In this document: positions 1 through 21,066 of the stretch, one piece after another | Position numbering within the stretch: the first letter of the stretch is position 1 | Layout: the number at the start of each line of letters is the position of its first letter | From: a virus | Length of the DNA: 21,066 bases | IMG/VR virus record: IMGVR_UViG_3300008262_000591 | Location: 1 to 21,066 of that record | Reading direction: 5' to 3' (one strand) | The notes under the pieces: generated by a model | Databases searched by the model: none | Told to the model about the DNA's origin: nothing | What the model saw: only the letters and a program-made list of their open reading frames with translations | Translations under genes and position numbers: made by a program

Positions 1-187
1 TACCTTGTAAGGTTAAAGTTCCTTCATTAAAGTTAGTTCCTGGATGCCAGTTACCATACCAGAATGTAACTGACCCGTTGCCCCCACCAACATATCCTAT
101 AGAGTTGGTGTGTGCTAATGCTGCTGTTGGCACTCCAAGAAGAAGCGCAGACGCTGCAGCCAGCGCCTTTTGCGTTAAGGTGGACAT
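1..187 (-). CDS. Partial secreted or virion protein with N-terminal signal peptide
   Basis: The reading frame starts at ATG 187 and runs off the left edge, so only the first 62 residues are visible. The start MSTLTQK is followed by a hydrophobic Ala/Leu-rich stretch ending in ALA-H, a textbook signal peptide with a likely cleavage after residue 25. The mature part is Gly/Asn/Trp-rich (NSIGYVGGGNG, VTFWYGNWH, FNEGTL), suggesting an extracellular or virion-surface beta-rich protein. I cannot name the function. No Shine-Dalgarno sequence precedes the ATG; instead a long hairpin followed by TATTTTT abuts it. A late-promoter-like ATAAATA lies about 93 bases upstream. The reading frame is clear; the role is unknown. 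Confidence 0.7.
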   Translation of the reverse strand, partial: MSTLTQKALAAASALLLGVPTAALAHTNSIGYVGGGNGSVTFWYGNWHPGTNFNEGTLTLQG

Positions 188-194
188 AAAAATA

Positions 195-246
195 CAGTGA
201 GTTTGTGGTTTGAGATTCCCTAGAACCTACAAATCACAACTCACTG
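195..246 (-). terminator. Long imperfect hairpin followed by a T-rich tract
   Basis: On the minus strand CAGTGAGTT-GTG-TTTG (from 246) pairs with the mirrored arm ending at 195, giving a 9-bp perfect base, one bulge and a further 7-8 pairs, with a loop of roughly 15 to 17 bases. It is followed at once by TATTTTTATG, where the ATG is the start codon of the partial gene. It looks like an intrinsic terminator for the 76-residue gene, but its position makes a 5' regulatory hairpin equally possible. Confidence 0.55.
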
Positions 247-279
247 TGGTGAAGTTGTTTTCAACTCAATGGTTGAAAC

Positions 280-286
280 TATTTAT
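280..286 (-). promoter_or_regulatory. Putative T4-type late promoter (ATAAATA)
   Basis: ATAAATA on the minus strand, overlapping the stop codon of the 76-residue gene and about 93 bases upstream of the signal-peptide gene. It matches the core of the T4 late promoter (TATAAATA) recognised by the gp55 sigma factor. Between it and the gene lies a perfect 7-bp inverted repeat (259-265 / 272-278, TTTCAAC / GTTGAAA). Confidence 0.5.
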
Positions 287-516
287 TACTCTTCTGTTGT
301 TTCTGCTTCTTCTGTTACAGGTTCTTCAGTTTCTGCAGGTGCTTCGCTTGGAATAGGAACTCCAATTTGATTCAAATATTCGATTGCACCTTGAACTTTC
401 AAAAATAAATCTCTTTTAGAAGATGATTGCTCCTGTAAGTTTGCCAAATCAGAACTCAATTGTTTTGCCTGATTATACAGGTTTAACATATGAGATGTTT
501 GTTCTTCCGTAGCCAT
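286..516 (-). CDS. Small acidic coiled-coil protein, unknown function
   Basis: Encodes 76 residues. Residues 1-50 are helical and Gln/Leu/Lys-rich (LYNQAKQLSSDLANLQEQ), suggesting a short coiled coil. The C-terminal third is Pro/Glu/Thr-rich (ETEEPVTEEAETTEE) and probably disordered. No enzyme motif is visible. A late-promoter-like GATAAATA sits about 30 bases upstream of the ATG, over the lysozyme stop codon, so late expression with the lysis genes is likely. No strong Shine-Dalgarno is present (AAAAATTATG). I do not recognise a named family, but such short proteins are common beside lysis genes in T4-like marine phages. Confidence 0.75.
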   Translation of the reverse strand: MATEEQTSHMLNLYNQAKQLSSDLANLQEQSSSKRDLFLKVQGAIEYLNQIGVPIPSEAPAETEEPVTEEAETTEE

Positions 517-544
517 AATTTTTAATAGAAAATAATTTTCACAC

Positions 545-551
545 TATTTAT
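545..551 (-). promoter_or_regulatory. Putative T4-type late promoter (ATAAATA)
   Basis: Minus-strand GGATAAATAG overlaps the TAA stop codon of the lysozyme gene and lies about 30 bases upstream of the 76-residue gene, correctly spaced for late transcription of it. Confidence 0.5.
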
Positions 552-1216
552 CCTTTTTTCCAGGACTCACCTTCTGCTTTTCTTCTACGGGCAAGTCCTG
601 CTTCTACATTTGAACCAGGATTGCGATAAAGGAATAAAGCATCAGGAACTTGGTCCCACTCTTTATTCTTCAGGCGTTTAGTAATAGTATTAAAGTTATC
701 ACCACCGTAAAAACCGGCACCAAGATTATAAGCAAAGCTGAGCAGAGCTCCTCTTTTCCCATCTGACATTTCTCCCCAAAAAGGTATTTTACGAAGTGCA
801 GGAAGAAACTCTTTCTTGCACTGCTCAATGAGAAGTGCATCTGCTTCTGCCTGTGTTAATGTGTCACCCATTTTAAATGGTGAACCATCTTTCTTACGAG
901 TGGAACCCCAACCGATTGTAATTGGAAGTCCACCCGTGAGAGGGTCGGGATATGCCTTAAGATGACATCCTTCAAACTCCTTAATTAATTTGATGCCCAT
1001 CATTGGGACATCATCACCACCTGTTACAGGAGCTGCAGCAGCAGGGGTCACTGGTGCAGCACTAGTCTTTTTTCCGCGAAAGATCTCCGCCCAATCAGCA
1101 TTATCTTCCAGATATTTAACTGGTAGATTATCTTCTAACCACTGAACTGCCTTGACATGATTTGGATTTCTTTCATCATAGAACTGAAAGAAATTATGTA
1201 GATCAATTTTTGCCAT
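548..1216 (-). CDS. GH24 (T4-type) lysozyme with N-terminal accessory module
   Basis: A 222-residue muramidase that should cleave the NAM-NAG glycosidic bonds of peptidoglycan at host lysis or entry. Residues 1-45 form a separate module (DLHNFF, FYDE, AVQWLEDNLP) also found at the start of the C39-like gene just upstream. An Ala/Pro/Val-rich linker (about 51-70) follows, then the GH24 domain. The expected Glu-Asp-Thr triad is E82 in FEG, D91 in AYPDP and T100 in ITIGWG, with the E-to-D spacing of 9 seen in T4 lysozyme. The C-terminal GLARRRKAEGESW matches the family ending. No signal peptide is seen, so export would need a holin or virion placement. GGAGG 9 bases upstream of the ATG supports the start; the gene overlaps the preceding small ORF by 14 bases. 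Confidence 0.9.
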   Translation of the reverse strand: MAKIDLHNFFQFYDERNPNHVKAVQWLEDNLPVKYLEDNADWAEIFRGKKTSAAPVTPAAAAPVTGGDDVPMMGIKLIKEFEGCHLKAYPDPLTGGLPITIGWGSTRKKDGSPFKMGDTLTQAEADALLIEQCKKEFLPALRKIPFWGEMSDGKRGALLSFAYNLGAGFYGGDNFNTITKRLKNKEWDQVPDALFLYRNPGSNVEAGLARRRKAEGESWKKG

Positions 1217-1340
1217 TGTTGCCTCCGAAGTATTTTTGATAAAGTTGATTTGCTTCCACGTGCTTGCCGTGATTTGTCAGATCTTTAATTCTTTGTAAGA
1301 TCTTCCTCTTAAAATTAATCGAAAATTCTTCCCCATCCAT
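1203..1340 (-). CDS. Small helical protein between two putative lytic genes
   Basis: Encodes 45 residues, starting MDGEEFSINF and ending YFGGNNGKN. I chose the ATG at 1340 over an in-frame ATG at 1403 because a perfect AGGAGG lies 5 bases upstream of it, while the longer form would run deep into the upstream peptidase gene. The protein is Lys/Arg-rich and predicted helical (FKRKILQRIKDL, EANQLYQKYF). It overlaps the end of the C39-like gene by 26 bases and the lysozyme start by 14 bases, so the three are probably translationally coupled. No function can be assigned. Its position suggests a part in lysis or in the same virion structure. Confidence 0.8.
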   Translation of the reverse strand: MDGEEFSINFKRKILQRIKDLTNHGKHVEANQLYQKYFGGNNGKN

Positions 1341-1850
1341 CGTTTCCTCCTGGACACCAGCGGTGCTTAAGAACTGCTTTGGTGTAAATGGTCTTCTTAC
1401 CATTTGTTACTGGACCAGTATAATTATCATTTAATGAACCATAAGGATCATTTACAAAATATCCCTTTCCGTCTGGGGTTTTACCAATGACGACACACAT
1501 ATGCCCACCAGTAGGAGCAGATAAAGAACCCCTATGCAAGATACCAATAACAACAGGTTTCCCAGCATCGAGACTTTTATCAACGTCAGCAAAAGAAAGA
1601 TTGTAACTAAAGTGTGACTTAACTCCATAACCTGCAAGTACCTTCGTTTGTACTTATCTACTTGGTTGAAATAAGGAACTTCTAGAACAGCAGGTGTAGG
1701 TGGCTTGGTTCTATACATTCCAATCCAATCAGTTTCTGCATCATCCAGAAACTCAGCAGGTAGGTTATCCTCTAACCATTGAACTGCTGCAACATGGTTT
1801 GAATTCTTTTCGTCGTAAAATTTAAAAAAATTGTGAAGGTCTAGTGTCAT
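1315..1850 (-). pseudogene. C39-like peptidase with DLHNFF module, disrupted by internal deletion/frameshift
   Basis: The start at 1850 has a good Shine-Dalgarno (AGGAGAGGGAG). Residues 1-45 repeat the lysozyme N-terminal module (LDLHNFF, FYDE, AVQWLEDNLP), followed by VPYFNQVDK, the usual opening of C39-type papain-like peptidases. At 1651-1656 the frame breaks. The original frame continues as a Leu-rich nonsense tail to 1452. The proper continuation (VQTKVLAGYG, KPVVIGILHRG, GGHMCVVIGKT, VNDPYGS, ending WGRIFD) is in another frame down to 1315. The catalytic His and Asp regions are present, but the Cys-bearing segment expected between the two halves is missing. This is therefore an out-of-frame deletion, not a single-base error. 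Either the gene is dead or the assembly lost sequence here. The C39-like assignment is from motif memory. Confidence 0.7.
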
Positions 1851-2028
1851 CTCCCTCTCCTATGAACTCTAATGAGAAAATATCATGATCTAGAATTTCT
1901 GGATTCAACCATTCACTAAATTCAGATTGAATCGCATGGGCATCTTCAATGTTCTTTTCACAGAGAGTATGAATGCGGTCAACTGCCCAATCATGTGTTT
2001 GGCGAAGAGTCTTTTCCAAAGTTTCCAT
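1822..2028 (-). CDS. Small acidic protein, unknown function
   Basis: Encodes 68 residues (METLEKTLRQTHDWAVDRIH ...). The N-terminal 45 residues look like two amphipathic helices rich in His/Asp/Glu; the rest is acidic. It overlaps the GIY-YIG gene by 38 bases at its start and the C39-like gene by 29 bases at its end, the dense packing typical of phage operons. The Shine-Dalgarno is weak (AAAAGATT before ATG). No domain is recognised. The final residues are encoded by the ribosome-binding region of the next gene. Confidence 0.65.
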   Translation of the reverse strand: METLEKTLRQTHDWAVDRIHTLCEKNIEDAHAIQSEFSEWLNPEILDHDIFSLEFIGEGDDTRPSQFF

Positions 2029-2440
2029 AATCTTTTCGCATATAGCGTCCTAGGATATTACTATTGTAATACGCAGGCGTTCCATCGTCAAGAGACTCGA
2101 TCAACACATTATTTAGGAAAAGCTGTTTGGTTTCTTCGTAGTTGCATTGTCCTTTTGTTTTGTGGAGGCTAAGGATTGTTCTGCTAAACAAATTTTTTCC
2201 CCAAAGCTTAACGTCATCTTTGAGTTCAGGACAGGAGCCGTAATATGCTTTCCAATCGGACTCTGACTTAACCTTTCTAGATTTTCCTCTTGGTGTGCGG
2301 AAAGACCAGAAATACTTTCTACCAATATAACTACGACCAGTTTTATCGCAGTGTATATGATAAACAAAACCAAAATGATCTTGAATATGATCTGAATCAA
2401 ATACTTCCCCATTGTAGAGCCAGGGATTTTCATAACTCAT
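1991..2440 (-). CDS. GIY-YIG-type endonuclease
   Basis: A 149-residue protein with the GIY-YIG signature: FGFVYHI at about 23-29 (GIY equivalent), SYIGRKYF at about 37-44 (YIG plus the conserved Arg) and a downstream Glu in NYEETKQLF. The family cuts DNA with a single metal ion and includes homing, repair and Seg-type free-standing phage endonucleases. There is no obvious separate DNA-binding domain, and the C terminus (YYNSNILGRYMRKDY) is compact. It is the first gene after a terminator with tandem early-like and late-like promoters, so it may be expressed both early and late. Whether it is a homing enzyme or a genome-processing nuclease cannot be told from sequence alone. Confidence 0.75.
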   Translation of the reverse strand: MSYENPWLYNGEVFDSDHIQDHFGFVYHIHCDKTGRSYIGRKYFWSFRTPRGKSRKVKSESDWKAYYGSCPELKDDVKLWGKNLFSRTILSLHKTKGQCNYEETKQLFLNNVLIESLDDGTPAYYNSNILGRYMRKDYGNFGKDSSPNT

Positions 2441-2462
2441 ATTAAAGTATCTTATGAGCTAT

Positions 2463-2469
2463 TATTTAT
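2463..2469 (-). promoter_or_regulatory. Putative T4-type late promoter (ATAAATA)
   Basis: Minus-strand GATAAATAATA lies about 25 bases upstream of the GIY-YIG start codon and about 20 bases downstream of the -10 of an early-type promoter, giving a tandem early/late arrangement. Confidence 0.55.
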
Positions 2470-2488
2470 CTTCAACGCTAGCAAAGCG

Positions 2489-2518
2489 ATTCTAGCAATA
2501 AAAAAGGGGGTTTGTCAA
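2489..2518 (-). promoter_or_regulatory. Putative sigma70 early promoter overlapping a terminator
   Basis: Minus strand: TTGACA (2518-2513), an 18-base spacer, then TAGAAT (2494-2489) preceded by TGC (extended -10). The -35 box lies in the loop of the terminator hairpin and the T-tract forms the spacer. The arrangement matches the promoter at 20807-20835, which supports both as real. Confidence 0.6.
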
Positions 2519-2525
2519 TCCCCCC
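2499..2525 (-). terminator. Intrinsic terminator, possibly bidirectional
   Basis: Minus-strand GGGGG - loop containing ATTGACAAA - CCCCC followed by TTTTTTATTG. It ends transcription from the histone-like gene (stop at 2551). The plus strand also shows the stem followed by CATTTTTT, so it could act in both directions. Confidence 0.8.
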
Positions 2526-2550
2526 ATTTTTTAAGTTTAATAATTTGAGA

Positions 2551-3726
2551 TCAGGCAGGAGGAAGTTTTACTGGATTTGGTCCAGTCATACGATCATAGA
2601 TTTTTTGTGCTCTAGGGTCCTTTAACTTTTGTCCTTTGTCCCAAGTTGCTTTTTGTGCTGTATTCATTGGAACTTCTTGCTCAAGAATAGACTGAACCAT
2701 CTCCTCATTCATTTGAGACATGACATATAGTGCTTCAGCATTAGTATCGGCATGTCCATTGGTGATGAGATATTCAAGAACTAAATCCCAATTATCCATT
2801 TCATAATGTGCCTTTTGAACGGGAAGAGATGCTCCCGAACCACCCATCCTCTTAATCGCAGCACCAGCAGCACCTGACTCTGGACCAGAAGTTCTATCTC
2901 TTAATTCAGTTGCTTTATTAATTTTTTGCTGCTGTCTATGTCCTGCTGGATTAATATCAAAACTTGCCTCATCAACCATTTTACCTTCTGGTTCAAAAGA
3001 ATTTCTCAGACTATCAATTGCTTTCTGAGTCTGTTGATTTCTCTGTTGTAGTTTACCAGCAACGCCTTTTGCTTTATCATAAACTTGTTTGCCAGCAAGA
3101 GCTGTCCCAGCAGCAAGAGCTGCTCTAACGCCAAGACCTACTAGTGGTGCCATCTCATCAACTTGCTGAACATCTTCACCAAGTCTTGAAGCGGCTCCTG
3201 CTGCCTTCTGAGCGACCTTTCCAACCGCCCCTGCTGCCTTACGGAGACCCTTTCCAATCAGACTCTTAACACCACTCTTGACTTGCTCTTTCTTCTTCTG
3301 AGCGCCGTAGGAGATCTTGTGAGTGGCAGTTCTTGCTGCTCTTCTAGCGGTGTCCTTAGCGACTGAGGCAGCGATACTAGCACCTGCAGCTGCACCTGCT
3401 GCCTTTGCCTTAGCGCGTCCTACAGCGGTCTTTACTGCTGCTTTACGGGCTGCTGCTTTCTTTTCACCAACCTTAGTCTTTGCTCTTTCACGTCTTTGCT
3501 CTGGGCTTTCAGTATCACTACCATAAGTGACTTTTGCCTCATCGATGAATAAAAACGCTGCGTTCTCTACAGCAGTGGCTGCCTCATCAAGAGTGTATCC
3601 AAACTCCACACACTCTTCAACAAGTTCTTCTACGATCTCTTCAATCATTTCACATGAGATTCCATCTGCTTCTTCATAGATGTCTTGATAAGAATCATAT
3701 AATGCTTTTAAATCAGATCCTAACAT
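2551..3726 (-). CDS. Histone-H1-like Ala/Lys-rich protein, candidate internal virion protein
   Basis: A 391-residue protein in distinct blocks. Residues 1-65 are acidic and helical (EEIVEELVEECVEFGYTLDEA, then FIDEAKVTYG). Residues 75-190 are a highly basic Ala/Lys/Arg-rich block (KKAAARKAAVK, GRAKAKAAGAAAGAS), resembling histone H1 tails. Residues 244-254 carry FEPEG..VDEA, and about 311-350 hold a helical module (LVLEYLITNGHAD, MSQMNEEMVQSILE). LDE|A (46-49) and IDE|A (61-64) fit the T4 prohead protease gp21 cleavage rule ([L/I]xE before A/G/S), so removal of the acidic leader during head maturation is plausible. A perfect TATAAATA late promoter lies about 30 bases upstream and terminators lie on both sides, making it a single-gene late unit. 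The virion role is inference. Confidence 0.8.
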   Translation of the reverse strand: MLGSDLKALYDSYQDIYEEADGISCEMIEEIVEELVEECVEFGYTLDEAATAVENAAFLFIDEAKVTYGSDTESPEQRRERAKTKVGEKKAAARKAAVKTAVGRAKAKAAGAAAGASIAASVAKDTARRAARTATHKISYGAQKKKEQVKSGVKSLIGKGLRKAAGAVGKVAQKAAGAASRLGEDVQQVDEMAPLVGLGVRAALAAGTALAGKQVYDKAKGVAGKLQQRNQQTQKAIDSLRNSFEPEGKMVDEASFDINPAGHRQQQKINKATELRDRTSGPESGAAGAAIKRMGGSGASLPVQKAHYEMDNWDLVLEYLITNGHADTNAEALYVMSQMNEEMVQSILEQEVPMNTAQKATWDKGQKLKDPRAQKIYDRMTGPNPVKLPPA

Positions 3727-3753
3727 TTTTATACTTACAGGAATTCCTGTGAA

Positions 3754-3761
3754 TATTTATA
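3754..3761 (-). promoter_or_regulatory. T4-type late promoter, perfect TATAAATA
   Basis: Minus-strand TTTTTTTATAAATATTC. The octamer is the full T4 late consensus and emerges directly from the T-tract of the preceding terminator. It lies about 30 bases upstream of the histone-like gene. Confidence 0.8.
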
Positions 3762-3785
3762 AAAAAAGAGGGTCCAAAGACCCTC
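3761..3785 (-). terminator. Intrinsic terminator after the nrd block
   Basis: Minus-strand GAGGGTC-TTTG-GACCCTC (arms 3779-3785 and 3768-3774) followed by seven T. It closes the gp61-nrdA-nrdB transcription unit; the small ORF's stop codon overlaps the stem base. Confidence 0.88.
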
Positions 3786-3945
3786 ATTTCACATCATCAT
3801 TACATTTACCCAACCATTCTTTTTTGTAATCATAATCACCAAACAAGTATTCATCACATTCTGCTGCTTCCTGGTATGCGTTCAGGATTGCCTGTTCGCA
3901 CCATTCATCATAGTTGGAATCCTGAGAAAGTATCTTTGGTAACAT
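3784..3945 (-). CDS. Small acidic protein downstream of nrdB
   Basis: A 53-residue reading frame (MLPKILSQDSNYDEWCEQAI ... ending KCNDDVK) that starts inside the 3' end of nrdB in another frame, overlapping it by 38 bases, and ends at the terminator stem. It is rich in Asp/Glu/Tyr and has three Cys (16, 30, 48), without a clear metal-binding pattern. A G-rich stretch (AGGGGGGA) lies about 12 bases upstream of the ATG. Its coding character is natural (WCEQAILNAYQEAAE is a plausible amphipathic helix) and it fills the space up to the terminator. No function is recognised. Confidence 0.6.
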   Translation of the reverse strand: MLPKILSQDSNYDEWCEQAILNAYQEAAECDEYLFGDYDYKKEWLGKCNDDVK

Positions 3946-5050
3946 CTTGTTTAATCCCCCCTACAATGTATGATTCAACTTCCGTTTCCTGTGGTGCCAC
4001 TTGGAGACCCTTGGAGGAAATCCAGTGCTCAGTCCAGGGGAGTGGATTATTCTTCGCAGGGATATCATAAAGTGGTTTCAGTCCAATCGCCTTCATTCTA
4101 CGATTCGCAATCCATTCGACATATTGTTGTAGCAATTTGTCATTCAGACCGATCATAGAACCATCCTTAAACAGATACTCTGCCCAAAGTTTTTCTTGAT
4201 TTACAGCGTTCTCAAAAGTTTTATAGAACCATTGATCCTCTTCCTTGGCAATTTGCGCCATCTCAGGATCATCACCTTCCTTCCACTTATTAAGAATATT
4301 TTGAGTGATAACCAGATGCTGATTTTCATCACGGGCAATCAGTGAGATGATCTTTGCACTTCCCTCCATAAGCTTGAGTTCGCCAAATGCAAAACTACAA
4401 GCGAAGCTGACGTAAAAGCGAATACCTTCAAGAATATTAACGTTTGCAACTGCTCTGAAAAGTTTTCTTTTGAGTTCATACCTTGCTTCTTTTGCGTAGG
4501 GTACTTGTTCCAAAGCATGGACCCACTCATTTGAATTATCGTAGTGATGAGCACTATTGATGAAATCGTTATATGCCTGAGTGACACTCACGGCACGTTC
4601 CATAATGCGGTCTTCTCTGAGAATAGTATCAAAAACTTCAGATGGGTCTGAGTAAACATTCTTGATGATATAAGTGTATGAACGGGAATGGATCATCTCC
4701 ATAAACTCCCATACCTTCATACAAGCTTCCAGTTCAGGAAGTGAGCAATATGGTGCAAATGCCATACCAGGACCACGACCCTGAACTGAGTCCAACATTA
4801 CCTGATACTTCAGGTTGCTGGTGAAGATGTGTTTTTGCTCTGGGCGTAGCATATGATAATCGCTACGATCTTTTTGAAGAGATACCTCTTCGGGTCTCCA
4901 GAAATAACCCAGTTGCTGTGTTGTTAGTTTATCGAATATTGGATACTTGTAAGAGTCATATCTTTGAATTCCTAGTGGTTGTCCAAAAAACATTGGTTGC
5001 TTTTTGGTGTCTACCTCATTGGAATTAAAAACGGTCATCGATTCGACCAT
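3908..5050 (-). CDS. nrdB: Ribonucleotide reductase class Ia, small (beta) subunit
   Basis: A 380-residue NrdB, close to the T4 length of 388. It forms the diferric-tyrosyl radical that NrdA uses to reduce ribonucleotides to deoxyribonucleotides for phage DNA synthesis. All signature residues are present: the ligand Asp in RSDYHML, Glu/His and the radical Tyr in EMIHSRSY, Glu in VNILEGIRFY, and Glu/His in IARDENQHL. The C terminus (VESYIVGGIK ... SGFQL) is the tail that docks on NrdA. I chose ATG 5050 (MVESMTVFNSNEVD) because GGAGG lies 8 bases upstream; an in-frame ATG at 5092 overlaps nrdA and has no such site. It follows nrdA by 22 bases. This gene looks intact, unlike its partner. Confidence 0.95.
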   Translation of the reverse strand: MVESMTVFNSNEVDTKKQPMFFGQPLGIQRYDSYKYPIFDKLTTQQLGYFWRPEEVSLQKDRSDYHMLRPEQKHIFTSNLKYQVMLDSVQGRGPGMAFAPYCSLPELEACMKVWEFMEMIHSRSYTYIIKNVYSDPSEVFDTILREDRIMERAVSVTQAYNDFINSAHHYDNSNEWVHALEQVPYAKEARYELKRKLFRAVANVNILEGIRFYVSFACSFAFGELKLMEGSAKIISLIARDENQHLVITQNILNKWKEGDDPEMAQIAKEEDQWFYKTFENAVNQEKLWAEYLFKDGSMIGLNDKLLQQYVEWIANRRMKAIGLKPLYDIPAKNNPLPWTEHWISSKGLQVAPQETEVESYIVGGIKQDVTKDTFSGFQL

Positions 5051-5072
5051 TTTTTTATCCTCCAAACCTGTT

Positions 5073-7264
5073 TTAAATCTTACAAGACTCACAATCTTCC
5101 TCCTCTGATTCTAGAATATCGGAAACTAAATTTTCAAGAGACTGACGGGTTTCTTCAACCTCATCATTCTTCATGTCGTGTGTATTTTGATAGTAGCTGG
5201 TTTTCCAACCGTACTTATATGTAGTCAAAAGGTCCTGTGCCATCACTGAAGTAGGAACTTCATTATCTGGGTAATGCTCTGGATTATAGGACCAGTTTCC
5301 AGAAATCGCTTGATCGAAGAATTTTTGCATAACAGCAACAATATGAATATACCCGCGATTGCTAGGCATATCCCAGAGCAGCGTATAATTGTTCTTAAGT
5401 GTTTGATACTGGGGAACAATCTGCTTGAGTGGACCTTTCTTGGACTTCTTAATGGACAAGTATCCGCGAGGTGGTTCGATTCCGTTGGTTGCGTTTGACA
5501 CAACGGAACTGCTCTCCGATGGCATCTGTGCGGACAATGTTGAGTTCCGTACCCCGTATTGTAGAACCTGTGCTCTAAGAGACTCCCAATCATACTTCAA
5601 TTCGTTTGGAACGATTTCATCCACATCCTTCTTGTATGTATCAATCGGCAGAATCCCCTGTCCATACTTGGTACGATGTGAATATTCACATGCACCTTTT
5701 TCCTTAGCAAGATTGACCGTTGCCTGAATCAAATAATATTGGAATGCTTCTGTGAGATCGTGTACCAGTTTCCAGGCACCAGGATCATCGTAATGCTCGC
5801 CGTGCTTGGCGAGATAGTGTGCCAAACCAATAAACCCTACCCCAAGTGAACGACGCGCCCTGGTGGCGATTTCTGCTGCTCTGACGGGGTATCCTTGAAA
5901 ATCAATGAGTTCATCAAGACTCCTAACAGCAAGATCGCAAAGAACTTGAAGATCCTCAAGCTCCCTAACTTTACCAACATTAATAGCAGAAAGAATGCAA
6001 AGAGCAATTTCACCATCAGTATCATCAATATGCTGCAAAGGTTTGGTTGGTAGAGTAATCTCTTGGCACAAATTGCTCATCTCAACTTTATCTAGGAAGG
6101 AAGAATGGGAATTGCAATGGTCAATGTTCATAATGTAGAGACGACCAGTTTCGGCACGTTCTTTCAGGAGTGAAAGAAATAGTTCTTGAGCTGCGATAGT
6201 TTTTCTTGGAATAGACTCATCTCGTTCATAACGAACATACAACTCGTCAAATCCATCAGTACCAAAAGCATCATACAGACCAGGAACGGAGTGAGGAGAG
6301 AAGAGTGAGATTTCTCCGTTTTGAATGAATCGTTCATAGAAGAGTTTGCTAGTTTGAATAGAGTAATCTAGTTTACGGACACGATTATCTTCAGTTCCTT
6401 TGTTGTTCTTTAGAACAAGGATGTCTTCTATTTCTTGGTGCCAGATAGGAAAGTGGACTGTAGCTGAACCACCTCTGATCCCGTTTTGAGTGCAGCATCG
6501 TACAGTTGCCTCAAACTTTTTAAGGAAGGGGACAACGCCTGTGTGTTGTACTTCTCCACCACGGATTTTGCTGTTGATGCCACGGATGCGACCTGCATTG
6601 ATACCGATACCCGCCCTTTGTGCAACATATCTGCCAATAGCCATATCGCTAGTAAAGATACTATCGAGGGTGTCATCAACATCAACAAGGACACAGCTAG
6701 CGTATTGTCTAACTTGGAGAAGATGGTTGCCGCAATCAAAAGGTACATAAATTGTGGCGTTTCGTAAAGTGCCCCAGTGCTTCTATCCTGCACAAGATAC
6801 TTATCAACGACTTGACGTAGACCTGCATAAGTGAACAGATAGTCACGGCTATGATCAACAAACGACTCAAGTTTATCAAACTCTTCATCAGAATACATTG
6901 TCAGAATCTCAGAGTCATAGACACCCCTACCAACACAACGCTCTACATGCTGCTTGACGGTAGGGCATTCATGCATTCTACCAAACAACTGCTTACGAAG
7001 GGCAAACAGCAGCAGACGGGCAGCAACGAACTGATAATTTGGGTGGTCCAGGTCAATCAGGTCAGAAGCAGAACGAATCAAAATCTCCTGAATCTCTGCG
7101 GTAGTAATTCCATCATAAAATTGGATACCAGACTGCATCTCAACCTGTGATGCAGATACATTTGCGAGGTCCTTACACGCCTCTTCCACCATAACATGGA
7201 GTTTGTTTAAATCAAGGGGTTCAGTTTTACCATTTCTCTTAACGACTTTCGTTCCGTTGCTCAT
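5073..7264 (-). pseudogene. nrdA: Ribonucleotide reductase class Ia large (alpha) subunit, interrupted by out-of-frame internal deletion
   Basis: Reads as NrdA in two frames. Residues 1-184 (ATP-cone N terminus, through YETPQFMYLLIAATIFSK) occupy one frame from 7264 to about 6713. From 6710 the frame changes and continues RQYASCVLVDVDDTLDS to the stop at 5073. Against T4 NrdA, about 36 residues between LFSN and RQFSS are missing and 2 nucleotides remain, consistent with a deletion near 106 bases. Catalytic features are otherwise kept: the redox Cys in YASCVL, NLCQEI (Asn, Cys, Glu), the second Cys in GEIALCIL, the radical-transfer Tyr pair in TSYYQNT and the C-terminal CESCKI. ATG 7264 overlaps the gp61 stop (ATGA). 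With nrdB intact, a truly dead nrdA would be odd, so assembly loss is a serious alternative. Confidence 0.88.
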
Positions 7265-8232
7265 ATTTTTTTCCAGTTGTTAAACTTAATTTTCGCTTCT
7301 AAAGCTGAGTAGGTATTTGATTTTAACACATCCATAACATTATGTCCAGCGAGCACCATATCATTGATATCTTTTTGCTCAATGGATGTTGGCCAAATAA
7401 TCACCTTGTCGCCTCTATTGATGGTTTTTTCGATTCGGTTGACGATTTCTCGATTGCGAGGTTCGTTATCAAAAACGTAAATATAATCGTCCCAACCAAA
7501 CGACCCAATATCAACGTCGGACCCACACATAGCAACAGCATTTTGTACAAACGTGGAGTCGAAGGGTCCCTCAACAATGTAAATGGGTTTCGAAGAATCC
7601 ACTTGGTCAAGACCATAAATCTTCGGGGCATCATCAGAAAGCATCACAGTGATATATTTAACAGAGTTAGGTCCTAGTGCTCTTCCCTGGAAACCAATCA
7701 AGTTACTTTCAGTATCATACATTGGTATAATAATGCGACTCTCATCCCTACCAATAGTGTCGAACGTAACTTTTTGAGTGTTTGTCCACTCCTTAAAATT
7801 GTTAGCAAAATAAAACTTTTCGGGATCAAGTCGTCTTTTTTCCAAATAGTTTTTTGCTATTTCTACTTCTGATGCTTTTGGTAATTCCAGTTTCTTTTTA
7901 AAGACGGGTTTAGTAAATTCAAATTTAGGTTCTTCTACAACGAAGTTCTTACCCGTATGTCCTTCTTTAAACTTCTCCATCGTGTACTGCTTGTATAGTA
8001 CGGTATCAATCTCTTTAAGGAAATTATTAAAAGACATACTAGCACCACAATTGTGACACTTGAAGTTGGTATTGTTCTTTACGGGATACAAATATCCCCT
8101 CGTCTTGTTCTTGTTCTTCTGGGAGTCTCCACAAATAGGGCAGCGGAAGTTGTAGAGATCCGACTTAACCCTCTTAAATTTTTGCAAGCGTGATGAAACG
8201 AGTCCAATATACTTGGAGTCAACAAAATCCAT
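7261..8232 (-). CDS. 61: DNA primase (T4 gp61 type)
   Basis: A 323-residue primase that makes the short RNA primers for lagging-strand synthesis, working with the gp41 helicase encoded in this window. The N-terminal zinc-binding domain shows C31-x2-C34 (CPIC) and C59-x2-C62 (CHNC). The TOPRIM catalytic domain shows IYIVEGPFDS (Glu221) and YVFDNEPRN (Asp255), the acidic residues that bind magnesium. Length is close to T4 gp61 (342). It starts 9 bases after the coiled-coil membrane protein and ends in an ATGA overlap with nrdA, linking priming and nucleotide supply in one transcript. No clear Shine-Dalgarno is visible. Confidence 0.92.
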   Translation of the reverse strand: MDFVDSKYIGLVSSRLQKFKRVKSDLYNFRCPICGDSQKNKNKTRGYLYPVKNNTNFKCHNCGASMSFNNFLKEIDTVLYKQYTMEKFKEGHTGKNFVVEEPKFEFTKPVFKKKLELPKASEVEIAKNYLEKRRLDPEKFYFANNFKEWTNTQKVTFDTIGRDESRIIIPMYDTESNLIGFQGRALGPNSVKYITVMLSDDAPKIYGLDQVDSSKPIYIVEGPFDSTFVQNAVAMCGSDVDIGSFGWDDYIYVFDNEPRNREIVNRIEKTINRGDKVIIWPTSIEQKDINDMVLAGHNVMDVLKSNTYSALEAKIKFNNWKKI

Positions 8233-8241
8233 TATGAAAGA

Positions 8242-8655
8242 TTACTTTGCTCTTTCTATTGTAATCTGGGATGACCTAGAAGTCAAGACATTGGGTAACC
8301 AAGATCCAGCAAGTGTAACTACAATAACTACAACAGCAAGAACACCACCAACTTGCCATCTAAACTTTAAAAGATTGTCAATATTTTCTTCTATCTTATT
8401 AAATCTTTCTGCCATTTCATCATGCTCTACCTGATTATCCTTTTTGATTTCATCAATCATTCGAATGAGGAGTTCATCAGTTTTCATACTTTGTTCAATC
8501 CTCTCATCATGTTTTGCAAGAATCGTAGCGATGCGTGAATTACCTTCGGAAATCTTATCGACCGCTGATTCTAATTTTGATAACATTTCGCGGGATAGAT
8601 CTTCATAAATACCGAGTTTAGATTCAAGAACCGCTAATTTTGATCCTGACAACAT
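8242..8655 (-). CDS. Coiled-coil protein with one C-terminal transmembrane segment
   Basis: A 137-residue protein starting MLSGSKLAVLESKLG. Residues 10-95 are a long charged helix with heptad character (LSREMLSKLESAVDKI, RFNKIEENIDNLLKF). Residues about 101-119 (QVGGVLAVVVIVVTLAGSW) form one membrane span, then a short polar tail ends ITIERAK. I chose ATG 8655 because the upstream gene stops at 8660 and its stop codon supplies TAGGACAATG. The longer in-frame reading would overlap that gene almost completely. The topology is that of a tail-anchored coiled-coil protein on the inner face of the host membrane. It could tether a complex or act in lysis control (spanin- or antiholin-like); neither is proven. 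Confidence 0.78.
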   Translation of the reverse strand: MLSGSKLAVLESKLGIYEDLSREMLSKLESAVDKISEGNSRIATILAKHDERIEQSMKTDELLIRMIDEIKKDNQVEHDEMAERFNKIEENIDNLLKFRWQVGGVLAVVVIVVTLAGSWLPNVLTSRSSQITIERAK

Positions 8656-8659
8656 TGTC

Positions 8660-8851
8660 CTACTGAGGTGGAGTTCTTCTTTGCAACCAGTTTTTACGAA
8701 ATCCTTTTCCGTAAATATACTTCTTTCCTTTGCGGACTGGAGGATCATCACCAGACTCTTTAGTTCCAGCGATTTGACCTGCACCAAGATTCATTGTTGG
8801 TGCTTCTTCCTTTAAAGAACGAATAATACCAATAATTCTATCGATATCCAT
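8660..8851 (-). CDS. Small conserved-looking phage protein, unknown function
   Basis: A 63-residue protein (MDIDRIIGIIRSLKEEAPTM ... KKYIYGKGFRKNWLQRRTPPQ). The first 18 residues are helical, then a Gly/Pro-rich linker, then a basic aromatic tail (KGKKYIYGKGFRKNW) that could bind nucleic acid or a virion surface. ATG 8851 shares bases with the stop codon of the preceding gene (TAATG), which I take as the start over an in-frame ATG 27 bases upstream. The pattern is familiar to me from T4-like cyanophages, but I know of no assigned function. Confidence 0.75.
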   Translation of the reverse strand: MDIDRIIGIIRSLKEEAPTMNLGAGQIAGTKESGDDPPVRKGKKYIYGKGFRKNWLQRRTPPQ

Positions 8852-9222
8852 TAGATTGAATTTAGTTCGTTTAAACAATAGTGATCTTCAAGTATTCCAT
8901 GAATTTCTGTTTTTGGATATTCAGGAATTCTATTTAAGAATAACAAGAAACTTTTTATAGGTGGCCAAAGATTTTGCTCTAAATTATAAAAAAGCAAAGG
9001 AATTGCTGCATCATCAAATACATTAAAGAGAACTGTAAGATGATTTAGAATTAAATGAGTCTTCAATACACCAGTATTTTTGTATCTTTTTAATAATCTC
9101 TTAATATACTTAATTCTTTTCAAGTCGTCCTCAAAATCTTCCATGGTCAAAGCATGAGGATTATTGTAAAATTTTATAGCGAAGAGTAAATAATTACTCT
9201 CATTCAATTCATCAAATCTCAT
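8851..9222 (-). CDS. Conserved phage protein of unknown function (DUF7207-like)
   Basis: A 123-residue, mostly helical protein beginning MRFDELNESNYLLFAIKFYN. It contains DDLKRIKYIKRLLKRY, followed by LILNHLTVLFNVF and SFLLFLNRIPEY. This pattern occurs widely in T4-like marine phages and other tailed phages as a small cytoplasmic protein without known activity. The DUF7207 label is from memory and should be checked. It starts 9 bases after the structural-protein stop codon and ends in a TAATG overlap, so it is translated together with the small protein that follows. Confidence 0.78.
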   Translation of the reverse strand: MRFDELNESNYLLFAIKFYNNPHALTMEDFEDDLKRIKYIKRLLKRYKNTGVLKTHLILNHLTVLFNVFDDAAIPLLFYNLEQNLWPPIKSFLLFLNRIPEYPKTEIHGILEDHYCLNELNSI

Positions 9223-9231
9223 ATCATATTA

Positions 9232-9795
9232 TCAGCTATCTGGGAATCTTGCGTCGTCAGCAGCATCTCCTGAACCAGTGGTGATTCCACTAAATGCAAC
9301 TAGGGTTTCTGACTTAACTCTGAAGTTTCCATGATTGTCAACATAGGTTGTTACACCAACCCAACCAGCATGAGTTACGCCATAAGCACCAACTTTAGAT
9401 CCAACTGTCGTTGTACGTGCAATACCAGTTTCAATAGTATCTACACCAAACACTGCGGAGAATCTATTTACTTTAACGTCAGGTGCGTTATATTGATGAT
9501 CTTCAAGAGTATATTTTGGTTTTTGAGTTACAGTATATGCAGCACCAGCAATAGCACCATTCAATGGAATCAAGAATTGTGTTGAACCAATTGAAAGTAA
9601 AGTTGCTGAGGTTACTCCAGTTACAACTGCTTGCCCATAAGTGGCTCCAGTTCCAACAACTAGAATATCTCCAGTAGAGATTCCAGCAGTTACAAAAGTT
9701 GTACCACTTCCAGTTACTGTTTTAGCAGAAAGATTAATTGTTATAGTTCCAGTAAGACCCGCGCTTAAAGAATCTTTATTGCCCCAAAGAGCCAT
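9232..9795 (-). CDS. Putative virion structural protein
   Basis: A 187-residue protein beginning MALWGNKDSLSAG. It is rich in Gly/Thr/Val/Ala with repeated short beta-strand patterns (TVTGSGTTF, GDILVVGTGATYGQAVV, AAYTVTQKPKYTL) and ends with HAGWVGVTTYVDNHG, RVKSETLVAFSGIT and an acidic tail. The composition and the MALWGNKD start resemble a structural protein recurrent in cyanomyoviruses; the exact location in the virion is unknown to me. AAGGAAAC directly precedes the ATG, and a perfect TATAAATA late promoter lies about 32 bases upstream after a terminator, consistent with strong late expression. No signal peptide. Confidence 0.8.
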   Translation of the reverse strand: MALWGNKDSLSAGLTGTITINLSAKTVTGSGTTFVTAGISTGDILVVGTGATYGQAVVTGVTSATLLSIGSTQFLIPLNGAIAGAAYTVTQKPKYTLEDHQYNAPDVKVNRFSAVFGVDTIETGIARTTTVGSKVGAYGVTHAGWVGVTTYVDNHGNFRVKSETLVAFSGITTGSGDAADDARFPDS

Positions 9796-9826
9796 GTTTC
9801 CTTACCTATAATTCTTTGTATACAGA

Positions 9827-9834
9827 TATTTATA
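9827..9834 (-). promoter_or_regulatory. T4-type late promoter, perfect TATAAATA
   Basis: Minus-strand TTTTTTTATAAATATCTG. The full late consensus directly follows a terminator T-tract and sits about 32 bases upstream of the structural-protein gene. Same design as at 3754-3761. Confidence 0.8.
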
Positions 9835-9863
9835 AAAAAAGGAGACCTTAAGTTTGGTCTCCT
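9834..9863 (-). terminator. Intrinsic terminator
   Basis: Minus-strand AGGAGACC (9863-9856) - AAACTTAA loop - GGTCTCCT (9847-9840) followed by a run of T. An 8-bp perfect stem closing the unit that contains the 59-residue membrane protein. Confidence 0.88.
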
Positions 9864-9865
9864 TC

Positions 9866-9872
9866 TATTTAT
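9866..9872 (-). promoter_or_regulatory. Second ATAAATA late-promoter-like site before the terminator
   Basis: Minus-strand ACATAAATAG lies between the stop codon of the small membrane protein and the terminator. Transcripts starting here would meet the terminator almost at once, so it may be chance or non-functional. Confidence 0.25.
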
Positions 9873-9874
9873 GT

Positions 9875-10054
9875 TCAAGGAGTAAGATCTTTTGCTCCCT
9901 TATCCTTCAAGACTTTTTGTGCCTGAAGAAGAACAAGTGAAAGAATTCCGTTTGATTTGACTTTTGGGTTTGCTCCCAATGCTTCTGAAACTGCAAGTGC
10001 AAGAGTCAGAAGTAAAGTTTGGTTAGCAAGACACCAAGCTACTAGAGCGGACAT
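9875..10054 (-). CDS. Small membrane protein (candidate holin-like)
   Basis: A 59-residue protein starting MSALVAWCLANQTLLLTLAL with an excellent Shine-Dalgarno (GGAGG, 5 bases before ATG). Residues 2-27 form one hydrophobic segment, followed by a Lys-rich amphipathic stretch (QAQKVLKDKGAKDL). Size, single span and charged tail are compatible with a small holin or a membrane-associated virion protein, but the family is not recognised and no lysis gene is adjacent (the lysozyme is about 9 kb away on the same strand). It ends just before a terminator. Confidence 0.75.
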   Translation of the reverse strand: MSALVAWCLANQTLLLTLALAVSEALGANPKVKSNGILSLVLLQAQKVLKDKGAKDLTP

Positions 10055-10083
10055 AATAACCTCCGTGTGAAGAGTATCCTGTC

Positions 10084-10093
10084 CTATTTAGAA
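10084..10093 (-). promoter_or_regulatory. Variant late-promoter-like motif TTCTAAATAG
   Basis: Minus-strand TTCTAAATAG directly after the stop codon of the 513-residue gene and about 30 bases upstream of the 59-residue gene. The same decamer occurs at 14248-14257 upstream of another gene start, suggesting a degenerate late promoter. Confidence 0.35.
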
Positions 10094-11635
10094 TCAGTCA
10101 AACCTCGAACTCATATTATCTTGTGCTCTCTTTTTAGCAGCACGAATCTTTGCTACTTTTTGAGCAGGTGATGCAGGAGCACCATATTCACCAGCAGCAG
10201 GTGGTTTCTTACCAGGAACTTTTTTCTCACCTCTTGGTTTAACACCCATTCTACCAGTTCCCATAGATTTAGCAACTAATTCAAATGCTGGATTGCGTGG
10301 TTTTCTTGGAGTTCCTGCTACTTTATCTTCTTTTCTTCTCTCATCAATTACTTCACCCTCAGGCTCATAATTCATCTTAAGTCCCATCGCTCTTAACTTA
10401 TTCTTTGCAAGATTAAGTTTTGTTGGGATTTCTCTAGGATCCTCAACACCACCTTCACTCTTCTTGAGTTTTGGTTCTTTCTCATCTTCACAACCACATG
10501 CTTCTTCCTTCATCGCCTTATTCTTTGCTTTCCAAGCAGTTGCATAAGCGATTGACTTTTCTTTTTTGGTTAATCCACCATCAGCATATGATTTCTTAAC
10601 ATGCTTAACCATGCGCTCATACTTAGCACCAGGAGGAGCCTTTTCAATTAACTCTTCAGAATTTTCAACTTCTTCTTGAGAAAGTGGAATTCCTTTTTGA
10701 AGTTGCTGAAGTTTTGCCATCAGAGTCTTTTTCTGAAGAGCAACTGTCTGCTTATCTTGAGCAGCATCCTTTTTTTCAGCATCTGCTTTTTTATCTTCTT
10801 TCTTTTCTTCCTTTTCTTCTTTAATATTCTTCTCAGAATCTGGGAAGACTTTGATCAAACTTGAATTATTTACACCCTCTCCCGTCAACTTTTTTTCAGT
10901 CTTTTCCTCTTTCTTTTTTTCAATCAACTCGGCAAATCCATCTTGCCAATTGTAATCTTCTTTGCGAGTAGCAATTGCTTTACCAACTGCCTTGCGACGC
11001 TTCATCAGATACTTATCAGACTTATCATGATCACCATCATTGTCAACATCTTTGTCTTCCTGTCCAACAGGGTCTAATCCTTTACCTGCTTTTGCCTTTG
11101 CAGTTGAAGATCCTTTTGCCTTCTCAGACTTCGTTGGTTCTCCATATCCAGTCATCTCAACTGAAGAGATATTTGGATTAGCACGAAGTTCAGAGATCTT
11201 GGCACGGCTTGCCATTCTAACATAAGATTTGCCAGTTTTCTTATCGGTAACTCTTACTTTATATTTTGTTTCACCCGTTTCTTCAAGTTGAAGAAGATAA
11301 TCATTTTGAACTTCTTCTACTTTTTCCTCAACTTTCCCAGATACAAATACATTATATAATGCAGATACAACTGACTCTGTTGCAAGTTTCTTTGTATCAA
11401 CAAGATCTTCACCGAGAAGCATTTGCTTTGCTCTTGCCTTTACTGCAGGGGGTGCAGGAGACTTTTGAAGTTGTGCAGCATACGCTTTTTTTACAGTGAC
11501 AGGATCAGATTTGCCACCTGCCTTAGCAGCCATCGTCTGCTTTACTTTATAACGAGTATCATAAGCTAGCTGTCTTGCTTGCTTTTCAATTTTTTCCTTT
11601 GCTCCACCGGCAGGAGCTGCTGTAGGTTTATCCAT
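10094..11635 (-). CDS. Large highly charged protein with calcium-loop motif, likely virion-associated
   Basis: A 513-residue, strongly Lys/Glu/Ala-rich protein. Residues 1-75 are basic and helical (RQLAYDTRYKVKQTM, PPAVKARAKQMLLGEDL). About 120-165 contain YKVRVTDKKTGKSYVRMA and RANPNISSVEMTGYGEP, a small folded module. About 190-205 carry DVDNDGDHDKSD, which fits a DxDxDG calcium-binding loop. The middle (about 235-310) is low-complexity Lys/Glu coiled coil (KNIKEEKEEKKEDKK). The C-terminal part has KYERMVKHVKKSYADGGLT, YEPEGEVIDE (about 423-432) and ends AQDNMSSRFD. I recognise the pattern from cyanophage proteins of unknown function. An ATAAATA site about 33 bases upstream suggests late expression. 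Scaffold or internal head protein is the best guess. Confidence 0.8.
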   Translation of the reverse strand: MDKPTAAPAGGAKEKIEKQARQLAYDTRYKVKQTMAAKAGGKSDPVTVKKAYAAQLQKSPAPPAVKARAKQMLLGEDLVDTKKLATESVVSALYNVFVSGKVEEKVEEVQNDYLLQLEETGETKYKVRVTDKKTGKSYVRMASRAKISELRANPNISSVEMTGYGEPTKSEKAKGSSTAKAKAGKGLDPVGQEDKDVDNDGDHDKSDKYLMKRRKAVGKAIATRKEDYNWQDGFAELIEKKKEEKTEKKLTGEGVNNSSLIKVFPDSEKNIKEEKEEKKEDKKADAEKKDAAQDKQTVALQKKTLMAKLQQLQKGIPLSQEEVENSEELIEKAPPGAKYERMVKHVKKSYADGGLTKKEKSIAYATAWKAKNKAMKEEACGCEDEKEPKLKKSEGGVEDPREIPTKLNLAKNKLRAMGLKMNYEPEGEVIDERRKEDKVAGTPRKPRNPAFELVAKSMGTGRMGVKPRGEKKVPGKKPPAAGEYGAPASPAQKVAKIRAAKKRAQDNMSSRFD

Positions 11636-11647
11636 TAGGAGATTTAA

Positions 11648-12913
11648 TTACTTATTCTTTCTATACTTATTTATGAAATTCAATCCAAAATTGATTTGAC
11701 CATATGCAAGATTCTCTTTTCCAAGTTCAGATCCTTTGGTTTGTTGTGCTGCATACTTCGTATAACCAGAAGTTCCAGCAAGAGTATTAGGTTTTCCAGG
11801 AAGTCTCATCTTCCTGTCCATTCTTTTTTCTTGATATGCTTCAGTCACATCTTTAATCCAAGACTTAAACATAATATGATCTTCGGTTACACAAATCAGA
11901 TAGTTAGTTCCACGACGAATAATACGTCCAACCAAACCAGTATTCAGGTTTTCTACTAACTGACCAACTTGATAGATCTTCTCTTGAACGTAATTTTCAC
12001 GAAGATTGATCCAATCAAACTTAGGTGCGATTTCCCAGAGACTCCAACCTTCTTTAATTTGCATCGCAGAACGAAGAGTGTTATAAAGTTCTCTTGCCTG
12101 CTTTTCATTCATGGAAGCAGGAACACCCTTACGGAATGTTTTATAGTCCCCTTCTGCTGCTGCCTTTCTTTGCTTTGATGCAGACATTCCTGTTACATCA
12201 TCATCAGAATCTGGATCCCTTTCTCCAGCAGAACGAACTTCTACATTATCAAACTGATAGAGTTTACCATTATATCCACCCGTCAGTTTTTCAAATTCTT
12301 TGACACGATCTGCACCACCAATGATTCTTACATTTGCATAACCATCCATATGCGCTTTCTTAAGCACATCAAAGATAGTACGATTTGCAGCATCATTTAC
12401 AATTCTCTCACTATGCTGAGGAAACATTTGTCTCATCACAGATACTTTTGTATCAGCATCAAGAGGATTCTTTTTCTTATCTTGACTGCGTGAAGGGACA
12501 ATAACGTAATCTCCATCATCAGAGGACTTTGCAACAGTATCAAGAAGTTTTTCGTGTCCCGTCGTTGGTGGATTAAAGCGACCGAAAGCAATCGTCAGAG
12601 TTCCCTTAGTCTTTTCCACTTCAGGCGGAACCATTTCCACAGGTTGTTGTGCCTGGGGTTCCTGTTGCGGCGCAGGTTCCTGTGTTGGTTGAGATAAACT
12701 CTTTTCCTGATCAGTTTGTGCTGGGTCTTGCTGACCAACTCTTTGACGCTTATTATAAAACTTCAGTTGTCCTTTTTCAGTCTTTGCAACAAACTCACCA
12801 GTTTTTTTATCATACCACCCACCATGCCCATCACCAACTAATCCCATGCGTTGAGCTTGCTGAACCGCAGTTGATGCAGCTGCCTCGGATAAAAATTGGA
12901 AAAGATTTTTCAT
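11648..12913 (-). CDS. Cytidylyltransferase-like nucleotidyltransferase with T4-like capsid-targeting N terminus
   Basis: A 421-residue protein. Residues 104-255 form a nucleotidyltransferase domain of the NMN/FMN-adenylyltransferase and cytidylyltransferase superfamily: AFGRFNPPTTGHEKLL (TxGH at 117-120 replaces HxGH), IIGGADRVKEF, and MSASKQRKAA (equivalent to the ISSTxxR loop). The first 11 residues, MKNLFQFLSEA, closely match the T4 internal-protein capsid-targeting sequence MKTYQEFIAEA, with the same length and a gp21 prohead protease site (LSE|A). Residues 25-100 include GDGHGGWYDKKTGEF and a Gln/Pro-rich linker; the C terminus (YTKYAAQQTKGSELG) is basic. The start overlaps the previous stop (TAATG), and an ATAAATA site lies 76 bases upstream. 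Substrate unknown; NAD or another nucleotide cofactor is plausible. Confidence 0.85.
   Translation of the reverse strand: MKNLFQFLSEAAASTAVQQAQRMGLVGDGHGGWYDKKTGEFVAKTEKGQLKFYNKRQRVGQQDPAQTDQEKSLSQPTQEPAPQQEPQAQQPVEMVPPEVEKTKGTLTIAFGRFNPPTTGHEKLLDTVAKSSDDGDYVIVPSRSQDKKKNPLDADTKVSVMRQMFPQHSERIVNDAANRTIFDVLKKAHMDGYANVRIIGGADRVKEFEKLTGGYNGKLYQFDNVEVRSAGERDPDSDDDVTGMSASKQRKAAAEGDYKTFRKGVPASMNEKQARELYNTLRSAMQIKEGWSLWEIAPKFDWINLRENYVQEKIYQVGQLVENLNTGLVGRIIRRGTNYLICVTEDHIMFKSWIKDVTEAYQEKRMDRKMRLPGKPNTLAGTSGYTKYAAQQTKGSELGKENLAYGQINFGLNFINKYRKNK
11668..11674 (-). promoter_or_regulatory. Putative T4-type late promoter (ATAAATA)
   Basis: Minus-strand TCATAAATAAG within the 3' end of the nucleotidyltransferase gene, about 33 bases upstream of the 513-residue gene start. 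Confidence 0.5.
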
Positions 12914-13137
12914 TACTTACAGATTTCAGTAGTTATCGCTCGTTCGTTTGCAACAATGTACCTGAGGACACTATTCCTCATTTTCTTATATTTATTCATT
13001 TCCCTATCCGACTTACATAGGGAAATTTTTTTATCAAATGTCATGTAAATATGTGCCAGCAAATCATTGTATCTCGCACCCCTAGTTTTAGATGGTGATT
13101 CAAATGATTGGATAATATCTTTTATTTGAGAATTCAT
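12913..13137 (-). CDS. Small basic protein, unknown function
   Basis: A 74-residue protein (MNSQIKDIIQSFESPSKTRG ...). It is predicted mostly helical and is basic in its second half (DREMNKYKKMRNSVLRYIV). It is joined to both neighbours by overlapping stop/start codons: ATGA with the putative nuclease and TAATG with the nucleotidyltransferase, so the three are translationally coupled. No domain is recognised. Confidence 0.75.
   Translation of the reverse strand: MNSQIKDIIQSFESPSKTRGARYNDLLAHIYMTFDKKISLCKSDREMNKYKKMRNSVLRYIVANERAITTEICK
12989..12995 (-). promoter_or_regulatory. Putative T4-type late promoter (ATAAATA)
   Basis: Minus-strand GAATAAATATAAG inside the 74-residue gene, 76 bases upstream of the nucleotidyltransferase start codon; it would allow late expression of that gene. 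Confidence 0.45.
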
Positions 13138-14237
13138 ATTTCAAAAAGTCCTTCAAGTGCTTCTAAGTAATGTCGTGGATAAAACCGATAAACCTTTCCA
13201 GTTTTTGTAGTAGAACTTGCTACTTCCATTTTATATCTAATTTGAATGATTTTTTTATTTCCCAAAGAAATTACAATCTTGGGATCTCCAGTTGTACTGA
13301 CGGAGACATCATATTTATTTTTAACCAAAAGATCTCTAAATTCTCTATTAGCAACTCTAGTCTTAACTTTGCCAGCACCCACAAATTTTACCAACTCGGT
13401 ATTCACATTTCTAGATAAACCAAAAATAATATAATCAGCAAATTTTCTTTTGATGTCCGTTTCTTCGGGATCCCCAAGACCATTTGTTAATGCTTTAGCT
13501 GCATATTGATAAACAATTTTTGCACCCGCTTTTAATTGATTACCTCCACCAGTTTTTACGGCAACTTCTCTAGAAGGATATTTACGAGTATAAACCTCAG
13601 TGTCAAAAAAGTCATTAATAAAAGTATTGTATTGTTTATTAACTGGAGAAACATCCAAACCCATAGATCCAAATACATCTAAAAACTTATCAAATCCCTG
13701 CCCAGATACTTGATGAAATTGTTCTCCACCAGATACTTTAAGGGAATAATCAATATTTCTAAATCGTTTATCTGGATTGGTTGGAGAATTAATTTCAATC
13801 TTTACATCTGCCTTTGTTCCTTTTTGATCTTCGGTTCCAGCAGCAGTAACTTTTATCATATCCTGCCTTTCATTTATTGAAAGACCTCTAGCCTGTGCAT
13901 TTAGTCTGCTATGAGTATTTGCAAAATTAATTGCACCAGTTCTTAAGTCACTGACCTTAGACCAATTTGTTTTGATAGATAAAAAGTCTAACGCTTTTTT
14001 AGGAATTGATACACTTACAGATACCGTATCAATTACAGCACTGCCAACATCATTTACGTTCTTAACGTATCCCTTTCTCATCATTTGAGATAAAACTTCA
14101 TCAACATCGGAAGCAGTTACTGCTGGAAGAGTCTTTGCTGTTTTTTTCTTAGCTCTTTTTACAAATCGTGCAGCAACAGCAGCAGCAAAAAAAGCTTCAA
14201 ACAAATCACCCCTATTTGCTGAAATTTTTTCCGCCAT
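13134..14237 (-). CDS. Putative PD-(D/E)XK-like nuclease
   Basis: A 367-residue protein. The N terminus (ANRGDLFEAFFAAAVAARF) places a Glu (E14) in a helix, as in many PD-(D/E)XK nucleases. The middle holds GTKADVKIEIN (D144) and, after about 20 residues, IDYSLKVSGGEQFHQVSG (K167), the spacing expected of the D...xxK catalytic core, with Ser in place of the usual acidic residue. The C-terminal part is beta-rich (PKIVISLGNKKIIQIRYKMEV, YRFYPRHYLEAL). If correct it would cut DNA or act as a restriction-like enzyme, but no partner methyltransferase is seen. ATG 14237 lies in a small hairpin (ATAGTT-TTTT-AACTAT on the plus strand, 14236-14251) and lacks a Shine-Dalgarno. The nuclease call is inference; the gene itself is secure. 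Confidence 0.62.
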   Translation of the reverse strand: MAEKISANRGDLFEAFFAAAVAARFVKRAKKKTAKTLPAVTASDVDEVLSQMMRKGYVKNVNDVGSAVIDTVSVSVSIPKKALDFLSIKTNWSKVSDLRTGAINFANTHSRLNAQARGLSINERQDMIKVTAAGTEDQKGTKADVKIEINSPTNPDKRFRNIDYSLKVSGGEQFHQVSGQGFDKFLDVFGSMGLDVSPVNKQYNTFINDFFDTEVYTRKYPSREVAVKTGGGNQLKAGAKIVYQYAAKALTNGLGDPEETDIKRKFADYIIFGLSRNVNTELVKFVGAGKVKTRVANREFRDLLVKNKYDVSVSTTGDPKIVISLGNKKIIQIRYKMEVASSTTKTGKVYRFYPRHYLEALEGLFEI

Positions 14238-14247
14238 AGTTTTTTAA

Positions 14248-14257
14248 CTATTTAGAA
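14248..14257 (-). promoter_or_regulatory. Variant late-promoter-like motif TTCTAAATAG
   Basis: Minus-strand TTCTAAATAG immediately after the 3' end of tRNA-Leu and about 11 bases upstream of the putative nuclease start. Identical to the decamer at 10084-10093. The short distance to the ATG is a weakness. Confidence 0.3.
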
Positions 14258-14337
14258 TGCCCAAGAGAGGACTCGAACCTCCACGCCGAAGCACATGATC
14301 CTAAGTCATGCGTGTATACCAATTTCACCACTTGGGC
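14258..14337 (-). tRNA. tRNA-Leu (anticodon UAG)
   Basis: The 80-base minus-strand sequence folds as a class II tRNA. The acceptor GCCCAAG (14337-14331) pairs with CTTGGGC (14265-14259) and the discriminator is A14258. The anticodon stem CATGA/TCATG encloses CTTAGGA, giving anticodon UAG (reads CUA). There is a long variable arm (TGCTTCGGCG) and a T-loop GGTTCGAGTCC. CCA is not encoded. It lies directly downstream of tRNA-Ala in the same orientation. Confidence 0.95.
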
Positions 14338-14340
14338 AGT

Positions 14341-14364
14341 ATTCGCTATTTGCGAATAGCGAAT
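14341..14364 (-). promoter_or_regulatory. Perfect 10-bp hairpin between the two tRNAs
   Basis: ATTCGCTATT (14341-14350) and AATAGCGAAT (14355-14364) form a perfect 10-bp stem with a 4-base loop. It includes the discriminator base of tRNA-Ala and ends 4 bases before tRNA-Leu. In the transcript it would lie between the tRNAs and probably guides processing by RNases, or stabilises the precursor. Confidence 0.6.
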
Positions 14365-14436
14365 GGAGAATAGCGGACTCGAACCGCTGACATCCTGCTT
14401 GCAAAGCAGGCGCTCTACCAACTGAGCTAATTCCCC
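14364..14436 (-). tRNA. tRNA-Ala (anticodon UGC)
   Basis: A 73-base minus-strand cloverleaf: acceptor GGGGAAT / ATTCTCC with one G-U pair, discriminator A14364, D-arm TAGCTCAGTTGGTAGAGC, anticodon stem CCTGC/GCAGG with loop TTTGCAA (anticodon UGC, reads GCA), and T-arm GCGGTTCGAGTCCGC. CCA is not encoded. Confidence 0.96.
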
Positions 14437-14439
14437 AAG

Positions 14440-14453
14440 AAACCCGAAGGTTT
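14440..14453 (-). promoter_or_regulatory. UUCG-tetraloop hairpin upstream of tRNA-Ala
   Basis: Minus-strand AAACC-TTCG-GGTTT, a 5-bp stem capped by the very stable UUCG tetraloop, placed between the 55-residue ORF stop codon and 4 bases before the tRNA 5' end. It is followed by only CTTG, so it is probably a processing or 3'-protection element, not a terminator. Confidence 0.5.
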
Positions 14454-14619
14454 ATTTTACCACAACATCGATGGCATCATCAAGATCTTGAATGACTGAA
14501 CGAATATCAACAATACGTTCAGGAGTATGCTCAAGACCATATCCACGTTGTGCTTCAAACAGAACTTGACGAACTGCTGCTGCAGCACGAACGTCAAGTT
14601 TAAGCGTTACTTTTTTCAT
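14452..14619 (-). CDS. Small protein downstream of mazG
   Basis: A 55-residue protein (MKKVTLKLDVRAAAAVRQVL ... DLDDAIDVVVK). It begins with a short beta-strand, then an Ala-rich helix (RAAAAVRQVLFEAQRGY) and a C-terminal acidic helix, giving an RHH-like or small alpha/beta look without a convincing domain match. Its ATG overlaps the mazG stop codon (ATGA), and its stop codon touches the UUCG hairpin that precedes tRNA-Ala, so it is the last protein gene of the replication operon. Function unknown. Confidence 0.75.
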   Translation of the reverse strand: MKKVTLKLDVRAAAAVRQVLFEAQRGYGLEHTPERIVDIRSVIQDLDDAIDVVVK

Positions 14620-15032
14620 CGGTCGTCAGCGGCACGATTTTCAGAGAAGTAAACATCAAACGCACCCTCAGGATAACGCTTGAGAAGTTTTTGCACATTA
14701 CGAGCAACCACATCATCAAGGGTCACTTCAAGAGCCATACAGGCTTGGGCAACATACCACATAATATCACCCAGTTCAATAATCATATGTTCCCGATTAT
14801 CTTCATTGAATGGTTTGCCTTGGAAGATCATTTTCTTGACGATTTCCATAAACTCACCACCTTCGGCATTGATACCAACGGCAGCAGTCAGGAGTCGTTC
14901 AATATTAGCACCTTTCTCATCGAGTGCGACAAGACGATCAGAAAGAGAAAGAAAGTCTTTGGATGCATCAGAAGTTACAGCATCCACAAACTCAGCATAC
15001 TTATCAAAATTAACGTGTCTAGCGGTTTCCAT
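14616..15032 (-). CDS. mazG: MazG-like nucleotide pyrophosphohydrolase
   Basis: A 138-residue member of the all-alpha NTP pyrophosphatase family, which hydrolyses (d)NTPs to NMP and pyrophosphate. In cyanophages it has been suggested to alter host (p)ppGpp signalling or recycle nucleotides. The metal-binding pattern is visible as AEGGEFMEIVKKM (E57, E60, E63) and, after about 23 residues, IIELGDIMWYVAQ (E86, D89). The tail RNVQKLLKRYPEGAF is typical. Single-domain length matches phage MazG. TAATG overlap with the gp41 stop and ATGA overlap with the following small ORF tie it to the replication operon. Confidence 0.92.
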   Translation of the reverse strand: METARHVNFDKYAEFVDAVTSDASKDFLSLSDRLVALDEKGANIERLLTAAVGINAEGGEFMEIVKKMIFQGKPFNEDNREHMIIELGDIMWYVAQACMALEVTLDDVVARNVQKLLKRYPEGAFDVYFSENRAADDR

Positions 15033-16408
15033 TAAAATTTAAATCCTTCAAACGACTTTTTGGGTTTCTTGTCCTCATCATTATACTCGTCATCTTGTCC
15101 AGAGTCAAGTATGTCCTTTTGAGCAGTTTGCTCACAATCATACAACCTCATCTTTGCCCTGTCAATACCCACAATAAAACGTTTGTAGATCGTAGGGTCA
15201 TTGTATCTGTTCTTCAGTTGCTTCACCATAATCTGCCCAAGTGCCTCCAACTCTTCAGTGCTAATAAGGGCAAACATAAGATCAGCAGTAGCAGGGAGAC
15301 CAAAGGACTCAGAAGTATCAGTAAGTTCAACATCGCTATTGCCATAACCTGAACGAGTGGTCTGAGTAGCGGAGACAATTGGGACATTAAACTCGACGGC
15401 GAGCCCCCTAAGTTCTTCAGCAATTGCTTTAATATATGAATATGAATTGACAGAACTGTTTGCCTTATGCCTAGAGGAAGCACATATATTAAGGTAATCA
15501 ATGAAAATAATATCAGGTCTAAATGACTTCTTAAGTGCCAACTCATTAAGCAGTGCCTTAAAGTGTCCACTATGGGCAGAGGCAGTAGGATACTCTTTAA
15601 TTATAAGAGTTCCTTGCGTTTTCTTTGAGATGTTTGTGACTTTGTTCTCAAACATCTGGCGTGGTAAATCAACCAATTGCTGAATCGGAACATTGAGAAG
15701 GTTTGCATCAATTCTTTCTGCAATTCTCTCTTCCGCCATTTCAAGAGTGATATAGAGTACGGACCTGCCCTGTAACAAGACGGAGCTAGCCAGATGACAC
15801 ATAAACAGTGATTTCCCAACACCCGTTCCAGCGAGAGCAATATTGAGAGTCTTGTTAGGTAGACCACCTTTCGTGATTTTGTTGAAATATTCCAGATCAA
15901 ACTCAATCTTATCTTCTTTGCGGTGGTAAAATTCATATCGCTCCTCATAGTTCTGAAGATAGTCGTGACCGATATTATTATCAAAACTTACCGCAAGAGC
16001 ATCAGAAAGAATTGATGGAATGGCATCACGATTCTTCTTTTCATTATTTCCATCAGCAATATGGATTGATTCCATAAGTGCCAAGTAAATGGCACGATCA
16101 CGGCACCACTTTTCAGTTGTGTCCAACAACCATTGCTTATCTACAACAGAATCATTCAGAGATTTATTAATTTCTCGGATTTCTTTGATTTGATCTTCCG
16201 TTAAGTCAGTGCGATTCTCTACCTCAATATTGAGTGCTTCAATGGTAATTGCTGAACCATACTTAACAATGAACTGGACAATCTCTTCAAAAATGACCTT
16301 CTCGGTCTTTTGCTCAAAATAATCTGGTTGAATGAAAGGTATAACCTTGCGTGAGTAGTCTTCATTAAATACTAGGTTTCTGAGAATGGTTGTCTCAATT
16401 CGTTCCAT
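15032..16408 (-). CDS. 41: Replicative DNA helicase (T4 gp41 type)
   Basis: A 458-residue DnaB-family helicase that unwinds DNA at the phage fork and recruits the gp61 primase. The N-terminal helical domain (1-145) is followed by the RecA-like motor: Walker A GTGVGKS at about 194-200, LYITLEMAEE, Walker B DIIFIDYLN at about 299-307, and the H3/H4 region VPIVSATQTTRSG. The acidic C-terminal tail (DDEYNDEDKKPKK) may bind partners. I start it at ATG 16408 (MERIETTILRNLVF), which aligns with the T4 N terminus MVEIILSHLIF. An in-frame ATG at 16435 is possible. It overlaps the uvsX end by 14 bases. Confidence 0.94.
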   Translation of the reverse strand: MERIETTILRNLVFNEDYSRKVIPFIQPDYFEQKTEKVIFEEIVQFIVKYGSAITIEALNIEVENRTDLTEDQIKEIREINKSLNDSVVDKQWLLDTTEKWCRDRAIYLALMESIHIADGNNEKKNRDAIPSILSDALAVSFDNNIGHDYLQNYEERYEFYHRKEDKIEFDLEYFNKITKGGLPNKTLNIALAGTGVGKSLFMCHLASSVLLQGRSVLYITLEMAEERIAERIDANLLNVPIQQLVDLPRQMFENKVTNISKKTQGTLIIKEYPTASAHSGHFKALLNELALKKSFRPDIIFIDYLNICASSRHKANSSVNSYSYIKAIAEELRGLAVEFNVPIVSATQTTRSGYGNSDVELTDTSESFGLPATADLMFALISTEELEALGQIMVKQLKNRYNDPTIYKRFIVGIDRAKMRLYDCEQTAQKDILDSGQDDEYNDEDKKPKKSFEGFKF

Positions 16409-17402
16409 AAGAGAATTGTTGTTTCGCGGCAGCATCAAGTTGCTGCATTACTTCTTCGGTAAAATATTCTTCAGGATTAGCAAGAATTTGTTTTGCATAA
16501 ATTTTCTTGCCATCCATTTCATAACGGCCCGCGACATTTTTCCAGAGTCCAGCGAGTTCCCCGAGTTCCAGAAGACCATAATAGCGATCAAGACCGCGCT
16601 CATCATAAAATAGACGGATTTCAACTTGCTGGTTCTCCTTACTCAGACGCGACTTAGCAGTCTTTGCCTTGATAATGTTTCCAATAACTTCTTTTCCATC
16701 TTTCTCTTTTGACTTGCTGAGATAGATGATAGTAGAAGCGGCATACTTAAGACCACTACCACCACCCATTTCTTTTGTAGGAACGTAAGCGCCAATAACA
16801 TCGTAGGTGTGGTTAGTTACAATCATAGGAATATTTGCCTGCCCCAACTTCAGAGTGAGCATACGGAATGCACCTTTGACCAGTTGTGATTTGGTCATAT
16901 CACGAACTTGTTTGTCGTTCAGTGCATCAGTAATTTCTTTTTCGGTAGAAAGCATACCTAAAGAGTCTAACACAAACATGCAGGGTTTGCGTTCTCCTTC
17001 AGGTTTTTTTAAGTATATGTCTACGGCTTTAAGTGCCTTTCCGCGAAACTCTTCAATAGTAACAACATTAACAACCACAAGACGAGAAGTATCAATTCCA
17101 CGAGATTCTAGAAGAGATTTAGTGATAGCAGCCTCAGTGTCAAAGTAGAGACAGTAACCATCGGGATGAGTATCAAGAAAATTCTTAACCACGGCGAGAG
17201 AGAAAAAAGTCTTTCCAGTAGAAGACTCTCCAGCAATAGCAGTAATTTTATTCCCAGATACACCACCAAATATGCTACCTGAAACCAGTGCATTAAAAAT
17301 GTATGAACCCGTATCAACATAAGTCTCAGTCTCATCAATATCAGAGGCAAGTTTGGTATACTCACCGCCAACTTCTTTTACAATTTCTTTAAGGAAATCC
17401 AT
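16395..17402 (-). CDS. uvsX: UvsX recombinase (RecA/Rad51-like)
   Basis: A 335-residue strand-exchange ATPase that coats single-stranded DNA and drives homologous pairing for repair and recombination-dependent replication. Walker A is GESSTGKT at about 58-65, Walker B CMFVLDSLGM at about 141-150, and the region MIVTNHTYDVIGAYVPTKEM corresponds to the DNA-binding loop area. The C-terminal part ends EEVMQQLDAAAKQQFSYG. The ATG at 17402 shares bases with the stop codon of the preceding 55-residue gene (TGATG overlap). Sequence and length match cyanophage UvsX; no truncation is seen. Confidence 0.95.
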   Translation of the reverse strand: MDFLKEIVKEVGGEYTKLASDIDETETYVDTGSYIFNALVSGSIFGGVSGNKITAIAGESSTGKTFFSLAVVKNFLDTHPDGYCLYFDTEAAITKSLLESRGIDTSRLVVVNVVTIEEFRGKALKAVDIYLKKPEGERKPCMFVLDSLGMLSTEKEITDALNDKQVRDMTKSQLVKGAFRMLTLKLGQANIPMIVTNHTYDVIGAYVPTKEMGGGSGLKYAASTIIYLSKSKEKDGKEVIGNIIKAKTAKSRLSKENQQVEIRLFYDERGLDRYYGLLELGELAGLWKNVAGRYEMDGKKIYAKQILANPEEYFTEEVMQQLDAAAKQQFSYGTN

Positions 17403-17569
17403 CAAGCTACCATCCCGTATTCTTCACGAAGTATTTTTTTATAAGGCAAACCTTGTTCTTTAAGTTCTTTTACCAATTTAAGTTTTTGATATAAAGCAGT
17501 GTCTCCACCAAGAGCCATTGCATTAATAATTGTATTCAATTCTTCATCATTAATAGGTAAATCCATCAT
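17402..17569 (-). CDS. Small protein between gp43 and uvsX
   Basis: A 55-residue helical protein (MMDLPINDEELNTIINAMAL ... ending REEYGMVA). Two consecutive ATG codons (17569 and 17566) could serve as start; the first overlaps the polymerase stop codon (ATGA). The stop overlaps the uvsX ATG. It is acidic at the N terminus and Lys-rich in the middle (YQKLKLVKELKEQG). Its tight coupling between polymerase and recombinase suggests a replication or recombination accessory, but no function is known to me. Confidence 0.78.
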   Translation of the reverse strand: MMDLPINDEELNTIINAMALGGDTALYQKLKLVKELKEQGLPYKKILREEYGMVA

Positions 17570-20067
17570 GCAAAAAATAGTTCAAGGTTTACAGTTTTTT
17601 CTATATTCCATCCAATCACATCAAGAATTGATTTGAGTGGATCAATAAAACTCTTTTCAAATTGTAGTTCATAGTCAATGTATTTGTCAAGACCAAGTTC
17701 TTTAGGAAAATCTTGAATAAATGAAATGACATTCTCTTGGATAATATTTGGTTTTTTAAGAAAAATATATTTAACTTTCTCACCATTTGAAATGAGTGAA
17801 TACTTATTAGTTAATTTTTTTTCTTTTACATAGTGATTGAACAAAAGAGCACCACGAATATGAATAGGGGTTTTATGGGCGTAAATAGTTGATGAAGCGG
17901 CGTATTTGCGGACATCAGATGCTGTGCGAGGAAACGCAATTTGTTCTGGAGGAAGAGATTTAAATTCTGTTCTACACTTATCAATAAATGCAATTACATC
18001 TTCTTCGGTTCCACTCATCATCAACTTAAGTCCATCCTTAATCATCTTACGGCAAGGAGCAGGAGTTGAAGATTTAATTGCCTCAATGCCCATGATCTTG
18101 AGTTTGGGTTCTTCATAGCGAACACCTTCACTATCCCAGACATTTAAGATATAACGCTTCTTGGCAGTCCAGATTCCACGCTCGGCAATGTTCTCACGCT
18201 TCATCTGCATCTTCTGGTCATAAGCATTCACATACGTCGCCAGTTCTTCGTAGCAACCTTCAATATATTTTTCAAGTTCCATTCGACACACCTTATCAAG
18301 GAAAGAAACAATGTTCGTAGTAGTTGTCTCTCTCCCCTTGTATACACTTTGTACCAAAGGACCCATATTAAGATAAATGGAGTCAGTATCAGAAGCAATG
18401 ACATAATCAACCTCATTTGTTTTAAGAATTTTGTTTAGATAGGCATTCATCTTGTTCTCGATCCAACGAATCGAAACCTGACCAGACAAGGTGATTGCCT
18501 CAGCATTTGCTAGTTTATAATACCTAAAGTATTGGTTTCCGATAGCACCATAAGCAGAGTTTAACTGAATCTTACGTGCCATCTGAATGTTATTGCACCT
18601 GGCAATCTCTTTTACCAATTCTTTGTTTTTAGTTTTCTCATACTCTTGCTTTGCCGCGAGCATTTTCTTTTTGTAAATAGTGCGGTCCTGATAGATCTTC
18701 TCCATCAGTTCAGGCAAGAATCCACGCACATCTTTACGGAACATTGCTCCATTAGCACAGACTGCCTTGTCCTTATACAACTCAAAAGTAAGATCTTGAT
18801 TCAAAATCTTATCGACATTTACTGTTGGATGCTTCTCATCCAACAGAGTTTCTGGCGATATGTTGTATTGCATAATGAGGTGAGGGTATAGCGAGTTGAG
18901 GTCAAAAGACACAACCCAGTCATACTTTCCAGGAATAGGTTCTTTAACATAAGCACCAGCATACTTTGAATCCTTATCTGATTTTTCTTTGGGAGGAATA
19001 ACAATGTTCCTCTTTTTCAAATAGTTGTAGATAATGGTATCCCACATTCTCACCTGATAAAACACATCTTCAAAGTTTACCTTTGCGTCATATGCCATTG
19101 TGAGAGCAAGTTCAATCAGTTTCATCTTATCTTCCAGCCGGTCAACAAGTTCCACGTCTTTGATGTTGTACTCTACAAACTTTTGCCAACCATTTGTGTA
19201 AAAGTCTTTGAAAGTATCAAACTCAGAGTGATCCAGTTTCTTCTGCCCAAGTTCCACATTTGCAATGTGATCCAGTCGATATGATTCCTGATTGGTATAA
19301 GTAAACTTCTTATACAGATCAAGATAGTCTAATTGTGAGATTCCACCAATATCATATGAAAGATATTTGCGACCAGAAATGTATGTTTCTTCCTCGGTTA
19401 CAAGACCCCATGGAGACATACGTTTCATCAACTTTTCACCAAGAACGCGATCCAAACGACGAACAATATATGGAATATCGTAAAGTTTACTATTCCAACC
19501 AGTAATAACTTCTGGAGTATTCTCTTCAATCATCCACCAGTTGATGAAATCACTTAGGAGATCATACTCATTATTAAATCTTTTGTAATAGACATTACCT
19601 TGATTTAATTTGAATGGACCTTGACCCCAAGTAATAATTTCTTTTGTAGAATAATCTTGAATAGTAATGAGCAAAATTTCTTCTGCTGCAGATTCTACGT
19701 CGGGAAATCCATTTTCAGATGCAACCTCAATATCAAGAGTTGAGAGTTTGATTTTATTGATATCAAACTTCATCTCTTCTTCAGGATAAGTTTCGGATAT
19801 GTATTGGTAGATAAATCTTTCGTTTCCGTAGATTTTGAATCCCTCTACACCATCATATTTCTTAAGAAAATCTCTAGACTCACGAACAGATCCTGGTTGA
19901 ATTGCTTCAACATACTCACCACTCAAAGTTTGGTATTTGGTTTGCTTTTTAGCAGGGACAAAAAGAGTTGGAGAAAATTTCTCTCGTGTCATGAAATGCT
20001 TTCCATTTTCATATCCACGAACTAAGAAATGATCCCCAACCATCTGAACGTTTGTATAAAATCGCAT
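17566..20067 (-). CDS. 43: DNA polymerase, family B (T4 gp43 type)
   Basis: An 833-residue replicative polymerase with 3'-5' proofreading, slightly shorter than T4 gp43 (898). The exonuclease motifs are complete: STLDIEVAS (D112, E114), ITGWNSKLYDIPY (N192, D197) and YNIKDVELVD (D304). The polymerase motifs are complete: A, SFDLNSLYP (D389); B, ARKIQLNSAYGAIG (K499, N503, Y506, G507); C, IASDTDSIY (D560, D562). The Ala-Lys-rich tail and C-terminal clamp-binding segment (ending ..EKTVNLELFFA) fit the family. ATG 20067 shares bases with the previous stop (TAATG) and the stop overlaps the next ATG. No intein or intron splits it. Confidence 0.97.
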   Translation of the reverse strand: MRFYTNVQMVGDHFLVRGYENGKHFMTREKFSPTLFVPAKKQTKYQTLSGEYVEAIQPGSVRESRDFLKKYDGVEGFKIYGNERFIYQYISETYPEEEMKFDINKIKLSTLDIEVASENGFPDVESAAEEILLITIQDYSTKEIITWGQGPFKLNQGNVYYKRFNNEYDLLSDFINWWMIEENTPEVITGWNSKLYDIPYIVRRLDRVLGEKLMKRMSPWGLVTEEETYISGRKYLSYDIGGISQLDYLDLYKKFTYTNQESYRLDHIANVELGQKKLDHSEFDTFKDFYTNGWQKFVEYNIKDVELVDRLEDKMKLIELALTMAYDAKVNFEDVFYQVRMWDTIIYNYLKKRNIVIPPKEKSDKDSKYAGAYVKEPIPGKYDWVVSFDLNSLYPHLIMQYNISPETLLDEKHPTVNVDKILNQDLTFELYKDKAVCANGAMFRKDVRGFLPELMEKIYQDRTIYKKKMLAAKQEYEKTKNKELVKEIARCNNIQMARKIQLNSAYGAIGNQYFRYYKLANAEAITLSGQVSIRWIENKMNAYLNKILKTNEVDYVIASDTDSIYLNMGPLVQSVYKGRETTTTNIVSFLDKVCRMELEKYIEGCYEELATYVNAYDQKMQMKRENIAERGIWTAKKRYILNVWDSEGVRYEEPKLKIMGIEAIKSSTPAPCRKMIKDGLKLMMSGTEEDVIAFIDKCRTEFKSLPPEQIAFPRTASDVRKYAASSTIYAHKTPIHIRGALLFNHYVKEKKLTNKYSLISNGEKVKYIFLKKPNIIQENVISFIQDFPKELGLDKYIDYELQFEKSFIDPLKSILDVIGWNIEKTVNLELFFA

Positions 20068-20330
20068 TATGCAGTTAATTCAAAATATTTGGAAAGTAAA
20101 TCCTCAGTTGGATCTACAATTGTCAGTATACTATCAGAATGAATCATAAATTCAGTCTGTAAACTAAAAGTAATCCAGGGTTCTAAAATAAAAGAATCAG
20201 AACGCTCTACAAGTTTAAATGGTTTAACTAGTTTGCAATCTGGTTCACCCAATTCAGAACCAACTTCGATAACTTCAGTAATTAAAATTGTGTCATTCTT
20301 CAGTAGAAGACACTTGATCGTCTGTTCCAT
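20067..20330 (-). CDS. Small beta-rich protein, paralogue of the preceding gene product
   Basis: An 87-residue protein (MEQTIKCLLLKNDTILITEV ...). It resembles the product of the gene at 20293-20784 throughout: an initial strand with LLLKN/LLQSG, KPFKL/KPFLV, a central EPWITF/GPWILL, and TIVDPTEDLLSKYFE/TIVDPIESLEAMYLE. It appears to be a diverged tandem duplicate lacking the Pro/Gln-rich C-terminal extension. I chose ATG 20330 over an in-frame TTG upstream. It overlaps its paralogue by 38 bases and gp43 by one base. The short beta-barrel pattern recalls Sm-like folds, but this is a guess. Confidence 0.72.
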   Translation of the reverse strand: MEQTIKCLLLKNDTILITEVIEVGSELGEPDCKLVKPFKLVERSDSFILEPWITFSLQTEFMIHSDSILTIVDPTEDLLSKYFELTA

Positions 20331-20784
20331 CGGTGCTACCAAGATACATTTCTTTTAAAGATTCCAGTTCTTCTGGAGAGTATATTTGTGTGAGTTTCTC
20401 AAGATCTAAATTATTAAGATCAAGTTGTTCACGCAATTTTTGCATTTGATCATCACTTAAATTTGGAAGTCCTTTAGGTGCAGGTGGATTAGTCTTTTCC
20501 AAATACATTGCTTCCAGACTTTCAATGGGATCCACAATAGTTATAACATAACTATTTGGAACTGCAATTTCATCATTTGGAGTTAATAAAATCCAAGGAC
20601 CAAGAGTGATTTGAACTTTATCATCTTGTTCCCTATTTTCATCAGAAACCAAAAATGGTTTATTAATCGTAACTTTATGTGGTTTTTTAAACAGGTAAGC
20701 TACGGTCTTTTCTTCCGAAATTATCTCTCTGGCATCTGTGACAATTTGTTCACCAGATTGCAATAAAATTAATTTGATTGTCAT
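20293..20784 (-). CDS. Beta-rich protein of unknown function at the head of the replication operon
   Basis: A 163-residue protein starting MTIKLILLQSGEQIVTDARE. Residues 1-105 are beta-rich and shared with the next gene product. Residues 110-163 are a helical acidic extension (LSDDQMQKLREQL, SPEELESLKEMYLG) ending in a Ser/Thr/Glu tail. ATG 20784 is the first after a strong early promoter. The nearest Shine-Dalgarno (AAGGA) is 12 bases away and forms half of a small palindrome (20789-20801, AAGGA-TAT-TCCTT), so its access could be controlled. I recall similar proteins upstream of gp43 in cyanophages, without known function. Confidence 0.78.
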   Translation of the reverse strand: MTIKLILLQSGEQIVTDAREIISEEKTVAYLFKKPHKVTINKPFLVSDENREQDDKVQITLGPWILLTPNDEIAVPNSYVITIVDPIESLEAMYLEKTNPPAPKGLPNLSDDQMQKLREQLDLNNLDLEKLTQIYSPEELESLKEMYLGSTDGTDDQVSSTEE

Positions 20785-20806
20785 TGTTAAGGATATTCCT
20801 TTAGGT

Positions 20807-20835
20807 ACTATAGCAATAAAAAGGGGAGGTGTCAA
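20807..20835 (-). promoter_or_regulatory. Strong sigma70-type early promoter embedded in a terminator
   Basis: Minus strand: perfect TTGACA (20835-20830), a 17-base spacer, then TATAGT (20812-20807) preceded by TGC (extended -10). The -35 lies within the terminator hairpin and the T-tract forms the spacer. It would start the replication operon about 15 to 20 bases before ATG 20784. Confidence 0.78.
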
Positions 20836-20858
20836 CTGGATTTTGCCAGTTACCTCCC
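20814..20858 (-). terminator. Intrinsic terminator after hsp20
   Basis: Minus-strand GGGAGGT (20858-20852) pairs with ACCTCCC (20830-20824), with an inner ACTGG/CCAGT stem, then CTTTTTATT. A strong, GC-rich hairpin about 45 bases after the hsp20 stop codon. Confidence 0.88.
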
Positions 20859-20871
20859 GTGCGCCGACGAT

Positions 20872-20889
20872 ATCTAAATGTATTTAGAT
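20872..20889 (-). repeat. Perfect 18-base palindrome after hsp20
   Basis: ATCTAAAT - GT - ATTTAGAT. With only a 2-base centre it is better read as a possible protein-binding site than a hairpin. The minus strand contains TCTAAATA, the core of the variant motif seen at 10084 and 14248. Confidence 0.45.
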
Positions 20890-20904
20890 TTAAAAAATCG
20901 ATAA

Positions 20905-21066
20905 TTAAAGATAGTCCTTTCGTTTATGATGATCTGGAACAATTCGTCCCAGAGTAACTGTCAAAAGCCCATCCTCAAAATCAACTGATCGAACTTCCGT
21001 GTCGTCAGAGAGCGTCCATGCTCGTGTAAATGACCGTTGAGCCAGACCCTTGTGGAGATAATTGGT
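20905..21066 (-). CDS. hsp20: Hsp20-family small heat-shock protein, C-terminal fragment
   Basis: The last 53 residues of a protein that begins beyond the right edge. LAQRSFTRAWTLSDDTEVRS, followed by VDFEDGLLTVTLGRIVP, matches the end of an alpha-crystallin domain (GIAxRxFxRxFxL ... xxxxGLLxxxLxxxxP). It is followed by a short tail (DHHKRKDYL). Such IbpA-like chaperones are characteristic of T4-like cyanophages and are thought to protect host or phage proteins, or aid head assembly. A palindrome and a strong terminator follow its stop codon. Only the C-terminal part can be judged. Confidence 0.85.
   Translation of the reverse strand, partial: TNYLHKGLAQRSFTRAWTLSDDTEVRSVDFEDGLLTVTLGRIVPDHHKRKDYL

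Follow-up and report, generated by a model that had tools for sequence, protein, structure and literature searches.

A Nucleotidyltransferase of T4-like Cyanophages with a T4-type Capsid-Targeting Leader Is a Probable Internal Head Protein

In bacteriophage T4, ten leader residues are enough to package the internal protein IPIII, and suppressor-tRNA mutagenesis of this leader links residues 4 and 7 to targeting and residues 8 and 10 to processing (PMC9026906). T4 also carries an enzyme in its head: the ADP-ribosyltransferase Alt is trimmed by gp21 and injected (PMC9026906, PMC9503650). In cyanophages, virion enzymes have been found repeatedly by proteomics, with no account of how they come to be packaged, and the authors of one such report could not exclude contamination (PMC10665884). 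One of them, the “citidylyltransferase” T4-GC190, was detected in purified S-SM1 virions by Sullivan et al. (PMC3037559), and in 2023 it was proposed that cyanophage cytidyltransferases are carried in virions and act early once inside the cell (PMC10665884). The accessible parts of these two reports give no targeting mechanism for the virion cytidylyltransferase. Within the non-subscription literature that our search covered, we found no paper other than a T4 review that joins cyanophages with capsid-targeting leaders, and no description of a leader common to a cytidylyltransferase, a kinase and a SAM hydrolase.

Here we analyze a DNA stretch of 21,066 bases (hereafter the window), which is the whole of the virus fragment IMGVR_UViG_3300008262_000591. 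Its nearest relatives are S-SRM01 and S-SKS1, and it is placed among the T4-like cyanophages. Upstream of the gene under study lie gp43, uvsX, gp41 and mazG; downstream are gp61 and nrdA. The nrdA gene (5112-7264, minus strand) is split over two frames with the joint at 6713 and is about 35 residues short of S-SRM01 NrdA (residues 185-219 are missing), reflecting either an assembly error or a deletion accompanied by a change of frame. In the region of 1315-1850 and 548-1216 (both minus strand), a C39-peptidase-like gene looks frame-shifted, and its first domain (DLHNFFxFYDExNxNHVxAVQWLEDNLP) is also found on the adjoining lysozyme gene.

An earlier note on this DNA had read the open reading frame at 11648-12913 as a nucleotidyltransferase with a T4-style targeting sequence, perhaps an injected metabolic enzyme. 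The frame is exactly as claimed, and its strand, which the note did not state, is minus. We consider it quite probable that this HxGH-superfamily enzyme is an internal head protein of T4-like cyanophages that is trimmed by gp21 and injected. Packaging through the T4-type leader is well supported by sequence and by published proteomics of relatives; the predicted cleavage after E10 and the injection are likely. The features are as follows.

12995..12989, minus strand: ATAAATA late-promoter motif, 76 bases upstream of the enzyme start codon.
12913..11648, minus strand: leader-bearing nucleotidyltransferase, 421 amino acids, orthologue of the T4-GC190 “cytitidyltransferase.”
12884..12913, minus strand: capsid-targeting-type leader MKNLFQFLSE, residues 1-10, with the gp21 cut predicted after E10.
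12743..12874, minus strand: GHGGWYD module, residues 14-57, a helix plus beta meander (pLDDT approximately 92 over residues 21-50).
12608..12742, minus strand: variable Pro/Gln-rich linker, residues 58-102, of low model confidence.
12065..12607, minus strand: HxGH-superfamily nucleotidyltransferase domain, residues 103-283 (PF01467, model and Foldseek).
12554..12583, minus strand: catalytic motif GRFNPPTTGH, residues 111-120, with residues invariant in the alignment.
12167..12184, minus strand: second catalytic motif SASKQR, residues 244-249, with S244 and R249 invariant.
11840..12040, minus strand: SH3/KOW-like beta domain, residues 292-358, seen in the model.
10094..11635, minus strand: downstream open reading frame, 513 amino acids, charged.

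The protein has the N terminus MKNLFQFLSEAAAST and starts MKNLFQFLSEA. In an alignment of 88 homologues (82 aligned residues at position 10), conservation over positions 2-10 is highest at leader positions 4, 7, 8 and 10 (3.95, 3.52, 3.14 and 4.32 bits, respectively); positions 3, 5, 6 and 9 are variable (1.4-2.2 bits). Position 4 is F in 78 sequences and L in 6, position 7 is F in 69 and Y in 13, and position 8 is L in 62, I in 13 and F in 6, while M1 and K2 occur in 80 of 80 window-like homologues. Position 10 is E in 82 of 82, and LSE|A in the window fits the gp21 rule [L/I]-x-E. The conserved positions are those that function in T4.

We built a scoring matrix from the leaders of 80 cyanophage homologues (28 distinct leaders), without using any T4 sequence. 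Among the 1,580 ATG starts of T4, this matrix places IPII and IPIII at joint rank 2 (score 9.5) and IPI at rank 5 (7.0); the chance of finding all three internal proteins in the top five is about 1.5e-8. The resemblance of MKNLFQFLSEA to the T4 internal-protein peptide, from which the earlier note had started, is therefore not a matter of chance: the same positions are conserved, and the matrix recovers IPI-III. The top T4 score, above IPII and IPIII, belongs to gp61.1 (NC_000866 18966..19130, minus strand), a 54 amino acid protein annotated as hypothetical that starts MKTFKEFIKED and, from its sequence, is possibly an unrecognised internal protein. Two cyanophage loci (L063:6641-6862 and L066:10984-11190) encode proteins of 68-73 amino acids starting MKTFKEFI[SN]EEGYD.

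How specific is the leader within a cyanophage genome? In S-SM1, the orthologous enzyme scores 17.0 among 1,729 ATG starts and the runner-up 6.5; we therefore rejected the idea that many S-SM1 proteins carry the leader, since among ATG starts only the enzyme scores high. With GTG and TTG starts included, one GTG within the gp59 gene scores 11.7. For S-CREM2 we used a cut-off of 8, which had been fixed during homologue classification, before this genome was scanned. This value is reached by six of 4,841 starts, five of which are annotated genes: the cytidylyltransferase ORF154 (21.4), the APH-like kinase ORF14 (10.6, GTG start), the hypothetical ORF136 (10.0), the SAM hydrolase ORF6 (9.7) and the hypothetical ORF13 (8.4). 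The remaining one, a TTG start opening a frame of 47 amino acids, corresponds to no annotated gene. The published virion proteome of S-CREM2 lists 52 of 219 genes (PMC10665884, Table 3), and all five annotated leader-bearing genes are in that list (hypergeometric p = 6.5e-4), so that leader and virion presence are correlated. In the Cas9-like virion protein ORF12, the string RFASFMAEAA occurs close to the start, and the GHG module is present as well. The kinase of S-CRM01, likewise reported as a virion protein (PMC10665884), starts MISFDQFLSEK and scores 15.8.

Over seven genomes, the leader pattern gives ten matches and the reversed pattern one. S-SRM01 has three leader proteins besides the enzyme (NC_070963 47292, 126582 and 176324) and S-SKS1 has one (NC_020851 113009); they comprise a 67 amino acid Cys-rich protein (CSNCNMWRPPNACTAVKG), a 102 amino acid family that both phages share and to which two of these proteins belong, and a low-complexity protein of 447 amino acids. 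We also noticed orphan proteins of 400-524 amino acids that start MKSFGDFIF or MKSFTEFIIEG and lie a few kilobases upstream of the enzyme (L039:1735-3309, L048:4773-6272, L053:4879-6345 and L058:1296-2501); the three that were scanned (L039, L048 and L058) have no Pfam or PHROG match.

In S-SM1, the gene bearing the T4-GC190 cluster number is SSM1_190, with the N terminus MKKFSAFLNEA. The earlier note held that absence of the protein from purified virions, or of a gp21-type protease from the phage, would speak against packaging; among relatives, the opposite is found in both respects. The orthologue is reported in purified virions of S-SM1 and S-CREM2, and gp21 (PF03420) is present in eight of the eight relatives searched, the window itself being a 21-kb fragment without head genes. 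The gp23 proteins of S-SM1 and S-CREM2 have LTE sites near the N terminus, consistent with the same cleavage rule. Virion proteomics of S-PM2 missed the protein (PMC3037559), and its coverage in S-CREM2 is low (3 peptides, 11.2%; PMC10665884). S-CREM2 ORF155, which matches the 513 amino acid downstream gene of the window by position only, is also reported as a virion protein.

The 76-base spacing of ATAAATA noted earlier is confirmed, and it gains weight from relatives. NATAAATA has been described as the cyanomyovirus late promoter (PMC2984593). The window contains ten copies of ATAAATA versus 5.5 expected, and we rejected a single copy as evidence by itself, accepting it only after finding it conserved. 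In 58 of 61 distinct window-like relatives the motif lies in the 150 bases preceding the gene (at 72-81 in most), compared with 3/61 and 1/61 for the two 150-base stretches that follow further upstream. It is similarly placed in 10 of 12 S-N03-like and 45 of 71 other relatives and is rare in control stretches, with a distance that is characteristic of each group and differs between groups. Among 46 S-SM1-like relatives, none has it within 150 bases and 17 have it at 150-300. Since the window motif sits in an upstream open reading frame, constraint on that coding sequence may account for part of the constancy of its distance.

The leader is widespread and modular. Altogether 237 of 256 distinct homologues match the leader regexes, compared with 0.5-1.3% (stricter) and 1.5-2.8% (looser) of the ATG starts of S-SM1 and T4, although this count is not one of independent events because the homologues are related. 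The search of relatives proposed in the earlier note thus leaves leaderless homologues in a minority (19/256 outside the regexes), and in two of the 19 the leader is merely one residue short. A short linker separates leader and enzyme in S-N03 and S-CREM2, whereas window-like phages and S-SM1 have differing and longer stretches there; in marine contigs that are distant relatives, the leader abuts the enzyme's first strand (MKNFRDITEAKETVVFTFGR). Judged from these sequences, the leader does not depend on the part behind it, whether the GHGGWYD module, other linkers or, almost directly, the enzyme. We therefore rejected the view that it is part of one fixed N-terminal domain, as it occurs with and without the module. 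The S-SKS1 copy of the enzyme gene (NC_020851 72009..73234, minus strand) is broken: the reading frame shifts past the linker, and the gene has no CDS annotation.

Copies of the GHGGWYD module (as in AERLGLVSDGHGSYMDPNTNKIVARTVNGELVFYD) are also found on the Cas9-like and kinase virion proteins of S-CREM2 (OR473000 7704..10313 and 10579..12846, minus strand) and on a small protein of S-CRM01 (NC_015569 100701..101252, minus strand). In neither the window enzyme nor the Cas9-like protein does the module match a Pfam model.

The leader is absent from the enzymes of P-HM2, Syn1 and one jumbo phage and from some other marine homologues, which suggests that the enzyme can also work without packaging. 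In P-HM2 (L087 1486-2037 and 2065-3381) and Syn1 (L089) the enzyme is split into two genes, a leaderless nucleotidyltransferase followed by a gene with the SH3-like domain. The latter gene in P-HM2 is GC534; it adjoins the leaderless enzyme and starts MKSLSDFTKKS (score 8.9), and it was not counted as a leader protein because E10 is absent. The leader scan of P-HM2 gives one short, weak match (MKYFHIYINE, 58 amino acids). Loss of the leader in S-8S53 and relatives is doubtful. Translation from a GTG that precedes the annotated ATG yields MSFFKRVRTILE|S, so the annotated cytidyltransferase start in these phages (L090, ~1459..1504; L199-L204) probably misses a GTG-initiated leader, an ATG version of which is found in L205/L206.

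The claimed cytidylyl/adenylyltransferase-type domain is likewise confirmed. PF01467 (CTP_transf_like) covers residues 108-208 (E = 1.1e-8, passing the Pfam cut-off), phrog_395 “cytidyltransferase” matches residues 98-419 (E = 3.6e-104), and a homologue is present in 557 phage records. GRFNPPTTGH lies at 111-120 and S244 and R249 lie within MSASKQRK; the residues G111, R112, P115, G119, H120, S244 and R249 are invariant in the 88-sequence alignment, so that catalysis very probably matters. In the AlphaFold2 model, built with 88 relatives, the enzyme domain (103-283) is mostly above pLDDT 93, the small helix-plus-beta module spans residues 15-52, and the leader is poorly ordered (mean approximately 52 over residues 1-10). 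The structure prediction suggested in the earlier note thus yields an HxGH-superfamily domain, which Foldseek relates to structures of NadM, phosphopantetheine adenylyltransferase (PPAT) and NMNAT; the single-domain NMNAT, NadD and PPAT matches have TMt 0.52-0.71 and 10-18% identity. A sequence profile search of the PDB gave nothing useful.

Taken together, we propose that the gene would be transcribed from the late promoter, that leader residues 4 and 7 would bind the prohead core, and that gp21 would cut after [LIF]-x-E at residue 10, freeing the enzyme inside the head. At infection it would enter the cell with the DNA and work before phage genes are expressed, the most likely reaction being adenylylation of a nucleotide cofactor such as NMN. 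Could the enzyme instead be a cytoplasmic auxiliary metabolic enzyme, present in virions by carry-over, with a leader that is a mere conserved N-terminal helix? The S-CREM2 authors allow for carry-over and found only three peptides (PMC10665884), and some homologues are leaderless and presumably cytoplasmic. Nevertheless, a leader learned from other phages picks exactly S-CREM2 proteins reported from virions, the kinase and SAM hydrolase included, its conserved positions are the T4 functional ones, and it has little order in the model and is detachable from the enzyme; we regard this explanation as unlikely. A purely structural role in head assembly, with the leader packaging the protein and the enzyme domain acting later or incidentally, seems to us quite unlikely. 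T4 IPIII affects head morphogenesis (PMC9026906), and the GHGGWYD module and SH3-like domain could bind core or DNA, but a purely structural protein would not need invariant active-site residues, and in S-CREM2 the leader is fused to unrelated enzymes.

A packaged and injected enzyme is thus our preferred explanation, and of the earlier suggestion of an injected metabolic enzyme the packaging half stands, through leader conservation, recovery of the T4 proteins, the reported S-CREM2 virion proteins and gp21 in relatives. The metabolic half, an action on NAD or cofactor pools after infection, is plausible. More specifically, the injected enzyme may make NAD+ from NMN, offsetting a NAD-depleting host defence or host shutdown, an idea that we hold only tentatively and with some doubt. 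The closest solved folds are NadM, PPAT and NMNAT, and the enzyme has the HxGH-superfamily fold with GxFxPxxxGH and a distal S..R motif that characterizes NMNAT/NadM. The GRFxPxxxGH form, with arginine, resembles archaeal-type NMNAT/NadM. NadR and NadD models are among the best NCBIfam matches, but all curated NMNAT models are far under their cut-offs (TIGR01526, 23.7 bits vs 341; TIGR00482, 22.1 vs 112). Phages encode NAD+ synthesis to counter NADases, yet NadM phages reportedly never lack NadV (PMC9503650), and a gene of the NAPRTase family (PF04095, the NadV partner) is found in none of nine relatives. Synechococcus elongatus, our control, has a NAPRTase-family enzyme, and host enzymes could supply NMN. 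The neighborhood points elsewhere in many phages: a DUF6267 motif lies within 1.5 kb upstream of the enzyme in 67 of 67 S-SM1-like and 45 of 66 distant loci, but in only 6 of 75 window-like ones. By eye, the DUF6267 genes have ligase-type KxDG, EGxV and KLVDR motifs, and they and the enzyme match different halves of phrog_455. Given this ligase-like neighbor and the common phrog_455, a role in nucleic-acid repair is possible.

The same tag on other enzymes reported in particles of related viruses suggests that a small enzyme kit is probably injected with the DNA. On balance we favor the view that the leader, in some cases together with the GHGGWYD module, serves T4-like cyanophages as a general cargo tag that can be transferred between proteins, and that several unrelated enzymes are loaded into the head by it and injected together. 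The kit would comprise a Cas9-like nuclease and a protein kinase besides the adenylyltransferase and the SAM hydrolase and would act on the host before phage transcription; genome-wide leader scanning would predict it for such phages. A leader that predicts virion proteins offers a mechanism and speaks against contamination, and with it candidate injected proteins of the abundant phages of picocyanobacteria could be listed from sequence. Capsid targeting as known from T4, where it serves small internal proteins, would thereby be extended to a set of enzymes.

How does this system compare with those already described? With T4 IPI-III it shares a 10-residue N-terminal M-K peptide, key positions 4, 7, 8 and 10, the [LI]xE rule, gp21 (in cyanophage relatives) and late expression; T4 has Y or F at position 4, and cyanophage leaders prefer F. 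The cargo differs, being a catalytic enzyme of approximately 410 residues rather than a small internal protein (IPI is a restriction inhibitor). The mature enzyme, a PF01467 domain plus an SH3-like domain, has no internal-protein family among its Pfam and PHROG matches, and the mature parts of IPI-III show no homology to it in family scans. T4 Alt is likewise an enzyme carried as head cargo, with which the cyanophage protein would also share trimming and injection, but the cyanophage matrix gives its N terminus (MELITELFDE) a score of -4.5, and the enzyme is unrelated. NadM, or archaeal-type NMNAT, and PPAT are alike in fold and motifs and differ in their low identity (10-18%); the cyanophage enzyme has neither a Nudix domain nor a NAPRTase-family partner. 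S-SM1 T4-GC190 and S-CREM2 ORF154 are orthologues of the window enzyme, and their presence in virions has already been described (PMC3037559, PMC10665884).

Follow-up and report, generated by a model that had tools for sequence, protein, structure and literature searches.

Phage RNAs that pair with a noncoding RNA of the host have been described in prophages of E. coli O157, where the anti-sRNAs AgvB and AsxR are short, end at an intrinsic terminator and have host sRNAs as their targets (PMC4104026, PMC12197685). A phage factor aimed at 5S rRNA and the central protuberance has been reported from the jumbo phage PhiKZ, whose protein PhiKZ014 clamps the 5S terminus on the assembled 50S subunit early in infection, and what 5S rRNA does is still unclear (PMC10914614). 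In the phage family considered here, the noncoding CfrI antisense RNA of cyanophage S-PM2 is about 225 nt long and lies antisense, in cis, to psbA and to a gene for a homing endonuclease (PMC2984593, PMC5931967). The conserved structured PhotoRC-II, wcaG, manA and glnA RNAs of cyanophages are cis elements of 5' UTRs (PMC2864571, PMC9602691, PMC9964418). Early and late promoters that overlap have been proposed for the middle genes of RB49 and of S-PM2, with sigma-70-type and late-type motifs close to each other before replication genes (PMC2984593).

The element described here was analysed in a window of 21,066 nucleotides, which is the whole stretch taken from IMG/VR virus record IMGVR_UViG_3300008262_000591 (positions 1 to 21,066), and is shared with many other cyanophages. 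As in AgvB and AsxR, a short phage RNA with an intrinsic terminator is predicted to pair with a noncoding RNA of the host; its predicted target, however, is 5S rRNA instead of an sRNA, its seed co-varies with host rRNA, the phages are lytic and T4-like, and an Hfq requirement is no part of the reading. In contrast to PhiKZ014, the predicted factor is an RNA, antisense to internal 5S nucleotides and probably made late. CfrI is unrelated to the element in locus and sequence. A search of the element against Rfam 15 returned only a chance match to a nematode snoRNA and none to CfrI, PhotoRC-II, wcaG, manA or glnA RNAs. Unlike the overlapping promoters of RB49 and S-PM2, the two promoter motifs are here separated by a terminator. 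No viral or bacterial RNA described as targeting 5S rRNA by base pairing was found in our limited search of the open-access literature. We give a probability of roughly 0.7 to the reading that the element specifies a late phage small RNA pairing with host 5S rRNA, whose terminator has in most lineages become one with the replication-operon promoter.

Results and discussion

The element occupies positions 20886-20807 of the minus strand, in the gap leading from hsp20 to the replication operon, where TAAATA is followed by CATTTA, GATATCGTCGGCGC, AC, GGGAGGT, AACTGG, CAAAAT, CCAGTT, GAC, ACCTCCC, C, TTTTT, ATTGC and TATAGT. The 3' end of hsp20 (20905..21066, minus strand; stop codon TAA at 20905-20907; PHROG 432 Hsp20, E = 1e-21) is cut by the window edge. 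An intrinsic terminator hairpin (20824..20858) is built of a covarying outer stem, GGGAGGT at 20858-20852 with ACCTCCC at 20830-20824, and an inner stem, AACTGG at 20851-20846 with CCAGTT at 20839-20834, together with the conserved apical loop CAAAAT (20845-20840) and a GAC bulge (20833-20831). The G+C-rich hairpin runs immediately into a U-tract (20818..20822), as expected of an intrinsic terminator, and the 116 nt stretch folded around it has a z-score of -2.5. Overlapping it is the best promoter-like site between 18000 and 21066, TTGACA-17-TGCTATAGT, a sigma-70-type promoter of the replication operon (20807..20835, minus strand) with its -35 TTGACA (20835-20830) within the 3' arm of the terminator and its -10 TATAGT (20812-20807) preceded by TGC. 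The T-tract lies within the 17 bp spacer. The site scores 11/12 plus the extended -10, in agreement with the sigma-70 extended -10 pattern (TTGACA, spacer of 17 +/- 1, TGnTATAAT).

A sequence-only reading of this DNA had proposed that a terminator behind hsp20 and an early promoter at the head of the replication operon share about 50 bases. The overlapping hairpin and promoter are indeed present, fold as described and recur in hundreds of T4-like cyanophages, and their overlap is conserved and tied to the operon, as detailed below. TTGACA, put by that reading on the loop side of the hairpin, is not in the apical loop: the hexamer begins in the last bases of the inner 3' arm, crosses the GAC bulge and ends on the first base of the outer one. 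Of the composite terminator/promoter as proposed, the sharing of bases is borne out, whereas the suggested mutual influence of hairpin and RNA polymerase is not supported. Host-like promoters were reportedly assigned to middle genes in a study of Syn9. The label 'early' given to the replication promoter is not established because the promoter classes published for these phages are unsettled (PMC2984593). The main part of the element, a header 5' of the hairpin consisting of TAAATA and AATATCGTCGNCGC, was missed by that reading.

In the window, this header comprises TAAATA (20881..20886, minus strand), a candidate -10 of a gp55-type late promoter, and GATATCGTCGGCGC (20861..20874, minus strand; consensus AATATCGTCGNCGC), which is the reverse complement of GCGCCG-type host 5S rRNA and the predicted 5' end and seed of a small RNA. 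The predicted RNA of 57 nt (20818..20874, minus strand), present as one copy per genome, would consist of an unpaired 5' seed, the terminator hairpin and a U-tract; in its predicted fold the first 16 nt are unpaired and the hairpin has an energy of -19.2 kcal/mol. A window-specific palindrome, ATCTAAAT-AC-ATTTAGAT (20872-20889), overlaps the seed at its start as well as the TAAATA box.

Downstream on the minus strand, the operon begins with two short, conserved genes of no assigned function (20293..20778, protein MTIKLILLQSGEQ..., PHROG 431, E = 3e-21; and 20067..20342, PHROG 483), followed by DNA polymerase gp43 (17566..20067, PHROG 262, E = 0), UvsX recombinase (16395..17375, PHROG 97, E = 4e-101) and a gp41-type replicative helicase (15032..16438, PHROG 19, E = 8e-135). 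A PHROG 431 gene stands at the equivalent position in Bellamy, S-SM2 and S-CAM1.

Comparison of the junction by blastn revealed an 86-base stretch, exceeding the flagged site, that is conserved in about 100 cyanophages. With a consensus query, the element was matched in 325 phage records at 328 places, i.e. about once per record, nearly all of them cyanophages; a UvsX similar to that of the window is found in 474 records. Of 18 complete cyanophage (Kyanoviridae) genomes, 13 contained exact TATCGTCGNCGC a single time each, and a covariance model gave a single strong match in 15 of the 18 records. No convincing copy was found by either search in P-SSM2, P-SSM4 and P-HM2 among these genomes. A search for copies with Prochlorococcus-type seeds in P-SSM2, P-SSM4, P-HM1, P-HM2, MED4-213, P-RSM4 and P-TIM68 returned background matches only, and these Prochlorococcus phages are without a recognisable copy. 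The element pattern had 80 chance matches in 257 Gb of genomes, none of them with the right arm, and a host origin of the whole element was rejected, no match having been found in 386 cyanobacterial genomes.

The copies are found at two alternative loci, either the junction of hsp20 and the gp43 operon (Bellamy, S-SM2, S-CAM1, S-SRM01) or the hli/psbA side (S-RIM8, S-ShM2, P-SSM7, S-RSM4). A wcaG or PhotoRC-II RNA lies near some of the psbA-side copies, none of them on the element (Rfam). In S-PM2 (about 124960) an hli gene stands immediately upstream of the element and the next gene, for a virion structural protein, is convergent with it, and therefore the RNA of the element would have no downstream cis target there. 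A conserved unannotated ORF of about 28 residues (e.g., MNFTTATLLLGTVSSLFSWAVLSPVLP) precedes the element at both the hsp20 locus and the psbA side (L003 about 2829-2912; L006 about 3264-3345; L002 about 2907-2990), looking as if it were co-mobile with it. In S-SCSM2R (L006, 3900-5450) a gene annotated as NdhD is placed between the element and the gp43 operon; the promoter of this copy is weakly matched, and the covariance model gives another, weak match just ahead of the operon.

Scans of IMG/VR anchored on different parts of the element separated the header and hairpin from an optional promoter. Of the 110 elements from the promoter-anchored scan, in which the upstream part was not required, 107 have TAAATA upstream and 97 have the left arm. 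The header was matched at 9 or more of 13 positions in 285 of 286 elements anchored on hairpin or promoter. The header-anchored set, on the other side, contained many copies with other terminator hairpins (ACCTGG/CCAGGT, CTCTGG/CCAGAG, TATGG/CCATA) and about 15 without the promoter. Header, covarying hairpin and T-tract occur together in more than 200 distinct copies, with or without the promoter, as a stand-alone unit would. Since these sequences are related, such counts of elements are not counts of independent events. A TTG..-10 promoter scoring at least 9/12 was found in 193 of 216 parsed elements (17 bp spacer in 184, TG in 175), and a promoter accompanies 161 of the 162 copies that precede the first gene of the operon vs 40 of 54 others (Fisher p = 1e-8).

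The outer stem of the hairpin showed 91 double-changed cells in 90 sequences vs 33 in shuffles, and the apical loop (CAAAAT or CACAAT) is kept while the stems vary. The base at position 6 of the -35 goes with its partner in the stem: TTGACG (80), TTGACA (69) and TTGACT (32) are all common because stem pairing, not the promoter consensus, sets that base, the bulge-adjacent base and -35 position 6 forming C-G in 55, T-A in 52, A-T in 5 and the wobble T-G in 20 cases. Stem pairing often prevails over the -35 consensus.

The promoter linkage, the covarying stem and the kept T-tract are all what would be seen if the site were only the hsp20 terminator fused to the replication-operon promoter, a compact cis-regulatory junction with the header as an accessory cis signal. 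We regard this as unlikely, given that S-PM2, Syn9 and S-RSM4 carry header and terminator away from hsp20 and without any sigma-70 promoter, that the element occurs once where a general junction would be expected several times, and that neither its complementarity to host 5S rRNA nor the co-variation of the two would be explained. It is the header that accounts for the single-copy state, the mobility and the presence without a promoter. A copy that is both single and movable suggests action in trans, and a header and terminator that are single-copy, found at two loci and independent of the promoter have the anatomy of a small RNA of 53-61 nt. Folding of six copies predicts a 5' end largely free of pairing, with partial pairing in Bellamy alone, and a remainder that forms the terminator.

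The order of a putative late promoter, a conserved initial transcribed region and a terminator also recalls the lambda pR'-qut-tR' module, in which case an antiterminator would let late polymerase read into downstream genes. Such an arrangement seems very improbable here: the convergent gene next to the S-PM2 copy leaves nothing to read into, and the tracking of host 5S would have no explanation.

As for the start of the predicted small RNA, the distance from TAAATA to ATATCG is mostly constant at 7 nt (83 of 113), roughly the position expected of a T4-type late start. The box itself, a candidate for a TATAAATA-like box of T4-type late promoters that, as noted above, precedes nearly all elements collected without conditioning on it, fits the late promoter consensus NATAAATA published for S-PM2 (PMC2984593); the putative late promoter and the predicted start of the transcript are placed by a motif of six bases. 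The box and its mostly constant spacing speak against the most serious competitor, namely that the RNA is a fragment of the hsp20 or hli mRNA 3'-UTR, released when a nuclease, for instance RNase E, cuts close to UAAAUA, and still acts on 5S rRNA. We hold such processing to be a possible but less favoured origin, with which the position of the element immediately after a gene, whose stop codon it often overlaps, and the AU-rich character of UAAAUA would agree.

Over 13-14 nt the header is the reverse complement of host 5S rRNA. In 386 cyanobacterial genomes its reverse complement was found as one plus-strand and one minus-strand copy in many genomes of 2-3 Mb and as one copy in some of 1.7-1.9 Mb. 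The fetched regions, from genomes of picocyanobacterial size, are 23S-5S rRNA operons, with the site inside Rfam 5S rRNA. The host 5S reads GAAACGCAGCA GCGGCGACGAUAUU UGGGGGG and the phage RNA would start with AAUAUCGUCGCCGC; the conserved A that follows the header adds nothing to this pairing. By alignment by eye, we take the target to be about nt 67-80 of E. coli 5S, comprising junction loop A, helix V and loop E. The duplex of seed and matching host 5S is predicted at -25 to -29 kcal/mol, compared with about -12 to -16 for shuffled 5S. Both conserved complementarity to a target and compensatory variation were found, as expected of an unpaired seed. Antisense targets within the phage genomes showed no excess over a reversed-pattern control, no complement of the apical loop was found in a host 16S-23S-5S operon, and phage T4 contained no antisense to E. 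coli 5S within 2 mismatches. Two other uses of the match were considered and rejected: 5S rRNA as a replication primer, the pairing site being internal in 5S, and an integration site, the match being just 13-14 nt long with wobble-type variation.

The variation of the header follows that of the host. Among 124 genomes the 5S site takes the form of eleven 14-mers that vary at 5 of 14 positions, and for each of the five positions that vary in the sampled Cyanobiaceae, phage seeds show a complementary or wobble change. Beyond C-to-T wobble and the edge base, header changes occur exactly at the paired positions 2, 6, 7, 9 and 11, and positions 5, 8 and 10 are invariant in both partners. At the N position of 285 headers G was found 141, C 97 and T 47 times; A, the sole base that pairs with neither host variant, was absent from all of them. 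Full pairing with a sampled 5S is possible for 253 of the 285, and the distinct headers together have 24 mismatches compared with a mean of 58 in randomised headers carrying equally many changes (none of 1000 trials this low). N = G is found in several phages isolated on Synechococcus WH7803; it would give one internal mismatch if the WH7803 5S is of the GCGGCG type and is a possible exception to the match of seed and host.

The substitutions are directional (C>T vs G>A 26:5, p = 0.003; A>G vs T>C 15:2, p = 0.002), and the excess of C>T and A>G fits RNA pairing that tolerates G-U. Identity at the DNA level would favour no such direction, and a header acting as a DNA site (protein binding, recombination or a replication origin), its 5S likeness being incidental or due to DNA homology, is accordingly given very little weight, for all that one copy per genome at alternative positions would suit it. 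Double changes of headers that match rare host 5S types, as ACTATCATCGCCGC does GCGGCGATGATAGT, point in the same direction. The headers ACTATCGTCGGCGC, ACTATCATCGCCGC and AATATCGTTGCCGC are each the perfect complement of a rarer host 5S type.

A prediction derived from the hosts also succeeded. The headers AATATCTTCGCCGC and AATATTTTCGCCGC were predicted beforehand from the 5S variants GCGGCGAAGATATT and GCGGCGAAAATATT, which come from small genomes, probably of Prochlorococcus. When ATATYTTYGCCGC was sought behind TAAATA, 26 stretches were obtained, 10 of which (6 unique) were complete elements with TAAATA, one of the predicted headers and a CTGGCAAAATCCAG-type hairpin; the remaining stretches were without the hairpin.

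Taken as an RNA antisense to 5S, the element may act as follows. The phage late sigma factor gp55 would start a short RNA at the TAAATA box, with GAAUAUCG or an equivalent at its 5' end, and transcription would stop at the intrinsic terminator after 53-61 nt, as estimated from the six folded copies. The first 14 nt or so, unpaired or nearly so in predicted folds, would then pair with free or precursor 5S rRNA and compete with 5S folding and protein binding, so that in late infection the assembly of new ribosomes might be blocked or 5S exposed to decay. Access to the site is an assumption, because the target is largely structured in the mature ribosome. The terminator would end both read-through from hsp20 and the small RNA, and in most lineages its 3' arm doubles as the -35 region of the sigma-70-type promoter, so that replication transcripts would start from the same bases.

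Conclusions

The shared terminator/promoter is best read as the 3' half of a small-RNA gene that viruses infecting cyanobacteria of the sea and of fresh water carry once per genome, a reading built on comparative sequence evidence. With slightly less confidence than for the RNA and its pairing as such, we consider it probable that most T4-like cyanophages encode one such RNA, aimed at the ribosome, with a 5' end antisense to host 5S and tracking its variation, and with a terminator that doubles as the replication promoter region. The element also shows how selection on a terminator and on a promoter holds the two to the same bases. An exact 5S antisense that changes in step with the host suggests that these viruses use an RNA to interfere with host ribosomes. 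If true, this would be an RNA-based route by which abundant aquatic viruses act on host ribosomes and would provide a natural probe of the role of 5S rRNA; and since the seed follows the 5S type of the host, it would also allow the lineage of the host to be predicted from the sequence of phage contigs.
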